A stretch of 64,000 bases of DNA from Cryobacterium arcticum (GTDB taxonomy: Bacteria; Actinomycetota; Actinomycetes; Actinomycetales; Microbacteriaceae): positions 1,426,001 through 1,490,000 of the forward strand of contig NZ_QHLY01000012.1 in the NCBI RefSeq assembly GCF_003185895.1, in the 5' to 3' direction. The notes below the pieces were generated by a model. The model was not told where the DNA came from. It worked only from the letters and a program-made list of their open reading frames with translations, and did not search any database. The stretch's first letter is position 1. Each line of letters starts with the position of its first letter. Below are positions 1 through 64,000 of the stretch, piece after piece. Both the position numbers and the translations under genes were made by a program.

Positions 1-763
1 TGTCGGCCAGGGCCAGGGCCTGGCGGCCGAGCTCGATGCTGCGGTCGGCATCGCCGAGCGCCTGGTGCACCATCGAGGAGCGGCTGAGCGCCCAGAACTC
101 CGCGGTGTGGCTGCCGCAGGCGCGGGCGGCTTCGAGAGCGCCGAGCACGTGTTGCAGCGCCGGCTCTTCCAGCGCCGTCTCGTGGAACGCCAGCGCGAGG
201 GTGCAGTGCACGGTCGACTGCGCCAGCAGGTCGCCGCTGGCGGTGAGGTACTCCAGCGCGAGCAGGCCGTTGAGCACGGATGCCTCGAACTCGCCCAGCC
301 GTAACCGGTGGCCGGAGAGCAGCTGCCGGGCCCTGGCCTGCTGGGCCGGGGTGATCGACTCGTCGGCGAGAACCTGTTCGGCGTGCGCGGCGCCCTGGTG
401 GTGCTTGCCGTCGCGGTTGGCCTGAGCGCTCTCATCGAGCAGCTGGTTGATGGCGGAGCGTCGGGACGGCGCGAGTGTTCCGGAGCGGGTGGACGGAACC
501 GAACGGGCCGAGGCAGCGTCATCCGGGGTGGGCGGGGCGGTCACCACCGGCGCGGGCAGGACGGCGCTGTCAGCTGGTGCGGGGAGGTCGGCGAGGTCGA
601 CGAATCCGCCCGGCAGGGTGGGGTCGATCGACGCCTCGGCGTCGGTGATGGCGTCGGCCATGGCGTCGGCAGCGGCCAGGATGGCGTCGCCCGGTACCTC
701 GGTCTCAGCGGGCGTCGTGGCACCGGCGGGCAGCGGCTCCACGGTGTCGCCGGGGGCGGTCAC
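1..763 (-). CDS. TPR-repeat protein, N-terminal part (runs off the left edge)
   Basis: The reading frame stays open on the minus strand from a GTG at 763 to the window edge, giving 254 residues. The start is supported by a GGAGG ribosome binding site at 770-774. Residues 1 to about 100 are low-complexity and rich in Ala, Pro, Asp and Thr. From about residue 108 the sequence becomes helical with TPR-like spacing: an alanine/leucine-rich series of helix pairs that includes LGALEAARACGSHTAEFWAL and ALGDADRSIELGRQALALAD. In actinobacteria such N-terminal TPR arrays are often joined to GGDEF or regulatory domains, but the C-terminus lies outside the window, so no function can be given. Its promoter should lie in 764-1043. 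Confidence 0.7.
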   Translation of the reverse strand, partial: MTAPGDTVEPLPAGATTPAETEVPGDAILAAADAMADAITDAEASIDPTLPGGFVDLADLPAPADSAVLPAPVVTAPPTPDDAASARSVPSTRSGTLAPSRRSAINQLLDESAQANRDGKHHQGAAHAEQVLADESITPAQQARARQLLSGHRLRLGEFEASVLNGLLALEYLTASGDLLAQSTVHCTLALAFHETALEEPALQHVLGALEAARACGSHTAEFWALSRSSMVHQALGDADRSIELGRQALALAD

Positions 764-1043
764 CGCGGACCTCCGTGTTGTGTCACGGAGACGGTTGTGT
801 GCGGCAGACGGAACGGGCCGCCCGCTCGTCTCGGCGGGAGGCTTCGTGATGGTACGCCCGGTGCGTTCACAACTGGAATCCCCAAACTGCTCGTACTGTC
901 GAACCTAGCAGCGTGATAGCGCCGCTCTTTCAGATCCAGCTGGAGATGCCAACCCCCCGTTCAGGTGCCCTTTTCGGCGGCGTGCGCCCTACGCCGCAGC
1001 CCTGCCCGCGTGGGTCGGGCCGCGCCGGCCAGGCAGAATCGCG

Positions 1044-1442
1044 TCAAGTGCACGAAACAGTCGCGGCGACCTGCAGGCGGTTGAGGTGGTACGTCCAGCC
1101 TGATCGGTGCTCGAACGTGGCGGCCTTATCCAGCCCGGACTCGCGCACGGTGACTATCGACCCGCCGCCGTTAGCCGTCCTGACCTCCCAGTGCACGTGC
1201 GTTTCCGCATCGCCGGGCGCTGCCCAGGCGAAGGAAAGGAGGCGTGGCGGAACCACCTCGACATTCCAGCCGCTGGCGACACCCTCGTTGCCGGCGTCGT
1301 CACGCCAGTGCTCGGTCAGGGGCGCACCCACGGCGGTGTCGAACGCGAGATCTGGCCACCACGTGCCGCGGTCATCCGTGAGCAGCGCCCAGGTGTCGAT
1401 CACGCTGACCGGCAGCGCGATCTCGACGACGACGGTAGACAC
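1044..1442 (-). CDS. SRPBCC/AHSA1-like domain protein
   Basis: A 132-residue protein with the layout of an SRPBCC (START/Bet v1-like, AHSA1 subgroup) ligand-binding fold. It has an N-terminal beta strand with the pattern VEIALPVSVIDTWALLTD, a middle region ending in LSFAWAAPGDAE, and a C-terminal helix RSGWTYHLNRLQ. Such proteins bind hydrophobic ligands or act as small polyketide-cyclase-like proteins; the ligand here is unknown. The GTG start lies only two bases beyond the TAG stop of the upstream LLM oxidoreductase, so the two are almost certainly co-transcribed and translationally coupled. No signal peptide or membrane segment is visible. Confidence 0.75.
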   Translation of the reverse strand: MSTVVVEIALPVSVIDTWALLTDDRGTWWPDLAFDTAVGAPLTEHWRDDAGNEGVASGWNVEVVPPRLLSFAWAAPGDAETHVHWEVRTANGGGSIVTVRESGLDKAATFEHRSGWTYHLNRLQVAATVSCT

Positions 1443-1444
1443 GC

Positions 1445-2464
1445 CTATCGCCAGCCGAGTCCAGGGGCCACGTATCGGAGAACCGAGTCGAGCAACTGCG
1501 TGTTGAAGTCCACGCCGAGCTGGTTGGGCACCGTGATGTGCACGGTGTCGGCGGCCTGCACCGCGGCATCCTGGGCCAGCTGCTCGATGAGCACATCGGG
1601 TTCGCCGATGTAGCTCTTGCCGAACCGGGCCAGGCCGCCGTCGAGGTGGCCCACCTGGTCGCGGTTGTCGGCCTGGGCACGCAGGCCGAAGAAGCGACGA
1701 TCCTGGTCGGTCACGAGCGGCAGGATGCTGCGGCTCACCGCCACCCGCGGCGTGCCGGGGTGGCCGGCGTCGGCCCAGGCCTGCCGGAAGATGGCGATCT
1801 GTTCTGCCTGCAAATCACCGAAGTCGGCGCCCGTGTCTTCGGTGAGCAGGGTCGAGCTCATCAGGTTCATGCCCTGCTCGCCGGTCCACTTGGCGGTGGC
1901 GCGGGTGCCGGAGCCCCACCAGATGCGCTCGGAGAGGCCGGGCGACTGCGGCTGGATGGCGAGCCGCCCGGTGTGGCCGGTGAGCTGCGGGTTCGCGTTG
2001 GCGACGCCGGCCCCGGCGATGGCGGCGCGGAACTGGGCGGTGCGCTCGCGGGCGTCATCCGCGTCGGTCTGGCCCGGTGCGGGCACGTGCCCGAAGGCCT
2101 CGGCGCCGCGCAGCGCGGTCTCGGGTGAACCGCGGCTGAGGCCCAGCTGCAACCGGCCGTTGCTGATCAGGTCGGTGATCGCGGCCTCTTCGGCCATATA
2201 GAGCGGGTTTTCGTAGCGCATGTCGATCACGCCGGTGCCCAGCTCGATGCGGCTGGTGCGGGCGGCCATCGCGGCCAGCAGGGGGAACGGGGACGCCAGT
2301 TGCGGCGCGAAGTGGTGCACGCGCACCGAGGCGCTGTCCACACCGATCTCCTCGGCCGCCACGGCCAACTCCACGGTCTGCAGCAGCGCGTCTTGCGCGG
2401 TGCGCACGAGCGAGCCCGGCACCGCCTGGTAATGGCCGAAGGAGAGGAACCCGATGTGCTTCAT
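1445..2464 (-). CDS. LLM-class flavin-dependent oxidoreductase
   Basis: A 339-residue luciferase-like monooxygenase of the bacterial FMN/F420 type. The start is placed at MKHIGFLSFGHY, where the conserved first beta strand begins; a longer frame upstream to 2575 has no conserved content. Family hallmarks visible are EEIGVDSASVRVHHFAPQLA near residue 40, the segment TSRIELGTGVIDMRYENPL, and GRLQLGLSRGSPETALRGAE. These enzymes use reduced flavin or F420 to oxidise small organic substrates; the substrate cannot be read from sequence. It is followed two bases later by the SRPBCC gene and faces a HAD hydrolase across a 128-bp divergent gap. Confidence 0.88.
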   Translation of the reverse strand: MKHIGFLSFGHYQAVPGSLVRTAQDALLQTVELAVAAEEIGVDSASVRVHHFAPQLASPFPLLAAMAARTSRIELGTGVIDMRYENPLYMAEEAAITDLISNGRLQLGLSRGSPETALRGAEAFGHVPAPGQTDADDARERTAQFRAAIAGAGVANANPQLTGHTGRLAIQPQSPGLSERIWWGSGTRATAKWTGEQGMNLMSSTLLTEDTGADFGDLQAEQIAIFRQAWADAGHPGTPRVAVSRSILPLVTDQDRRFFGLRAQADNRDQVGHLDGGLARFGKSYIGEPDVLIEQLAQDAAVQAADTVHITVPNQLGVDFNTQLLDSVLRYVAPGLGWR

Positions 2465-2592
2465 AGTGCGTGCAGCGTTCCCCGGTGGCGCCGTATTCCC
2501 GCCCGCGGTGGCCACCGACCCGACGGATGCACAGGGCGGATGTGATCGGGTCGCTACCAGCGCGATCTGCCGCATGCTGGCAAGCTGTGGGC

Positions 2593-3327
2593 ATGCGTCA
2601 TTTGTTTCTCGACTTCTTCGGCACTCTCGTCGACTACTCCGATTCCCGCGCGGGACAGGGGTACACCGACACGCATGCCAGCATGCTCGCGCTGGGCGCG
2701 ACCGGCGCCGAGCACGAGACCGCCACCGCCTGGTTGCAGGCCTTCCACCAGCTCAACGATGAGGCCACCGACGACATGCGGGAGTTCTCGATGGAGGAGC
2801 TCTCCCGCCGCGCGATTGTGCGGTTGCTGGGCCGGGAGCCCGACGCCGCCGAGATCGCCGACGGCGCCGCGAGCAACATGGCCGACTGGGAACGCGGGGT
2901 GGTGCTCATTCCCGGCATGGCCCAGACCCTGCAGGAACTGAGCCAGAGTTTCACCCTCACGATCGTTTCGAACACGCACAGCGCATCCGTGGTGCCCCGT
3001 CAGTTGGGCGCGATGGGCGCCGCCGGCTCGATCAGCCACATCGTCACGTCGCTCGAGGTGGGCTACCGCAAACCCCACCCGGCGATCTACCAGGCCGCTC
3101 TCGAGCTGGCGGAGGCGAAGGCCGAGCAGGTGATCTTCGTCGGCGACACCTGGGATGCCGACTTCGACGGACCGCGCGCCCAGGGCATGGAGGCAGTGCT
3201 GGTGCACCCCGACGCCCGGGACGGCGTGCCGGAGACCCGCCGGGTCACCTCGGTGCTCGAGCTGCCCGACCTGCTCGCGTTCCGCTACCCGAGCACCCGC
3301 CCCCTCGGCACCCGCGGGGCTGCATAA
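2593..3327 (+). CDS. HAD-superfamily hydrolase
   Basis: A 244-residue HAD hydrolase. Motif I is FLDFFGTLVDY, with the nucleophile Asp at residue 7. The second position of the usual DxD is Phe, which is more like the DxYGT of haloacid dehalogenases than a typical phosphatase, so phosphatase activity should not be assumed. Motif II is TIVSNTHS, motif III is the Lys in YRKPHPAIY, and motif IV is FVGDTWDADFDGPRA. The start was chosen at the ATG immediately before motif I; the frame extends upstream into the divergent LLM gene without conserved residues. It ends 12 bp before the convergent ABC permease. Confidence 0.87.
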   Translation: MRHLFLDFFGTLVDYSDSRAGQGYTDTHASMLALGATGAEHETATAWLQAFHQLNDEATDDMREFSMEELSRRAIVRLLGREPDAAEIADGAASNMADWERGVVLIPGMAQTLQELSQSFTLTIVSNTHSASVVPRQLGAMGAAGSISHIVTSLEVGYRKPHPAIYQAALELAEAKAEQVIFVGDTWDADFDGPRAQGMEAVLVHPDARDGVPETRRVTSVLELPDLLAFRYPSTRPLGTRGAA

Positions 3328-3338
3328 CTCCTGCTGGT

Positions 3339-4109
3339 TCAACCGCGCAGCGGCGCCCAGCGCAGGGCCAGCCAGCCCAGTGCGAAGGCCAGCACGGCCG
3401 GCACGAGCAGGGCAGCGAAGAGGCTCGCGGTGGACAGCCCGAACAGCCAGTCGATGATCGGCGGGGCTGTGCCGGTGAGCACCGCGAACGCGACGATGCC
3501 GATCAGCACCACCGCCACGGCCACCCAGAGCACCACCATGCCGAGCGCCCGCCAGCGGGCGTAGACCGCGGCGAACGCCGAGGTGACGGCGAAGATCAGC
3601 AGCTGCAGGCTGAACAGCGACAGCCAGACCGTGCCGACCCCGGCATCCGCGAACCAGAGCGCGGTGAAGTGGTGGAAGGTGACACCGGCGGCGTTGATGG
3701 CGCGTTCGATCTCGGTGAGGATCGCCCAGCCGGTGGCGTTGAACGCCGCCATCGCGACGTAGGTGAGCAGTGTGCCCAGGGCATATTCCCGCCGGGTGAT
3801 GCTGAAGCCCAGCGCGAACGGGAAGACCGCGTTCACGGCCTGCACCCCCACGACGGCGAGGTACCACAGCGGCGAGAGCACCGCCCAGCTGTAGCCCATG
3901 CCCTCGAGGGCGACCTGCTGGTCTGGGCCGGACACCGACGCGACGATCAACAGCGCCACGATGATGGAGATGCCCAGCGCCACCGCGGTGATGATCCACG
4001 GGATGCCGATATAGGTGACGCGGTTGACCAGGTGCAGCCGCATCACGTTGGTGATCCGGCGCGGCGTGCCCGTGCGTGCAACCGCGGGGTCAGTGCTGAT
4101 GGCAGTCAT
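3339..4109 (-). CDS. ABC transporter permease, GntR-ABC module
   Basis: A 256-residue polytopic membrane protein with about six hydrophobic segments (for example IPWIITAVALGISIIVALLI near the N-terminus and AALLVPAVLAFALGWLAL at the C-terminus). It is the last gene of a three-gene minus-strand unit, GntR regulator, ATPase, permease, starting 10 bp after the ATPase stop. This organisation is the YtrA/YtrB-like arrangement, in which the permease lacks an EAA importer loop and substrate-binding partner and the module usually responds to cell-envelope stress or antimicrobial compounds. That role is inferred from organisation; the substrate is unknown. Confidence 0.85.
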   Translation of the reverse strand: MTAISTDPAVARTGTPRRITNVMRLHLVNRVTYIGIPWIITAVALGISIIVALLIVASVSGPDQQVALEGMGYSWAVLSPLWYLAVVGVQAVNAVFPFALGFSITRREYALGTLLTYVAMAAFNATGWAILTEIERAINAAGVTFHHFTALWFADAGVGTVWLSLFSLQLLIFAVTSAFAAVYARWRALGMVVLWVAVAVVLIGIVAFAVLTGTAPPIIDWLFGLSTASLFAALLVPAVLAFALGWLALRWAPLRG

Positions 4110-4119
4110 TTCGGGCTCC

Positions 4120-5034
4120 TCACTCGTAAGCGACCGACGCCACGGCGGGTCGCCGATCGGGATGTGTGCTCAGGTCGACGATCAATTGCTGGAACGAGAC
4201 CGGCGCGATCTCGAGGCCGGCCGCGGTGGCGGCACGGTGGTCGGCGGGGGTGAGCCGGCCGGAGATCGTGACGGTGGCCAGGCCGCCGAGGGTGTCGCGG
4301 TGCAGCACCCGGCGACCCTCGGCGAAACTGTCGACGTCGCCGGCCCGGCCGGCCACGGCCGAGGCACTGCCGCGCAGGCTCTCGGCATCCTGGTCGAGCA
4401 GCAGCCGGCCCTCGTCGAGCACCAGCACGTGCTCGAGCAAGTTGCTCACCTCGTCGATCAGGTGGGTCGAGAGCAGGATCGTGCGGGGATTCTCGGCGTA
4501 GTCGGCCAGCAGGGCGTCATAGAAGATCTGCCGGGCCACGGCATCCAGGCCCAGGTACGGTTCGTCGAAGATCGTGATCGGCGCCCGGCTGGCCAGGCCC
4601 AGGATCACACCGAGGGCGGACTGCTGGCCGCGGGAGAGCTTCTTCACGTCGCGCTTGAGCGGCAACCGGAACTTGTCGACCAGTGCGTCGGCGAAGGCGG
4701 CATCCCAGTTGGCGAAGAACCAGGGCGCCCCGGCCAGCACATGCCTGGCGTGATAGCCGTCGGGGTAGCGCTGGCCCTCGGAGACGAAGCAGATCTGCTG
4801 CAGCACGGCGCTGTTCTCCACCGGGTTCTCGCCGAACATGCGGGCGGTGCCGCTGCTGGGGAAGTCCTGGCCGGTCAGCATGCGCATCAGGGTGGTCTTG
4901 CCGGCGCCGTTGCGGCCGAGCAGGCCGCAGATGATGTCGGGCTGCAGGGCGAACGAGACGTTCTGGAGCGCCGCGACGTCCCGATAGCTGCGGGTGAGGT
5001 CATCCACCTGGATGACGGGGTTCTGGCTGGTCAC
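4120..5034 (-). CDS. ABC transporter ATP-binding protein, GntR-ABC module
   Basis: A 304-residue ABC ATPase. The Walker A motif GRNGAGKT is at residues 40-47, the signature is LSRGQ at 133-137 (Arg replacing the first Gly of LSGGQ), and Walker B is ITIFDEP with the catalytic Glu at 158. The H-loop is in LLSTHLIDEVSNL. The C-terminal 80 residues form a family-typical extension. The start is a GTG that overlaps the TGA of the GntR gene as GTGA, showing translational coupling. It should pair with the downstream permease to form an exporter-type complex. Confidence 0.92.
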   Translation of the reverse strand: MTSQNPVIQVDDLTRSYRDVAALQNVSFALQPDIICGLLGRNGAGKTTLMRMLTGQDFPSSGTARMFGENPVENSAVLQQICFVSEGQRYPDGYHARHVLAGAPWFFANWDAAFADALVDKFRLPLKRDVKKLSRGQQSALGVILGLASRAPITIFDEPYLGLDAVARQIFYDALLADYAENPRTILLSTHLIDEVSNLLEHVLVLDEGRLLLDQDAESLRGSASAVAGRAGDVDSFAEGRRVLHRDTLGGLATVTISGRLTPADHRAATAAGLEIAPVSFQQLIVDLSTHPDRRPAVASVAYE

Positions 5035-5384
5035 GATGTCTCCTCCTCGATGAGTTGGCTGATCTGGTGGGGTGTGATGCCCAGGCTCGCGGCTTCGGCG
5101 AGCATCGGCGCGATGTACTCCAGGACGAACATCTCGCGGCGCCGGGCGCTGATGCGCTCCCGGGCGCCGGCGGCCACGAACATGCCGATCCCGCGACGCT
5201 TGTAGAGGATGCCCTGCTCGACGAGCAGATTCACGCCCTTGCCGGCGGTGGCCGGGTTGATGCGGTAGTACAGGGCGAATTCATTGGTGGAGGGCACCTG
5301 GCCCTCCTCGCTGAGCGCACCGGTGAGGATGTCGTTCTCGACCCGTTCCGCGATCTGCTGGAAGATCGGTCGGCCTTCGTCCAT
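5031..5384 (-). CDS. GntR-family (YtrA-type) transcriptional regulator
   Basis: A 117-residue protein with an N-terminal winged helix: FQQIAERVENDILTGAL, then PSTNEFALYYRINPATAGKG as recognition helix, then GILYKRRGIGMFV as wing. It is followed by a short helical C-terminal tail of about 40 residues, the size characteristic of the YtrA subfamily that sits in front of ABC genes. The ATG at 5384 is preferred over the adjacent GTG at 5387 because an AGGA box lies six bases before the ATG. A 28-bp inverted repeat begins 16 bp upstream and is the obvious autoregulatory operator. Confidence 0.9.
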   Translation of the reverse strand: MDEGRPIFQQIAERVENDILTGALSEEGQVPSTNEFALYYRINPATAGKGVNLLVEQGILYKRRGIGMFVAAGARERISARRREMFVLEYIAPMLAEAASLGITPHQISQLIEEETS

Positions 5385-5400
5385 CACAGTTCCTGCCTCA

Positions 5401-5428
5401 GTGGTTGGTTACTCAACTAATGAACCAC
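5401..5428. promoter_or_regulatory. Inverted repeat, probable GntR/YtrA operator
   Basis: The arms GTGGTT (5401-5406) and AACCAC (5423-5428) are perfect complements, with additional matching inner triplets TTA (5409-5411) and TAA (5418-5420). The site lies directly upstream of the GntR start and on the divergent side of the GNAT gene. YtrA-type regulators usually bind an inverted repeat in this position and repress their own ABC operon. Confidence 0.6.
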
Positions 5429-5493
5429 AGAACCGGACACCCCGCAAGAGCCAGTTTCGGCACCCGGCCCCGGCAAGTCGGTATGCTCGGCGG

Positions 5494-5999
5494 ATGGTTA
5501 CAGAGGCGTACAGCATCCGTCGCACCGGGCCGGACGACTGGCGCGAACTGCGCGACCTCCGCCTGGAAATGCTGCGGGACACCCCCATCGCGTTCGGCGA
5601 GACTGTGGAAGACGCCATCACCCACTCTGAGGCCGAATGGCGGATGCGCGGGGCCCGCGGTTCCGCCGAACACACCATCGCCCTGGTTGCGATCGACACG
5701 GCAGGGCGATGGGTGGGCACGATGGGCGGTTACGTGCCCGACCCGGCCACCGGCGCCCTGCTCGTGGGCGTGTACGTCTCCCCCACACACCGCGGCCGGG
5801 AGGCCGGCGTGTTCGACCGCCTGATGCTCGCGGTCGAGGACTGGGCCCGCACCGAGGGTGACACCCTCACCCTGCACGTGCACGAAGACAACTCCCGTGC
5901 CCGCGCCGCCTACCTGCGCCGCGGTTTCGTCGAGACCGGTCGCCGGGTGCCGTACGTGCTCGACGCCGGGGCGCAGGAGATCGAGATGGTCAAGCGGCT

Positions 6000-6003
<4 letters not shown>
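5494..6003 (+). CDS. GNAT-family N-acetyltransferase
   Basis: A 169-residue GCN5-related acetyltransferase. The acetyl-CoA loop is seen in LLVGVYVSPTHRGREAGVFD (V/I-x-x-x-x-R/Q-G-x-G/A pattern), preceded by the beta strand GRWVGTMGGYV. The C-terminal strand-helix-strand TLHVHEDNSRARAAYLRRGF carries the usual asparagine and YLRRGF tail. The acceptor is unknown. The start at 5494 is preferred because TATGCT lies exactly six bases before it, consistent with a leaderless transcript; the frame extends upstream to 5284 without conserved residues. Its stop codon overlaps the stop of the convergent DUF2207 gene within a shared CTAG. Confidence 0.88.
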
Positions 6004-8029
<2,026 letters not shown>

Positions 8030-8033
<4 letters not shown>

Positions 8034-8434
8034 CCTCCCGAGCCTAGTGACCCCCTCACGGCGAGGTTGTCGACCCGTCGTTCCACGACGGCTCCATCGG
8101 GGAACACCCCGGCCAAGGCCATGAGCTCATCGATGAACTCCTCAACCGACCGACTGGTGCAGCACAGGCACCACTCCTGCCGATCGAAGCTGGCTGTCAA
8201 GGCCGCTTCATACTCGGCGCGAGTGAGATCTGGGATCTCCCGCACGAGCGCAGTAGTGGTGTAGTTGTTCGAGCTCAGTCCCGAAAACGATCGCCCGCAC
8301 TCGCACGGTCCATCGGGGCGTCGTCGGCTGGCAGGGCAGACATCCCTCAGCCAGACGAGTTCTCCGTCGACGCAGTGGGTGAAATCACTGGCCCGCGTGC
8401 CCTGGGTCGCCGAGGTCGCCACGAATACCCTCAT
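8030..8434 (-). CDS. Cysteine-containing conserved hypothetical protein
   Basis: A 134-residue protein that I recognise only as a conserved actinobacterial hypothetical. Visible features are an N-terminal MRVFVATSATQGTRASDF followed by a Cys, a DVC...CECG cluster around residues 32-47, and a CLCC motif near residue 92. Six cysteines in a small cytosolic protein suggest a structural metal site, but this is inference. A GGAGC box precedes the ATG. It is coupled to the DUF2207 gene through a GTGA overlap, so the two form an operon. Confidence 0.7.
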
Positions 8435-8508
8435 GATCTGCTCCGTTTTCTCGGCACGAGGGTGAATGAGTAGGTGGCGTCAGGCTAGACCGGGCCACCG
8501 ACATCCGG

Positions 8509-9486
8509 TCAGAAGCCCTCGGGCACGTGCGGCCGGTACGGGGCCGCGAGGCGGGCCAGTTCCTCGTCGCTGAGGGTGAGGTCGACCGAGGCGACGGCAT
8601 CCTCAAGGTGATGCGCCTGGGTGGCGCCCACGATCGGCGAGGTCACCGCCGGCTGCTGACGCACCCAGGCCAGCGCCACCTGCGCCCGCGGCACGCCGCG
8701 TTCGGCGGCCACCTCGGCCACGACATCGGCGATCGCCCGGTCGCCCTCTTCGTGCTGCTTGTAGAGGGTCTGGCCGAAGTTGTCGGTTTCGGACCGACTG
8801 GTGGTGTCGTCCCAGTCGCGGGTGAGTTTGCCGCGGGCCAGCGGGCTCCACGGCAACACGCCGACGCCCTGGTCGAGGCAATACGGGTGCATCTCGCGCT
8901 CTTCCTCGCGGTTGATCAGGTTGTATTGGTCTTGCATCGAGACGAACCGGGTGAATCCGTTCAGGTCGGCGGTGTGCTGGGCGGTGGCAAACTGCCAGGC
9001 GTACATCGACGAGGCCCCGATGTAGCGGGCCTTGCCGGCCTTGACCACGTCGTGCAGCGCCTCCATGGTCTCCGTGATCGGGGTCAGCGGGTCCCAGCGG
9101 TGGATCTGGTACAGGTCGACGTAGTCGGTGCCCAGCCGGGTGAGGCTGTGGTCGATCTCGCTCAGGATGGCGCGGCGCGACAGCCCGGCACCGTTCGGGC
9201 CCGGCCGCATGCGGCCGTGCACCTTGGTGGCCAGCACGACCTCGTCGCGGGTGGCGAGGTCGCGCAGCGCACGGCCCACGATCTCCTCGCTGCTGCCGTC
9301 GGAGTACACATTCGCGGTGTCGAAGGTGGTGATGCCGGCATCCAGCGCCTGCTTGATCAGCGGCCGGCTGACCTCTTCGGGCAGGGTCCAGGAGTGGTTG
9401 CCGCGCATCGGGTTGCCGAAGCTCATGCAGCCGAGGGTGATTGCCGAGACCTCGAGGCCGGTGGTGCCCAGGCGTACGTATTTCAT
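8509..9486 (-). CDS. Aldo/keto reductase
   Basis: A 325-residue NADPH-dependent aldo/keto reductase. The catalytic tetrad is visible as Asp56 and Tyr61 in FDTANVYSDGSSEE, Lys88 in LATKVHGR and His129 in LYQIHRWD. The NADPH-binding part is seen in the late SPIVGATQAHHLEDAVASVD segment. It belongs to the YajO/potassium-channel-beta-like branch that reduces aldehydes and ketones; the substrate is unknown. GAAAGG lies about 13 bp before the ATG. It appears monocistronic. Confidence 0.92.
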   Translation of the reverse strand: MKYVRLGTTGLEVSAITLGCMSFGNPMRGNHSWTLPEEVSRPLIKQALDAGITTFDTANVYSDGSSEEIVGRALRDLATRDEVVLATKVHGRMRPGPNGAGLSRRAILSEIDHSLTRLGTDYVDLYQIHRWDPLTPITETMEALHDVVKAGKARYIGASSMYAWQFATAQHTADLNGFTRFVSMQDQYNLINREEEREMHPYCLDQGVGVLPWSPLARGKLTRDWDDTTSRSETDNFGQTLYKQHEEGDRAIADVVAEVAAERGVPRAQVALAWVRQQPAVTSPIVGATQAHHLEDAVASVDLTLSDEELARLAAPYRPHVPEGF

Positions 9487-9625
9487 CAGGAGGCCTTTCG
9501 AGAGCTGGCGGGACGGCGCGCAGGTGTGCCTGCGGGGCCATTCCTCACCCTAGGCGCGCGCGCCGCCGTTGTCACCGGGCGGGCGGCGCTAGCCGGTGGG
9601 CCACCGCCACCGCTACGCTCCAACC

Positions 9626-10030
9626 ATGGTCGACCGTCACCGTTCCGTCGAGGAGTTCCTCGCCGCCCAGCCCGAGGACCGCCGCAGACTCGTCGAGGCG
9701 CTGCGCACCCTCGTGCGCGAGGCGAGCCCGGACGCGCAGGAGATCGTCAAGTGGAACTCCCCCAGCTACGTTCTCGACGGGGTCGATCAGGCCACCATCA
9801 ACGCGCAGGGTAGAGGGGCGGTGCGCCTGATTCTGCACCGGGGCGCCACCACCGCCGAGAACACGGATGCCGCATCCGCGTTCACCGGCGACCCGCTCGG
9901 TCTGCTCACCTGGCACTCCGATATTCGGGCGAGCCTGCCCGTGACCGACCTGGCCGACCTCGCGGCGAAGCGCGACGCGGCCCTGGCGGTGGTGCGGGCC
10001 TGGCTCACGCCCGGGGCCTTCCCGGCGTAG
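9626..10030 (+). CDS. DUF1801 domain protein
   Basis: A 134-residue protein of the DUF1801 (YdhG-like) family, shown by SVEEFLAAQPEDRRRLVEAL, the segment EIVKWNSPSYVLDG and RLILHRGA. The biochemical role of the family is not settled. The ATG at 9626 is chosen because the conserved domain begins there and a TACGCT box (9614-9619) sits exactly six bases upstream, suggesting a leaderless mRNA. It is convergent with the MFS gene, with a 64-bp palindromic repeat between them. Confidence 0.85.
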   Translation: MVDRHRSVEEFLAAQPEDRRRLVEALRTLVREASPDAQEIVKWNSPSYVLDGVDQATINAQGRGAVRLILHRGATTAENTDAASAFTGDPLGLLTWHSDIRASLPVTDLADLAAKRDAALAVVRAWLTPGAFPA

Positions 10031-10100
10031 CCCGCCGCTGCCGCCCTCGTATGCTCGCGGGCGGGGCCGCTCGCGCGGTGGCGCAGCCCGTGCCGGGAGA

Positions 10101-10164
10101 TACGCGGGTCAGGCGCCGGTTCGCCCGTGGCGCGCCACCCGCGAAACGGCGCCGCACCCGCGTA
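10101..10164. repeat. 64-bp palindromic intergenic repeat, copy 1
   Basis: An imperfect 64-bp palindrome centred on GGCGCGCC at 10129-10136. The outer arms are TACGCGGGT and ACCCGCGTA, the middle arms GGCGCCG and CGGCGCC, and the inner arms CGTGGCGCG and CGCGCCACC. It lies between two convergent gene ends (DUF1801 and MFS). Three further copies at 37275-37338, 40801-40864 and 58035-58098 have the same length and axis. Confidence 0.85.
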
Positions 10165-10217
10165 GCTCTTGACGCAGGCCAGCGGCCGGTGCCCCGGAGC
10201 CCTCCGCACCGAACCAG

Positions 10218-11423
10218 CTACCCCTCCTGGGCGGCAACCAGGCCGGGGCCGCCGCGCAGGCGGAGCGCCACCGCCGAGGTGCCGAGCGCCAACACGATGA
10301 GCACCGGGGCGGCCACGTCGAGCGCGGTCTGCAGGCCCACCGCGGTGGCCTCGAGCCCCACCAGCACGGCGATGATGCCCTGCATCAGGTAGGCCGCGGT
10401 GTAGACCACCGAGATCGTGCCTGCCCGGTGGTGCGCCGGAGCGTGCTTGTTCACCAGGCCCAGGCCACCGAGGAAGAGGAGCCCATAGCCGACGCCGGCG
10501 GCCACCGAGGTGACCGCGAACACCGGCAGCGACGCCGTGGCCGCGCTGACCACGAGCAGCGCCACCGCGCTGGCACTGGCCAGGCCGCCGATGCCGATGG
10601 CCACGCGCGCGGGCATCCGCTTGGCGGCGAGGGCGGTGATGCCGATCACGACGGAGGTGATGGCGAGCACCAGGCCGGAGACCAGGGTGTTGCTCGAGTG
10701 GATGAGGTCGGCCGAGATCTGCGCGCCGAGCGAGAGCAGCACGGCGCCCACCGCGAATGCCGTCGTGACGGCCAGGGCGGCGGCGGTCACGGTGCCGCGC
10801 AGGGCCGCCGGTACGTGGATGGGCCGCGGCCGCCAGCGGGTCGCGGTCTGGGTGTCTGGCACATGCTTGGGCAGCGAGAGCACCGCCACGAACGCCAGCG
10901 CGGCAGCCACGACGACCACCCAGTAGCTGAGCTGGCGCGGGTTGGGCGCGTACTGCACCAGGGCGCCGGCGATGATCGTGGCCAGCGCCAGCCCCGCCGC
11001 CGTGGCCGCGGTGTTGACCGAGCTGGCGCGTGCGGTGCCGCCTCGGGTGTTGAACTCCACCATCGCGGCGCTGGCCGGCGCCATCGCCAAGCCCACGCCG
11101 ATGCCCTGGAAGGCCCGGGCGACGAACAGCCAGCCCTCCGCCGGAGCCACGGCGAACAGCAACGCTCCGACGAACATGGCGCCGACCCCAGCGAGCATGG
11201 TGGCGCGGCGGCCGATGTGGTCGGAGATGTCGCCGAAGACGAGCAGCACCACCACCAGCACCAGCGGATAAACGGCGAAGAGCGTGGTCGTGGCCGCGGG
11301 CGACATGTTCCAGTCGTGCGCGTAGAGCGGGTAGATCATGGTGGGCGATCCGCTGGCCCAGAGGGCGAGCATCGCCACGGACGCGGCGGCCCAGAACCGA
11401 GTGGCGGGATGGGTGACTGACAT
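10218..11423 (-). CDS. MFS transporter (drug efflux type)
   Basis: A 401-residue major facilitator with about 12 hydrophobic segments. The loop 2-3 signature is GDISDHIGRRATML and a motif C-like stretch is seen at AFQGIGVGLAMAPASAAMVE. The start at 11423 (MSVTHPATRFW) is chosen because the first membrane helix begins there; the upstream frame to 11792 overlaps the divergent HxlR gene and is not protein-like. A TGGAG box precedes the ATG. It is divergent from the HxlR regulator across 169 bp, an arrangement typical of an efflux pump controlled by its neighbour. Confidence 0.87.
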   Translation of the reverse strand: MSVTHPATRFWAAASVAMLALWASGSPTMIYPLYAHDWNMSPAATTTLFAVYPLVLVVVLLVFGDISDHIGRRATMLAGVGAMFVGALLFAVAPAEGWLFVARAFQGIGVGLAMAPASAAMVEFNTRGGTARASSVNTAATAAGLALATIIAGALVQYAPNPRQLSYWVVVVAAALAFVAVLSLPKHVPDTQTATRWRPRPIHVPAALRGTVTAAALAVTTAFAVGAVLLSLGAQISADLIHSSNTLVSGLVLAITSVVIGITALAAKRMPARVAIGIGGLASASAVALLVVSAATASLPVFAVTSVAAGVGYGLLFLGGLGLVNKHAPAHHRAGTISVVYTAAYLMQGIIAVLVGLEATAVGLQTALDVAAPVLIVLALGTSAVALRLRGGPGLVAAQEG

Positions 11424-11557
11424 GCGGCTCCAGACCGGATGGGGCGCAGTCGGCTGACCCCCCAGAACTGGTGAGGTGGCGCCGAGGGCGACGGATGCGC
11501 GCCGCGTCGTTGCAGGCCGGCCGCCGGATGACTGCCGTCCCGCCACGCTAACAGGCT

Positions 11558-11586
11558 GACTTGGAAAAGCCAACTCAATGTAGGAT
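11558..11586 (+). promoter_or_regulatory. HxlR operator-like inverted repeat and -10 box
   Basis: An inverted repeat GACTTGG-AAAAG-CCAACTC occupies 11558-11576 (arms GA-TTGG and CCAA-TC). It is followed by TAGGAT at 11581-11586, exactly six bases before the ATG of the HxlR gene. The arrangement suggests a leaderless transcript controlled from an operator overlapping its promoter, probably shared with the divergent MFS gene. Confidence 0.5.
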
Positions 11587-11592
11587 GAGGGC

Positions 11593-12132
11593 ATGACAAC
11601 GGAATCCTCCGATGCTCCCGCGGCACCGGCCACAGCCAAACGCTCAGCCGGCGACGTGCGCTGCTCGATCGCCCGCACTATGCAGGTGCTCGGCGACAGG
11701 TGGACGATCCTGATCGTGCGCGAGGGCTTTCGCGGCAGCACCCGGTTCACCGACTTCCGCCGGGTGCTCGGCATCCCCACCGACATCCTCACCTCCCGGC
11801 TGGCCTCCCTCGTGGAGGCCGGCGTGCTCGAGCGCCGGGGCTACCGGGAGCCAGGTGCCCGCGAGCGCTTCGACTACCACCTCACCGCCGCCGGCATTGC
11901 CCTGCTGCCCGTACTCGGCGCCCTCACCCAGTGGGGCAACGACTACCGACCCTCCGGCCACGGCCCGAGTCGCCTCTACCAGCACGCCGCCACCGGCGAG
12001 GCCACCACGGTCGCGTTCGTCACGGCCGACGGCCGCGTGGTGCCGCCCGCCGACATCGCTATCGTGCCCGGTCCGGGCGAGAACGACCCCGAGGTCGGAC
12101 CCATCCGCCCCATCGCCGTCGCGCAGGCCTGA
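11593..12132 (+). CDS. HxlR-family transcriptional regulator
   Basis: A 179-residue winged-helix regulator. The HxlR signature is clear: CSIARTMQVLGDRWTILIVR, then FRGSTRFTDFRRVLGIPTDI as helix-turn-helix, then LTSRLASLVEAGVLERRGY as wing. The C-terminal 70 residues (ALTQWGNDYRPSG onward) are the usual extension. HxlR proteins respond to electrophiles or phenolic and redox signals and act on adjacent oxidoreductase or efflux genes. Here the divergent MFS gene is the likely target. Confidence 0.92.
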   Translation: MTTESSDAPAAPATAKRSAGDVRCSIARTMQVLGDRWTILIVREGFRGSTRFTDFRRVLGIPTDILTSRLASLVEAGVLERRGYREPGARERFDYHLTAAGIALLPVLGALTQWGNDYRPSGHGPSRLYQHAATGEATTVAFVTADGRVVPPADIAIVPGPGENDPEVGPIRPIAVAQA

Positions 12133-12273
12133 CCCGCCGACACACGCTGCAGAGGATCTCGGCCGGAGAAAAGGATGGCCCCAACCGGGGTTTCGGCGCA
12201 CGGGCAGCGGCAGTACCGTGTCAAGCGGGTGACGGATACGCCCACTGCCTGACGACGGAAGGAGCCCGACATC

Positions 12274-12702
12274 ATGTCCAGCCCGACCACCCGTAGCGGC
12301 GGTTACATTCCCCCCGGCTCTTTCATGCGCAGGGTCGCCAATCCGCTCGTGCGAGCGCTCGGCGGCCCCGTGCTCATCGTGCGGGGCCGCATCAGCGGCC
12401 ATCCGATCGGCACCCCGGTGGCGCCCTTCGACTACGCGGGCGACCGGTACCTGATCGCACGCCGCGGCGAGACCCAGTGGGTGCGCAACCTGCGCATCGC
12501 CGGGCGCTGCGAGCTGCGGCTGCGCTGGCGGCACGTTCCGTTCCACGCCACCGAACTGCGCGGTGACGAGCACCAGCTCGTGGTGGGTGCGTATCTCAAG
12601 CGTCTCGGCCGCCGGGCCGATGCTTTTCTGGCCGAGCTGCCGAATCCGGCCGACCACCCGATCTTCCGGCTCGACCCGATCGGGCCACCGATCCACGGCT
12701 GA
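12274..12702 (+). CDS. F420-type (DDN-like) nitroreductase family oxidoreductase
   Basis: A 142-residue protein of the deazaflavin-dependent nitroreductase (split-barrel) family. Diagnostic parts are LIVRGRISGHPIGTPVAPF, DYAGDRYLIARRGETQWVRN and LRIAGRCELRLRWR, which form the characteristic nitroreductase/F420-binding barrel. Such proteins use F420H2 to reduce quinones or other substrates, often at the membrane. This fits an actinobacterial host that makes F420, although no F420 biosynthesis gene is in the window. A GGAAGGAG site lies 8-10 bp before the ATG. Confidence 0.85.
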   Translation: MSSPTTRSGGYIPPGSFMRRVANPLVRALGGPVLIVRGRISGHPIGTPVAPFDYAGDRYLIARRGETQWVRNLRIAGRCELRLRWRHVPFHATELRGDEHQLVVGAYLKRLGRRADAFLAELPNPADHPIFRLDPIGPPIHG

Positions 12703-12719
12703 GCGCCATCACCCGTCAC

Positions 12720-14336
12720 TCAGCCCTCGGCCAGTCCCACCAGGCGCAGCCAGGTGGCGAGCGACGCTTCGTCGACCACCGGCGCCCGCAGGGCCACATA
12801 GCCGTCGGGTCGCACCACGAGCATGCCCGTTCCCGGCCGGTCGTCGAGCCGGTAGGCGTGCACCAGCGGTCCCAGCATCGACTCCGGCACTGCCCGGGCG
12901 CCGGACTGCAGCAGGATGTGCACGCCGGGCTCGTTGATCAACTCGTGCAGGCGCACCCGCCGGCCGGCACAGCGCACCAGGGTGTCGGCGACCCGTGAGC
13001 CGGGCCGCAAACCGCGCTGGGCCAGGCCGCCGCGCACTCGCACGACCGAGGCGGGCACCTCCATCGAGAGCGGGCTGCGCGCATATCGCAGCCGGAGTTG
13101 CGCGAGCGAGCGCACCACCGCCGCGCTCACCCGGCGCTGCCGCAGCAGAAACGGCACGATCGGAGCGATCAGGGGCACCGCGCCCACTCGGGCCAGTTGG
13201 GCGAGCGGATGCGGGCTGGCCGCGACCCGGTAGAGCGCGTGCGTGCGCCGCAACACGGCTCGGTCCGCCCGGCGGCGCTCCTGGTTATAGGAGTCGAGCA
13301 GGGCAGGCCGTGCCGTCGAGGATGCGCCCGCGGCAAAACCCAGCTTCCAGCCGAGGTTGACGGCGTCGTGGATGCCGGCGTTCACGCCCTGCCCGCCCAC
13401 CGGCGGATGCACGTGCGCGGCTTCCCCGGCCACGAACAACGGTCCCCGGCTGAACCGGCTGGCGAGCCGGTGCTGCACGCGCACCTCGGCCGACCAGGCC
13501 ACAGCCTCCACCCGCGCCGGCAGCGCGACATCGTCGAGGAGGTGCTGCAATTCGGTGCGCGAGACCGGCGCACCCGTCTCGCCGGCCGGCGGGAGATCCG
13601 CGGCCGCGGGGCGGGAGGCGTGCATGCGCCACCCGGCGCCCGCCCCCGGAGGCACCAGCACGGCCACCCCGCTTCGGCCGACGCCCACGTGCGCGGTGTC
13701 GGCCTCCAGCAGAACCGGTTCAACGGCCCGGCTGCCGGCGACCGTCGCCGCGGGTCCCAGCTCCACGTCGGCGAGCACCGCCTCCCGGCTGTCGTCGCCG
13801 CCGATCCAGCCTCCGACCGACCGGCGCACTAGGCTGGTCGGTCCGTCACAGCCGGCCAGGAAGCGGCAGTGCACCTCATCGGCGGGCAGACCGGCACGGC
13901 GCAGCACAGCCCGGGCGCCGCCGGCACCCACCCGGGCCACGCGCACCACCTCCACGCCGTGCTCCACCTCCAGGCCGCGCTCGGCGAGCGCCGCCGCCAG
14001 CACCTCCTCGAGCTCCCCCTGCCGGATGCGCAACAAGTACGGGAACGCGGTACCGGGAAGCTCCAACCGGCCGAGGGTGAGGCTCACCACCCGCGAGCGC
14101 AGGTGCAGCCGCGCCGCCACGGAGCGTTCCCCGCGCGCGAAGAGGGCCTCGGTCACCCCGAGGGGTCGCAAAAGTTCGAGGCTGCGCGGATGCAACACCA
14201 CAGTCGGCGAGGGCCCCTGCGGCTGCGACCGGCGTTCCACGACTCGCACCCGGGCGCCGTGGGCCGCTGCCTGCAGGGCCAGGGTGAGCCCCGTGCTGCC
14301 GGCGCCGACGACGAGCAGGTCGGTGTCGTAGGTCAT
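12720..14336 (-). CDS. FAD-dependent aromatic-type monooxygenase
   Basis: A 538-residue class A flavoprotein monooxygenase. The dinucleotide-binding GAGSTG is at residues 11-16 (LLVVGAGSTGLTLALQAAAH), a DG motif occurs in AGCDGPTSLVRRS, and the second FAD motif is FVAGEAAHVHPPVGGQGVN. In the last motif the usual GDAAH has Glu in place of Asp. A C-terminal thioredoxin-like domain (from GRRVRLHELINEPGVHILLQ) matches the PHBH/MhpA/RdmE subgroup. It should hydroxylate an aromatic or polyketide substrate using NAD(P)H. The start at MTYDTDLLVVG is chosen because the Rossmann strand begins there. Confidence 0.9.
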   Translation of the reverse strand: MTYDTDLLVVGAGSTGLTLALQAAAHGARVRVVERRSQPQGPSPTVVLHPRSLELLRPLGVTEALFARGERSVAARLHLRSRVVSLTLGRLELPGTAFPYLLRIRQGELEEVLAAALAERGLEVEHGVEVVRVARVGAGGARAVLRRAGLPADEVHCRFLAGCDGPTSLVRRSVGGWIGGDDSREAVLADVELGPAATVAGSRAVEPVLLEADTAHVGVGRSGVAVLVPPGAGAGWRMHASRPAAADLPPAGETGAPVSRTELQHLLDDVALPARVEAVAWSAEVRVQHRLASRFSRGPLFVAGEAAHVHPPVGGQGVNAGIHDAVNLGWKLGFAAGASSTARPALLDSYNQERRRADRAVLRRTHALYRVAASPHPLAQLARVGAVPLIAPIVPFLLRQRRVSAAVVRSLAQLRLRYARSPLSMEVPASVVRVRGGLAQRGLRPGSRVADTLVRCAGRRVRLHELINEPGVHILLQSGARAVPESMLGPLVHAYRLDDRPGTGMLVVRPDGYVALRAPVVDEASLATWLRLVGLAEG

Positions 14337-14537
14337 GCCGACCCGGGTTCCCCCGGCGCCGGATCGATCCGGGCGGGCGACGACCCGTTCAGTCCCACCA
14401 CCAGCACCTCCCAGCACCGGCCGGGCCGGTTCACGACACAGCCAGCATAAGCAGCGGTCGCGCCGGCGGGAAGACCCGGGGCCGATCGGGCCAGAGAGGT
14501 CGGCACGCCGACTCGCCCCGCGCTAGCCTGAGGAGGA

Positions 14538-14636
14538 ATGTTCCACCGGCCCATCGCCGCGTTCGCACCAGTCCCCCGGCCTCTCGCGGTGGCATTCCTG
14601 CCATTTCTCTTCCCCGCGCGTCCGAAGGACTCATGA
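14538..14636 (+). CDS. Possible 32-residue leader peptide
   Basis: A short open frame beginning with ATG at 14538 directly behind a strong GAGGAGG ribosome binding site (14530-14536), which itself follows a TAGCCT -10-like box at 14524-14529. It ends in TGA at 14634-14636, overlapping the ATG of the downstream GNAT gene (ATGA). The peptide is proline- and phenylalanine-rich (MFHRPIAAFAPVPRP at the start). The perfect stop-start overlap suggests translational coupling, so it may be a regulatory leader. No homology is claimed. Confidence 0.45.
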   Translation: MFHRPIAAFAPVPRPLAVAFLPFLFPARPKDS

Positions 14637-15187
14637 CCCCGAACAATCCGCTTGATAAACCGTGGCCGTCAACTGCGATGCCCGCGGTGCAGCTGATTCA
14701 GTTGAACCGTGCCACCATCGACGCCCTCGCCGACGAGGATCTCGATCTGGCCAATGAGCAGGCCACCGTGGAGCTCAGCCCGTATTTCGTCGAGCCGGCC
14801 AGCGCCCGCACCTGGCGGTATCGCAGCCGGCAACTCGCCCTCACCCCGGAGGACGCGGACTGGATCACCCGGGTCATCTACGACCCGGTGCGCCGCCTCG
14901 CGGTGGGTCAGTCCGGCTATCACGGAGCTCCCGATACGCGCGGTATGGTCGAGGTCGGCTACGCCGTCGACGTGGCCTTCCGTCGGCGCGGTTACGCCCG
15001 CTCCGCGCTCACCGCCCTGCTGGCCCGGGCCGCCCTGGAACCGGCGGTCACCGTGGTGCGAGCCACCATCAGCCCCGGGAACCTGGCGTCCCTCGCCCTC
15101 GTGGCCCAGTTCGGTTTCGTCGAGGTGGGCGAACAGTGGGATGACGAGGACGGCCTCGAGACGATTTTCGAGCTGCCGGTCGCCTGA
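14633..15187 (+). CDS. GNAT-family N-acetyltransferase
   Basis: A 184-residue acetyltransferase of the RimJ/GCN5 type. The acetyl-CoA binding core is seen in VEVGYAVDVAFRRRGYARSA (the R-R-G-Y-A pattern), followed by ALTALLARAA. The C-terminal signature is ATISPGNLASLALVAQFGFV. The N-terminal 80 residues are less conserved. Acceptor substrate unknown. An AAGGA box lies seven bases before the ATG, and the start overlaps the stop of a possible leader peptide. Confidence 0.87.
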   Translation: MTPNNPLDKPWPSTAMPAVQLIQLNRATIDALADEDLDLANEQATVELSPYFVEPASARTWRYRSRQLALTPEDADWITRVIYDPVRRLAVGQSGYHGAPDTRGMVEVGYAVDVAFRRRGYARSALTALLARAALEPAVTVVRATISPGNLASLALVAQFGFVEVGEQWDDEDGLETIFELPVA

Positions 15188-15196
15188 CCCGCGCTA

Positions 15197-15210
15197 GTTC
15201 GGTTCCGAAC
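15197..15210. promoter_or_regulatory. 14-bp inverted repeat between GNAT and MFS genes
   Basis: GTTCGG-TT-CCGAAC with perfect six-base arms lies 10 bp after the GNAT stop and about 135 bp before the MFS start. It is too short and lacks the T-run of a classical terminator, so an operator is equally possible. Confidence 0.3.
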
Positions 15211-15345
15211 CGTATCGAGCGGCCGGCGCCGGGTGCCGATTGCCGCCGCGCGCAGCATCCGTGCCAAGCTTGATCCGTCGCGCCGCAAGCCCGACCCGCA
15301 CTCGCCCGCACGGGCACGCCCCCAGCCAGGAAGACCGCCGACGCA

Positions 15346-16608
15346 ATGACGCATCCCGCCCGCACCACCGCCCGTCCTGCCGTGGAGGTGCGCCGCGCCC
15401 GATTCGCCGTCGCCGTACTCTTCTTCACCAACGGTGCCCTGTTCGCCAACCTGATTCCGCGCTACCCGGCGATCAAAGCAGAGCTCGGCCTCAGCAACGC
15501 TGAATTCGGCCTCGCCGTAGCGGCGTTCCCGCTCGGCGCGCTGATCGCGGGCCTCGCCGCCGGCATGCTCATCCGCCGGTTCCGTTCGTCCCGGGTGGCC
15601 ATCGCCGGCACCGTGCTCACCTCGGTGGGCCTGGTCATCGCCGGTCTCGCGCCCAGCTGGATCGCTCTGGCCGCGGGCATCTTCCTGGCCGGCGCCATGG
15701 ACTCCATCACCGATGTGGCCCAGAACTCGCACGGCCTCAGGGTGCAGCGGCTCTACCAGCGCAGCATCCTCAACTCCTTCCATGCCGTGTGGAGCATCGG
15801 CGCCGTCACCGGCGGATTGCTCGGTGCGGCCGCTGCCCAGCTGGAGGTGCCGCGCGGCACCCATCTCGCGGTCTCGGCCGTCACGTTCAGCCTGTTTGCG
15901 CTCTACACCTACCGGTTCCTGCTCGCCGGCCCCGAACCGGTGGAACCCGAGGTTGCGGCAGTGACCGACGCGCACCCGGTCGCGCCCAGCCGCGGCCGGA
16001 TCGTCCGCTGGCTGGTGCTCGGCGCGCTCGTGGTGATCGCCGCCTCCGGCGCCGTGGTCGAAGACGCCGGGGCGTCGTGGTCGCCCATCTACCTCACCGA
16101 CACGCTCGAGACCTCCGCCCTGGTCGCCGGTCTCGGATTCATCGCCCTGCAGGGCATGCAGTTCATCGGCCGCCTGCTCGGCGACGGCCTGGTCGACAGG
16201 TTCGGCCAGCGGGCCGTCGCCCGCAGCGGCGGGGCGATCGTCTTCCTGGGCATGGGCACGGCCCTCGCCTTCCCGTCGATCCCCGGCACCATCGTGGGCT
16301 TCGGCCTCGCCGGGCTGGGCGTGGCCACCCTGATTCCCGCCGCCATGCACGCGGCCGACGAGCTTCCCGGCTTCCGCGCCGGCACCGGACTCACCATCGT
16401 CGCCTGGTTGCTGCGGCTGGGCTTCCTGGCCTCCCCGCCGATCGTGGGCGCCATCGCCGACCTCACCACACTCCGATACGGTCTGCTCGTGGTGCCGCTG
16501 GCCGGCCTGCTCGTGGTGCTGTTCGCGCCCGTGCTGGCCACCAGGGTGCGCCCGGTTCCTCCGGCTGCGACACCCTCAGACGAACCCGAACTCACCAGCG
16601 CGGGCTGA
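15346..16608 (+). CDS. MFS transporter
   Basis: A 420-residue major facilitator with about 12 membrane segments. Helices begin at VAVLFFTNGALFANLIPRYP and continue through AVAAFPLGALIAGLAAGMLI. The sequence SHGLRVQRLYQRSILNSFHA is characteristic of a subgroup related to sugar/unknown-substrate permeases. The second half begins at RIVRWLVLGALVVIAASGAV and contains GRLLGDGLVDRFGQRAV. Substrate is unknown. AGGAAG lies 13 bp before the ATG. The gene is convergent with a small membrane protein. Confidence 0.85.
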   Translation: MTHPARTTARPAVEVRRARFAVAVLFFTNGALFANLIPRYPAIKAELGLSNAEFGLAVAAFPLGALIAGLAAGMLIRRFRSSRVAIAGTVLTSVGLVIAGLAPSWIALAAGIFLAGAMDSITDVAQNSHGLRVQRLYQRSILNSFHAVWSIGAVTGGLLGAAAAQLEVPRGTHLAVSAVTFSLFALYTYRFLLAGPEPVEPEVAAVTDAHPVAPSRGRIVRWLVLGALVVIAASGAVVEDAGASWSPIYLTDTLETSALVAGLGFIALQGMQFIGRLLGDGLVDRFGQRAVARSGGAIVFLGMGTALAFPSIPGTIVGFGLAGLGVATLIPAAMHAADELPGFRAGTGLTIVAWLLRLGFLASPPIVGAIADLTTLRYGLLVVPLAGLLVVLFAPVLATRVRPVPPAATPSDEPELTSAG

Positions 16609-16630
16609 CCCCCGCTCGGCTGGCCGCCAC

Positions 16631-16642
16631 GTTCCGCGGAAC
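16631..16642. terminator. Short palindrome between convergent genes
   Basis: GTTCCGCGGAAC is a perfect 12-bp palindrome in the 38-bp gap between convergent gene ends. It could serve as a weak bidirectional terminator. No T-run is present, so the call is tentative. Confidence 0.25.
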
Positions 16643-16646
16643 CGTC

Positions 16647-16901
16647 CTAGGCGTCCGGCATCTGGTTGGGCGCGCGCACCTCGCGCGCCGGCTCGTCGGG
16701 TCGCAAGACCAGGCCCAGGAACACGGCAGTGCCCAGCACGCCCACCAGCATGCTGCCGGCGCCGACCAAGGTGTCGGCCGGCGCGACCTCTGCGGCGAGC
16801 GCATCGGGTCGCAGCCCGAGCGTGAAGAGGAACACCGTGCCGGCGATACCGACCAGGATGCAGACGATCAGACCGATCACGCAGAGCATGCGGCGGTTCA
16901 C
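16647..16901 (-). CDS. Small membrane protein with two hydrophobic helices
   Basis: An 84-residue protein with a first membrane helix MLCVIGLIVCILVGIAGTVF near the N-terminus and a second LVGAGSMLVGVLGTAVFLGL, separated by about 20 residues rich in Ala and Asp. The start is a GTG preceded by AAGGAG at a good distance. I do not recognise the family. It stands alone, convergent with the MFS gene. Confidence 0.6.
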   Translation of the reverse strand: MNRRMLCVIGLIVCILVGIAGTVFLFTLGLRPDALAAEVAPADTLVGAGSMLVGVLGTAVFLGLVLRPDEPAREVRAPNQMPDA

Positions 16902-17033
16902 GCTGTGCTCCTTCTGATGGTGAAACTTGTGTTGTTAGCTAACCACAGTTCGGCCCTGGTCAGGGAATTAGTTCGCAATGCCGAGTGCGGTAGCTGGACG
17001 GGGCACCCCTACCGAGCCCGCTGAAGCCCTGAG

Positions 17034-17067
17034 TTTCACCTAGTTCGGGTGAAAGCGTGCTTAGACT
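17034..17067 (+). promoter_or_regulatory. Palindrome and -10 box in front of glutaredoxin-like gene
   Basis: TTTCACC (17034-17040) and GGTGAAA (17048-17054) form a perfect seven-base inverted repeat with a seven-base spacer. TAGACT follows at 17062-17067, exactly six bases before the ATG. The layout suggests a repressor site overlapping the -35 region of a leaderless promoter. Confidence 0.5.
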
Positions 17068-17073
17068 CGAAGA

Positions 17074-17382
17074 ATGACCGCCTCCGCCGCATCCGCTCCC
17101 ACCATCGATCCCGCCGCCTCCCCCGCCGCCGCATCCGCTGGGATCACGATGTTCGGCGCCGAGTGGTGCCGGGACTGCCGCCGCTCGAAGAAACTGCTCG
17201 ACGAGCTGGGCGTGGCCTACGACTACGTCGACCTGGAGTGCGTCGCCGACGGCGCCGACCGAGCGAAGGCCATCAGCGGCCGCACCCAGATTCCGGTGAT
17301 CGTCTTCGCCGACGATTCACACCTGGTCGAGCCCAGCGACGCCGACGTGCGCGCCAAGCTCACCGAGCTCGGCACGATCTAG
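17074..17382 (+). CDS. Glutaredoxin/mycoredoxin-like protein
   Basis: A 102-residue thioredoxin-fold protein. The redox motif CRDC is at residues 32-35 in FGAEWCRDCRRSKKLLDE, followed by the cis-proline region QIPVIVFADDSHLVEPSD. The N-terminal 22 residues are Ala/Ser/Pro-rich. Actinobacterial proteins of this type serve as mycoredoxins that use mycothiol to reduce mixed disulfides; this is by family analogy. The middle motif residues RD differ from the classic PY/GY. A leaderless start is suggested by the TAGACT box. Confidence 0.87.
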   Translation: MTASAASAPTIDPAASPAAASAGITMFGAEWCRDCRRSKKLLDELGVAYDYVDLECVADGADRAKAISGRTQIPVIVFADDSHLVEPSDADVRAKLTELGTI

Positions 17383-17404
17383 CGCGAGTACCCGCCGCGC
17401 GCGC

Positions 17405-17734
17405 TCAGCGGTCGTGCGGGTCCCGGGTACGGTTGCGCATCAGCGACCCGTACGACACGGTGAGACTGCTCGCCGCAACGATGACCGCGCCGACTCCGAG
17501 CGCGGTAAACGGCCCGCCCCAGAGCATGCCGCAGGCGAACATCACCACAGCGGCCATGCCCGAACCCAGGCCGATGGCCGCCCCGGTGACAATCCACGTG
17601 GTGGCGTCGCGCCGGTCGATCGAGCTGCCCGGTGCAGCGCGTCGCTGGTTCCGGGCGAGGCGCACCACATACATGAAAATAAAAACGACACCGGTCACCA
17701 CGAGAAAGCTGAGGATGTAACCGATTGTCGCCAT
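17405..17734 (-). CDS. Small membrane protein of unknown function
   Basis: A 109-residue protein with hydrophobic helices at IGYILSFLVVTGVVFIFMYV (N-terminus) and, after a basic loop LARNQRRAAPGSSIDRRDA, at WIVTGAAIGLGSGMAAVVMF and ALGVGAVIVAASSLTVSYG. Three membrane segments are likely. No family is recognised. It sits between the convergent glutaredoxin-like gene and the WS/DGAT gene on its own strand, only 13 bp after which the WS/DGAT gene ends. Confidence 0.6.
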   Translation of the reverse strand: MATIGYILSFLVVTGVVFIFMYVVRLARNQRRAAPGSSIDRRDATTWIVTGAAIGLGSGMAAVVMFACGMLWGGPFTALGVGAVIVAASSLTVSYGSLMRNRTRDPHDR

Positions 17735-17747
17735 GCCTGAATCTACC

Positions 17748-18953
17748 TTAAATATCCCGGTCGGTTTGGAAATTCTTGGCAGGTTGGCTTGGGCTCGGCG
17801 ACTCGGGCACCGCGAACCCGGCCAGCTCCTGCACCAGCAGGCTCCGCAGCGTGGTGAGGTCGGGGCAGGCGTCGAGGTCGGCCACCAGGGTGATCGCCAG
17901 GGTGCCGGCGTACGACAGCACGGCGAACGCGACGGTGACGTTGCCGGTGGGTGCGCTCAGCGGCAGCAGCGCCGTGACCGGGCAGCCGAACATCGTCAGC
18001 GGCGCCGCCGGGCCGCGCACATTGCTGGTGAACGTGTGGATGCGGCGTTGCCCGTTGATGAACCGGCGGTACAGTCCCAGCCGCGCCAACAGGCGAAACA
18101 GCGGGCCGAGCAGGGCCGTGGATGCGCCGCGTGCGCTCCCCCGAGCGGTGCGGCTGAGTACGGTGACCCGGTGCAGTCGCGTTGTGGCGTCGCCGACGGC
18201 CGGGATGCGCAGCGGGATCACGCCGCTGGCGTTGCCGAGCTGCCCGGCACCGGTCTGTTGCCGGGCCGAGAACGGCACCGACACCACGATTTCGTCCAGC
18301 CGTTCACCGCGCGTGGCGAGCAGCCGGTGCAGCGCCGCGGCGACGAGGCGCATCAGGGTGCCGGGCAGCTCGCGCATCGCTCGTGCGCGCAGTCGCATCG
18401 CATCCGCGGCGATCCGACGGCGCGCCGGCTGTGGGCGGGGAAAATCTGCAGCCAGGCTGCCGATGGCGGCGCCGTCGGCGAGGGCGCCGAGAACCGCCAG
18501 TCCGCCCACGCCGTCGGCGAGCACGTGATGGATCACCACGACGAGCGCGGCCGACCGGCCGGTGGCGGTCGTGACCAACCGGGCCACCCAGAGCGGCCGG
18601 TCCCGCGGCAGCGGCGTGCCGAGCAGCTCGGCCGCCTGAGCGAGCATCAGATTCTCCGGCAGTCTCTCCCCGGGCAGCTCTAGCACGCTGACGTGCCGGG
18701 CGACGTCGAAACCGGGGTCGTCCACCCAGATCGGCCGGCCGCAACCGGCGGGCACGGTCAGCAAGCGTTGCCGCAGCCGGGGCACCGCCGCCGCCCGCCG
18801 GCCGAGCTGTTCGACCGCGCGGCGCGGGTCGAGGCCCGCGGCTGCGTCGAGCAGCAGCACCGCGCCCACCTGCATCGGGGTGGATCCGTTCTCGGCGACC
18901 AGGGCCATGAGGTCGTCGGCACTCGCCCGGTCGATCGGTGCCCTGCTGCGCAT
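17748..18953 (-). CDS. Wax ester synthase/diacylglycerol acyltransferase family protein
   Basis: A 401-residue WS/DGAT acyltransferase. The catalytic HHxxxDG motif is at residues 142-148 (IHHVLADGVGG). The N-terminal family signature is DLMALVAENGSTPMQVGAVL and the C-terminal one is FTSNVRGPAAPLTMFGCPVT. These enzymes esterify acyl-CoA onto diacylglycerol or fatty alcohols to make storage lipid. The start at 18953 (MRSRAPIDRAS) is chosen because conserved sequence begins there and TACGGT (18960-18965) lies six bases upstream; the frame extends further but overlaps the next gene. Confidence 0.9.
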   Translation of the reverse strand: MRSRAPIDRASADDLMALVAENGSTPMQVGAVLLLDAAAGLDPRRAVEQLGRRAAAVPRLRQRLLTVPAGCGRPIWVDDPGFDVARHVSVLELPGERLPENLMLAQAAELLGTPLPRDRPLWVARLVTTATGRSAALVVVIHHVLADGVGGLAVLGALADGAAIGSLAADFPRPQPARRRIAADAMRLRARAMRELPGTLMRLVAAALHRLLATRGERLDEIVVSVPFSARQQTGAGQLGNASGVIPLRIPAVGDATTRLHRVTVLSRTARGSARGASTALLGPLFRLLARLGLYRRFINGQRRIHTFTSNVRGPAAPLTMFGCPVTALLPLSAPTGNVTVAFAVLSYAGTLAITLVADLDACPDLTTLRSLLVQELAGFAVPESPSPSQPAKNFQTDRDI

Positions 18954-18994
18954 GTCCCGACCGTATACCCGGGTGCCCCGCGCGTTCCCGCCCC

Positions 18995-19465
18995 CTAACG
19001 CGGCACGCCGAGCATGTCGGCCAGGATGCCCAACGCCGCCGCTTCGTCGTCGCTGACCGCGCGCCGCCGCCCGTCGGCCTCCGGCCCTACTCGGGCCAGC
19101 CGCTCGCCTTCGCGGTACAACCAGGCCCGGAAGGCGGAGTCCATGGCCGGCGCCTGGGCCTCCACCAATGCCAGCGCGCGGCCCAGCTCGACCAGCACCC
19201 GCTCCTGCGTTCCGGCCCTGCCGTTGATCCGGCCCAGGTCGCGGGTCAACACGCCCGCTATCAGGTCGGCTTCGATTTCCTGCACAATCGGCAAGCCGTC
19301 GGGCCGGGAGGCCTCCAACGTGACGGCCTTCTCCGCGGTGAGCATTTCGGTGACCACGCCGATCGGGCCGCTGGGCGAGACCGAAACCAGGTACATGCCC
19401 ACCAGGAACGGGGCGGCGGCCACCACGCGCCACTCGTCGGCGGTGAACGCATCCCTGACGGCCAT
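18995..19465 (-). CDS. Conserved hypothetical protein (helical)
   Basis: A 156-residue, mostly helical, cytosolic-looking protein. It begins AVRDAFTADEWRVVAAAPFL and has the stretch LVSVSPSGPIGVVTEMLTAE, then an acidic/alanine-rich second half with GRALALVEAQAPAMDSAF and DEAAALGILADMLGV. I recognise the start as a pattern seen in actinobacterial hypotheticals but cannot name a function. A GAGGTG box precedes the ATG. The WS/DGAT gene follows 41 bp downstream and may have its own promoter. Confidence 0.6.
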   Translation of the reverse strand: MAVRDAFTADEWRVVAAAPFLVGMYLVSVSPSGPIGVVTEMLTAEKAVTLEASRPDGLPIVQEIEADLIAGVLTRDLGRINGRAGTQERVLVELGRALALVEAQAPAMDSAFRAWLYREGERLARVGPEADGRRRAVSDDEAAALGILADMLGVPR

Positions 19466-19597
19466 CTCAGCACCTCGCAGAATGCCACGCTACGCCTGTG
19501 CGGGCTCGCCCCGAAAGCCCACTTCGGCACCTCGGATCACCCCGACGGGGCCGGTGAGCCGTTGAAGCGCACCCGACGCGGGGGTACCGTGTGCGCC

Positions 19598-19898
19598 ATG
19601 ACCACAGTCACCCAGTACTGGGCACCTGCACGAGGGCCACAACGGCTTATACCAGGCCAGGGGCACGCTGATCTGGTCGTGGGCGCTCGGCGACAACGCG
19701 CATTACTGGGGCTACGCCGTGCGCCCGTACCAGGGCAACATGCAGGTCGAGATCCAGCGGCAGTGGACCACCTCCGACAATGACATGCAGTTTGTCGAGA
19801 ACTTCCTCGTGTCGGTGTCCGATCCGGTCGGTCGTGAATTCCGCCCGTCCGGCAACGGCGGACTGCTGATCTTCACCGCCATCAAAGTGGAGGCGTGA
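19598..19898 (+). pseudogene. Small conserved-looking gene with a frameshift
   Basis: Starting at ATG 19598 the frame reads MTTVTQYW. After the GGG at 19620-19622 the protein-like frame switches by one base to HLHEGHNGLYQARGTLIWSW and continues to IFTAIKVEA and a TGA at 19896-19898. Dropping one G gives a smooth 99-residue protein. In the unshifted frame the sequence continues as a long Gly/Arg-rich shadow. The downstream frame has no ATG, GTG or TTG near its beginning, so internal initiation is unlikely. The stop overlaps the next gene's ATG, as in an intact operon. A TACCGT box is seven bases before the start. The cause may be mutation or sequencing error. Confidence 0.6.
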
Positions 19899-20125
19899 TG
19901 CAACTCATCGCCGTGCACGACCGGGCCGGAACCATCATCGGGGCCGTGCTCGACGACGGTGAGCACCCCACGCCGATCCCGGTGGCCCCGGAGGATTACC
20001 AGCTGGCCCGCATCGACCTCACCGACGAACAGGCCCGGCTGTCGCTGGACGAGTTGTGCACCCGGATGCTCGTGGACAGCGAGACGAACACCCTCACCCC
20101 CATCTACAAACCCGCGACCGACTGA
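19898..20125 (+). CDS. Small conserved hypothetical protein
   Basis: A 75-residue acidic protein beginning MQLIAVHDRAGTIIGAVLDD, with no membrane segment. The ATG overlaps the TGA of the frameshifted gene upstream (TGATG), so translation is probably coupled to it and the two are likely partners. A GTG three bases earlier is less likely. I do not recognise the family. Confidence 0.6.
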   Translation: MQLIAVHDRAGTIIGAVLDDGEHPTPIPVAPEDYQLARIDLTDEQARLSLDELCTRMLVDSETNTLTPIYKPATD

Positions 20126-20183
20126 CCATCACCGCAGCCCACCATCCGCAGCGACACCGGTAGTCTTCATCCCGGGGGTACCA

Positions 20184-20435
20184 ATGAGCACGTCAGACCA
20201 GCAGACAGTCGAAGCCGAGGGCCTCGCGATCTTCGAGGACGTGCACGACGTGCGGCCCGAGGCCGCGGGCGTGGTCGGTCTGCAATTGGCGGCCGTCGTC
20301 GTGAGCTACTCGGTCATCCTGGCCATCGTGGTGGTCGTCGTCGTGGTCGTGGTCCTCGCGATCACGATCTTCTGGCCCTTCCTGGTGGCCGCCCTGTTCC
20401 CCGGGCTGTACGGCCTGGTGACAGCCTTCGGCTAG
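20184..20435 (+). CDS. Small single-pass membrane protein with polyvaline helix
   Basis: An 83-residue protein with an acidic N-terminus (MSTSDQQTVEAEGLAIFEDV) and one long hydrophobic stretch that includes nine consecutive valines followed by LAITIFWPFLVAALFPGLYG. The polyvaline run comes from a GTG/GTC repeat at about 20328-20355. The start at 20184 is the first ATG that gives a compact protein. It overlaps the convergent hemerythrin gene by four bases. Function unknown. Confidence 0.55.
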   Translation: MSTSDQQTVEAEGLAIFEDVHDVRPEAAGVVGLQLAAVVVSYSVILAIVVVVVVVVVLAITIFWPFLVAALFPGLYGLVTAFG

Positions 20436-21136
20436 GCCTCCAGCGCCGCCCGGTACTTCTCATACCGGGGCTTGCCGACGACCCGCCAGATCAGACGCAC
20501 CGGGGCCGGCAGGTGTGCGCGCTGCCAGGCCACGCCACCGTCCGGCTGCGCGGCAAGGATCGAGCCCAACTGAATGAACATCTTGCCCTTGGGCGTGGAC
20601 CTGCGGCCGTGTTCGGCGAGGGCGTCGACGTCCTTCGGAGTGAGCACGGTCTCCATCACCGGCACGATGTTCTTCTCTTCATCGGGCAGGTGCACGGCCA
20701 GGGCCGAATTGATTCCGTCGAGAGCGGCAACGACGGAACCGGCGTCCGTGGTGCTCCCGGTAGCCCGCCAGGGCGGCAGCGCCGTGTCGAGCTCGCCGAG
20801 GTGCACGAGCATCTCGGCGTGCTGGGCCTTCATCCGCTCGACGTGCGCCGCGCACGAGGGAGCCCGGCTCTCGAGCCGGCCCCACAGCAAGGTGTCCTCG
20901 CCTTCGTGATGGCCGTGCAGCCCCACGGAGAGCATCGACAGATAGTCGCCGACGAGGTCGGCCTGTGCCGCATCACCGCCGGCGACGGCGCCCACCAGGG
21001 CGGGCGATTCGCCGAACCCGGCCCGGAACATCCGGTGGATCTCGGCCATGCCGCCGGCGTCGCAGGTCTTGACGGCAGCGGTGCCACCGCCGGGTTGCGG
21101 GGTGTCGCCGCTGGAGGGCAACGCGGTTGCAGGCAT
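20432..21136 (-). CDS. Hemerythrin HHE domain protein
   Basis: A 234-residue hemerythrin-domain protein. Likely di-iron ligands are the His of EIHRMFRAGF, the H-x3-E of LHGHHEGEDTLLW, the His and Glu of MKAQHAEMLVHLGE and the H/D of AVHLPDEEKNIVP. The family binds oxygen or nitric oxide or handles iron. The C-terminal tail ends LIWRVVGKPRYEKYRAALEA. AAGGAGG is well placed before the ATG. It is divergent from the first GGDEF-EAL gene, and hemerythrin domains are often linked to oxygen-responsive c-di-GMP signalling, but this link is only positional here. Confidence 0.87.
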   Translation of the reverse strand: MPATALPSSGDTPQPGGGTAAVKTCDAGGMAEIHRMFRAGFGESPALVGAVAGGDAAQADLVGDYLSMLSVGLHGHHEGEDTLLWGRLESRAPSCAAHVERMKAQHAEMLVHLGELDTALPPWRATGSTTDAGSVVAALDGINSALAVHLPDEEKNIVPVMETVLTPKDVDALAEHGRRSTPKGKMFIQLGSILAAQPDGGVAWQRAHLPAPVRLIWRVVGKPRYEKYRAALEA

Positions 21137-21298
21137 CAGGCCTCCTTCATCACAGCACTGGCGCTGAAACTGTAGCCGCGCGGTGCCCGGTCTTCAAGGG
21201 CGACGCCGCGGCATCGCGCGCTGTCTGACGGTGCCCGCACGTTCTATGCGAGTATGGGGCGAGACCAGCAGTGCGATCAGCTCGCAGGTGGAGGCGGT

Positions 21299-24200
21299 AT
21301 GTCAACGGGGGCAGCTCGACCCGGCGCCGCCGCGCCCGTCCCGCCGACCGGGATGCGCTGGCTGGGCGAAATTCCAACTGGCCTGCTCGCGCAGCTCCCG
21401 CAGGTGCCGGCCGGCACCGCCATTGTGGTGCACCGGGCGCCCGACGGCCGAGTCATCGCTGCCAACGCTGCCGCGGCGCAGCTGCTTCACCTCACCTGGG
21501 ATCAGCTGCTCGGCCGCGCTCCCGGCGACCAGCGCTGGGCCCCGATCGACGAGTGGGGCGTGCCCCTCTCGCCCGAGCTCGAACCCGCGATGCAGACGCT
21601 GGCGACGGGGCGTGCAGCCACCGATAACCTGCTCGGCATCACCCTGCCCGGCGACGACGGCGCACCGGAGCAGCTCAACTGGATCAGCGTCTCGGCCACC
21701 GTGGCCACCGATCATGACGAGGGGATGCTTGCGGTCATCGCGGTGTTCACCGACGTTTCCGAGACCGACCGGGCACGCGCCGCCACCCGGCTCGTCTTCG
21801 CCGGCTATCGCGCCCTCTCCGACAACATCACCGACTTCGTGCTGCGGTGCGCACGCGACGGCACCGTGCTGTGGGCCTCGCCCGCGGTGACCGCGGCGAC
21901 CGGCTGGAGACCGGATGCCCTCGTCGGGCGGGCCGGCGCCGACTTCTCCTACCCGGGTGAAAGCTGGCAGGACCCAGCCGCCATCCAGCGGCTGGCTGCC
22001 GGGGATTCGTCGAGGGGCCGGTGCCGCTTCCGGTCCGCCGACGGTTCCTACCGCTGGTTCTTCAGGTCCTCCCGCCCGCAGCTTCTGCACTCCGGCGGCG
22101 TCACCGGGGTGGTGCACGGCTTCACCGACATTGATTCCCTCGTCGACGCCGAGAATTCGACCGAAATCGAGCGCGCTCGCCTCCGGGCTTCGCTGGACAG
22201 CCTGGCCGACCCGTACGTTCTCGTCGAGGCAGTGCATGACGACCGGGGCGCCATCGTGGACTTCACCATCACCGAGGCCAATCCCGCCGCGTGTGTGTTC
22301 CACCGGATGACGCGGGACGAGATCCTGGGTAGTTCCCTGCTCGGCCCGATGCCCGCGGCCATCTCTGATTCCCTGACGGCGCTGTGCATCGACGTGCTCC
22401 GCACCGCAGAGCCACAGGACCTCAACGGGATCCACGCGCTGTCATCGCAGGACGACGGCGGGGACCGCTGGTACGACTTCCGCGGCGCCCCGGTCGGCGA
22501 CGGCGTTTCCGTGGTGTGGCGCGACGTGACCAGCCGGCACCTCTCGCACCAGGCCGTGCTCGACTCCGAGCAGCGTTACCGGCAGCTGGCCGAGAACGCC
22601 TCTGACATCGTGCTCATGGTCGACCCGCACGACCAGCAGATCTGGGCGTCGCCGTCGTTGCAGGAGGCGTTGGGCTGGACACCGGAGCAGCTGGTGCTGC
22701 GCGCATCCACGGAGTTCGTGCACCCAGACGACCTGGCCGGCCTGCTCGGCGAGCCGGACGGCACCGTCGCGGCCCCGCGCCGGCTGCCACCGTTCCGGGT
22801 GCAGCACAGCAACGGGGAGTACCGCTGGATCTCGGCCCGCACCCGTGACGTGGTCGACGACGCCGGAGAGCTCGTCGGTCGGATCATCGCGGTGCGCGAC
22901 GTTCACGAGGAGACCCTCGCGCAGCAGGCCCTCCAACGGTCGGAGGAGATGTTCCGGAGCGTGCTGACGTCGTCGGCCAACGGTGTGATCATCTGCGACT
23001 TCAGCGGGCGCATCGAGCTCGTCAACGACGCCGTCTGCCAGCTGATGCAGCGCGACGAGGACTGGCTGGTGGGTCGGTTCACCAATGACCTCGTTCACCC
23101 CGACGACGAGACGGCCCTGGTCGCAGCGCGGGCCTTGACCATCGCGGATGTGCCGCGGCCGCCGGCCGCAGAGCTCCGGCTGATGCGCGCCGACGGCAGC
23201 ATTTTCTGGGCGCGCCGCACGGCGTCACTGATCCGCAGCGCCGGTTCCCCGGCAGAACGGCTGGTCGTGCAGCTGGAAGACGTCACGGACGAACACCTCG
23301 CACGCGCGCAGCTCCTCTTCCAGGCGTTCAACGACCGGCTCACCGGCATGCACAACCGGGACTGGATCCTCGCCGAGCTCGAAACTGACCTCGCCGCCGC
23401 CCTGACCCACGACGCTGTCGTCGGGGTGCTCTTCATCGACCTCGACAACTTCGAACTCATCAACGACTCGCTCGGGCATGTGGCCGGCGATGAGGTGCTC
23501 ATCGAGGTCGCCGCGCGCTTGCGGGCATCCCTCGGCCCCACCGACCGGGTCGCCCGGTTCGGCGGCGACGAGTTCGTGGTGGTGATCCCCGCGGTCAGCG
23601 GACCCGCCGAGGTCGAGCGGATGGCCGAGAGCATCGCCACGGCCATCGGCACGGAGCTGAGCATCCACGGGCACCGCATCGTGCCCACCGTGTCGATCGG
23701 CATCGCCCTGTCCACAACCGATTCCAGCTCGGCCAGCCTGCTGCGTGACACCGACTCCGCGCTCTCCAACGCCAAACGTTCCGGCCGCGCACAGTGGCGA
23801 CTGTTCGACGCCACCATGCACTCGCAGGCGATGACCCGGCTCATCCTCGAAGAAGAGATCCGCACCGCGCTGCTCCAGGGTGATTTCGTGGTGCACTATC
23901 AGCCGATCGTGGCCCTCGCCGATCGCAGCATCGTGGGGTACGAGGCCCTGGTGCGCTGGCAGCATCCGGAGCGCGGCCTGTTGGTGCCGGCGGAGTTCCT
24001 CCCGATCGCCGAAGATTCCGGCCTCATCGTGGGCATCGGATCAGCCGTGCTCGACCAGGTCTGTGCGGTGCTGGCCGAGCACCCGGATGCGCCGGGGCCG
24101 ATCAGTGTCAACGTCTCGGCCGTCGAGCTGGCCTGCGACGACTGGTCCGAGCGGTTTCTGGCCACTCTCCGCCGGTACCGGGTGGAACCGTCCCGGATCA

Positions 24201-24580
24201 TCGTGGAGGTCACCGAAACGGCCGTGCTGTCGCTGACCACGCACACCATCGCCAGCCTAAGAGCGGTGCGTGACCTCGGAGCCGGCCTGCACGTGGACGA
24301 CTTCGGTACCGGGTTCTCCTCCATCGCGTTGCTGCGCGACCTCCCCGTGACCGGCCTCAAGCTCGACGCGAGCTTCGTGTCGAACCTCGATGCCGGGGTG
24401 CACGACGCCAACACCCTCGCCAGCGGCCTTGCCGCCCTGGTCACCCACCTCGGGCTCACCGGCGTGGCCGAAGGCATCGAAACCGAGGTGCAGGCGGAGG
24501 CCCTCACTCGCCAGGGCTGGCAACACGGTCAGGGGTACCTGTTCGGTCGTCCGGCGGCCTGGGCCTCTCGCACCGGTTAG
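21299..24580 (+). CDS. PAS-GGDEF-EAL c-di-GMP signalling protein, paralogue 1
   Basis: A 1,093-residue protein with no clear membrane segment. Five PAS-like segments (about residues 20-165, 180-290, 300-430, 440-550 and 555-670) precede a GGDEF domain with intact RFGGDEF (GGDEF at 755-759) and an EAL domain (EAL 882-884, SVNVSAVEL, EVTETAVL, DDFGTG 1000-1005, LKLDASF, EGIETE). Both catalytic domains therefore look competent to make and break c-di-GMP. Unlike paralogues 2 and 3, the inhibitory RxxD site before GGDEF is GPTD (746-749), so product inhibition is probably lost. The start at 21299 follows GGAGG at 21290-21294; an ATG 45 bases earlier is possible. A GCTCGCAGG element sits 19 bases upstream, exactly as in the paralogues. 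Confidence 0.93.
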   Translation: MSTGAARPGAAAPVPPTGMRWLGEIPTGLLAQLPQVPAGTAIVVHRAPDGRVIAANAAAAQLLHLTWDQLLGRAPGDQRWAPIDEWGVPLSPELEPAMQTLATGRAATDNLLGITLPGDDGAPEQLNWISVSATVATDHDEGMLAVIAVFTDVSETDRARAATRLVFAGYRALSDNITDFVLRCARDGTVLWASPAVTAATGWRPDALVGRAGADFSYPGESWQDPAAIQRLAAGDSSRGRCRFRSADGSYRWFFRSSRPQLLHSGGVTGVVHGFTDIDSLVDAENSTEIERARLRASLDSLADPYVLVEAVHDDRGAIVDFTITEANPAACVFHRMTRDEILGSSLLGPMPAAISDSLTALCIDVLRTAEPQDLNGIHALSSQDDGGDRWYDFRGAPVGDGVSVVWRDVTSRHLSHQAVLDSEQRYRQLAENASDIVLMVDPHDQQIWASPSLQEALGWTPEQLVLRASTEFVHPDDLAGLLGEPDGTVAAPRRLPPFRVQHSNGEYRWISARTRDVVDDAGELVGRIIAVRDVHEETLAQQALQRSEEMFRSVLTSSANGVIICDFSGRIELVNDAVCQLMQRDEDWLVGRFTNDLVHPDDETALVAARALTIADVPRPPAAELRLMRADGSIFWARRTASLIRSAGSPAERLVVQLEDVTDEHLARAQLLFQAFNDRLTGMHNRDWILAELETDLAAALTHDAVVGVLFIDLDNFELINDSLGHVAGDEVLIEVAARLRASLGPTDRVARFGGDEFVVVIPAVSGPAEVERMAESIATAIGTELSIHGHRIVPTVSIGIALSTTDSSSASLLRDTDSALSNAKRSGRAQWRLFDATMHSQAMTRLILEEEIRTALLQGDFVVHYQPIVALADRSIVGYEALVRWQHPERGLLVPAEFLPIAEDSGLIVGIGSAVLDQVCAVLAEHPDAPGPISVNVSAVELACDDWSERFLATLRRYRVEPSRIIVEVTETAVLSLTTHTIASLRAVRDLGAGLHVDDFGTGFSSIALLRDLPVTGLKLDASFVSNLDAGVHDANTLASGLAALVTHLGLTGVAEGIETEVQAEALTRQGWQHGQGYLFGRPAAWASRTG

Positions 24581-26049
24581 CGCACGCCGCCCATCAGCCG
24601 CAGGATCGGCTTGGTGAACAGCCCCAGAATGACACCGAGCACGATGGCGATGCCGCCGAGCACGCCGAAGTACAACTGCTCAGGCGCGGTGGCGTACCAC
24701 TCGGCGAGCAGCCCGGAAATGGCGGTTCCGAGCGCGACCGAGAGGAAGAACAGGGCGACCATCTGGGTCTTGAACAGGTCGGGGGCGAGTTTGGTGGAAA
24801 CCGACAGCCCCACTGGCGAGAGCAACAGCTCGGCGACGGTGAAGATGAGCAGGATGCCGACCATCGCCAGCAGCGGGGTGGAGTTCGCCGCACCGCCGGC
24901 GAACGGCAGGAAGAGCAGGAATGCCAGGCCCATGATGCCGGTGCCGAAGGCGAACTTCACCGGTGTCGACGGTTGCTTCGCACCCCACTTGGTCCAGATC
25001 GCGGCGAACACGCCCGACAACACGATGATGAACACCGGGTTGATCGACTGCACCCACGACACCGGCATCTCCCAGCCGAACAGGCTGCGATCCAGCCGCA
25101 GGTCGGAGTAGATCGTCACGACGGTGAACTGCTGTTGATAGAGAGACCAGAACGCCACGCTCGCGATGAACAGCGGGATGAACGCATACACGCGCTTCCG
25201 CTCCACCGTGGAGATGTGCTTGTTGCCCAGGATCACGATGAAGTAGGTCACGGAAGCCACGATCGTGACCCCGATCACGATGGTGACGAGGTTGGTGGCG
25301 GTGATGACTCCGGTGAGCACCAACACCACGATGAGCAGGATGAACGCCGCGGCGATCAGCGCGTAGGGCAGGTAGCGGCTGCGCGGCAGCGGGTCGGGAA
25401 CCTCGCGGGAGATGTCGGGCAGGCGCTTGCGCCCGAACGAGTACTGGATCAGGCCGATCGCCATGCCCACGGCAGCCAGGCCGAAGCCGTAGTGGAAGCC
25501 GACGGTGGACTGCAGCAGCCCGGTGAGGATCGGGCCGAAGAACGCGCCCAGGTTGATGCCGAGGTAGAAGAGGGAGAACCCGGCGTCGCGGCGGGGGTCT
25601 TCCTTGCGGTACAGGGTTCCGACCACCGAGGTGGCGTTGGCCTTGAGGCCGCCGCTGCCGAACGCGATCAGGATCAGACCGACGATCACACCGGCGACAC
25701 CTGGGATCAGCGCCAGGCCGATGTGACCGAACATGATGATGAACGCGCTGACGTAGAGCACCCGTTCGGAGCCGGCCAGCCGGTCGGCGATCCAGGCGCC
25801 CAGGATCGTGGAGAGGTACACCGCGCCGCCGTAGGCACCGACGATTCCCGCCGCCGTGGCCTGCGGAATGCCCAGGCCGCCCTCTGCCGCCGAGTAGTAC
25901 AAATAGAGCAGCAGGATGCCCTGCATCCCGTAGAACGAGAAGCGCTCCCACATCTCCACGCCGAAAATGCTGGCCAGAGCCCGAGGTTGACCGAAGAATC
26001 GGTGGTCGTCCTGAGGAGTGTCCGAATCGTGCTCAGCGATACTGGTCAT
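24577..26049 (-). CDS. POT-family proton-dependent oligopeptide transporter
   Basis: A 490-residue peptide transporter with about 14 hydrophobic helices. The POT signature ExxERFxxYG is in VEMWERFSFYGMQGILLLYL, and the second signature is in FSLFYLGINLGAFFGPILTG. It couples proton influx to di- and tripeptide uptake. The start at 26049 (MTSIAEHDSDTP) is chosen because the upstream frame is not conserved. The gene is convergent with paralogue 1, and their stop codons overlap. Confidence 0.92.
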   Translation of the reverse strand: MTSIAEHDSDTPQDDHRFFGQPRALASIFGVEMWERFSFYGMQGILLLYLYYSAAEGGLGIPQATAAGIVGAYGGAVYLSTILGAWIADRLAGSERVLYVSAFIIMFGHIGLALIPGVAGVIVGLILIAFGSGGLKANATSVVGTLYRKEDPRRDAGFSLFYLGINLGAFFGPILTGLLQSTVGFHYGFGLAAVGMAIGLIQYSFGRKRLPDISREVPDPLPRSRYLPYALIAAAFILLIVVLVLTGVITATNLVTIVIGVTIVASVTYFIVILGNKHISTVERKRVYAFIPLFIASVAFWSLYQQQFTVVTIYSDLRLDRSLFGWEMPVSWVQSINPVFIIVLSGVFAAIWTKWGAKQPSTPVKFAFGTGIMGLAFLLFLPFAGGAANSTPLLAMVGILLIFTVAELLLSPVGLSVSTKLAPDLFKTQMVALFFLSVALGTAISGLLAEWYATAPEQLYFGVLGGIAIVLGVILGLFTKPILRLMGGVR

Positions 26050-26125
26050 TCTTCGACGATACTCTCGGGGTCCGCGCAGAGGGCACCCGAATTGGGACTT
26101 CCGGGCCGTGCGGCATCCGCTACCC

Positions 26126-26179
26126 TGCACCTGCGCCGGTGCCTGCACTTACGCCGGAGCGTGCATTCACGCTGGTGGC
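26126..26179. repeat. Three divergent 18-bp tandem repeats
   Basis: Units at 26126-26143, 26144-26161 and 26162-26179 each begin TGCA and keep the core CGCCGG or CGCTGG. They overlap the 3' end of the ABC permease gene, whose stop is at 26167-26169. Function is unknown. Confidence 0.4.
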
Positions 26180-27984
26180 ACTGGCACCCGCACCGGCGCG
26201 ACCTCGGCCGCGGCCGCCGACCCGGTGACAGCGCCGGCGGCCGCCGCTCCGGCACCCAGCCTCGGGGTGCGGCGGCGGGTGCTGCTCGCTCTGCCGCGCC
26301 CGTAGACCAGCCACATGGTGAAGCCCATGATGATCATCAGCAGCACCGTGTACACGAAGGTGATCGACATGGCATCGAGGTTGTTCTCGCCCTCGGTGCT
26401 CGCCCGGATCGCCAGGCCCAGAGGCTCGTAGAGCGGGTGGTAGAGGAACACGGCGGCGTCGTAGTCATCCAGCAGGCTGTTGAAGTTGAGCGCCGTGATC
26501 GCCGCGGCGGTGGGCAGAACCAGCGGCACCAGCACCGTGCGCAGGGTGAACAGCGGGCCGGCACCCAGGATGCGCGCGGCATCCTCGAGAGATTCGGGCA
26601 CCGATGCGAACGCGGCCTTGAGCAGCCGCAGGGTGAACGGGATCTTGATGATCACGTACGCCACCAGCAGCAGCATGGTGGTGCCGGTGAGCACCTGCCC
26701 GCCGATCAGCGGGTTGGGCCGGTCGAAGGTCATCACCAGAGCCAGCGCGATCAGGATCGTCGGCAGAATCCACGGGATGTGCAGCAGGTACTCCAGCAGC
26801 GACGTGACGGGGTTGCGGTGTTTCTGGAACACCCTCGCCACGAACAGCATGCCCAGCACCACGATCAGCGACGCCAGGGCGCTGTAGACCACGCTCACCA
26901 CGAACGGTTTCAGCACCGCGGGGGTGCCGAACACGGTGGCGTAGTTGGCCAGGGTGAAGGCATCCCAGGTGATGGTGCCGGTGCTGATCGCGGTGGACTC
27001 GAGGAACGAGAACAGCACGATCAATAACACCGGCAGGGCGTAGATCACGAACAGAACGTATGCTGCCACGTGCACCAGCACGTTGGCGAGTGGATTGCGG
27101 ATGCGCTGCTTCTGCAGCGGGGTGGCCACCTTGGCCACCGAGAAGTACACGCCGCTCTTCTCGACCCGGTTCATCATGGCCAGCAGCACGATCGTGGCCA
27201 GGCCCAGGATGATCGCCAGCAGCGCGGCCAGGTCGCGGGAGCCGCTGCTCTTGGAGAAGGTGAGAATCATCGGTGCGATGGTCTGGAAGTCCGTGCCGCC
27301 GAGCACCAGCGGGGCGGTCAGTGCGCCCAGCCCGGTGAGGAAGGTGAGCACGGTGACCGCGAAGATCATCGGCCTAAGCGCCGGCAGCACGATGCGCCAG
27401 AGGATGGTGAGGGTGGACGCGCCCATGTTGCGGGCCGCTTCGATGGTCTGGTAGTCGATCTTCGCCAGCGACGAACCGAGGAAGAGCATGTGGTTGGTGG
27501 TGGTGGCGAGGGTCATCACGACCACCACCGCGAAGTAGCCGGAGAACCAGTTCGGATCGATGTCGGGGAAGACGTTGCGCACGGCGTTGGTGATGAAACC
27601 GTACTTGCCGTAGATGAAGTTGTACCCGGCGGCCAGCACGATGCCGCCGTAGATCAGGGTGGTGGCGTAACCGAGCCAGAGCACCCGGGAGCCGCGGATC
27701 TTGAAGTAGTCGGTGACCAGCACGATGAAGATGCCCACCACGTTCACCGTCACCGCGAGCGTCGCGGCCAGGGCGAAGCTGTGCCAGAGGCTGTTCAGCG
27801 CCCGCTCGGAGCTGACCAGCTTCTCCAGCGCCCGGAAGCTGAATCGGCCGTCGGGAAAGAACGTGCTGATCAGCAGGGTGGCGTTGGGCAGCACAAGGAA
27901 GGTGGCCACGAACCAGACCAACACGACGAGCACGATGACGACCAGGGGTGAGCGGAGCATGCCCCGCCAGGAAGAGTTGCGCAT
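26167..27984 (-). CDS. ABC permease, two-domain ferric/phosphonate type
   Basis: A 605-residue permease containing two fused membrane domains of about six helices each, as in FbpB-type iron permeases. Two EAA loops are visible: EAARNMGASTLTILWRIVLP and EDAARILGAGPLFTLRTVLV. The last 45 residues are an alanine-, proline- and arginine-rich cytosolic tail. It is the last gene in the operon SBP, ATPase, permease, starting eight bases after the ATPase stop. Related systems import ferric iron or 2-aminoethylphosphonate; the sequence alone does not decide which. Confidence 0.88.
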   Translation of the reverse strand: MRNSSWRGMLRSPLVVIVLVVLVWFVATFLVLPNATLLISTFFPDGRFSFRALEKLVSSERALNSLWHSFALAATLAVTVNVVGIFIVLVTDYFKIRGSRVLWLGYATTLIYGGIVLAAGYNFIYGKYGFITNAVRNVFPDIDPNWFSGYFAVVVVMTLATTTNHMLFLGSSLAKIDYQTIEAARNMGASTLTILWRIVLPALRPMIFAVTVLTFLTGLGALTAPLVLGGTDFQTIAPMILTFSKSSGSRDLAALLAIILGLATIVLLAMMNRVEKSGVYFSVAKVATPLQKQRIRNPLANVLVHVAAYVLFVIYALPVLLIVLFSFLESTAISTGTITWDAFTLANYATVFGTPAVLKPFVVSVVYSALASLIVVLGMLFVARVFQKHRNPVTSLLEYLLHIPWILPTILIALALVMTFDRPNPLIGGQVLTGTTMLLLVAYVIIKIPFTLRLLKAAFASVPESLEDAARILGAGPLFTLRTVLVPLVLPTAAAITALNFNSLLDDYDAAVFLYHPLYEPLGLAIRASTEGENNLDAMSITFVYTVLLMIIMGFTMWLVYGRGRASSTRRRTPRLGAGAAAAGAVTGSAAAAEVAPVRVPVPPA

Positions 27985-27992
27985 CCGGTGTC

Positions 27993-29003
27993 CTAGTACT
28001 GCAGGATCGACGACGGGTCGATGTAGAGCTGCGCCCGGACACCCGGCGCGAGCGGCAGCGCCCCGTTCTCTGGCACCAGCGCGCGCAGCCGGCTGCCGTT
28101 GCTGTCGATCGTGTAGGTGCTGTGCGAGCCCTGGTAGACCCGGTCGGCGATCACGCCATCCAGCCGGATGGATGCGCCGCGCGCCGGCGGTTGCAGGCCC
28201 ACCTTCTCCAGGCGCAAGTACGAGTTCTTGCCGGCGGAGAGGAACTCACCGCCGGAGCCGCGCAGGTGCTGCAGGAATTCACCGGAGAGCCGATTGGTGG
28301 CGCCCACGAAGGTGGCGACGAACTCGGTGGCTGAACGGTTGTAGATCTCCTCCGGCGTGCCCACCTGTTCGACCACGCCGTGGTTGAACACGGCGATCCG
28401 GTCGCTCATGGTCAGGGCTTCCTCCTGGTCGTGGGTGACGTAGACCGTGGTGATGCCCAGTTCGCGCTGCAGGTTCTTGAGCTGTTCCCGCAACTGCACC
28501 CGCAGCTTGGCGTCAAGGTTGGAGAGCGGTTCGTCCAGGAGCAGGATGCGGGGTTTGAGCACCAGCGCCCGGGCGATGGCCACCCGTTGCTGCTGGCCGC
28601 CGGAGAGTTCGGAGACGTTCTTGGCCAGCTGCTCCTGGGTGAGTTCCACCTGCGCGGCGATCTCGTCGACCAGCCGGTCGGTCTCGGCACGATTGGTCTT
28701 TCGCACCTTGAGGCCGAATGCGATGTTCTCCCGCACGCTCATGCTCGGGAACAGGGCGTAGTTCTGGAACACCATGCCCACGCTGCGCTTCTCACTGGGC
28801 AGCCGGGTCGCATCCTTGCCGTCGATGTAGATCGACCCTCGGCTGGGCTCGATGAACCCGGCCAGGGTGCGCAGCGCCGTGGTTTTGCCGCAGCCGGAGG
28901 GCCCGAGCAGGGTGAAGAACTCACCCTGCCCGACCTCGAGGTCCAGCTGCGGAATGGCCACGTGCTCGCCGAAGGTGACTTCGATGTTCTCGAACTTGAT
29001 CAT
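27993..29003 (-). CDS. ABC transporter ATPase, FbpC/PotA type
   Basis: A 336-residue ATPase. Walker A is GPSGCGKT at residues 34-41, the Q-loop is in VFQNYALFPSMSV, the signature is LSGGQQQRVAIARAL, Walker B is ILLLDEPLSNLDA and the H-loop is VYVTHDQEEALTMSD. The C-terminal 110 residues form the TOBE regulatory domain (FVGATNRLSG onward). The start at MIKFENIEV is chosen because the domain begins there; a frame upstream overlaps the SBP gene. It energises the neighbouring permease for ferric- or phosphonate-type uptake. Confidence 0.92.
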   Translation of the reverse strand: MIKFENIEVTFGEHVAIPQLDLEVGQGEFFTLLGPSGCGKTTALRTLAGFIEPSRGSIYIDGKDATRLPSEKRSVGMVFQNYALFPSMSVRENIAFGLKVRKTNRAETDRLVDEIAAQVELTQEQLAKNVSELSGGQQQRVAIARALVLKPRILLLDEPLSNLDAKLRVQLREQLKNLQRELGITTVYVTHDQEEALTMSDRIAVFNHGVVEQVGTPEEIYNRSATEFVATFVGATNRLSGEFLQHLRGSGGEFLSAGKNSYLRLEKVGLQPPARGASIRLDGVIADRVYQGSHSTYTIDSNGSRLRALVPENGALPLAPGVRAQLYIDPSSILQY

Positions 29004-29025
29004 GATGTCGCTATCCCGGGGTTGG

Positions 29026-30093
29026 TTACGGCAGGTACTCGAGCTCGGTCTTTTCCACCCAGGCACCGATGTTCTCGCGGGTAAGCGAGTAGTCGATGTC
29101 CTGCTTGGGCAGCGACTCGATCAGCTCGACGACCTCGGGCAGCGCCTCGGCGCGAGCCTTCTCGTTCACCGGGTACGACGCGAACTCGGCCGCAAACGCG
29201 CCCTGGGTCTCTGCGCTGCCGAACCAGTCGATGAACTCCTCGGCAGCGGTCTCCCGCGGAGTGCCGGCGATCACGGCGATCTGCTCGGTCACGTACGGCA
29301 CACCATCCGCCGGGCTGATCACGCCGGTCTTGGTGCCGTACTCGGCATCACGGGCGGTGATGCCGCTGGAGGGCAGCACGCCGAAGTCCACGTCGCCACG
29401 GGTCATGCGGGCGTACAGGTCGGTTCCCTCCTCGGCGGGCGAGCCGTGCGCGAAGTACTCCTCCACCTGCTCCCAGCCCTTGTCTGAGACGCCGAGGTCG
29501 CCGTCGTCGTCGAGGTAGGGCGCGAGGAGGCCGGCGAGCACCAGCTGCGGGGTGGCCTGGCCGAGGGCGGTGTTCACTTCGTAGCGGCCGTCGTAGGCGG
29601 CGTCCTCCCACAGATCGGCGACCTCGGTGGGGGCGTCGGCGGCTGGGATCGTGTTGGTGTCGTAGACCGTGACGATCGCCTGTTCCACCAACGGCCAGAA
29701 CACGCCGTCCTCCGGGTCGCCGGATTCCTGGTCGACCTCGCCGGCCCAGGCCGGCTCGTAGGCGGTGACGGCGTCTTCCTCTTTAAGGGTCTCGAAGAAC
29801 ATATTGTTCAGGCCGAACACCACATCGCCTACCGGGTTGTTCTTCTCGGCCACGATGCGGTTCGCCAGGTCGGCGCCGCCCAGGCCCACGATCTCGATGT
29901 CGATGCCGGCCTCCTTGGCCTGGGCCGTGACCCACTCGCCGCGGCCGTCGCCGTTGGAGTTGGTGTAGACGATGAGAGTGCCGCCGGCATCATCGCCCCC
30001 GGAGCCGGCGTCGGCCGTGGCGCAGGATGCCAGTGCTCCGGTGCCCAGCAGTGCGGTGGCCATGATGGCCGTGAAACGGATGCGCTTGTTCAA
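29026..30093 (-). CDS. ABC solute-binding lipoprotein, family 1 (ferric/phosphonate type)
   Basis: A 355-residue lipoprotein. The signal peptide ends in the lipobox LASC with Cys24. The mature part starts with an acidic/Gly linker and then TLIVYTNSNGDGRGEW, the typical beginning of Fe3+- or AEP-type binding proteins. Further features are VGDVVFGLNNMFFETL and GVISPADGVPYVTEQIAVIA. A TTG start is used (30091-30093), preceded by AGGGGGA. It is the first gene of the importer operon. No Fur- or DtxR-type box was found upstream, so a metal role is less certain. Confidence 0.87.
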   Translation of the reverse strand: MNKRIRFTAIMATALLGTGALASCATADAGSGGDDAGGTLIVYTNSNGDGRGEWVTAQAKEAGIDIEIVGLGGADLANRIVAEKNNPVGDVVFGLNNMFFETLKEEDAVTAYEPAWAGEVDQESGDPEDGVFWPLVEQAIVTVYDTNTIPAADAPTEVADLWEDAAYDGRYEVNTALGQATPQLVLAGLLAPYLDDDGDLGVSDKGWEQVEEYFAHGSPAEEGTDLYARMTRGDVDFGVLPSSGITARDAEYGTKTGVISPADGVPYVTEQIAVIAGTPRETAAEEFIDWFGSAETQGAFAAEFASYPVNEKARAEALPEVVELIESLPKQDIDYSLTRENIGAWVEKTELEYLP

Positions 30094-30533
30094 TTTTTTC
30101 CCCCTGGTTTCGGACCGCGAAAGCGCCGGAGGCGCTCACCGGCCGGATCTCGTCTCGACAATGGTGCTTTCACGCTAGGCCGGGGCGAATCGGGCTCCCG
30201 ACCATTCGAGGGACTGTTCGCCTCGCGTTTGCCTGCCGTACACCGATGATTCTCTGCTGCCGGCGGGCCGAGGCCCGGGTCGTCCTGACCGGCGGCGCCT
30301 CGTCGTGCGGCCCGACGCGGATGTCATGCGAGCGACTCTGCCCATGGTGTCTCTCCCCCAAAAGAAGTCCGTTTATCCACGCTAGGGCAGCTATCGGCGC
30401 CTGTATGTCCTCCGAAAGGAGGACAACGTGCCAGACTGGCCATTGCACCCCCACTTCGGGTGTCATACGGGCGATGGTTTATGCCAGTATTGATCCACAT
30501 TGGCGGTCCGATCGGCTCGCAGGCGGGGGCGCG
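30094..30533. other. 440-bp divergent intergenic region
   Basis: The gap separates the importer operon (minus strand) from the second GGDEF-EAL gene (plus strand). It holds a 15-bp inverted repeat AGCGCC-GGA-GGCGCT at 30122-30136 in the importer leader, and the TATGCCAGTAT (30480-30490) and GCTCGCAGG (30515-30523) elements shared with the other GGDEF-EAL genes. An open frame from 30246 continues into the GGDEF-EAL gene but is not protein-like before 30534. Confidence 0.5.
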
Positions 30534-33500
30534 ATGGCAGTCGGAGCGACGGTGGACGGCCTCGGCGCCCAGGAGGCCTCGAGTCTGGAGCCGCCGGCCG
30601 ATATTCGCTGGGCGGGTGCGATCCCGCCGGGCCTGGCGGCCCAGCTGCCCGTTGTGAGCGCTGGTGTCGGTGTGATCGTGCGCGACCCAGAGGGTCGAGT
30701 AATCGGGGGCAACGCGGCGGCCGGACGAATGCTGCAGCTCAGCTGGGGCCAGCTGTTGCTCTGCCCGCCAGGCGATCCGCACTGGAATCCCATCGACGAG
30801 CGGGGAGTGCCCATCTCGGCCGATCGGCATCCCGCGGTGCAGACCCTGCAGACGGGCCGCCGCGTCGACGACCTGCTCGTCGGCCTGTCGCTGCCCGGAG
30901 TTGCAACGGCCGTGGACCGCCTGGCCTGGATCGCCATCACGTCCTTCCTGGTCAGCACGGCCACCGGAGAGCCGCAGGCGGTGGTGAACCTGTTCGACGA
31001 CCTCACCGACAGCCCCCGCGGGCGGGCCGCGGCCAACCAGGTCTTCGCCGGGTACCGGGACCTGGCCGACAACGTCACCGACTTTGTGGTGCGCACCGAC
31101 CTGACCGGCACCGTGCAGTGGGTGTCACCGTCGGTGACGGCGGCCACCGGGTGGCAGCTCGACACCGTGCTCGGGCACTCGATCCTCGAATTCTGGCATC
31201 CGGAAGACGCGTCGAAGATCGCCGAGACCAGCGCGAGCATGCGGGCCGGCGAGCGGCATTCCACCCGGTGCCAGGTGCGCTGCGCCGACGGAAGCTACCG
31301 CTGGTTCTTCCGGTCGTCCGGACCCATCCTCACGCCGACCCGCACCGTCACCGGCGCCGTGCACGGGTTCACCAGCATCGGCGCCCTCGTCGACGCCGAA
31401 CGTGCGGCCAACGCCGAGCGGGCCATTCTGCGGGCCTCGCTCGACAGTCTCGCCGACCCGTACCTGGTCGTCGCCGCCCAGCGCGACGAACACGGCGCCA
31501 TCGTCGATTTCCGGGTCACCGAGGCCAACCCTGCCGCCTGCGACTTCCAGCGGATGACGCGCGCGGACATCATCGGCAGCTCCCTGTTCCAGTCGGCACC
31601 AGTGGCCATCGCCGACCGTCTGACCGCGCTCTGCGCCGAGGTGCTGGGCAGCGGTGTCGCGCAGACCCTCGACGGCTTCCCTTCCCGGGAGGCCGACCGG
31701 GAACGCTGGTTCGACTTCAGGGTCTGCCCGGTCGGCGAGGGGGTGTCGGTCTGGCTGCGCGACGTGACCGGCCGGCACCTGGCCGTGCAGGCCGTGCACG
31801 ACTCGGAGCAGCGGTATCGGCTGCTCGCCGAGAACGCTTCAGACGTCGTCGTGATGATCGGTGCCGACAACAGATGTGAGTGGGTCTCCCCCTCCGCGCA
31901 GGATGCCCTGGGCTGGAGCCCGGACGAGATCGCCCGGCGCGCGCCGACCGACCTGGTGCACCCGGATGACCTCGCCGACCTGCTCGTCGACCGGGATGCA
32001 GTCTCCGACGGCCTGGTGCAGCTGCCCCCGTTCCGGGTGCGGCACAAGAACGGTTCATACCGCTGGATGTCTGCGGCGACCCGCGAGGTGCAGAGCGACG
32101 GCAGTATTGTCGGCCGGATCGTGTCGCTGCGCGATGTGCACGACGAAACCCTCGCCGGCCGGGCCCTCGAAGCGTCGGAAGAGATGTTCCGCGCGGTGCT
32201 GACGTCGTCATCGACCGGCATGATGCTCTGCGACTTCACCGGGCGCATCCAGCTGGTCAACGACGCCCTCTGCCGTATGCTGCAGCGCGACGAGGACTGG
32301 CTGCTCGGCCGGCTCACCAGGGACTTTGTGCACTCCGACGACCGACTGCTGCTCGATCAGACGCCCGGTCAGACCCTCGGGAACCTCTCGCCGGCGGTCA
32401 CCGAGCTGCGGCTGCTCCGCTCGGACGGCACGATCATCTGGGCGCGACGGTCATCATCGGTGATCCACAACTCCACGGCGGCTCCGGAACGACTGGTGGT
32501 GCAGCTCGAAGATGTGACCACGGAGCACGAGGCCCGGCAGGAGCTACTCTTCCAGGCGTACAACGACCGGCTCACCGGCATGCACAATCGGGCGTGGATC
32601 CTCAACTCCCTGGAGGTCGATCTGGCCCATGCCCAAACCTCCCACGGCGTGGTGGGCGTGCTGTTCATCGACCTGGACAACTTCAAGCTGGTGAACGACT
32701 CGCTCGGGCATGCGGCCGGCGACGAGGTGCTCACCGAGATCGCCGAACGCATGATGGGCGCCATGCGGCCGCAAGACCGGGTGGGCCGGTTCGGCGGCGA
32801 CGAGTTCGTGGTGGTGATCCCCGACGCATCCGACCCCAAGGTGGTGGAGCGGGTGGCCGACCGGATCGCACGCGCGCTCGCCCCCGAACTCACCGTGCAC
32901 GGCCACCGCATCGTGCCCACAGTGTCGATCGGCATTGCCCTGTCGACGACCGAGTCCACCGCCGCCAGCCTGCTGCGGGACACCGACTCCGCGCTGTTCC
33001 GCGCCAAACGGTCAGGCCGGGCCCGGTGGCAACTCTTCGACGCCACCATGCACTCCCAGGCGATGAACCGGCTCACCCTGGAAGATGAGATTCGCACCTC
33101 GCTGCTCGCCGGCGATTTCGTGGCGCACTACCAACCGGTGGTGGCGCTGGCCGACCGCACCGTGGTGGGCCACGAGGCGCTGGTGCGCTGGCAGCACCCC
33201 CGCCGCGGGCTGCTTTCGCCGGCGGAGTTCCTGCCGATCGCCGAGGACTCCGGCCTGGTGGTGGGCATCGGCCGGGCCGTACTCGAACGGGTGTGCACAG
33301 CGCTGGCCGCGAACCCGGATGCCGGCGGCACGATCAGCGTGAACGTCTCCGCCGTTGAGCTCGGCCGCGACGGCTGGGCCGACGGGTTCATCGCCACGGT
33401 CGAACGGCACGGTGTCGATCCGAGTCGTCTGGTGGTCGAGGTGACCGAGACCGCGGTGCTCTCCCTCAGCCCCGACACCATTCGTGGCCTGGTGGCGGTG

Positions 33501-33821
33501 CGTGACCTGGGCGTGGGCCTGCACGTTGACGACTTCGGCACCGGCTTCTCGTCGATCGCGCTCCTGCGCGACCTGCCGGTGTCCGGCCTCAAGCTCGACG
33601 CCAGTTTTGTGACCGGTCTCGATGACGGCGTGCGCGGCGCGGCGAACCTGGCCGGCGGACTGGCCGGTCTGGTGGCCCACCTCGGTCTCACCGGCGTGGC
33701 CGAGGGCATCGAGACCGAGGCGCAGGCCGACGCGCTCAACCGGCAGGGCTGGCTGCACGGGCAGGGCTACCTGTTCGGTCCGCCCGCCCCGTGGCCCGCC
33801 TGGCCGGCCAGGCAGGGCTGA
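30534..33821 (+). CDS. PAS-GGDEF-EAL c-di-GMP signalling protein, paralogue 2
   Basis: A 1,095-residue paralogue of the 21.3-kb protein with the same order: five PAS-like segments, GGDEF (motif 754-758 in RFGGDEF) and EAL (EAL 881-883, DDFGTG, LKLDASF). Catalytic motifs are intact. Here the inhibitory site is a proper RxxD, RPQD at residues 745-748, so c-di-GMP feedback inhibition of the cyclase is expected. The start at 30534 is set by alignment with the paralogues and by the AGGCGGGGG ribosome-binding region. The divergent-upstream 54 bp contain TATGCCAGTAT and GCTCGCAGG at the same distances from ATG as in paralogue 1. The signal bound by the PAS segments is unknown. Confidence 0.93.
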   Translation: MAVGATVDGLGAQEASSLEPPADIRWAGAIPPGLAAQLPVVSAGVGVIVRDPEGRVIGGNAAAGRMLQLSWGQLLLCPPGDPHWNPIDERGVPISADRHPAVQTLQTGRRVDDLLVGLSLPGVATAVDRLAWIAITSFLVSTATGEPQAVVNLFDDLTDSPRGRAAANQVFAGYRDLADNVTDFVVRTDLTGTVQWVSPSVTAATGWQLDTVLGHSILEFWHPEDASKIAETSASMRAGERHSTRCQVRCADGSYRWFFRSSGPILTPTRTVTGAVHGFTSIGALVDAERAANAERAILRASLDSLADPYLVVAAQRDEHGAIVDFRVTEANPAACDFQRMTRADIIGSSLFQSAPVAIADRLTALCAEVLGSGVAQTLDGFPSREADRERWFDFRVCPVGEGVSVWLRDVTGRHLAVQAVHDSEQRYRLLAENASDVVVMIGADNRCEWVSPSAQDALGWSPDEIARRAPTDLVHPDDLADLLVDRDAVSDGLVQLPPFRVRHKNGSYRWMSAATREVQSDGSIVGRIVSLRDVHDETLAGRALEASEEMFRAVLTSSSTGMMLCDFTGRIQLVNDALCRMLQRDEDWLLGRLTRDFVHSDDRLLLDQTPGQTLGNLSPAVTELRLLRSDGTIIWARRSSSVIHNSTAAPERLVVQLEDVTTEHEARQELLFQAYNDRLTGMHNRAWILNSLEVDLAHAQTSHGVVGVLFIDLDNFKLVNDSLGHAAGDEVLTEIAERMMGAMRPQDRVGRFGGDEFVVVIPDASDPKVVERVADRIARALAPELTVHGHRIVPTVSIGIALSTTESTAASLLRDTDSALFRAKRSGRARWQLFDATMHSQAMNRLTLEDEIRTSLLAGDFVAHYQPVVALADRTVVGHEALVRWQHPRRGLLSPAEFLPIAEDSGLVVGIGRAVLERVCTALAANPDAGGTISVNVSAVELGRDGWADGFIATVERHGVDPSRLVVEVTETAVLSLSPDTIRGLVAVRDLGVGLHVDDFGTGFSSIALLRDLPVSGLKLDASFVTGLDDGVRGAANLAGGLAGLVAHLGLTGVAEGIETEAQADALNRQGWLHGQGYLFGPPAPWPAWPARQG

Positions 33822-33921
33822 CCCGCTGCGGGCCTCCGGCGCGAGCCTCGGTTCTCGGTCGTGGCTGTCCGCTACTATTCGAGGACATTCGCGATCCACC
33901 CGGCTCGCAGGCAGGGGCACC

Positions 33922-36900
33922 ATGGCAGTGGGATCGACCATTGACAACGATCCCGCAGCCGACGATTCCGCGACCGAGCTAGCGCCCCGAATCATAGACC
34001 CGGATGCCGACATCCGCTGGCCGCACGGAGCCTCGGCCGGGCTGGCCGACCAGGTGCCGCCGGTTGAAGCCGGCACCGGGGTGGTGATCCGGGCGCTCGA
34101 CGGCACCGTGATCGGGGCCAACCCCGCCGCCGCCCGGCTGCTGCACACGAGCTGGCCGGCGCTGATCCAGAGCACCCTCGACGACGCCCGGTGGCAACCC
34201 ATCGACGAGCACGGCCTCCCGGTCGCGCTCGACCGGCGGCCCAGCGCCGAGACCCTGGCCACCAACCGCCCGATCGAGACGCGCCTGATCGGCCTCGCCC
34301 TGCCCGGGTCGTCGGGCGAAGCCGACGCACTGGCTTGGCTGAGCGCCAGCACTGCCGTGGCCGTGGATGCCGCCGGCACGACCATCGCCGGCATCGTGAT
34401 GTTCACGGATGTGACCGACACCGCGCGGGGCCGCGCCGCCACCGACCGCGTGCTCGCGAGCTATCGCGACCTGGCCGGCAACGTCACCGACTTCGTGCTG
34501 CGCACCACCCTGGACGGCACCATCGAGTGGGTGTCACCGTCGGTCACCGCCGCCACCGGGTGGCCGATGACCACGCTCATCGGGCACGGGCCGGGCGGGT
34601 TCGAGCACCCCGACGACACCGCCAAGTCGCGCGCCCTGCTGCAGGGCATCCAGACCGGCCAGCGCACCCAGGGCCGCTGCCGGTTGCTCTGCGCCGACGG
34701 CGGCTATCGCTGGTTCTTCCTCTCCTCCAGCCCCCTCTTCGCGCCCAACGGCACTATCACCGGCGGGGTGCACGGATTCACCAGCATCGACGCGCTGGTG
34801 CAGGCCGAGGATGCCGCCGACGCCGAACGCGCTCTGCTCCGGGCATCGCTCGACAGCCTGGCCGACCCGTATGTGGTCGTGGCCAGCCAGCCGGGCGAGC
34901 ACGGTATGGCCGCCGACTTCATCGTCACCGAGGCCAACCCCGCCGCCTGCGAGTTCCTTCGGATACCGCGGGAGCAACTGCTGGGCGAGTCGTTGTTCGC
35001 GCCGTGGCCGGTCGCGATCGCCGAGCACCTCGCGGCGCTCTGCGCGCAGGTCGTCGCCAGCGCCCTGCCGCAACGTCTCGACGGTGTGCACTCCACAGCT
35101 TCCGGCCGGGACCGCTGGTACGACGTGCGGGTGTCCCCGCTCGGCCGCGGCGCATCCGTGCACCTGCGCGATGTGACCAGCCAGCACCTCGCCCAGCGGG
35201 CCGAGCACGAATCCCACCAGCGCTACCGGCTGCTGGCCGAGAACGCCTCCGACGTGGTCGTGATGGTCGACCAGGACGACAGGCTGGTCTGGGTTTCCCC
35301 CTCCGCCGAGGAGCTGCTGGGCTGGCGGCCCGATGAGCTCGTGCTGCGGACCCCCATGGAGCTGGTGCATCCCGACGATCTGTCCGAGCTGATGACCACC
35401 CGGGACGATTTCGTCGACGGCCTCCTGCTCCTCGCCCCGTTCCGGTTGCGGCGCAAGGACGGCCAGTACCGATGGGTGTCAGCGTCCATCCGCGAGGTGC
35501 GCGACGCCGACACCACGCTGGTCGCCCGGGTGGTGTCGGTGCGGGACGTGCACGAGGAGACCCTGGCCCGCCAGGCGCTCGAGGCGTCGGAGAAGATGTT
35601 CCGCGCGGTACTCACCTCCTCATCGACGGGCATGATCCTCTGCGACCCCATCGGGCGCATCCAGGTGGTCAACGCGGCGCTCTGCCGCATCCTGCAGCGC
35701 GACGAGGCCTGGTTGCTGACCCGCAGCACCGACGACCTCGTGCACCCCGACGACCTGCCCGGCCTGCAGGACGCGCGCCGACGCACCCTCGAACCCGGGG
35801 GCACCCCGCCGATCATCGAGATGCGGCTGATCCGGGCCGACGGCACTGTGATCTGGGCCCGTCGGTCCGCCTCGGTGATCCGGGACGCCGCCGGCGCGCC
35901 GACGCGGCTGGTCGTGCAGCTCGAAGACGTGACGGCCGAGCACGACGCGCGGGAGGAACTGCGTTTCCAGGCGTTCAACGACCGGCTGACCGGTATGCCC
36001 AACCGGGCCTGGATCCTCAACGCGCTCGAGTCGGACATCTCCGACGCGCACCGCACCCAGGGCGCGGTCGGGGTGCTGTTCATCGACCTCGACAACTTCA
36101 AACTCATCAACGACTCCCTCGGGCACGTCGCCGGCGACGAGGTGCTCACCGAGATCGCCGAACGGATGATGGCGGCCATGCGACCGCAGGACCGGGTGGG
36201 CCGGTTCGGCGGCGACGAGTTCGTCGTGGTCGTGCCGCACGTGACCAGCCCCGATGAGGTGGAACGGGTTGCCGCGACGATCGCCGCGACCCTGGGCACC
36301 GAGCTGACCATCCACGGGCACCGGATCGTGCCGACGGTGTCGATCGGCATCGCCCTGTCTACCCCGGAATCCACTGCGGCGAGCCTGCTGCGGGACACCG
36401 ACTCCGCCCTGTTCCGGGCCAAGAAGTCGGGTCGGGCGCGCTGGCAGTTCTTCGACGCCACCATGCACTCCCAGGCGATGACCCGGCTCACCTTGGAAGA
36501 CGAGATCCGCACCTCGCTCGCCGCGGGCGACTTCGTGGTGCACTACCAACCGGTAGTGACGCTGGCCGATCGTGCCGTGGTGGGTCACGAGGCGCTGGTG
36601 CGGTGGCAGCACCCCCAGCGCGGACTGGTCTCGCCGGCGGAGTTCCTGCCGGTCGCCGAGGAGTCCGGGCTCATCCTCGGCATCGGCCGGGCCGTGCTCG
36701 CCCAGGTCTGCACCGTGCTGGCGGGCCATCCGGATGCGCCGGGCACGATCAGCGTGAACGTGTCGGCCGTCGAATTGGCTCGCGACGATTGGGCGCAGCT
36801 GTTCACCGCTACCGTGGAGCGTCACGGGGTGGACCCGGCCCGGCTGGTGGTGGAGGTCACCGAGACCGCGGTGCTGGCGCTGGGCACCGTCACCGTGGCC

Positions 36901-37230
36901 AATCTGGTGGCGGTGCGCGACCTCGGCGTGGGCCTGCACGTCGACGATTTCGGCACCGGGTTCTCCTCGATCTCCCTGCTGCGGGACCTGCCCGTGACCG
37001 GCCTCAAACTCGACGCCAGTTTTGTTGCCGACCTCGGCGACCCGCTCAGCGAGGACGGCCGCGGGGCGCACGCCCTGGCCGCGGGTCTGGCCGGGCTGGT
37101 GTCCCATCTCGGCCTCGCCGGCGTGGCCGAAGGCGTCGAGACCGAAGCGCAGGCCGAGGCCCTCCGCGGGCAGGGCTGGTCCCACGGCCAGGGCTACCTC
37201 TTCGGCCGGCCGGCGCCCTGGCCCGCCTGA
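33922..37230 (+). CDS. PAS-GGDEF-EAL c-di-GMP signalling protein, paralogue 3
   Basis: A 1,102-residue paralogue starting 100 bp after paralogue 2 and on the same strand, so the two are tandem copies. Layout is again five PAS-like segments, GGDEF (763-767) and EAL (890-892, DDFGTG, LKLDASF), with catalytic residues present. The inhibitory site is RPQD, as in paralogue 2. A few residues are inserted near the C-terminus (GDPLSEDGRGAHALAAGLAG). The 5' leader has GCTCGCAGG at 33903-33911, exactly 19 bases before ATG. An open frame upstream (to 33622) lies over the end of paralogue 2 and is not real coding sequence. Confidence 0.93.
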   Translation: MAVGSTIDNDPAADDSATELAPRIIDPDADIRWPHGASAGLADQVPPVEAGTGVVIRALDGTVIGANPAAARLLHTSWPALIQSTLDDARWQPIDEHGLPVALDRRPSAETLATNRPIETRLIGLALPGSSGEADALAWLSASTAVAVDAAGTTIAGIVMFTDVTDTARGRAATDRVLASYRDLAGNVTDFVLRTTLDGTIEWVSPSVTAATGWPMTTLIGHGPGGFEHPDDTAKSRALLQGIQTGQRTQGRCRLLCADGGYRWFFLSSSPLFAPNGTITGGVHGFTSIDALVQAEDAADAERALLRASLDSLADPYVVVASQPGEHGMAADFIVTEANPAACEFLRIPREQLLGESLFAPWPVAIAEHLAALCAQVVASALPQRLDGVHSTASGRDRWYDVRVSPLGRGASVHLRDVTSQHLAQRAEHESHQRYRLLAENASDVVVMVDQDDRLVWVSPSAEELLGWRPDELVLRTPMELVHPDDLSELMTTRDDFVDGLLLLAPFRLRRKDGQYRWVSASIREVRDADTTLVARVVSVRDVHEETLARQALEASEKMFRAVLTSSSTGMILCDPIGRIQVVNAALCRILQRDEAWLLTRSTDDLVHPDDLPGLQDARRRTLEPGGTPPIIEMRLIRADGTVIWARRSASVIRDAAGAPTRLVVQLEDVTAEHDAREELRFQAFNDRLTGMPNRAWILNALESDISDAHRTQGAVGVLFIDLDNFKLINDSLGHVAGDEVLTEIAERMMAAMRPQDRVGRFGGDEFVVVVPHVTSPDEVERVAATIAATLGTELTIHGHRIVPTVSIGIALSTPESTAASLLRDTDSALFRAKKSGRARWQFFDATMHSQAMTRLTLEDEIRTSLAAGDFVVHYQPVVTLADRAVVGHEALVRWQHPQRGLVSPAEFLPVAEESGLILGIGRAVLAQVCTVLAGHPDAPGTISVNVSAVELARDDWAQLFTATVERHGVDPARLVVEVTETAVLALGTVTVANLVAVRDLGVGLHVDDFGTGFSSISLLRDLPVTGLKLDASFVADLGDPLSEDGRGAHALAAGLAGLVSHLGLAGVAEGVETEAQAEALRGQGWSHGQGYLFGRPAPWPA

Positions 37231-37274
37231 CCCTCCGGCCCGAGCGACGCCTCGAGCGCCGTCAGAACCAGAGC

Positions 37275-37338
37275 TGCGCAGGTGAGGCGCCGTTTCGCGC
37301 GAGGCGCGCCACCCGCGAATCGGCGCCTCACCCGCGTA
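37275..37338. repeat. 64-bp palindromic intergenic repeat, copy 2
   Basis: Same axis and length as copy 1, centred on GGCGCGCC at 37303-37310. The outer arms are TGCGCAGG and CCCGCGTA with one G-T wobble pair, the middle arms GAGGCGCCG and CGGCGCCTC. It separates the convergent ends of paralogue 3 and the NUDIX gene. Confidence 0.85.
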
Positions 37339-37348
37339 CCCCCTGCCC

Positions 37349-37813
37349 CTAGGACCCCAGCCGGGCCATCAGTGCGTCGAGCATCGGCAGCTGCCCCTTC
37401 ACGAGTTTCACCTGGGCCTGGTCGATCCCCACCCAGCGGGCATCATCGATCTCCGGAAACTCCTGTACCTGGCCCGACCCCCGCGGCCACTCCACCGTGA
37501 AGGTATTGCTCAGCACCCGCTCCACCTCGAACCCGGTCTCTGCGGCGAACACCGTGACCAGCTTTCCCGACGGTTGCCGGAATTGGCCCAGCTCGGTGTA
37601 GTCGGCGTCGGGTGCCGGCACTCCGATCTCCTCCTGGAACTCCCGCCGGGCAGCGACAAACGGGTCTTCGCTGAGGTCGTATTCCCCTTTGGGAATGGAC
37701 CAGGCCGCGGCATCCTTGCGCGCCCAGAACGGTCCGCCCATGTGTGCGATCCAGACCTCGAGCCCGGCATCCGTATGCCGATACAGCAGGATGCCCGCGC
37801 TCTGCACTGCCAT
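37349..37813 (-). CDS. NUDIX hydrolase
   Basis: A 154-residue NUDIX hydrolase. The Nudix box starts at Gly43 in IPKGEYDLSEDPFVAARREF and ends REFQEEIG at residues 57-64. The N-terminal SAGILLYRHTDAGLEVWIAH strand and the C-terminal EIDDARWVGIDQAQVKLVKG are family-typical. It should hydrolyse a nucleoside diphosphate linked to another moiety; the specific substrate is unknown. The DHFR-like gene lies 25 bp upstream on the same strand. Confidence 0.9.
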   Translation of the reverse strand: MAVQSAGILLYRHTDAGLEVWIAHMGGPFWARKDAAAWSIPKGEYDLSEDPFVAARREFQEEIGVPAPDADYTELGQFRQPSGKLVTVFAAETGFEVERVLSNTFTVEWPRGSGQVQEFPEIDDARWVGIDQAQVKLVKGQLPMLDALMARLGS

Positions 37814-37838
37814 CAGCGCACCCGGGCCGGCCGGCCGG

Positions 37839-38432
37839 TCATGTCGTGTGCCGGTAGGTGACGTGGGTGACCAGGTCGTTCTGGCGGGAACCGACCTGCT
37901 TCAGGTTCAGGTTCGGCAGCCCCGGTAGCACCGGCTCCCCCGCCCCCAGTTCGATGGGTGCAATGTGCAGCCGCAGCTCGTCGATCAGCCCGGCCGACAG
38001 GTACTGCCGCACCGTGGAGGCTCCGCCGGCGATCGCCACGGACTTCTGCCCCGCGGCGGCCCGCGCCTGTTCCAGGGCGAAGTGGATGCCGTCGGTAACG
38101 AAGTGGAAAGTGGTGCCGCCCGCCATCGGCAGCGGTTCGCGCGGGTAGTGCGTGAGCACGAACACCGCCGCGTGATAGGGCGGATCGTCACCCCACCAGC
38201 CGGTCCAGTCGGCGTCCCAGTCGCCGCGGCCGGGCCCGAACATGTTGCGGCCCATGATGTAGGCGCCGGCATCCAGGATCGCCGCGACCTCTGCAGCGTT
38301 CTCGTCGGGTTGCTCGAACATCCAGCGGTGCAGCCGTTCGCCGCCCTCGCCGAGCGGAGTCGCCAGGCTCTGGTTCGGGCCGGCCGCGAAGCCGTCGGTT
38401 GACACCGTGATGTCGCAGGTCACTCGGGTCAT
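37839..38432 (-). CDS. Dihydrofolate reductase-like (RibD C-terminal) family protein
   Basis: A 197-residue protein of the DHFR/RibD-C family. It begins TCDITVSTDGFAAGPNQSLA and has GAYIMGRNMFGPGRGDWDAD and the NADPH-binding region KSVAIAGGASTVRQYLSAGL, followed by LIDELRLHIAPIELGAGEPV. Proteins of this subgroup are common in actinobacteria and their substrates are mostly unknown. The start at 38432 follows an AAGGAG ribosome binding site. It lies 31 bp after the EF-G-like gene on the same strand. Confidence 0.87.
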   Translation of the reverse strand: MTRVTCDITVSTDGFAAGPNQSLATPLGEGGERLHRWMFEQPDENAAEVAAILDAGAYIMGRNMFGPGRGDWDADWTGWWGDDPPYHAAVFVLTHYPREPLPMAGGTTFHFVTDGIHFALEQARAAAGQKSVAIAGGASTVRQYLSAGLIDELRLHIAPIELGAGEPVLPGLPNLNLKQVGSRQNDLVTHVTYRHTT

Positions 38433-38463
38433 TCGGTGGCTCCTTGCCGCAGAGGCGGGCCGT

Positions 38464-40644
38464 TCAGGCATGCGTGGCCGTGGCCGCCACAGTGGCCGGC
38501 ACCGGTTCGTGCCGCAGGTAGGTGCGGGCGAACCGGCCGCTGCCGGCGGTGAGGGCTCGGAGGTCGATGGCGTACCGCAGCAGTTCGGCATCCGGCATCT
38601 CGGCGGTCACCTCGCTGTGCTCCTCGCCGACCGCCGCGGTGCCGGTGAGGTGGCCACGACGGGTGGAAAGGTCGGTCATCACTGTGCCAACGTAACTGTC
38701 AGGCACGGTGATTGTCACGGCCGAGACCGGTTCGAGCAGCTGGATGGTGCTGGCCGCGGCGGCCTCCCGCAACGCCAGCGCTCCGGCGGCCTGGAACGCG
38801 GCATCCGACGAATCGACGCTGTGCGCCTTGCCGCCGACCAGGGTGACCCGGATGTCCACCACCGGGAACCCGGCCGAGACGCCGCGCTGCATCTGCGCCC
38901 GCACACCCTTCTCCACCGAGCCGACGTAGTGGCCGGGCACCGCGCCGCCGACCACCTTGTTCACGAACTCGAACCCGGCGCCGCGGTCGAGCGGTTCGAC
39001 CTCGATCTCGCAGATGCCGAACTGGCCGTGCCCGCCGGACTGTTTGACGTACCGGCCGCGGGCGCTGGCCGGTCTGGCGAACGTCTCCCGCAGCGGGGTG
39101 ATCACGTCGACGGTCTGCAGTTTCACGCCCTGGCCGCGCAGCCGGTCCAGCACTACCTCGGCGTGCGCCTCGCCCATGCACCACAGCACCAGCTGGTGGG
39201 TCTCGGGGTTGCGCTCCACCCGCAGGGTCGGGTCGACGGCGGCGACCTTGCCGAGATTCTTGGCGAGCGCGTCTTCGTCACCGTGCGCCGCGCCCTGCAC
39301 CGCCACCGGCATCAGCGGCTCCGGCATCTCCCAGGGCTGCACTAGCACCGGCGACTCGCGGTCGGAGACGGTGTCGCCGGTCTCCGCATCCGTCAGCCGG
39401 GTGAGCGCGCAGATGTCGCCGGCGATGCACAGCCGCACCGGCCGAAGGGTCGACCCGAGCGGGGATTGCAGGTGGGTGACCCGGTCGTCGCTGTCGTGGT
39501 CCTGATGGCCCCGGTCGGTGAGCCCGCGACCGCCGATGTGCACGACGGAATCCTCGCGCAGCGTGCCGGAGAAGAGCCGCACCAGGCAGACCCGGCCGAG
39601 GAACGAGTCGATGGTGGTGCGCACCACCTCGCCCACCAACGGCCCGTCCGGGTCGCAGGCCAGCGGCCCGAGCGTTCGGCCGGTCAGGTCGGTCACGGTG
39701 GGCCCCGCCCGTTCGACCGGCGACGGGAACCCCCGGGTGAGCATCTCGATCAGCTCGGTGAGGCCCACCCCGGTTTCGGCGGATGTCGCGAGCACGGGAT
39801 AGAACGATCCGCGGGCCACCGCGATCTCCAGGTCGGCGATGAGCGTTGCCGGGGCGATCTCGTCGCCGGCGAGATAGCGGTCCATCAGCGTTTCGTCTTC
39901 GCTCTCGGCGATGATCCCCTCGATCAGCGCGGCCCGGGCGGCCTCCGACGCGGTGCGCTCGGCCGTGATGGCCGGGCGCTGGCTGGGGTCGCCCGCGCCG
40001 GCGCTGTAGTCGGAGACGTTGCCGGAGAGCAGGCCTACCACCCCGGTGATCGCCCCGGCCGTGCGGATCGGTTCGTACAAGGGCAGCACCGCCGGACCGA
40101 AAGCCTCCTGGCACGCGGCCAGCACCGGCTCGTAGCTCGCCCGCGGATGATCGATCCGGCTGATCACTACCGCGCGGGGCAAGCCGATCCGCTCGCACTC
40201 CGCCCAGAGCGCGGTGGTGGCGTCGTCGACGCCGTCTACCGCGGAGACCACGAACAGGGCCGCATCCGCCGCCCGCAACCCGGCGCGCAGGTCGCCGACA
40301 AAATCGGCGAAGCCCGGGGTGTCGAGCAGGTTGACCTTGTAGTCGCCGACCTCCAGTGGCAGCACGGAGAGGGTGACGGAGCGTTGCTGGTGGATCTCGG
40401 ACGGGTCGGAGTCGCTCACGGTGCTGCCGGCCTCGATCGAGCCCATGCGGGTGATCGCCCCGGTGGCCGCGAGCAGGGCTTCGGTGAGCAGGGTTTTACC
40501 GCCGCCGGACCGGCCGACCAGGGCCACGTTGCGGATCTTCTCCGGCTCGAGCGCCACCGACACCGAGGATCCCCCGGCCCGGCGCAGGTCAATGCCGCCG
40601 CGGCCGGACCCTCTCGACGAGTCCTGTGTGCCTTTTCCCGACAT
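38464..40644 (-). CDS. Elongation factor G-like GTPase
   Basis: A 726-residue EF-G-like protein, longer than canonical EF-G by an N-terminal Ser/Gly-rich extension. GTPase motifs: G1 GRSGGGKT (44-51) rather than AHVDAGKT, G3 LLDTPGFADFVGD, and G4 SRIDHP in place of NKxD. Domains II to V follow (for example HGQFGICEIEVEPLDRGAGF and GHYVGSVEKGVRAQMQRG). This is the secondary EF-G (often called FusA2 or EF-G2) found in many actinobacteria, which may act as a GTPase without supporting elongation. The altered G4 motif implies changed nucleotide recognition. Confidence 0.87.
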   Translation of the reverse strand: MSGKGTQDSSRGSGRGGIDLRRAGGSSVSVALEPEKIRNVALVGRSGGGKTLLTEALLAATGAITRMGSIEAGSTVSDSDPSEIHQQRSVTLSVLPLEVGDYKVNLLDTPGFADFVGDLRAGLRAADAALFVVSAVDGVDDATTALWAECERIGLPRAVVISRIDHPRASYEPVLAACQEAFGPAVLPLYEPIRTAGAITGVVGLLSGNVSDYSAGAGDPSQRPAITAERTASEAARAALIEGIIAESEDETLMDRYLAGDEIAPATLIADLEIAVARGSFYPVLATSAETGVGLTELIEMLTRGFPSPVERAGPTVTDLTGRTLGPLACDPDGPLVGEVVRTTIDSFLGRVCLVRLFSGTLREDSVVHIGGRGLTDRGHQDHDSDDRVTHLQSPLGSTLRPVRLCIAGDICALTRLTDAETGDTVSDRESPVLVQPWEMPEPLMPVAVQGAAHGDEDALAKNLGKVAAVDPTLRVERNPETHQLVLWCMGEAHAEVVLDRLRGQGVKLQTVDVITPLRETFARPASARGRYVKQSGGHGQFGICEIEVEPLDRGAGFEFVNKVVGGAVPGHYVGSVEKGVRAQMQRGVSAGFPVVDIRVTLVGGKAHSVDSSDAAFQAAGALALREAAAASTIQLLEPVSAVTITVPDSYVGTVMTDLSTRRGHLTGTAAVGEEHSEVTAEMPDAELLRYAIDLRALTAGSGRFARTYLRHEPVPATVAATATHA

Positions 40645-40725
40645 GAGCAGCTCCCGACGTCATCGTCTCGACTTTCCCGCACCGTGTGTAACCGATTTGA
40701 CCCCAGACCGCGGCCGACGGCAAGG

Positions 40726-40813
40726 GCGCGGGTGCGACCACCGGCCCACGGAGGTGCGCGGGCGAAGGCGAGCGCGGGTGAGACCACCGGCCACCGCAGG
40801 TGCGCGGGCAAGG
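40726..40813. repeat. Two imperfect 42-bp direct repeats
   Basis: The segments 40726-40768 and 40772-40813 share GCGCGGGTG, ACCACCGGCC, AGGTGCGCGGGC and AAGG in the same order. The second runs into the 64-bp palindrome copy 3. Both lie in the 256-bp divergent gap upstream of the EF-G-like gene. Confidence 0.6.
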
Positions 40814-40864
40814 CGCCGGTTCGCGGGTGGCGCGCCACGCGCGAATCGGCGCCGTACCCGCGCA
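40801..40864. repeat. 64-bp palindromic intergenic repeat, copy 3
   Basis: Centred on GGCGCGCC at 40829-40836. The outer arms are TGCGCGGG and CCCGCGCA (perfect), the inner arms CGGGTGGCGCG and CGCGCCACGCG. Unlike the other three copies it lies between divergent genes, immediately before the promoter of the 40.9-kb gene. Confidence 0.85.
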
Positions 40865-40900
40865 CCGCGATTCCTGCGCCCCGATCCGTAGGCTGGGGCC

Positions 40901-41899
40901 ATGCAGATCGAGGTTGTCATCGACGAGTGGGCCCAACAGTGCTGCGGCGTACCGTTTCGGGTCGGCGGCGAGGCAAGCTGGCAGCTGATCGCCGCCCAAC
41001 CCCAGGCGGGCTCCGTTCCCCGGTTCTTCGATGATCAGCATGACCAGGCAGCCGAGGATGTGCCGCGCCTGGCCGTCACGGGCACGGTGACGTCGATCAC
41101 CGGAGTCAGCTATCCCGCCATTCCGACTCCCGGCGAGGCGCACAGCTACACAGCGGACCGTTCAGCGCCGACTGTGCACCCGCTCGATTCGGTGCAGGAG
41201 CCTGCCCTGGTTGAGGTCAGCGAATACCGGGTGCTGCTCGACGTCGCCGACGGCAGCGCCCTGCCGGCATACCGGCAGAGTGCCGCGGAGATCGAGGAAC
41301 GGGAGTTCGAGGCTCGCACGGCCGAACGCCGTCGCGAACGGATGACCGACGAGGTTGGAGAGCTCCTCGAGAGCCTCGCCGACGAAGTGCAGCGTTCCTA
41401 TGCCGATGTGGCCGAGATCCGGCGCGCCACGGACCTATCGGCGATGACCGTGCGGCCGCTCCGGGTCGATGCCGCGGCCGTGTACTGGGCACGACAGGAT
41501 TCGGAAGCCGGGGACGTCATCAGCGTGCAGGTCGGAGACGGCGTTTGGCGCCTCCCGGCATCCGTCGACAACGTCGCCATCGTGCGGGAGCTTCTCGACG
41601 CCGCGGCCCACGGCCGCGTCGAGGAACATGTCAGACCGCCCGAATCCCCGCACCGTCTGGACACCGAAGCGCACGCCGCGGATGGCCGCAGCTGGACGGC
41701 AACGGTGCAGTTCGAGCCGTTCGCGGCCGACGGGTTCTTCGCCATGCCCCGCCAGCTGTGGGCGCGCCTCCAACGGGGCGAACACCGCTACCAGCCCTGG
41801 GCGGAGACCGAGCCCGGTGCCGGGCCGAGCGTCCGAACCGCGACCCGCCGCGCACGGGTGCTAGGAATGGATCATGCCGATCCTCCCGAAAGAGCGTGA
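40901..41899 (+). CDS. DUF6578-like hypothetical protein
   Basis: A 332-residue protein. Its N-terminus, IEVVIDEWAQQCCGVPFRVG followed by GEASWQL, resembles DUF6578 proteins, which start with a conserved D/E-W-x-x-x-CCG-x-PF pattern. The middle is a charged helix rich in Glu and Arg (EIEEREFEARTAERRRERMT), and the C-terminal half contains WRLPASVDNVAIVRELLDAA. No function is known. TAGGCT (40889-40894) lies six bases before the ATG, suggesting a leaderless mRNA. Its 3' end overlaps the next gene by 26 bp. Confidence 0.65.
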   Translation: MQIEVVIDEWAQQCCGVPFRVGGEASWQLIAAQPQAGSVPRFFDDQHDQAAEDVPRLAVTGTVTSITGVSYPAIPTPGEAHSYTADRSAPTVHPLDSVQEPALVEVSEYRVLLDVADGSALPAYRQSAAEIEEREFEARTAERRRERMTDEVGELLESLADEVQRSYADVAEIRRATDLSAMTVRPLRVDAAAVYWARQDSEAGDVISVQVGDGVWRLPASVDNVAIVRELLDAAAHGRVEEHVRPPESPHRLDTEAHAADGRSWTATVQFEPFAADGFFAMPRQLWARLQRGEHRYQPWAETEPGAGPSVRTATRRARVLGMDHADPPERA

Positions 41900-42392
41900 T
41901 CCTCGCCTGATCACCGTGCGGCGCGGCGGCACGCTGACCGACGACCACCACCGGATGCTCGCCGAATGGGCCGCAATCTGCACCGAACACGTGCTGCACC
42001 TGTTCGAAGACGAGCAACCCGGCGACACCCGCCCGCGAGACGCACTCGCCATCGGCCGGGCGTGGATCCGTGGGGAGGTGCCCATGCGGGTCGCCCACCA
42101 GACGGCGTTCACGGCGAACGCTGCGGCCCGGGGCCTGCCGGATCCGGCCAGGTTCGCCGCCCTGTCGGCCGGCCAGGCGGTGGCGGTGGCTCATGTTGCC
42201 GCCCACGACCTGGGCGCAGCGGCGTATGCGATCCGCGCGGCAGCGGCGGCGGTGCCGCCTGATCGGGCCGAGCACGTTCGGGTGGCCGAGCGAGATTGGC
42301 AACGGGCACAACTGCCCGTCGGCATCCGGGCCCTCGTTCTCGACGACCAGCAGGCTCGCAGCGCCATCTGCTGGAACGTCTTCGACGACTGA
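41874..42392 (+). CDS. Putative immunity protein family member
   Basis: A 172-residue protein that I recognise from the 'putative immunity protein' family common in actinobacteria, with PKERDPRLITVRRGGTLTDD, HHRMLAEWAAICTEHVLHLF and the alanine-rich AGQAVAVAHVAAHDLGAAAY segment. The name comes from annotation rather than tested activity. It overlaps the DUF6578-like gene by 26 bp, so the two are probably one transcriptional unit. No partner toxin was recognised next to it. Confidence 0.72.
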   Translation: MPILPKERDPRLITVRRGGTLTDDHHRMLAEWAAICTEHVLHLFEDEQPGDTRPRDALAIGRAWIRGEVPMRVAHQTAFTANAAARGLPDPARFAALSAGQAVAVAHVAAHDLGAAAYAIRAAAAAVPPDRAEHVRVAERDWQRAQLPVGIRALVLDDQQARSAICWNVFDD

Positions 42393-42403
42393 AGGCTGCC
42401 GCT

Positions 42404-42823
42404 CTACGCACGGCCCGTCGGCGGCGAGAGTGGCCGCGTGCCGAAGTACGACGTCAGCAGCAGCACGAGCGCGGAGCAGGCCAGCAGCCCGTCGACGATG
42501 CCGGCCGGCAGCATGAAGACCATCAACGCCATCGTGACGACACAGTTGATGACCGAGAGCGCCAGACCCCAGAGCCGATTGCGCAGCACCCCGACAGCGC
42601 CGATGATACGCGTCACCCCGAACACGCCACTGAGCACCATCATCTCCACGAGGTTCTCCTGAAAGAACGGCACGTTGAACGAGAAGTACTGCCCCACCGT
42701 GCCGAAATCGACGCCGAGCGCCAGGAGCGGGAACACCGCCAGGAAGACGCCGACCTCCATGAGGCCGCCGTGCACGATCATCAGTACGGCTGCGGCGCGG
42801 TAGCAGCGAGTCGGGTTCCCCAT
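42404..42823 (-). CDS. Four-helix membrane protein of unknown function
   Basis: A 139-residue protein with four predicted membrane helices: AAVLMIVHGGLMEVGVFLAV, FQENLVEMMVLSGVFGVTRI, LWGLALSVINCVVTMALMVF and GIVDGLLACSALVLLLTSYF. TAGGCT (42830-42835, minus sense) lies six bases before the ATG. It is divergent from the ArsR-MFS operon. No family can be named with confidence. Confidence 0.65.
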   Translation of the reverse strand: MGNPTRCYRAAAVLMIVHGGLMEVGVFLAVFPLLALGVDFGTVGQYFSFNVPFFQENLVEMMVLSGVFGVTRIIGAVGVLRNRLWGLALSVINCVVTMALMVFMLPAGIVDGLLACSALVLLLTSYFGTRPLSPPTGRA

Positions 42824-42867
42824 GGGGAGAGCCTAGGGGCGCGGCGGTCGATCCTCGATCGAAATAA

Positions 42868-42907
42868 CACAACAACTCTTGCGCAATATCTGTTGTGCTT
42901 ATAGGGT
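42868..42907 (+). promoter_or_regulatory. ArsR-type operator overlapping a leaderless promoter
   Basis: The arms CACAACA (42868-42874) and TGTTGTG (42891-42897) flank a perfect inner palindrome TTGCGCAA (42879-42886). A promoter can be read as TTGCGC (42879-42884), a 17-bp spacer and TAGGGT (42902-42907), seven bases before the ATG of the ArsR gene. Autorepression by the ArsR protein is the natural reading. Confidence 0.6.
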
Positions 42908-42914
42908 CGGGGAC

Positions 42915-43502
42915 ATGACAGCCCGGGAACCCACTCGCACGACGCTCAGTTCGGCCGCCTCGATGCGGGTGCTCGCGCATCCCACCCGGCTGCGACTGCT
43001 GGGGCTGCTGCGCGAACGCGGCCCGCAGACCGCGGCCCAGCTGGGCGATGTCGTCGATGAGGCGCCCGGCACGATCAGCTACCACCTCGGCAAGCTGGCC
43101 TCCATCGCCCTGATCGAGCCAGCCGATGCCCAGAGCACCGACCAGCGCGAACGCTGGTGGCAGGCCACGACCGCACTGACCAGCTGGGAGCCCGCGGACC
43201 TGCTCGATGACCCCGAGAAGCTGGCGGCGTCGGCCGGGCTGCAGAAATCAATCGGCCAGGCTTATGCCGCCCGGTTCAGCGACTACATCGACGCGACGCC
43301 CACGCTGCCACGGGAGTGGGTCGCTGCCGGCGCCAGCGGCGACCGCAGCCTGCGCCTCACCGTCGAGGAACTCACCGCGATGCGGGCCGACCTGGAAGCC
43401 CTCGTCGACCGATGGCTCGACACCAGCGCCGCCCACGACCCGGCCGTCGCGGATGGCGCCGAGCCCGTGGTGCTGGTCTACCAGGCCTACCGCCGACCCT
43501 GA
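42915..43502 (+). CDS. ArsR-family transcriptional regulator
   Basis: A 195-residue winged-helix regulator. The HTH is seen in MRVLAHPTRLRLLGLLRERG, QTAAQLGDVVDEAPGTISYH and LGKLASIALIEPAD. The C-terminal 110 residues form an extra domain with an ERWWQATTALTSWEPADLLD segment, so ligand binding is probably organic rather than a metal, as no CxC metal site is seen. The start at 42915 is preferred over an upstream Met because of the promoter geometry. The MFS gene follows 9 bp downstream. Confidence 0.88.
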   Translation: MTAREPTRTTLSSAASMRVLAHPTRLRLLGLLRERGPQTAAQLGDVVDEAPGTISYHLGKLASIALIEPADAQSTDQRERWWQATTALTSWEPADLLDDPEKLAASAGLQKSIGQAYAARFSDYIDATPTLPREWVAAGASGDRSLRLTVEELTAMRADLEALVDRWLDTSAAHDPAVADGAEPVVLVYQAYRRP

Positions 43503-43511
43503 GCCCGGCCG

Positions 43512-44789
43512 ATGACGACGCACCAGGCGGATGCCCGCCGCAGCAACCGGCGCGCCACCGGCTCCCTCTCGGCCCTGCTCGCCGCCCATGCCATCTCGCA
43601 GACGGGCAACGTGGTCACGGCCTTCGCGATCCCGTTCTACGTGCTCAGCCTGGGCGGCTCGGGGGTGGAGGTCGGCATCGCCGCGTTCTTCGCCACCGCC
43701 CCGATCGTGCTCGGCGGTGCGTTCGGCGGCGTGGTGGTCGACCGAGTGGGTCACCGGCGCGCGGCGATCGTCGCCGATCTGGTGAGCGGCGCGGCGGTGC
43801 TCGCCATCCCAGTGCTGGCCCTCACGGTGGGTCTGCCGTTCTGGGCGTTGCTCGCGCTGGTGTTCGCCGGTGGCCTGCTCGACACCCCGGGGCAGACGGC
43901 CCGACGCGTGATGCTGCCGGCGCTCACGGCGCGAGCCGGTGTGCGGCTGGAGCAGAGCGTGGGCCTGCTCGACGGGTCGGAACGGTTCGCGAAGCTGATC
44001 GGCGCCTCGGTCGCCGGTCTGCTCGTGGCGCTGGTCGGGCCGATCCCGGCCCTCTTCGTGAACGCGGCTACCTTCGCCGTCTCCGCGTTGCTCACCTGGG
44101 CATTCGTTGCCGCCGCACCCGCGCCCGCGCGGCCCGACCGCTCGGACGCACCGCGCACCTCGTACTGGGCCGACCTGGCCGAGGGCTTCCGCTTCGTGGT
44201 GCAGGACCCGCTGATGCGCTTGATCGTCGGCCTGGTGCTGGTCACCAACCTGTTCGATGCCGCTCGCGGTTCCACCCTGCTGCCGCTGTACAACAACGAC
44301 CGTCTGGGCGGTGCGGCCGCGCTGGGCCTGCTGGTGGCGACGATGGGCGGATGCGCCCTGGTGGGCAATGTGGCCTTCGGCTTCGTCGCCCATCGGGTGC
44401 CTCGCCGGGTGACGTTTGCGGTGTGCTTCGTTCTGGCCGGCGGCCCGTCGAGCGCCGCCTTCGCGCTCGGCGCATCGCTGCCGGTGTTGGTCGCCGCGAC
44501 CGCGCTCTCGGGCCTGGCCGCGGGTGCGATCAACCCGATCCTCGGCACGGTACAGCTCGAGCGCGTGCCCGAGCACATGCGCGGCCGGGTATTCGGGCTG
44601 ATCAACGCCGGCGCCTGGGCCGGTGTGCCGTTTGGCGCCCTGCTCGGCGGGATCGCCGCCGACTCGATCGGCCTGGCGTTGGCGTTCGGCCTGATCGCGG
44701 TGCTCTACACCCTCGTCACCCTGAGCCCGCTGGCGGGTGGGTCGTGGCGGCTGATGGAGCGCCAGCGGGGTGAGGACCACCGGCAGTAG
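43512..44789 (+). CDS. MFS transporter, ArsR-linked
   Basis: A 425-residue major facilitator of the MFS_3/enterobactin-exporter-like group, with about 12 helices. The loop 2-3 region is GGVVVDRVGHRRAAIVADLV, and the conserved TARRVMLPALTARAGVRLEQ segment matches this group. It starts 9 bp after the ArsR stop and is likely a drug or metabolite efflux pump induced through that regulator. The substrate is unknown. Confidence 0.87.
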   Translation: MTTHQADARRSNRRATGSLSALLAAHAISQTGNVVTAFAIPFYVLSLGGSGVEVGIAAFFATAPIVLGGAFGGVVVDRVGHRRAAIVADLVSGAAVLAIPVLALTVGLPFWALLALVFAGGLLDTPGQTARRVMLPALTARAGVRLEQSVGLLDGSERFAKLIGASVAGLLVALVGPIPALFVNAATFAVSALLTWAFVAAAPAPARPDRSDAPRTSYWADLAEGFRFVVQDPLMRLIVGLVLVTNLFDAARGSTLLPLYNNDRLGGAAALGLLVATMGGCALVGNVAFGFVAHRVPRRVTFAVCFVLAGGPSSAAFALGASLPVLVAATALSGLAAGAINPILGTVQLERVPEHMRGRVFGLINAGAWAGVPFGALLGGIAADSIGLALAFGLIAVLYTLVTLSPLAGGSWRLMERQRGEDHRQ

Positions 44790-44826
44790 CCCCGGCCCGT
44801 CCACGCCGAAGCCGGACGTCAGACAC

Positions 44827-45666
44827 CTACCGCGGGGCATCCTCCGCCGCCTCGAACCGGGTATCCCGCCGGTAGTCGAGTCGTCGGGCGGCGAGGGCGG
44901 CGGCTACCTGCCCGGGCGCATCCTCGCCCACCAGGAGGCGAAGCCGGGTGTCGGCCGGGTCGGCAACGTGCCGGAGGATCGCGGCCGCCGCAGCCCGCGC
45001 CGGTGTGCCGGTTCCGGGCTCGTCGGACTCGGGCCAGGGCACCTCGGCGGTGCCGAACAACCCGGTGCGCAGCGGATCGTAGGCCGGGTGGGGTGTGCTG
45101 AACCGCATGCTGGCGGCGGCCCAGTCGGTGTTGATCTCGCCCGGTTCCACGATCGTCACCCGGATGCCGAACCCGGCCACCTCCGCGGCGAGCGCCTCGC
45201 TGAACCCTTCGAGGCCCCACTTGGCGGCGTTGTACAGGCCCAGGGTGGGCATGGTGCCGACCGCGCCTACGGTGGAGATCTGCACGATCTGCCCGGCACC
45301 CTGCTCACGCATCACCGGAACGGCCGCCTGGCTCAGCCACATCGGCCCGAACAGGTCGGTATCCACGATCGCCCTGGCCTCCGCTTCGGTGACCTCTTCG
45401 AGGGCGCCGATGAGGCCGTAGCCGGCGTTATTGACGAGCACGTCGAGGCGACCGAACACCTCGACGGCGCGGGCGACAGCCTGCCGGGCGGCCGCACGGT
45501 CGCACACGTCGAGACGGTGTACCCGCAGTCGCTCGTGCTCGGGCAGGGAGTGCTCGCCCCGCACCGTGGCGAAGACCGAATGACCGGCGGCGAGGGCCGC
45601 TTCGGTGAGGGCGAGGCCGAGCCCGCGACTCGCGCCGGTGATGAACCAGGTCTGGGAGGCATCCAT
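44827..45666 (-). CDS. Short-chain dehydrogenase/reductase
   Basis: A 279-residue classical SDR. The cofactor motif TGASRGLG is at residues 10-17, NNAG follows in VLVNNAGYGLIGALEEV, the catalytic Ser is in QISTVGAVGTMPTLG and the YxxxK motif is YNAAKWGLEGFSEAL. It oxidises or reduces an alcohol/ketone with NAD(P); substrate unknown. TAGGCT (45673-45678, minus sense) lies six bases before the ATG, again suggesting a leaderless transcript. Confidence 0.92.
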   Translation of the reverse strand: MDASQTWFITGASRGLGLALTEAALAAGHSVFATVRGEHSLPEHERLRVHRLDVCDRAAARQAVARAVEVFGRLDVLVNNAGYGLIGALEEVTEAEARAIVDTDLFGPMWLSQAAVPVMREQGAGQIVQISTVGAVGTMPTLGLYNAAKWGLEGFSEALAAEVAGFGIRVTIVEPGEINTDWAAASMRFSTPHPAYDPLRTGLFGTAEVPWPESDEPGTGTPARAAAAAILRHVADPADTRLRLLVGEDAPGQVAAALAARRLDYRRDTRFEAAEDAPR

Positions 45667-45699
45667 ACATCGAGCCTAGAACGTGGCCCCGACCGGGAG

Positions 45700-45990
45700 C
45701 TAGGTCAGGCGGCGGTGCAGCCGCACGGTCACCTCGTCGCCGATGCCCTTCTGCAGGCGAGCCCGAACTTTGGCGTTCAGCGAGATCATGTGGCCGCCTC
45801 GACCGGTGACGAGCAGGCCCAGGTTCTCGATCTCGACCTCATCGACCGCCACGTCCACCCGCACCGACCGTTTCGTGCCGAAGAGTTCGGCCGAGTCGGG
45901 CACCTCCACGCAGTCCCAGATCTGGCCCTTCACGTCCACGCCGATCAACGCGGTGAAGGTGTGGTCGAGGGTCTGCGGAAGTTCGGTCAT
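45700..45990 (-). CDS. DUF1905 domain protein
   Basis: A 96-residue protein matching the DUF1905 small barrel: FTALIGVDVKGQIWDCVEVP, the NLGLLVTGRGGHMISLNAKV segment and LQKGIGDEVTVRL at the C-terminus. The family function is unknown. A GGAGA box precedes the ATG. It lies between the SDR and VOC genes on the same strand, but gaps of about 30 bp leave operon membership open. Confidence 0.87.
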   Translation of the reverse strand: MTELPQTLDHTFTALIGVDVKGQIWDCVEVPDSAELFGTKRSVRVDVAVDEVEIENLGLLVTGRGGHMISLNAKVRARLQKGIGDEVTVRLHRRLT

Positions 45991-46020
45991 GATCGGGTCT
46001 CCAGTCTCGGCGGCCGGGTT

Positions 46021-46410
46021 CTAGCCGTTCTGCAAGGCTACCGGCGGGTGTTCGGCCACACAGAAGAGATTGCCCTCTGGATCGGCCAGGGTGGTCCACT
46101 GCACGTGCGGGTATTCGTCGAGCACGTCCCACTTATAGGTGGCGCCGAGAGCGATGAGCCGGTCGACCTCCGACTGCCGGGAGCCCCACGGCACCGTCAG
46201 GTCGAGGTGCGAAGACTGGTGCTCGGGCCGCGGCGCGGTCTCGGGCTGGAAGAACATCGCGAAACCGCCGGGAGCAGCCGGCGGCAGGTACACGCTCTCG
46301 CCGCCGGGCGAGGGTGTCGCTCCGGTCGCGGCTGCCCAGAATGCGGCCAGTTCGGCCGGGTTCCTGGCCTCGAGATTGAATGCGCCGAGGGTGATCTGGT
46401 GAGTCGTCAT
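46021..46410 (-). CDS. VOC-family (glyoxalase-like) protein
   Basis: A 129-residue vicinal-oxygen-chelate fold protein. It begins ITLGAFNLEARNPAELAAFW and has GGFAMFFQPETAPRPEHQSS, HLDLTVPWGSRQSEVDRLIA and the C-terminal TTLADPEGNLFCVAEHP. The H and E positions that bind metal in active members are present in part. Function may be resistance or metabolism. The start at 46410 is preferred because TAGCGT (46418-46423, minus sense) is seven bases upstream; the frame extends 30 bases further. Confidence 0.87.
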   Translation of the reverse strand: MTTHQITLGAFNLEARNPAELAAFWAAATGATPSPGGESVYLPPAAPGGFAMFFQPETAPRPEHQSSHLDLTVPWGSRQSEVDRLIALGATYKWDVLDEYPHVQWTTLADPEGNLFCVAEHPPVALQNG

Positions 46411-46639
46411 GGTCGCGACGCTATCAGGCACGGGAGACATTCCCCCGGCCGGGCCGCCTCCAGGCCGGCCCCCTCAAATGGCTGTTCCGAGGTCGAAAAC
46501 GGGCCAGTGCTACCGTTACGCACCCCGTTGTTCGCGTTATGGGGACGGATGATTATCGAAACCAGGGTGAAAAATCATCACTGCACAGTCCAAGAATCGG
46601 CCGCCCATGACGGCCGGGGCAACGAAAGGAAGCGCCACC

Positions 46640-46852
46640 ATGTCGGAGCACGCTCTGCGAATCTGGAGCGCCGTGGGCGCCGGCATCCTGATCGTCGGGG
46701 TGGTCGCACTGTTTGCCGGGGTGGCGATCTGGCAGCCGCTGAGCACCGCGCCCGACATCTGGACCGCCGCGACCTGGGTGCTGCTCGGGGTCGGCCTGGT
46801 GCTGACCATCCTGGCCACCTCCACCCTGGCGGCCAGATCCGGGCAGCACTGA
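46640..46852 (+). CDS. Small membrane protein with two helices
   Basis: A 70-residue protein with two hydrophobic helices, VGAGILIVGVVALFAGVAIW and ATWVLLGVGLVLTILATSTL, joined by a short QPLSTAPDIW loop. The ATG at 46640 has GAAAGGAAG upstream at the right distance; an in-frame ATG at 46607 is less likely. Function unknown. It stands alone in front of a repeat-containing gap. Confidence 0.6.
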   Translation: MSEHALRIWSAVGAGILIVGVVALFAGVAIWQPLSTAPDIWTAATWVLLGVGLVLTILATSTLAARSGQH

Positions 46853-46895
46853 GGCGACCCGCGCTTGATTCGTGGTGCGTCTAGAGATCGGCTCA

Positions 46896-46921
46896 CGGGG
46901 TCTCGACAAGCTCGACCAGCG
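46896..46921. repeat. Dispersed 26-bp GGTCTCGACAAGCTCGACC element, copy 1
   Basis: The sequence beginning CGGGGTCTCGACAAG and ending CTCGACCAGCG occurs here. A copy in the opposite orientation at 55510-55535 differs only by AAG to AGG in the middle. The element is partly palindromic around GTCGA. From memory, similar GGTCTCGACAAGCTCGACC sequences are frequent in actinobacterial intergenic regions. Confidence 0.7.
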
Positions 46922-46979
46922 AAAAGGCAACAAGCTCGACCAGCGGAAAGGCAACACGCTCGACCAGCGAAAAGGCGAG
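46908..46979. repeat. Three 24-bp tandem repeats
   Basis: Units at 46908-46931, 46932-46955 and 46956-46979 keep the core CTCGACCAGCG followed by an A/G-rich AAAGGC tail. The first unit grows out of the dispersed 26-bp element. They lie in the gap between a small membrane protein and the 3' end of the AraC gene. Confidence 0.75.
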
Positions 46980-46986
46980 AGACGAG

Positions 46987-47805
46987 TCAGCCGGCGTGGG
47001 AGGAGCGGGTGGCCTGCAGGGCGTAGCGGGCGGGGGTCATGCCGAATCGCTGCTTGAACGCCACGATGAAACTGCTGGCCGACTCGTACCCCACCTCCCC
47101 GGCCACGGACTGCACCGGCTGGCCGCGGGTGAGCATCCCCGCCGCGGAGTGCAACCGGGCCTGGATGCGCCAGGCCCGGAACGAACTGCCGGTGTCGGCC
47201 ACGAACGCCCGGGCGATGGTCTTGGCGCTCACCCCGAGCCCGGCCGCCCACTGGCTGAGCTCGCGCGCATCCGCCGGGTTGTCGAGCAGGGTCGACGCGA
47301 TCAGCCGGGCGCGCGGGTCCTGCGGCAGGGCCACCACGTCGTGCTGCACCGGGGCGTGCTCGAGCAGGTCCACCAGCAGGGCGTGGCACTTGCTGCGCCG
47401 GGCCGGATGCAACGCATCCGTCACGTGCGAGATCAGCGCCCGGCTGAGCTCGTCGGCCTGCACCGCGCGGGGCCAATGCCAGTGGTCGCCGGCCGGGCGC
47501 GCCGCCGGGTCGCTGTAGACGCTCACCAGCTCACCGGGGCCCTCGAAGCTCATCTCGTGCAGCATGCCGGCAGGAATCCAGACCAGGTGGTCCTGCCGCA
47601 CCCGCCAGTGGTCGCCGTGCACGGTGAGCCCCATCGAGCCCGAACTCATCCACGCCAGCTGGTCCTCCTGGTGCAGATGGGCGTCGAAGTGCGTCGCCCG
47701 GCCTACCTTCGACCGGGATGCGGTGAAATTGTCGAATGTCGTTCCGGCAACGTCCTCGGGCCGAACCGGGGTCAGAACCGCCGCAGGATGTTTGCTACGA
47801 GACAT
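46987..47805 (-). CDS. AraC-family transcriptional regulator
   Basis: A 272-residue AraC-type regulator. The N-terminal cupin is seen in THFDAHLHQEDQLAWMSSGS and VRQDHLVWIPAGMLHEMSFE. The C-terminal double HTH is LSQWAAGLGVSAKTIARAFV and VQSVAGEVGYESASSFIVAF, ending with the RFGMTPARYA signature. It is divergent from the iron-siderophore operon across a gap that holds a DtxR/IdeR box, so it may co-regulate that operon by sensing a siderophore, as do AraC regulators of iron uptake elsewhere. That link is inference. Confidence 0.9.
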   Translation of the reverse strand: MSRSKHPAAVLTPVRPEDVAGTTFDNFTASRSKVGRATHFDAHLHQEDQLAWMSSGSMGLTVHGDHWRVRQDHLVWIPAGMLHEMSFEGPGELVSVYSDPAARPAGDHWHWPRAVQADELSRALISHVTDALHPARRSKCHALLVDLLEHAPVQHDVVALPQDPRARLIASTLLDNPADARELSQWAAGLGVSAKTIARAFVADTGSSFRAWRIQARLHSAAGMLTRGQPVQSVAGEVGYESASSFIVAFKQRFGMTPARYALQATRSSHAG

Positions 47806-47858
47806 GCGTGTGTCTTTCTGTCAGCATCGGTGTCCGCTCGGGACGATGGCGGCTATTC

Positions 47859-47877
47859 TTAGGCAAGGCTAACCTGA
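47859..47877. promoter_or_regulatory. DtxR/IdeR-type iron box
   Basis: The 19-bp site TTAGGCAAGGCTAACCTGA matches 16 of 19 positions of the DtxR/IdeR consensus TTAGGTTAGGCTAACCTAA. It lies in the divergent gap between the AraC gene and the siderophore operon, 42 bp before the lipoprotein start, and contains TAACCT, which could be the -10 box. Iron-bound DtxR/IdeR would repress at this position. Confidence 0.85.
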
Positions 47878-47918
47878 CTGGGTCCTGCACTGCCACCTCC
47901 TCCCCCATCGAAGGACCC

Positions 47919-48986
47919 ATGAACGTCATCTCTTCCGGCCGACGCACAGCCCCCGTCGCCGCCAGACTTATCGCCCTCAGCATTTCCGTCGCCCTCACCG
48001 GCACCCTGTTGGCCGGCTGCAGCACCGCCTCCGCCGAGGCCGACGCCAACCCGAACTACACCACCACCGCCTCCGACACCTTCCCGGTCACCGTGGAGCA
48101 TAAGTTCGGCGAAACCACCATCGACGCCGAACCGCAGCGCGTCGTGGTCGTGGGCCTGACCGAGCAAGACATCCTGCTCGAACTCGGCGTCACCCCCATC
48201 GCCACCACCGAGTGGTACGGCGAACAGCCCTACGCGGTGTGGCCGTGGGCCACCGAGCTGCTCGGCGACGCCGAGCCCACCGTGCTCTCCCAGGCCGACG
48301 GCCTGGAGTACGAGAAGATCGCCGCGCTGAAGCCCGACCTCATCGTGGGCACCAACGCCGGCCTCACCGAGGAGACCTACGACAAGCTCACCGAGATCGC
48401 CCCCACGGTCACCAGCGTCGAGGGCTCCACCCAGTACTTCTCCAGCTGGCAGGACCAGACCACCCAGGTGGCCAAGGCGGTCGGCCGTTCCGCCGAGGGC
48501 GACGCGCTCATCGCGGGTGTCGAGACCGCCTACGCCGAGGCGGCCGCCGCGCATCCGGAGTTCGCCGGCCTCACCGCCACGTTCTCGCAGGGCGCCCCCT
48601 GGGAGGGCAACCTCTGGGTGTACCCCGACGGCCTGAACACCGACTTCCTCACCGACCTGGGCTTCGTCATCACCCCGGGCCTGGAGGAATTCGCCCCGCA
48701 GGAGGGCTCGCAGGCGCAGATCTCGGCCGAGAACGTGGGCCTGCTCGACGCCGACGTGATCGTGTTCGCCACCGAATCCGACGACGGCATCGGTGAAGTG
48801 CTCGACTTCGGCACCATCGCCAGCCTCGACGCCGTCACCGGCCAGCGCGCCATCTTCACGGATGCCGAGCTCGCCGGCGCGATCTACTTCCTCACGCCGC
48901 TGAGCCAGAAGTACGTGCTCGACAACTTCGTGCCGCGCCTGGAAAAGGCCGTGGCCGGCACCGCGCCGCAGGCTTCGGAAGGCTAA
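47919..48986 (+). CDS. Iron-siderophore ABC binding lipoprotein
   Basis: A 355-residue FecB/FepB-type lipoprotein. The signal peptide ends LLAGCSTA with the lipidated Cys34. The periplasmic-binding fold starts at FPVTVEHKFGETTIDAEPQR and continues VVVVGLTEQDILLELGVTPI, the pattern of siderophore-binding proteins. It captures ferric siderophores outside the cell and delivers them to the two FecCD-type permeases. The ATG at 47919 has AAGGA before it. It is the first gene of an operon of six, downstream of an iron box. Confidence 0.93.
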   Translation: MNVISSGRRTAPVAARLIALSISVALTGTLLAGCSTASAEADANPNYTTTASDTFPVTVEHKFGETTIDAEPQRVVVVGLTEQDILLELGVTPIATTEWYGEQPYAVWPWATELLGDAEPTVLSQADGLEYEKIAALKPDLIVGTNAGLTEETYDKLTEIAPTVTSVEGSTQYFSSWQDQTTQVAKAVGRSAEGDALIAGVETAYAEAAAAHPEFAGLTATFSQGAPWEGNLWVYPDGLNTDFLTDLGFVITPGLEEFAPQEGSQAQISAENVGLLDADVIVFATESDDGIGEVLDFGTIASLDAVTGQRAIFTDAELAGAIYFLTPLSQKYVLDNFVPRLEKAVAGTAPQASEG

Positions 48987-48994
48987 ACCCGCCC

Positions 48995-50098
48995 GTGAGC
49001 ATCGACACCGAGACCGCGCAGCACCCACCGCTGCGCGGTTTCGGTGTGCCCGCGCACCCGCCCACCCGGGCCCCGCAGGCCCCGGCACACACGCCCCGGC
49101 ACGCCAACCGGCGCCGCCTGCTCGGCCTCCTGGCCGCGATCGCCGCGCTGGTCGTTGCCGTGATCCTGAGCATCCTGTTCGGCTCGAGGCAGCTCAGCGC
49201 CGACGAACTCTGGCACGCCCTCACCGCCGCCACCGGCACCTCCGCCGACCAGGTGGTGCTCGACCTGAGGGTGCCGCGCACCATCGCCGGCCTCGTGGTG
49301 GGCGTGGGCCTCGGTGTCTCCGGCGCCGTGGTGCAGGCCCTCACCCGCAACCCGATCGGCGACCCCGGCGTCCTCGGCGTCAACGCCGGCGCGGCCCTGT
49401 TCGTGGCGCTCGGCGTGGCCCTGTTCGGCGCCAGCGTGCCCGCCGACTACCTCTGGTTCGCCTTCGCCGGCGCGCTGGTGGCCACCGTGCTGGTCTACCT
49501 GATCGGCTCGGCCGGCCGCGGCGGCGCCGACCCGGTGCGGCTCACCCTCGCCGGAGTTGCCCTGGCCGCGGTGTTCACCGGCCTCACCACCGGCATGACC
49601 CTGCTCGACCCGCTCACCTTCAACAAGCTGCGCGGCTGGAGCGCCGGCTCCTTCGTGGAGCGCGGCTTCGACGTGGTGCTGCCGGTGCTGCCGTTCGCAG
49701 TGCTCGGCGTGGCGCTCGCGCTGCTCTCCGCCCCGGCGCTCAACGCCATGGGTCTCGGCGACGACCTGGCGCTCTCCCTCGGCACCCACATCATCCGCAC
49801 CCGGGTGGTGTCGGTGATCAGCATCACCCTGCTGGCCGGATCGGCCACCGCCATCGCCGGGCCGATCGGCTTCGTCGGCCTGATGGTGCCGCACATCGCC
49901 CGCTGGATCGTGGGGCCGGACCAGCGCTGGATCATCCCGTACTCGATCGTGCTCGCCCCCACCGTGCTGCTGGTCTCCGACGTGATCGGCCGGCTGATCC
50001 TCTGGCCGAGCGAGGTGCCGGTGGGCATCGTCACCGCGTTCGTGGGCGCCCCCGTGCTGATCTACCTGGTGCGCCGGGCGAAGTCGAGCACCCTGTGA
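48995..50098 (+). CDS. Iron-siderophore ABC permease 1 (FecCD family)
   Basis: A 367-residue permease with about nine or ten helices. Family motifs are LRVPRTIAGLVVGVGLGVSG, QALTRNPIGDPGVLGVNAGA and GPIGFVGLMVPHIARWIVGP. The N-terminal 40 residues are a hydrophilic Pro/His-rich extension. The GTG start is 8 bp after the lipoprotein stop. Its 3' end overlaps the next permease gene as GTGA. Confidence 0.93.
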   Translation: MSIDTETAQHPPLRGFGVPAHPPTRAPQAPAHTPRHANRRRLLGLLAAIAALVVAVILSILFGSRQLSADELWHALTAATGTSADQVVLDLRVPRTIAGLVVGVGLGVSGAVVQALTRNPIGDPGVLGVNAGAALFVALGVALFGASVPADYLWFAFAGALVATVLVYLIGSAGRGGADPVRLTLAGVALAAVFTGLTTGMTLLDPLTFNKLRGWSAGSFVERGFDVVLPVLPFAVLGVALALLSAPALNAMGLGDDLALSLGTHIIRTRVVSVISITLLAGSATAIAGPIGFVGLMVPHIARWIVGPDQRWIIPYSIVLAPTVLLVSDVIGRLILWPSEVPVGIVTAFVGAPVLIYLVRRAKSSTL

Positions 50099-51153
50099 GC
50101 AGCGTCGGCGGCCGCATCGACTTCGGTGCCCGCGTCGTGGTCGTGCGCCGCGGCCCGGTCGCGCTGCGATTCCGGATGCGCACCGCCCTGGTCTGCCTCG
50201 CCCTCGCCCTGGCCACCGTCACGGTGTCGCTTGTCGCCCTGTGCCTGGGCGATCTGCCGCTGACCGTGCCCGAGGTGATCTCGGCGTTCGCCGGCCAGCA
50301 GAGCGGCATCGTCGAAACCGTCGTGCTGCAGTGGCGGCTGCCCCGGGTGCTGGGCGCGGCGGTGTTCGGTGCCGCCCTCGGTGTTTCCGGCGCGATCTTC
50401 CAGTCGATGACCCGTAACCCGTTGGCCAGCCCCGACGTGATCGGCCTCTCTGCCGGCGCCTACGCGGGCGGGCTGATCGTGATCATCCTGATCGGCGGCG
50501 GCACCCTGCCCACCACCATCGGCGCGCTGATCGGCGGGTTCGTCGCCGCCGCGCTGGTCTACCTGCTCGCCTACCGGCAGGGCGTGCAGGGTTTCCGGCT
50601 GATCATCGTGGGCATCGGCGTCTCCGCCATGCTCGGCGCCCTGAGCACCTACCTGGTGCTGCGTGCCCGGCTCGAGGTGGCCATGACCGCCGCCATCTGG
50701 GGTGCCGGTTCGCTGAACAAGGTCGGCTGGCCGCAACTGCTGCCGCCGCTGGTGGTCATCGGCCTGGTCTTCGTCGCGTTGGCGTTTCTGATCACGCCGC
50801 TGCGCCAACTCGAACTCGGCGACGACGCCGCCAGCTCGCTCGGCACCCGGCTGGAACCGGCCCGGCTCGGCCTGGTCGTCGGTGCCGTGGCGCTCACCGC
50901 CGTGGTCACCGCGGCGGCCGGCCCGATCGCGTTCGTGGCCCTCGCCGCCCCGCAGATCGCCCGGCGGCTCACCCGCTCGGCCGGCGTGGCGCTGGCGCCG
51001 GCGGCGTTCCTCGGCGCGTTCGTGCTGGCCGCATCCGATATTGTTGCCCAGCATGTTTTGGCCGTGCCGTTACCGGTGGGGGTGGTCACCGTCGTCGTCG
51101 GCGGCGGCTACCTCATCTGGCTCCTCATCCACGAAGCACGGAGACGACTATGA
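50095..51153 (+). CDS. Iron-siderophore ABC permease 2 (FecCD family)
   Basis: A 352-residue FecCD permease that should pair with permease 1 as a heterodimer. Motifs are WRLPRVLGAAVFGAALGVSG, QSMTRNPLASPDVIGLSAGA and GPIAFVALAAPQIARRLTRS. The start is a GTG overlapping the stop of permease 1, and its own stop overlaps the ATPase start as ATGA, so translation of the whole set is coupled. Confidence 0.93.
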   Translation: MSSVGGRIDFGARVVVVRRGPVALRFRMRTALVCLALALATVTVSLVALCLGDLPLTVPEVISAFAGQQSGIVETVVLQWRLPRVLGAAVFGAALGVSGAIFQSMTRNPLASPDVIGLSAGAYAGGLIVIILIGGGTLPTTIGALIGGFVAAALVYLLAYRQGVQGFRLIIVGIGVSAMLGALSTYLVLRARLEVAMTAAIWGAGSLNKVGWPQLLPPLVVIGLVFVALAFLITPLRQLELGDDAASSLGTRLEPARLGLVVGAVALTAVVTAAAGPIAFVALAAPQIARRLTRSAGVALAPAAFLGAFVLAASDIVAQHVLAVPLPVGVVTVVVGGGYLIWLLIHEARRRL

Positions 51154-51959
51154 CCCCCGCCCACCCGTTCCGCCTGGGCTCGGATGCCGTGACCGTCGGC
51201 TACGACCGCCGCATCATCTCCACCGACCTCTCGGTGCAGATTCCCGACGGCTCGTTCACCGTGATCGTGGGCCCGAACGCCTGCGGCAAATCCACCCTGC
51301 TGCGCTCGCTCTCCCGCCTGATCACCCCCACCGCCGGCCAGGTGGTGCTCGACGGCCGGTCGATCGCGTCGTACAAGGCGAAAGAGGTCGCCACCGTGCT
51401 CGGCCTGCTGCCGCAGACCGCGCTCGCGCCCGACGGCATCACCGTGGCCGACCTCGTAGCCCGGGGCCGGCATCCGCACCAGGGGTTTCTCCGCCGCTGG
51501 TCGGTGGAAGACGAGGATGCCGTGCTCGCCGCCATGACCGCCACCGGCATCACCGATCTCTCCGGCCGACTGGTCGACGAGCTCTCCGGCGGGCAGCGGC
51601 AACGCGTGTGGGTGGCGATGGTGCTGGCCCAGCAGACCCCTCTGCTGCTGCTGGATGAGCCCACCACCTTTCTCGACATCGCCCACCAGATCGACCTGAT
51701 GGAGCTGTTCACCGACCTCAACGAACAGGGCAGCACCCTCGTCGCGGTGCTGCACGACCTCAATCAGGCCGCCCGGTACGGCACCCACCTCATCGCGATG
51801 AAGGAGGGCCGGATCGTGGCCGAGGGCGCGCCCGCCGAGATCGTGACCGCGGAGCTGGTGGAAGAAGTGTTCGGTCTGCGCTGCCTGGTGGTGCCCGACC
51901 CGGTCACCGGCACCCCGTCGGTGGCGCCGATCGGGCGCGCCCGGGTGCGCACCCGATGA
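51150..51959 (+). CDS. Iron-siderophore ABC ATPase
   Basis: A 269-residue FepC-type ATPase. Walker A is GPNACGKS at residues 41-48, the signature is [20 protein letters not shown], Walker B is [16 protein letters not shown] and the H-loop is [14 protein letters not shown]. All catalytic residues are present. It drives uptake through the two FecCD permeases. ATGA overlaps occur at both ends. Confidence 0.95.
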
Positions 51960-53593
51960 GCCGTCGCCGTTTCCGTCTTCCCCTGTTGCTGCAGGCGCCC
52001 GCCGAACCGATCCGCACCCGGCCGCTCCGGCTCGATGCCCGCACCACGCCGGCCCGCTTCACGCTGCGGGTGATTTTCGGCGCCCGCCGGTTCACCGTGC
52101 CGTCGGCGCTGCTCAGCGTGGTGCATCAGCTCGGCGAGGCGCTCGTGCCGGTGCTGATGGGGCTCTCCATCGAACGCGCCGTGAGCACCGGGGACCTCCG
52201 CCAGCTGCTGCTCTGGCTCACCCTGCTCGCCGCCGACTTCGCGATGCTGTCGTTCTCCTGGCGGTACGGTTCCCGCATCGGCGAGCTCGGCATGCTCGCC
52301 GTGCAGCACCGGCTGCGCAGCACCATCACCGAGCACCTCCTCCGCGCCACCCCCGGCGCCGCGCCCGCGGTGCCTCCCGGGGTGGCGCTCTCTCTGGCCA
52401 CCTCCGACGTGAACCGGCTCTCCTACGCCGTGATGATCGGCATCTACCCGGTGGGCCAGTTCGCCGCGGTGCTGTTCGGCGGCGCCATCCTGCTCAGCCT
52501 GTCGTGGCCGCTCGGCCTGGCCATGCTGCTCGGCGCCCCGCTGCTGCTCTGGGTGACCGACCGGGCCGGCGGGTCACTGCGGCGCCGCAGCGGCGCCGAG
52601 CAGGAGTCCGCCGCGACCGCCGCCGGCCAGGCCGCCGACCTGATGGCCGGCTACCGGGTCATCCGCGGCATCGGCGCCGAAGCCGAAGCGTCGGTGCGCT
52701 ACCGCCGCGCCAGCCGCACCGCCCTGGCCAGCACCCTGCACGCCCGCCGCGCCGAGGGCACATTCACCGGCGCGATGGACCTCGTCACCGGCCTGTTCCT
52801 CACCGCCATCGCGGTCGCCGCCGCCCTGGTCGCCCTCGCCGGTCAGCTCGGCCTGGGCGAACTGATCACCGTGATCGGCCTCACCCAGTTCCTCATCGCG
52901 CCCCTGCAGAACGTGGCCAAGACCGCCGGCACCCTCTGGGCCAGCGGCACCGCGTCGGCCGAGCGGCTGCTCACCCTGCTACGGGCGGATGCGCCGGCCG
53001 GGGCCGAGTCGCCCGCCTCGCTGGATCCGCTCGAGTCGCCGCCCACCGGCATCCGCTCGGCCGGCCTGCTCGAGGGCATCGACGCCGGCGAGATCGTGGC
53101 CGTCGCCGCCGACGGCGTCACCGCGGAGGCCTTGCTCGCCGCGCTCCGCCGTGAGCAGCCCGGTGCCCTGATCGTGCCGCACGCCGCGCACCTGTTCGCC
53201 GGCACCGTGCTCGACAACGTGGCCCTTCCGCTCGTTCCCGCGCACCGGGTGCGGGCCGCCCTGCTCGCCGCCGGCTGTGACGAACTCGCCGAGGTTCTTC
53301 CGCACGGGTATGACACGCCCGTGGGCGAGAACGGCACCGCGCTTTCGGGCGGCCAACGCCAACGGGTGGCGCTGGCCCGCGCCCTCGCCCAGGACGCCCC
53401 GGTGCTGGTACTGCACGACCCCACCACCGCGGTCGACGCCGTCACCGAAGCCGCCATCGCCGGCCGGTTGCGCGGAATCCGCGGCCAGCTGCGCACCCTG
53501 CTGATCACCCGCTCCCCCGCCCTGCTTGCCATCGCCGACCGGGTGCACACCCCCGGCGACGAAGCGCGCACCCTCGCGGAGGCGATCCGATGA
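51956..53593 (+). CDS. Heterodimeric ABC half-transporter A, degenerate nucleotide site
   Basis: A 545-residue half-transporter with an exporter-type six-helix domain (residues about 30-330) followed by a shortened NBD. The P-loop has decayed: the position of GxxGxGKS reads [13 protein letters not shown] (about 382-393), so the Lys is absent. The Walker B Asp488 is followed by Pro489 instead of Glu ([11 protein letters not shown]), and the H-loop His is Arg (LLITRSP). The signature LSGGQ is intact at 463-467 ([16 protein letters not shown]). It therefore cannot hydrolyse ATP by itself but can complete its partner's site. Overlaps on both sides place it inside the iron operon, suggesting an IrtAB-like role in siderophore traffic. 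Confidence 0.88.
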
Positions 53594-55479
53594 CCGCCGC
53601 ATCCGCTGTGCACAGCGACAAGCTGCCCATCGCCGACGGCCGCACCGTGCTGCGCGAAGCGTGGGGCATTCTCGGCCGGCGCTGGTGGCATCTGGTGTGG
53701 CTCGTGCTGGTGCTCGTGGCCGGCGCGGTGGCGGGTATCGTGTCGCCGTTCGCGCTCGGCGCCATCGTCGACGCGGTCAGCGCCGGGCTGGACTCCGGCG
53801 ATGCGTCCCTGGTCTGGGGGCTCGGCGCGCTCATGGCCGGCGCCGTGATCGTGGGCGCGCTGCTCACCGCGCTCGGCGTGGTCGCCGCGTCGAACTTGTT
53901 CGAAACCATGCTCGCGGAGCTGCGCGAGCGCATGGTCGCCGCCGCGTTTGCGCTGCCGCAGGCGCAGGTGGAACGGGCCGGCACCAGCGACGTCATCTCC
54001 CGCGCCGGCGACGACGTGGCCGAGGTCGCCCAGGCGATCCCCAGCGTGGTGCCCGCCGTCACCGGCGCGTTCGTCACCATCGCCGTCACAGTGGTGGGCA
54101 TGGCCGTGATCGACGGCTGGTACGCCCTCGCCCTCGTCGTGATCGTGCCCGTGCACGTCTTCGCGGTGCGCTGGTACCTGCGCACCGCCCCGCAGATCTA
54201 CGCCGGCGAACGCGCCGCGATGGCCGAGCGCACCCAGCACCTGCTGGACTCGCTGCGCGGCATCGACTCGGTGCGCGCCTACGGCCTCGGCGACAACCAC
54301 GTCACCGGCATCGCCCGGGTCTCCTGGGCGGTGGTGCGGTTCACCATGCACGCGCGCGCGGTGCAGAACGCGTTCTTCGCCCGACTCAACTTCGCCGAGT
54401 TCCTCGGCATGGCCGGCCTGCTCATCGTCGGCTTCCTGCTCGTCGGGGCGGATGCCGGCACGATCGGCGGCACCACCGCCGCGATGCTCTTGTTCCTGCG
54501 GCTGTTCAACCCGATCAACCAGCTTCTGTTCGTGGTCGACGAGCTGCAGTCCGCACTGGCCTCGCTGGCCCGCATCGTGGGTGTGATCACGGCGAGCGCC
54601 GACGAGCCGGGGGCGGATGCGTCCGCGTCGGCGCCGCGCTCGGCCGGCGCTCCCGCTGCGATCTCGGCACCGCCGCCCGGCATCAGCACCGCCACCGACG
54701 ACGCCGCCGTCGCCGACACCGCCGACATCACGGTGCCGCCCGGCACCAGTACCGCCACCGACACCGCCGCTGCCGCTGCCGCCGCAGACACCGCTCTTCG
54801 CATCGAGGGCGTCACCCACTCCTACACCTCGGGCCACCGGGTGCTGGAGAACATCGACCTCACCGTGCGCCCGGGCGAGACCGTCGCGATCGTGGGCGCG
54901 TCCGGGGCCGGCAAGAGCACTCTCGCCGCCATCGCCGCTGGCGTGCACACTCAGACCGCCGGCACCGTGCACCGGCCCGGCCAGGTGGTGCTGGTCACCC
55001 AGGAGGTGCACGTCTTCGACACCACCCTGCGCGCCAACCTCACCTTCGCCCGGGCGAACGCCACCGACGCCGAGGTGTTGGATGCGCTCGGCCGAGTGGG
55101 CGCCGACCGTCTCGTGGCACAGCTGCCGCACGCGCTCGACACTGCCCTGGGCGCCGGTGGAGAGTCGCTCACCCCCGCGGCCGCCCAGCAGCTGGCGCTG
55201 GCCCGGGTGCTGCTCGCCGACCCCGCGGTGGTGATCCTCGACGAGTCCACCGCCGAGGCCGGCTCCGCCGACGCCGACCAGCTCGAGCGGACAGCCCGGG
55301 CCGTGGGCGAAGGCCGAGCCGTGCTGCTCATCGCCCACCGGCTCACCCAGGCGGCCCAGGCCGACCGGGTGATCGTGATGGAGCGCGGCCGCATCACCGA
55401 GCAGGGCACCCACGCCGAGCTGCTCGAGGCCGGCAGCGCCTACGCCAGGCTCTGGTCAGTCTGGGCCGAGAACCGCTGA
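53590..55479 (+). CDS. Heterodimeric ABC half-transporter B, catalytic nucleotide site
   Basis: A 629-residue half-transporter, partner of the preceding gene (ATGA overlap). The six-helix domain covers about residues 30-325. A 75-residue Ala/Thr/Asp linker containing two copies of an STATD segment separates it from the NBD. Walker A GASGAGKS (436-443), Walker B VVILDEST (Asp551, Glu552) and the H-loop His583 (LLIAHRLTQ) are intact. The signature, however, is degenerate: LTPAA at 527-531 replaces LSGGQ. Together with subunit A this leaves one composite functional ATP site and one dead site. Mycobacterial IrtAB, which imports siderophore with an exporter fold, is the nearest known analogy; direction of transport is unproven here. 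Confidence 0.88.
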
Positions 55480-55509
55480 CCGGCCGCGCTGGCCGACCCC
55501 GCCGCGCTT

Positions 55510-55535
55510 CCGCTGGTCGAGCCTGTCGAGACCCC
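55510..55535. repeat. Dispersed 26-bp element, copy 2 (inverted)
   Basis: The complement of the 46896-46921 element, with a single internal difference, reading GCTGGTCGAGC then CTGTCGAGACCCCG. It lies 30 bp after the last gene of the iron operon. Confidence 0.7.
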
Positions 55536-55572
55536 GCTGGCCGCGCATCCGCCGCTCGCGCGCTCGAGACGG

Positions 55573-55653
55573 CCGCTAAAAAGGAAATAGTGAGCTAAAA
55601 AGGACTCCTCAGGCGATTTCGTCCTTTTTAGCTCACTAAATCCTTTTTAGCGG
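55573..55653. repeat. Long hairpin with CTAAAAAGGA motifs
   Basis: Arms at 55573-55605 and 55621-55653 are complementary at 31 of 33 positions, with a 15-base loop (55606-55620). Each arm carries the motif GCTAAAAAGGA twice, so four copies are present. The segment is AT-rich compared with its surroundings. It could be the terminator of the iron operon, a small structured RNA, or a miniature mobile element; no flanking target duplication is obvious. Confidence 0.75.
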
Positions 55654-55931
55654 ACGCCCCCCCCCGGCGGCCTGCGTCGCGATATCCGCGCCTCCGTGCG
55701 GGCAGGCGTGTGGCAACCCACTGCTCGGGCCGATGGGCCGCCGGCGGTCACCCAGATCTGGGGGCACGGATGCATCCGCGACGGTCCATTTTCAGCCACG
55801 TGGGCCGACCTCCCGGTCCTGTCCTTCGTACTGAAGCTGGGAAACCCGGCGGACTTCGTGACGAATCGTCCCCCGGGAACATCTCATAAGTGAGGCGAGT
55901 CTTCGACCTCGCCCCTGGTGAAAGGAACCCC

Positions 55932-56333
55932 ATGAACGACAAGATTTCCGAGCAGGCCCACGACTTCGCCGAAGACGCTGCCGACAAGGCGCAGAACGTC
56001 GCGGAAGACACCGCCGACAAGGCCCGCAACCTCGCAGGCGACACCGCCGACAAGGCGCAGGACATCGCCGAAGACGCGGCAGCCAAAGCCCGCGACCTCG
56101 CTGAGAAGGCTCGCGATATCGCCGAGGACACCGTCTCGAATGCCAAGGCGGCTCTTCGCAACCTCGACGACAACACCGAATCCGCCGCCGCGGCCGCGCA
56201 GCAGTATGCGACCGAGACCCTCGACAAGGTCTCCTCGGCTTACAAGCGCGACCCCATCCGGGTCGTCGCGATCGCCACGGTCGGCCTTGCCGTTGTAGCT
56301 GCGATCCTCACCGCACTCACCAAGCGCAAGTAG
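55932..56333 (+). CDS. LEA-like/ElaB-like helical membrane-anchored protein
   Basis: A 133-residue protein. Residues about 8-75 are 11-residue amphipathic repeats rich in Ala, Asp, Glu and Lys (pattern AEDxADKAxxx), similar to group 3 LEA proteins. The C-terminal 30 residues hold a single membrane helix after a KRDPIRVVAIATVGLAVVAA motif and end in KRK, resembling ElaB/YqjD anchors. It may associate with membranes under stress; this is inference. The ATG at 55932 has AAAGGA upstream. Confidence 0.72.
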   Translation: MNDKISEQAHDFAEDAADKAQNVAEDTADKARNLAGDTADKAQDIAEDAAAKARDLAEKARDIAEDTVSNAKAALRNLDDNTESAAAAAQQYATETLDKVSSAYKRDPIRVVAIATVGLAVVAAILTALTKRK

Positions 56334-56390
56334 CTCCCTCCCTCGGCGCAGACCCGTGCCCGGCAGCTCAGAACGGGCGCCGGTCGGCCG

Positions 56391-57077
56391 CTAGGAGTGG
56401 GTCGGGATGCCGATATTCCACACCGAGCCGAGGGCGGCACTGCCGGCACTCGTGACGTCCACGCCCCGCCCGCCGGGCCGACGCACGATCCACTGCTGCT
56501 CGGTGAGACGCCGGGCGATCGCGGCGCCGACCGCCCCGCCCAGGTGCGGTCGGCGTTCGGTCCAGTCCGGGCACGGTCGCACCAGTGGGCGGCGGGTCCG
56601 CCCGAGAGCGTCGACATCGATGCCGCGCTCGGTCAACTGACGGATGCCGACGGGCGTGAGCGCGGTCAGCTCCGGGTCGATCCAGCCGTTACCGGTCAGA
56701 GCCGTCGACAGGGCGATACCGAGTCGCCCGGCGAGGTGGTCGTAACAGAACCGGGCGTGCGCCAGATCGCGAGCCGCCACGCTCTGCCTGTAACCCACTA
56801 CCGGGCTCGGCGGGCACAGGTGGCCGAGCTGTTCCAGCGCTGATGCCACCCCGGCGTCGGCCAGCGCGTAGAACCGCTGCCGTCCGCGCGGCAGGCAACT
56901 CACCAGGCCGGCATCCAGCAGCACGGCGAGGTGCTCGCTCGCGGTCGAGGCACTCACCCCGGCGGACGCGGCCAGTTCGCTGGCGGGCCGGGTGGAGCCA
57001 TCCATCAGCAGGTTGAGGAAGGTGGAACGCACCGGAGCGGCCAGGGCGTGCCCGATGCCGGAGAAGTCGCGGCTCAT
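56391..57077 (-). CDS. ArsR-family transcriptional regulator
   Basis: A 228-residue regulator. The HTH is IGHALAAPVRSTFLNLLMDG, then ASELAASAGVSASTASEHLA and LLDAGLVSCLPRGRQRFYAL. The C-terminal 130 residues (CYDHLAGRLGIALSTALTGN) form an extended domain. TATTCT (57084-57089, minus sense) lies six bases before the ATG at 57077. It is divergent from the OsmC-like gene, its probable target, across 63 bp containing overlapping palindromes. Confidence 0.87.
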   Translation of the reverse strand: MSRDFSGIGHALAAPVRSTFLNLLMDGSTRPASELAASAGVSASTASEHLAVLLDAGLVSCLPRGRQRFYALADAGVASALEQLGHLCPPSPVVGYRQSVAARDLAHARFCYDHLAGRLGIALSTALTGNGWIDPELTALTPVGIRQLTERGIDVDALGRTRRPLVRPCPDWTERRPHLGGAVGAAIARRLTEQQWIVRRPGGRGVDVTSAGSAALGSVWNIGIPTHS

Positions 57078-57094
57078 CCCCCCAGAATACGCGC

Positions 57095-57134
57095 GGATGC
57101 TTCGGCGCATCCCGAAGCTTTCTCGACGTACGGT
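57095..57134. promoter_or_regulatory. Overlapping inverted repeats between ArsR and OsmC genes
   Basis: GCTTCGG (57099-57105) pairs with CCGAAGC (57112-57118), and GGATGC (57095-57100) pairs with GCATCC (57107-57112). The two repeats overlap, so only one can fold at a time. TACGGT (57129-57134) lies six bases before the OsmC ATG. The site is a likely operator for the ArsR protein. Confidence 0.5.
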
Positions 57135-57140
57135 ATCGCC

Positions 57141-57600
57141 ATGACAACACACACCTACGCCACCGCAGTGCAGTGGGAGGGCTCGACCGGTCTCGGCTAC
57201 CGGGGGTATTCGCGCGCTCACGCCGCCACCGCCATTCCCGCCCACGCGACCCTCGCGCTCAGCGCCGACGCCGCGTTTCGCGGAGACGCCACCCGGCTCA
57301 ACCCGGAGCAGCTGCTCGTGGTCGCCGCCAGCTCCTGCCAGCTGCTCTCCTTCCTCGCCGTCGCCGCGCAGCACAAGGTCGACGTGCTCGGCTACACCGA
57401 CAGCGCCAAGGGCGTGATGGACGACACTGCCGAGCCCGCCCGCATCTCCCGCATTGTGCTGCGCCCGGTGGTGACCGTCGCCGCCGGCACCGACCCGCTC
57501 GAGGTGGTGCGGCTCGCTCAACTCGCCCACGAGGGGTTGTTACATCGCAAACTCGATCTCCAGCGACGTGCAACTCGACGTGACGGTGGTCTCCGCATGA
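57141..57600 (+). pseudogene. OsmC-like peroxiredoxin gene with 3' frameshift
   Basis: The frame starts MTTHTYATAVQWEGSTGLGY and has the first conserved cysteine, Cys66, in VVAASSCQLLSFLAVAAQHK, typical of OsmC/Ohr. At 57537-57538 an extra T shifts the frame. Without it the gene reads EGCYIANSISSDVQLDVTVV and stops at TGA 57598-57600, giving a 152-residue protein with its second conserved cysteine. As the sequence stands that cysteine is lost and the frame runs on into the ACT-domain gene, making a 292-residue fusion. TACGGT is six bases before ATG. Sequencing error or a real inactivating mutation cannot be told apart here. Confidence 0.75.
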
Positions 57601-58019
57601 GCGGCGCGTTCCGCGACCTCAGCGTCCTCCTAGCCGACCGCCCCGGCTCGCTCGCGGAGTTCGGCCGCATCCTCGGCGGCGCAGGCGTCAGTCTCGAGGG
57701 CGGCGGCGTCTTCACCCACGAGGGCGTCGCGATCGCGCACTTCCTCGTCGACCACGCCGAGCGCGGCCGCGCCGCCCTCGAGGCGCACGGCATCGGACCG
57801 GTCACGATCAGCGACGTGGTCACGCTGCGGCTCGACCAGGATCTGCCCGGCCAGCTAGGTGCCTTCAGCCAGACGGTGGCGGATGCCGGCATCAGCATCC
57901 GGGTGCAGTACAGCGACCACGACCACCGCCTGGTGCTCGTGGTCGACCCCGACCGGCAGGCCGAGTGCCTGCGAATCGCGGCCGAGTGGGACGCCGCCCG
58001 GGAGGCGCGGCACGCCTAG
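57597..58019 (+). CDS. ACT-domain protein
   Basis: A 140-residue protein with two ACT-like modules: FRDLSVLLADRPGSLAEFGR near the start and DLPGQLGAFSQTVADAGISI in the second half. Such small ACT proteins bind amino acids and modulate partner enzymes; no enzyme domain is attached. Its ATG would overlap the native OsmC stop (ATGA), so the two genes were originally a coupled pair. In the present sequence the OsmC frame reads into it without a stop. Confidence 0.8.
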   Translation: MSGAFRDLSVLLADRPGSLAEFGRILGGAGVSLEGGGVFTHEGVAIAHFLVDHAERGRAALEAHGIGPVTISDVVTLRLDQDLPGQLGAFSQTVADAGISIRVQYSDHDHRLVLVVDPDRQAECLRIAAEWDAAREARHA

Positions 58020-58034
58020 CGCCCATTCGCCGGC

Positions 58035-58098
58035 TTCGCGGGTCAGGCGCCGGTACGCGCGTGGCGCGCCACCCGCGAAGCGGCGCCTCGCACGCGAA
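58035..58098. repeat. 64-bp palindromic intergenic repeat, copy 4
   Basis: Centred on GGCGCGCC at 58063-58070. The outer arms TTCGCG and CGCGAA differ in sequence from the other copies but still pair. The inner arms are CGCGTGGCGCG and CGCGCCACCCG. It lies between the convergent ends of the ACT-domain and LacI genes. Confidence 0.85.
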
Positions 58099-58146
58099 AC
58101 TCCCCCAGGGCGGGCGTGACCGCCCCGCGCCCGCAACGGGCTGCGC

Positions 58147-59196
58147 TCAGGCCGACTCGTCCATGGGGATCGCGGCGAACTCGCGTACCACCAGCCGGGG
58201 CGTCACCATCCGGTGCCGGGGCTCGTCTGACTCCGGTGCCCCGCTCACGTGCCCGCCGAACTCGCCGGTCAACAGCTCCAGCACCCCGGCGGCGACCTCC
58301 TCCACCGACTGGTCGACGCTCGACAGCCCGATTGCGGCGGCGATGGGGGTGTTGTCGTAGCCGGTGACCGGCACCCGATCGGGGTTGGCGATCATGGCGC
58401 CCAACGCCAAGGAGTCGCTGGCGCAGAGCACTGCGTCCAGCACGCCCGCGCTCCGCCGCAGTTCCTGCATGGCCGCGGTGCCCTCGGCCACGCCGTCCAC
58501 GGTGACGACCTCGAGCGCGGCCAGGTCGTTCTCGGTCACGTCGCCGCGCTCGAGCATCGCATCCCGCCAGCCGCGCCGACGGTCCTCGCCCGTGCCCGAG
58601 GGGCTGGGCCAGCCGATGTAGCCGATCCGCCGCGCGCCGGTCTCCTGCGCCGCCCGGGTGGCCTGGTGCAGGCCAGCCCAGCCGTCCACATCCACCCAGA
58701 GGTGCTGCGGGTCGTTCATGTCATTGGTACCCCACGGCCGGCCGAAGGTCACGAAGGAGATGCCGTTCTCGATCAACCACTCCGTGCGCGGGTCGCCCGC
58801 GAAGGTGGAGGTGAGCACGAAGCCGTCCACGTCGGCACCGTCGTTCAGACGCTGCAGCTGGGTGATCTCGTCTTCGGGGCTGGTGGCGGTGAACAGCAGC
58901 ACTCGCAGGCCCAGCCGGTCGGCCTGCTCGGTCAGGGCATGCAGAAACCGGTCGAGCACCGACCCCGAGATGCCGTCGATCATCGGGTCCAACCGGATGC
59001 CGATGGTGGAGCTGCGCCGGGTGCGCAGCCGCCGGGCCGACGCGTGTGGCCGGTAGCCCAGCTTGGCGATGGCGGCCTCGACCCGCTCGCGGGTGTCGGC
59101 GCGCACGATGCCGGGCGAGTTCATCACGTTCGAGACGGTCTGGCGGGAGACACCGGCCGCCAGGGCGACATCCGTCACCGTGGGCATTGCGGCCAT
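58147..59196 (-). CDS. LacI-family transcriptional regulator
   Basis: A 349-residue LacI regulator. The HTH is PTVTDVALAAGVSRQTVSNV followed by the hinge NSPGIVRADTRERVEAAI. The sugar-binding core includes IGIRLDPMIDGISGSVLDRF and the effector-site segment LDAVLCASDSLALGAMIANP. It is divergent from the sugar ABC operon, whose promoter region carries three GATCGATC palindromes. It should repress that operon until the sugar (or its derivative) binds. GGGGAGGGGAG precedes the ATG at 59196. Confidence 0.93.
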   Translation of the reverse strand: MAAMPTVTDVALAAGVSRQTVSNVMNSPGIVRADTRERVEAAIAKLGYRPHASARRLRTRRSSTIGIRLDPMIDGISGSVLDRFLHALTEQADRLGLRVLLFTATSPEDEITQLQRLNDGADVDGFVLTSTFAGDPRTEWLIENGISFVTFGRPWGTNDMNDPQHLWVDVDGWAGLHQATRAAQETGARRIGYIGWPSPSGTGEDRRRGWRDAMLERGDVTENDLAALEVVTVDGVAEGTAAMQELRRSAGVLDAVLCASDSLALGAMIANPDRVPVTGYDNTPIAAAIGLSSVDQSVEEVAAGVLELLTGEFGGHVSGAPESDEPRHRMVTPRLVVREFAAIPMDESA

Positions 59197-59223
59197 GGCT
59201 CCCCTCCCCACACAAGTCCGGAA

Positions 59224-59235
59224 TGGATCGATCCA
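59224..59235. promoter_or_regulatory. LacI operator candidate O3
   Basis: TGGATCGATCCA is a perfect 12-bp palindrome 28 bp upstream of the LacI start, sharing the GATCGATC core with the two sites nearer the sugar operon. It is placed to control LacI itself. Confidence 0.6.
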
Positions 59236-59288
59236 AACACCGATCCCCCACAGAGTACCGCGTTTGACCCCGCCCACACCGGTCCGAA

Positions 59289-59302
59289 TTAGATCGATCA
59301 AA
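59289..59302. promoter_or_regulatory. LacI operator candidate O2
   Basis: TTAGATCGATCAAA differs from the perfect 14-bp palindrome by one base. It lies 20 bp from O1, centre to centre, about two helical turns. Confidence 0.6.
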
Positions 59303-59307
59303 AAAAG

Positions 59308-59338
59308 ATTTGATCGATCAAATAAATTCAGCTACTGT
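59308..59338 (+). promoter_or_regulatory. LacI operator O1 overlapping the sugar operon promoter
   Basis: ATTTGATCGATCAAAT (59308-59323) is a perfect 16-bp palindrome. A promoter can be read as TTGATC (59310-59315), a 17-bp spacer and TACTGT (59333-59338). The operator covers the -35 box, so LacI binding would block RNA polymerase directly. Confidence 0.75.
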
Positions 59339-59388
59339 GACCACTACACAAGCAACGCGCACCGCAGCGCGACAGAAGGAGCATCAAG

Positions 59389-60648
59389 ATGCAACGACGC
59401 AACTCCCGCTGGCTGATCGGCGCAGGCCTCACCGTCGCCGGCGCCCTCACCCTCAGTGCATGTGGTTCCGGATCCGGCTTCGGCAGCGACACTGCAGACT
59501 CCGGCGGCGAACTCACCAGTGACTCCTCCCAGGGCCTCTCCATTCTGATCGGCTCCAGCGGCGACGCCGAGACCGCTTCCGTCAACGCCGCCGTCGCCGC
59601 CTGGTCCGAGGAATCCGGCACCGACGCCGAAGTCAGCGTGGCCAGCGACCTCAACCAGCAGCTCGCCCAGGGTTTCGCCGCCCAGAAGCCCGCCGACGTC
59701 TTCTACCTCTCCACGGATGCCCTCGCCGGCTACGCCTCGAACGGCTCCCTCCTCGCTTACGGCGACGAGCTGGCCAACAAGGACGACTTCTACCCGAGCC
59801 TGGTCAGCTCGTTCACTTACGACGGCGACTTCTACTGCGCCCCGAAGGACTTCTCTACCCTGCAGCTGATCATCAACACCGACCTCTGGGCGGCGGCCGG
59901 GCTCACGGATGCCGACATCCCCACCACCTGGGACGAACTCGCCACCGTGGCCAAGACCCTCACCACCGGCACCCAGGTGGGCCTGGGCATCGGCGGTGAA
60001 TACGCCCGACTGGGCGCGTTCATGGCTGAGGCCGGCGGCAGCCTGATGAACGAGGACAGCACCGAGGCCACCGCCAACAGTGCCGAGAACGTCGAGGGGC
60101 TCGAGTATGCGCAGACCCTGCTGAACGACGGTTCGATGAAGTACGCCACCGAACTCGGCGCAGGCTGGGGCGGCGAGGCGTTCGGCAAGCAGCTGAGCGC
60201 CATGACCATCGAAGGCAACTGGATCACCGGCGCCATGACGAACGACTTCCCCGACGTCAACTACACCGTCGCCGAACTGCCGGAGGGCCCGGCCGGCAAG
60301 GGCACCCTGCAGTTCACCAACTGCTGGGGTATCGCCGCCGACAGCCCCAACCAGGCCGCCGCGCTCGACCTGGTCGAACACCTCACCAGCAAGGACGCCC
60401 AGCTCAGCTTCTCCGCCGATTTCGGCCCGATGCCCTCGATCCAGTCGGCGGCCGAGGAGTGGAAGAGCGCCAACCCCACCCTGGCGCCGTTCCTCGCCGG
60501 AGCGGACTACGCCAAGGGAGTGCCCAACGTGCAGGGCGCAGCGGATGTCGTGAGCGACCTGAACGCGCAGCTCGAGTCGCTGAAGACCGGCGACGCGCAG
60601 GCCATCCTCGACTCCACCCAGAAGAACCTCGAAGCCCTGCTGAAGTAG
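59389..60648 (+). CDS. Sugar ABC transporter binding lipoprotein
   Basis: A 419-residue family 1 solute-binding lipoprotein. The lipobox is TLSAC with Cys25, followed by a Gly/Ser linker. The mature protein has LSILIGSSGDAETASVNAAV, PADVFYLSTDALAGYASNGS and TMEIEGNW-like TIEGNWITGAM near residue 280, typical of carbohydrate binders. AGAAGGAG is well placed before the ATG. It is the first gene of the LacI-controlled operon; the debranching-like enzyme downstream suggests oligosaccharide (alpha-glucoside) uptake. Confidence 0.92.
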   Translation: MQRRNSRWLIGAGLTVAGALTLSACGSGSGFGSDTADSGGELTSDSSQGLSILIGSSGDAETASVNAAVAAWSEESGTDAEVSVASDLNQQLAQGFAAQKPADVFYLSTDALAGYASNGSLLAYGDELANKDDFYPSLVSSFTYDGDFYCAPKDFSTLQLIINTDLWAAAGLTDADIPTTWDELATVAKTLTTGTQVGLGIGGEYARLGAFMAEAGGSLMNEDSTEATANSAENVEGLEYAQTLLNDGSMKYATELGAGWGGEAFGKQLSAMTIEGNWITGAMTNDFPDVNYTVAELPEGPAGKGTLQFTNCWGIAADSPNQAAALDLVEHLTSKDAQLSFSADFGPMPSIQSAAEEWKSANPTLAPFLAGADYAKGVPNVQGAADVVSDLNAQLESLKTGDAQAILDSTQKNLEALLK

Positions 60649-60653
60649 CCACC

Positions 60654-61748
60654 ATGTCGACGTCCACGCGTATGGCTCGCCGCTCCGGAATCCGGGGCGG
60701 CGAGGCCGCCTCGGGGTGGCTCTTCACCGCCCCGATGATCATCCTGCTCGGCATGTTCCTCGTCATTCCGGTGCTGATGGCCCTCTGGGTCAGCTTCTCC
60801 GACTGGAACGGCCGGGGTAGCCCCTTCTCCGGTTCGGTGTCGTTCGTGGGCTTCGACAACTACTCCGCCCTGGTCGGCGGCGGCGGCCTGGCCGAACAGG
60901 ACTTCGGCACGGCGCTGCGCAACAACGCCTGGTACGTGCTCCTGGTCGTGCCGATCCAGACCATGCTGTCGCTGTTCCTGGCGGTGCTGGTGAACCGGCA
61001 AATCCTGCGCGGCCGCGGCTTCTTCCGCACCGCGTTCTACTTCCCGTCGGTCACCAGCTCGGTGGCGATCACGGTGCTGTGGCTGTTCCTCTTCAGCTCC
61101 ACCGGCGCCGTCAACAAGCTGCTCGGGTTCATCGGCGTGAACGGCCCGAACTGGTTCAACGACCCCAGCGGCGTGCTGCACAACATCCTCGGTGTCTTCG
61201 GCGTGCAGAACGGCCCGGCCGCGCTCACCGGCAACACCTTCCTCGGCATCTCCTTCTGGGAGTGGCTCGCCGGACCGTCCGTGGCCATGAGCGCGTTCAT
61301 CCTGATGGCCGTGTTCACCACCAGCGGCACGTTCATGCTGTTGTTCATCGCCGCGCTGCAGAACCTCGGGGGCGACGTGGTCGAGGCCGCCATGATGGAC
61401 GGTGCCAACGGCTGGCAACGGTTCTGGCGGGTCACCCTCCCCCAGCTGCGGCCGACGCTGTTCACCGTGCTCACCCTCGGCCTGATCGGCGCCTGGCAGG
61501 TCTTCGACCAGATCTACACCGGCACCCAGGGCGGACCGGGCAAGACCACCCTCACCCCGGCGTATCTCTCCTATCAAACGGCGTTCACCAACCAGGCCTG
61601 GGGCCAGGGCGCCGCGATCGCGTTCATCCTGTTCGTGATCATCGTGGTCTTCACCCTGTTCCAGCGCTGGCTGTTGGCCGAACGCGCCGTCTCCGCCCGG
61701 CGGATGCGCCTGTACGTGCAGACTCCCACTCCCGGAGGTTCCAAATGA
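60654..61748 (+). CDS. Sugar ABC transporter permease 1
   Basis: A 364-residue MalF/UgpA-type permease. It has a first helix at TAPMIILLGMFLVIPVLMAL and an EAA-type loop EAAMMDGANGWQRFWRVTLP. The start at 60654 is six bases after the lipoprotein stop; the frame continues upstream through the lipoprotein gene but is not coding there. It overlaps permease 2 as ATGA. Confidence 0.93.
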   Translation: MSTSTRMARRSGIRGGEAASGWLFTAPMIILLGMFLVIPVLMALWVSFSDWNGRGSPFSGSVSFVGFDNYSALVGGGGLAEQDFGTALRNNAWYVLLVVPIQTMLSLFLAVLVNRQILRGRGFFRTAFYFPSVTSSVAITVLWLFLFSSTGAVNKLLGFIGVNGPNWFNDPSGVLHNILGVFGVQNGPAALTGNTFLGISFWEWLAGPSVAMSAFILMAVFTTSGTFMLLFIAALQNLGGDVVEAAMMDGANGWQRFWRVTLPQLRPTLFTVLTLGLIGAWQVFDQIYTGTQGGPGKTTLTPAYLSYQTAFTNQAWGQGAAIAFILFVIIVVFTLFQRWLLAERAVSARRMRLYVQTPTPGGSK

Positions 61749-62653
61749 GCACCACCGTGAGAGCCCGCGTGCACCCCCGCACGCCGTCGCAGCGGTTGCG
61801 CCGGCTGAGCCGGCCGCAGCTGCCCACCAGCGCGATTGCCGGCCGGTCGCTGCTCTACGCGGTGCTGATCGTGCTCGCCATCATCTACATCGCCCCGTTC
61901 CTGGTGCAGGTCGCCACCTCCTTCAAAACGGATGCCGAGGCCGCGAGCAATCCGATGTCGTTGATCCCGGCCACCTGGTCGTCGGCCGCGTACGAGCGGT
62001 TGTTCCTCAACTCGGACTTCCCGGTCTGGTTCAAGAACTCCGCCATCGTCACGGTGTTCGTCACCCTCGGCCGGGTGTTCTTCAATTCCCTGGCCGGCTA
62101 CGCCCTGGCCCGGCTGCACTTCCGCGGCCGCAACCTGATCTTCGCGCTGCTCATCGCGGTGATGAGCGTGCCCGGTGTCGTGCTGCTGATCCCCAAGTTC
62201 CTGGTGATCAACCAGCTGGGCATCTACGACACCTACGTGGCCATGATCGTGCCGCTGCTCACCGACGCCGCGGGCGTGTTCATCATGAAGAACTTCTTCG
62301 AATCGATCCCCGCCAGCGTCGAGGAGCAGGCCCGCATCGACGGCGCCGGCACCTTCCGGGTGTTCTGGTCGATCGTGCTGCCGATGGCCCGGCCCGCGTT
62401 GGTGACGATCATCATCCTGTCGTTCCAGGGCTCCTGGAACGAGCTGTCGCACTTCATCGTGGCCACCCAATCGGCCGAGCTCACCACCCTCACCAAGGGT
62501 GTCGCGTCGCTGGCGTCCGGGCAGCTGAGCCAGGGCACCCAGTACCCGCTCAAGCTCGCCGCCGCAGCCATCATGACCATCCCGGTGGCGGTGATGTTCT
62601 TCATCTTCCAGAAACGCATCATGAACACCACCGACGGGGCGGTGAAGGAGTAG
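61745..62653 (+). CDS. Sugar ABC transporter permease 2
   Basis: A 302-residue MalG/UgpE-type permease. The EAA loop is EEQARIDGAGTFRVFWSIVL, and the family signature segment FFNSLAGYALARLHFRGRNL is present. It ends in IFQKRIMNTTDGAVKE. It starts within the stop of permease 1 (ATGA). No ATPase is encoded in the operon, so a shared MsiK-type ATPase elsewhere is expected, as in many actinobacteria. Confidence 0.93.
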   Translation: MSTTVRARVHPRTPSQRLRRLSRPQLPTSAIAGRSLLYAVLIVLAIIYIAPFLVQVATSFKTDAEAASNPMSLIPATWSSAAYERLFLNSDFPVWFKNSAIVTVFVTLGRVFFNSLAGYALARLHFRGRNLIFALLIAVMSVPGVVLLIPKFLVINQLGIYDTYVAMIVPLLTDAAGVFIMKNFFESIPASVEEQARIDGAGTFRVFWSIVLPMARPALVTIIILSFQGSWNELSHFIVATQSAELTTLTKGVASLASGQLSQGTQYPLKLAAAAIMTIPVAVMFFIFQKRIMNTTDGAVKE

Positions 62654-62729
62654 CCGGTCCTCCCCAGCCCCTCCCCGCCACTCTTCTTCCACAGTTCCGC
62701 ACCACAACACCTGGAGTCGTACCGCTCTC

Positions 62730-64000
62730 ATGCTCTCCCACCCCGTCCAGCCCCTGCTCCACGATTCCGCCATCGTTCTGGCCGCGCCCACCCAGGCCTG
62801 GTCCGGCGCCGACGGACGCACCAGCATGCCCATCCACGGCCTGTATCACGCGGACACCCGCATCCTCTCCGGCTGGAGCCTGCTGGTGGGCGGCGCCACC
62901 GGGGAGCCGATCGGCTCGGCCGCGCGCGGCGCCGGGGAGATGACGTTCAGCTCCCTGCTGCGACACCTCGACGACCGCACCGCCGACCCCCGGCTGCGGC
63001 TGCAGGTCACCCGCACGGTCACGGCCGGCCGGCTCACCGAGCGCATCACCATCGAATCCGGGCTGGCGCATCCGATCGACACCACCGTGGCGGTGCGTCT
63101 GTCGGCCGACTTCGCCGACATGCAGACCGTCAAGGCGGGCCTGGGCAGCGCCGCCGACCGGGCCGCGTTCCCGGCGGCCGAGCTGCCCGAGAGCCCGGTG
63201 ATCGACGTGCAGACCACGGCAGCGGGCATCCGCCTGGCCACGCCCACCGTGGCGGCGCTCGTGCAGGTGAGCGGCAACGGCGTGTCGGGCACGGATGCCG
63301 CGGCGCTCGGCTTGGCCGACCCGGTCGGCACCCCCGGGTCCACCGAACTCGGTGCCACGTGGGCGGTCACCGTGCCGGCCCGCGGCAGCGTCACCGTCAC
63401 GTGGACCGTCGACATCGACCATGCCGCCACCGTCGTGCAGGCAGCCCCCGGGCTGCCCGAGTGGGCGGGCGTGTCGGTGCAGTCCGGCGACGCCCGCCTG
63501 GCCCGCTGGGTGCAAAAGGCATTGAAGGACCTCTCCGGCCTGCGGATGGCGACCACCGCGCGGCCGGAGGAGCCGTTCCTCGCCGCCGGCGCCCCGTGGT
63601 TCTTCACCCTGTTCGGCCGGGACTCGATCTGGGCCGCCCGGTTCCTGCTGCCGCTGGGCACCGAGCTCGCCGCCTCCACCCTGCGGATCCTCGCCGAGCT
63701 GCAGGGCACCACCACCGTCGCCGACACCGCCGAGCAGCCCGGCAAGATCATGCACGAACTGCGGCCCGCCGCGTTCACCATCCCCGGCGAAGACGTCTCG
63801 CTGCCGCCGCTGTACTACGGCACCGTCGACGCCACCCCGCTGTGGATCTGCCTGCTCGCCGACGCCCACAGTTGGGGCATGGCCGACGCCGAGGTCGAGG
63901 CGCTGCTGCCGCACCTTGAGGCGGCCCTGGCCTGGATGCGTGACTTCGGCGACAGCGATGGCGACGGGTTTCTCGAGTACGTCGACAGCACCGGCCACGG
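62730..64000 (+). CDS. Glycogen-debranching-like glucosidase, partial
   Basis: At least 423 residues, cut by the window end. The N-terminal domain (from FLYHADTRILSGWS-like LYHADTRILSGWSLLVGGAT to SVTVTWTVDI) is the beta-sandwich found in bacterial amylo-alpha-1,6-glucosidase-like proteins. It is followed by the start of the six-hairpin catalytic barrel with GAPWFFTLFGRDSIWAARFL and IMHELRPAAF. The GRDSIW motif is diagnostic. It should release sugar from oligosaccharides inside the cell, after import by the preceding ABC system. The ATG at 62730 is 76 bp after permease 2, so co-transcription is likely. Confidence 0.85.
   Translation, partial: MLSHPVQPLLHDSAIVLAAPTQAWSGADGRTSMPIHGLYHADTRILSGWSLLVGGATGEPIGSAARGAGEMTFSSLLRHLDDRTADPRLRLQVTRTVTAGRLTERITIESGLAHPIDTTVAVRLSADFADMQTVKAGLGSAADRAAFPAAELPESPVIDVQTTAAGIRLATPTVAALVQVSGNGVSGTDAAALGLADPVGTPGSTELGATWAVTVPARGSVTVTWTVDIDHAATVVQAAPGLPEWAGVSVQSGDARLARWVQKALKDLSGLRMATTARPEEPFLAAGAPWFFTLFGRDSIWAARFLLPLGTELAASTLRILAELQGTTTVADTAEQPGKIMHELRPAAFTIPGEDVSLPPLYYGTVDATPLWICLLADAHSWGMADAEVEALLPHLEAALAWMRDFGDSDGDGFLEYVDSTGH

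Follow-up and report, generated by a model that had tools for sequence, protein, structure and literature searches.

The described systems closest to the locus reported here are those in which REP or REPIN sequences are paired with a RAYT (TnpA-REP) transposase, also called REPtrons. According to PMC2817692 and PMC3116915, the enzyme gene lies between two palindromes whose cognate copies are dispersed extragenically, the pairing is lineage specific, and the presence of the gene correlates with that of the repeats; RAYT genes are stated in PMC2817692 to be always flanked on both sides. The GTAG- and CGTC-tagged REP superfamilies also consist of short dispersed palindromes. CGTC REPs are said in PMC3733652 to have no dedicated transposase, and the words Actinobacteria, Leifsonia, Microbacterium, and Clavibacter are absent from the main text of that paper. 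A parallel for paired inverted repeats is provided by the type IV antitoxin AbiEi, which autoregulates and binds two inverted repeats of 23 bp separated by 3 bp, and by its relative Rv2827c, which binds two such inverted-repeat pairs (PMC7319586).

The Cryobacterium element described below resembles REPs and REPINs in being a dispersed extragenic palindromic doublet of inverted half-sites, and its layout parallels the paired inverted repeats of AbiEi and Rv2827c. The flanked enzyme gene, the lineage-specific pairing, and the correlation between gene and repeats also have at least partial counterparts here. It differs from the REP-RAYT systems in its length (~90 bp, compared to 20 to 40 bp for GTAG- and CGTC-tagged REPs), in carrying four words at a spacing of 18 to 19 bp, in its lower copy number (eight), and in its partner: RAYT is a Y1 HUH transposase, whereas in Cryobacterium the partner is predicted to be a nuclease of the Vsr/DUF559 type that includes an AbiEi-like part. 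The element was found in a 64,000-nt stretch of the Cryobacterium arcticum genome, hereafter the window, where the following features were located.

55568 to 55657, no strand: whole element, two inverted ~39-bp half-sites and a short center, foldable to a 33- to 34-bp hairpin; from the gapless 16-copy alignment
55569 to 55607, + strand: half-site 1; 32-arm consensus ACGGCCGCTAAAAAGGAAATAGTGAGCTAAAAAGGACGA
55619 to 55657, − strand: half-site 2, inverted; from the arm alignment
55576 to 55585, + strand: word CTAAAAAGGA, outer copy in half-site 1
55595 to 55604, + strand: word CTAAAAAGGA, inner copy in half-site 1, 19 bp from the outer copy
55622 to 55631, − strand: word CTAAAAAGGA, inner copy in half-site 2
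55641 to 55650, − strand: word CTAAAAAGGA, outer copy in half-site 2
53590 to 55479, + strand: context, putative ABC transporter-like gene at the end of the iron operon; stops 89 bp before the element
55932 to 56333, + strand: context, next likely gene downstream, encoding a repetitive small protein (MNDKISEQ...)

The original prediction, made for positions 55573 to 55653, described the hairpin accurately. Its arms pair at 31 of 33 positions, both mismatches being AA versus TT; CTAAAAAGGA occurs twice per arm and exactly four times in the window, where 0.16 matches are expected with one mismatch allowed; and GCTAAAAAGGA was found at the four matching places of the genome sequence. The predicted contrast in composition (GC content of 0.46 for the element, compared to 0.70 for the window) and the location 3′ of the iron operon, with a nine-C run after the hairpin, were likewise borne out. 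Alignment with relatives extended the bounds slightly, to 55568 to 55657. The window copy matched the covariance model on both strands with 89.3 and 88.8 bits, this copy being itself included in the model. The predicted RNA fold of positions 55553 to 55673 has an energy of −61.3 kcal/mol (z = −7.4), which none of 200 shuffled sequences equaled. The stem differs from that of an intrinsic terminator in that it is not followed by a T-run, and a simple scan listed no intrinsic terminator at the hairpin.

A search for further copies had been proposed together with the prediction, and it showed that the sequence is not single copy: eight elements are present in the 4.3-Mb genome, with BLAST, an 11-base pattern, and the covariance model in agreement (since the model matches each element on both strands, 16 hits correspond to eight elements). 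A single-copy terminator was thus rejected, given the eight copies and the lack of a terminator hit. When frames were read by third-position GC, none of the eight copies overlapped a likely gene, the reading for one copy (L029) being ambiguous, and most adjoined the 3′ end of a likely gene; the neighboring genes are unrelated to one another. Five of the eight copies, including that of the window, lie within 106 kb (G000 C9:1481568-1587504; random expectation of ~1e-4), far from the nuclease gene found at 198 kb of this genome.

A gap-free alignment of 90 columns was obtained with 16 copies from six Cryobacterium genomes, the window's genome contributing seven; the remaining own copy, C9:1587415, is absent from this alignment and hence from the covariation and arm-identity tests presented below. 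Of 150 Microbacteriaceae genomes, 17, the window's genome included, contain the element according to the covariance model; they belong to 11 of 85 genera. Among 57 Cryobacterium genomes, the model detected it in 12, the richest of which yielded 53 both-strand hits. Searches of more than 40 genomes were run with stricter filters, so that weak copies may be missed in these counts. No match to the element DNA was found in 15 genomes outside Microbacteriaceae. Two other arrangements were observed in these searches. In G187, five hairpins spaced by ~140 bp and carrying two word types, CAGGA and GATAAGGA, form an array (L093 5400-6045) ~20 kb from the nuclease gene. In G022, a ~1-kb repeat with at least five copies that are 81 to 95% identical (L262, L263, L264, L268, and L269) contains one hairpin inside; three equal-scoring hairpins of this genome lie within the repeat, which indicates hitchhiking and not hairpin transposition.

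Pairs of hairpins located ~1 kb apart enclose one kind of gene in three genomes of two genera. The full unit consists of a hairpin, the gene, and a second hairpin, is ~1.1 to 1.2 kb long, and encodes a product of about 277 to 280 amino acids. The window's genome contains a single nuclease match (E-value cutoff of 0.01), C9:198269-199096; this match is not within the window, and the only hairpin seen beside it is upstream, at a distance of 120 bp. Of 35 loci, 33 entered the protein alignment, L148 being left out since it runs off its contig and L158 for an in-frame stop. The Pfam domain DUF559 was present in all 33 members scanned, MTES_1575 in 32, and AbiEi_4 in seven; PADLOC AbiEi models matched the N-terminal part. 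An AlphaFold2 model based on the 33-sequence alignment had a mean pLDDT of 91.6, and its top five Foldseek hits were the AbiEi antitoxin 6y8q (E = 7e-5), two chains of 3r3p, the I-Bth0305I catalytic domain (TM-score of 0.82 on the target), the putative endonuclease 3hrl, and Vsr (1cw0). A profile or sequence match to 3r3p was also obtained (E = 2e-4). The protein is thus predicted to combine an AbiEi-like N-terminal winged-helix part with a C-terminal Vsr/EDxHD-type nuclease domain. In the 33 sequences, residues D206, D232, and H274 do not vary, and D218, H223, and D236 hardly do; they are putative active-site residues, as D and H at such positions serve in Vsr-type active sites.

As judged from the model, the nuclease would have its catalytic fold in common with Vsr and with EDxHD/Vsr homing endonucleases such as I-Bth0305I, and its N-terminal part matches AbiEi. 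It differs from AbiEi in that the AbiEi-like part is fused to a nuclease domain, and from homing endonucleases in that its gene is extragenic at the sites read, which include at least two different ones in Cryobacterium, and is accompanied by palindromes of its own, others occurring solo elsewhere. Neither an intron nor an intein nor a coding target was seen at the nuclease sites read. At most two nuclease places of substantial length were detected in any Cryobacterium genome, so the nuclease gene itself appears to spread little. Among mobile DNA, partial and distant protein matches were obtained from three Tsukamurella plasmids and one phage record, and no nuclease relative was found on viral contigs. 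A recent phage or plasmid origin was rejected, since the element DNA was unmatched there and the nuclease matches were partial and distant. In G102, two hairpins enclose a nuclease gene whose coding sequence is distributed over two reading frames (L092 2316-3139); many hairpins can thus persist in a genome with a seemingly broken nuclease.

The flanks of the 35 nuclease loci were analyzed next to genes located with protein patterns only, although the query alignment had been built from hairpin-linked genes. These loci belong to Cryobacterium, Leifsonia, Microterricola, Agromyces, Mycetocola, Okibacterium, Glaciibacter, Naasia, Microbacterium, and an unplaced bin. Considering the best palindrome within 450 bp at a score of at least 14, 18 loci had one upstream, 16 downstream, and 10 on both sides, compared to 4 of 261 background windows; as these windows are mostly coding, the flank-to-flank and word-repeat tests weigh more. 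In the former (n = 34, L148 being left out for its short flanks), the left and right flanks of the same locus matched at a score of at least 16 in 24 loci, compared to 3.9% of 1122 mismatched pairs. In the latter, 31 loci contributed 98 palindrome arms, of which 47 repeat a word of at least six bases at a distance of 18 or 19 bp, compared to 1.25 in shuffles and to 1 of 36 arms of background palindromes.

With a laxer flank palindrome threshold (9 instead of 12), a word-bearing palindrome was present on at least one side of 30 of the 35 loci: upstream in 25, downstream in 19, and on both sides in 14. Since RAYT genes are said to be flanked on both sides in all cases, the likeness in flanking is partial. 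The word repeat was not found at L131, L135, L147, L150, and L164. Where an upstream palindrome was found, its center mostly lies ~130 to 190 bp before the nuclease start. A hit of the Cryobacterium hairpin model (E up to 0.1) adjoins the nuclease gene at 23 of the 35 loci; in an earlier set, in which three of the 33 loci had been chosen by their hairpin, model hits flank 13. In the earlier 30-locus protein-search set, 10 loci had no palindrome at a score of 15. One close nuclease relative (58%), L103 of G167, had neither a palindrome at this score nor a model hit; L111 had no palindrome at this score, yet model hits were present on both sides.

The word depends on the lineage, variants including, among others, TAAAAAGGA, GGGAGG, ATTCAGGC, GCAGGAC, AACAGG, and CGAGTAC. 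Each of two nuclease paralogues in Leifsonia sp. Root4 has its own palindrome pair, with scores of 67 and 28 within pairs and at most 12 across them; the distinction is less clear for the paralogues of C. lactosi (within-locus scores of 21 for one and 13 for the other, with up to 15 across). In Mycetocola and Okibacterium, the nuclease gene occupies one chromosomal site whose flanks align at ~77 to 89%, while the nuclease stretch aligns at 70 to 73% in several pairs and not at all between L105 and L108. A diverged nuclease between alignable flanks would fit either fast evolution or cassette replacement; rayt genes are described in PMC2817692 as evolving rapidly. Separately, palindromes flank the more distant DUF559 genes L110, L113, L116, L121, L122, L123, L126, L127, and L129 on one side or on both and carry quite different words, which suggests that the palindrome plan may extend past this nuclease branch.

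Co-occurrence of hairpin and nuclease was assessed at the family and genus levels; all p-values given here are too small because of shared ancestry. Some DUF559 relative is present in 96 of the 150 Microbacteriaceae genomes, so the DUF559 family at large is not tied to the hairpin. In contrast, all nine genomes with the closest nucleases (at least 300 bits, a cutoff chosen after inspection of the list) have the hairpin, compared to 8 of 141 others (p = 3e-10). When the window's genome and the three discovery genomes were removed, the counts were 6 of 6 and 7 of 140 (p = 1.4e-7). Among the 57 Cryobacterium genomes, a DNA match to the nuclease was obtained in 11 of 12 with hairpins and in none of 45 without (p = 6.5e-11); the exception, G003, has hairpins and no nuclease match in this DNA search, which can miss diverged genes. 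In the family draw, the hairpin-containing genomes G107, G123, G144, G161, G170, and G186 have only more distant nuclease relatives, and for G120, which also has hairpins, no nuclease relative was among the matches listed.

Comparison of orthologous sites revealed variation in the presence of both the unit and solo hairpins. One site lies between the end of one gene and the sequence preceding a presumed rpsL gene; G200, G006, G023, and G213 carry the hairpin-nuclease-hairpin unit there, and G000, G188, G209, G218, G003, and G022 lack it. The window's genome (G000) is thus empty at the putative rpsL site, and its nuclease unit sits elsewhere. Five solo-hairpin sites were searched and three were aligned, and at all three some relatives are hairpin-free. 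The hairpin at L271 of G218 is absent in G199 and also in G188 and G022, where the right flank is less certain, and G209 has other sequence there. The one at L273 of G218 is absent in G199, G209, and G022 and present in G003 and G200; that at L276 of G209 is absent in G003 and G022 and present in G218 and G188. No target-site duplication or clean unit boundary was readable at the aligned sites, intergenic divergence hiding the borders, so that at any given site a loss may be considered instead of a gain. A possible GCACCT repeat (G213 compared to G003) is located at a distance from the hairpin edges, overlapping the end of a gene, and was not counted. For the window copy, the upstream flank had no syntenic match in the 56 other Cryobacterium genomes, and the downstream gene had matches of 67 to 71% only.

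To distinguish DNA half-sites from an RNA structure, the two arms were compared within and between elements. In the window's genome (seven of the eight copies), identity is 75% between the two arms of an element and 76% between arms taken from different elements. As the two values are equally high, the hairpin seems to result from each arm separately keeping its half-site, which is the pattern expected of inverted protein-binding sites. In all 16 copies, identity is 70% within and 66% between elements, and pairing (77.6% compared to 72.9%) and double changes (30 compared to 17.5) exceed 500 of 500 column shuffles by a small margin, although the tool warns that related sequences can produce such a signal without structure. 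Some arm-to-arm matching between species is thus indicated. The hairpin had no Rfam match at the gathering threshold, and a known Rfam RNA was rejected on this ground. Of the three identities originally suggested, a miniature mobile element agrees with the eight copies and their presence or absence at orthologous sites of relatives, and a protein-binding array agrees with the four words per element and the associated gene for a predicted DNA-binding nuclease. The third, a small RNA, found no support: Rfam was negative, and own-genome arm pairs are no more alike than arms across elements (seven of eight copies).

Our preferred reading, to which we assign a probability of roughly 0.63, is that the window hairpin is a solo, non-autonomous REPIN-like copy of a two-part selfish system spread by a homing-endonuclease-like nuclease. 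The repeat family, the shared plan, the association, the co-occurrence, and the presence/absence patterns on which it is based were observed, and the fold was predicted; from these we infer binding, cleavage, and copying, with the nuclease as the mover. The DNA-binding part would recognize the word, two per arm and inverted, either in duplex DNA or in an extruded hairpin. The nuclease would then nick or cut at word-bearing sites, and break repair or replication restart may insert a copy of the palindrome, or of the entire unit, at further extragenic sites.

The same palindromes could instead be fixed operators, i.e., binding sites through which the AbiEi-like protein regulates its own gene and a small dispersed regulon, with no mobility involved. 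Autoregulation and binding to paired inverted repeats of 23 bp are documented for AbiEi-family antitoxins (PMC7319586), the upstream palindrome, where it was found, is mostly centered ~130 to 190 bp before the nuclease start, and the arms behave as separate half-sites in the window's genome. We nevertheless regard this explanation as unlikely, since a matching palindrome is also found downstream of many nuclease genes, solo copies in the window's genome are mostly beside likely gene 3′ ends, and both solo copies and the whole unit vary in presence at orthologous sites.

An RNA element of the iron operon, be it a terminator, a stabilizer of the mRNA 3′ end, or a small RNA, would account for the very stable predicted fold, for the position of the hairpin 89 bp past a likely gene end, and, with the caveat of relatedness, for the excess of pairing and double changes over all column shuffles in the 16 copies. 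It is improbable in view of the missing T-run, terminator hit, and Rfam match, of the unrelated genes that other copies adjoin, of the own-genome arm identities, and of the recurrence of the same plan with other words around the nuclease gene. We consider it very improbable that the hairpin is a MITE or REP moved by an ordinary transposase, whether a Y1/RAYT enzyme or a DDE insertion sequence located elsewhere: such elements are, like this one, short, dispersed, palindromic, and extragenic, but paired hairpins enclose the nuclease gene in several genera, and Y1_Tnp (PF01797) was detected in none of the 57 Cryobacterium genomes, while 5 of 14 control genomes were positive. Mobilization by RAYT/Y1 in Cryobacterium was rejected on the latter result. 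As the enzyme that defines a REPtron is missing, the system would work like a REPtron without being one.

We read the palindrome/nuclease pair as mobile or formerly mobile and of a kind for which no description was found, a search of open-licence PubMed Central having returned no published account of DUF559 genes with palindromes. On a broader scale, we lean slightly toward the view that AbiEi-Vsr fusion nucleases which own, spread, and co-evolve with lineage-specific four-word palindromes constitute a class of selfish elements parallel and unrelated to REPIN/RAYT. If this is true, a nuclease of the mismatch-repair or homing type took on the role of moving or keeping repeats throughout Microbacteriaceae, and REPIN-like systems have more than one origin, each with its own, unrelated enzyme. 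The name of the DUF559 proteins, which are common, denotes an unknown function; one of their branches would then own its repeat DNA and gain a testable substrate, and the same would perhaps apply to other DUF559 proteins. The natural enzyme/word pairs would also be available for studying how specificity changes in a winged-helix nuclease.

The window contains a second palindromic repeat, unrelated to the element: GGTCGAGCNTGTCGAGACC and its reverse complement occur at positions 55515 to 55533 and 46899 to 46917. This repeat is also found near other Cryobacterium loci and possibly represents another REP-like family.
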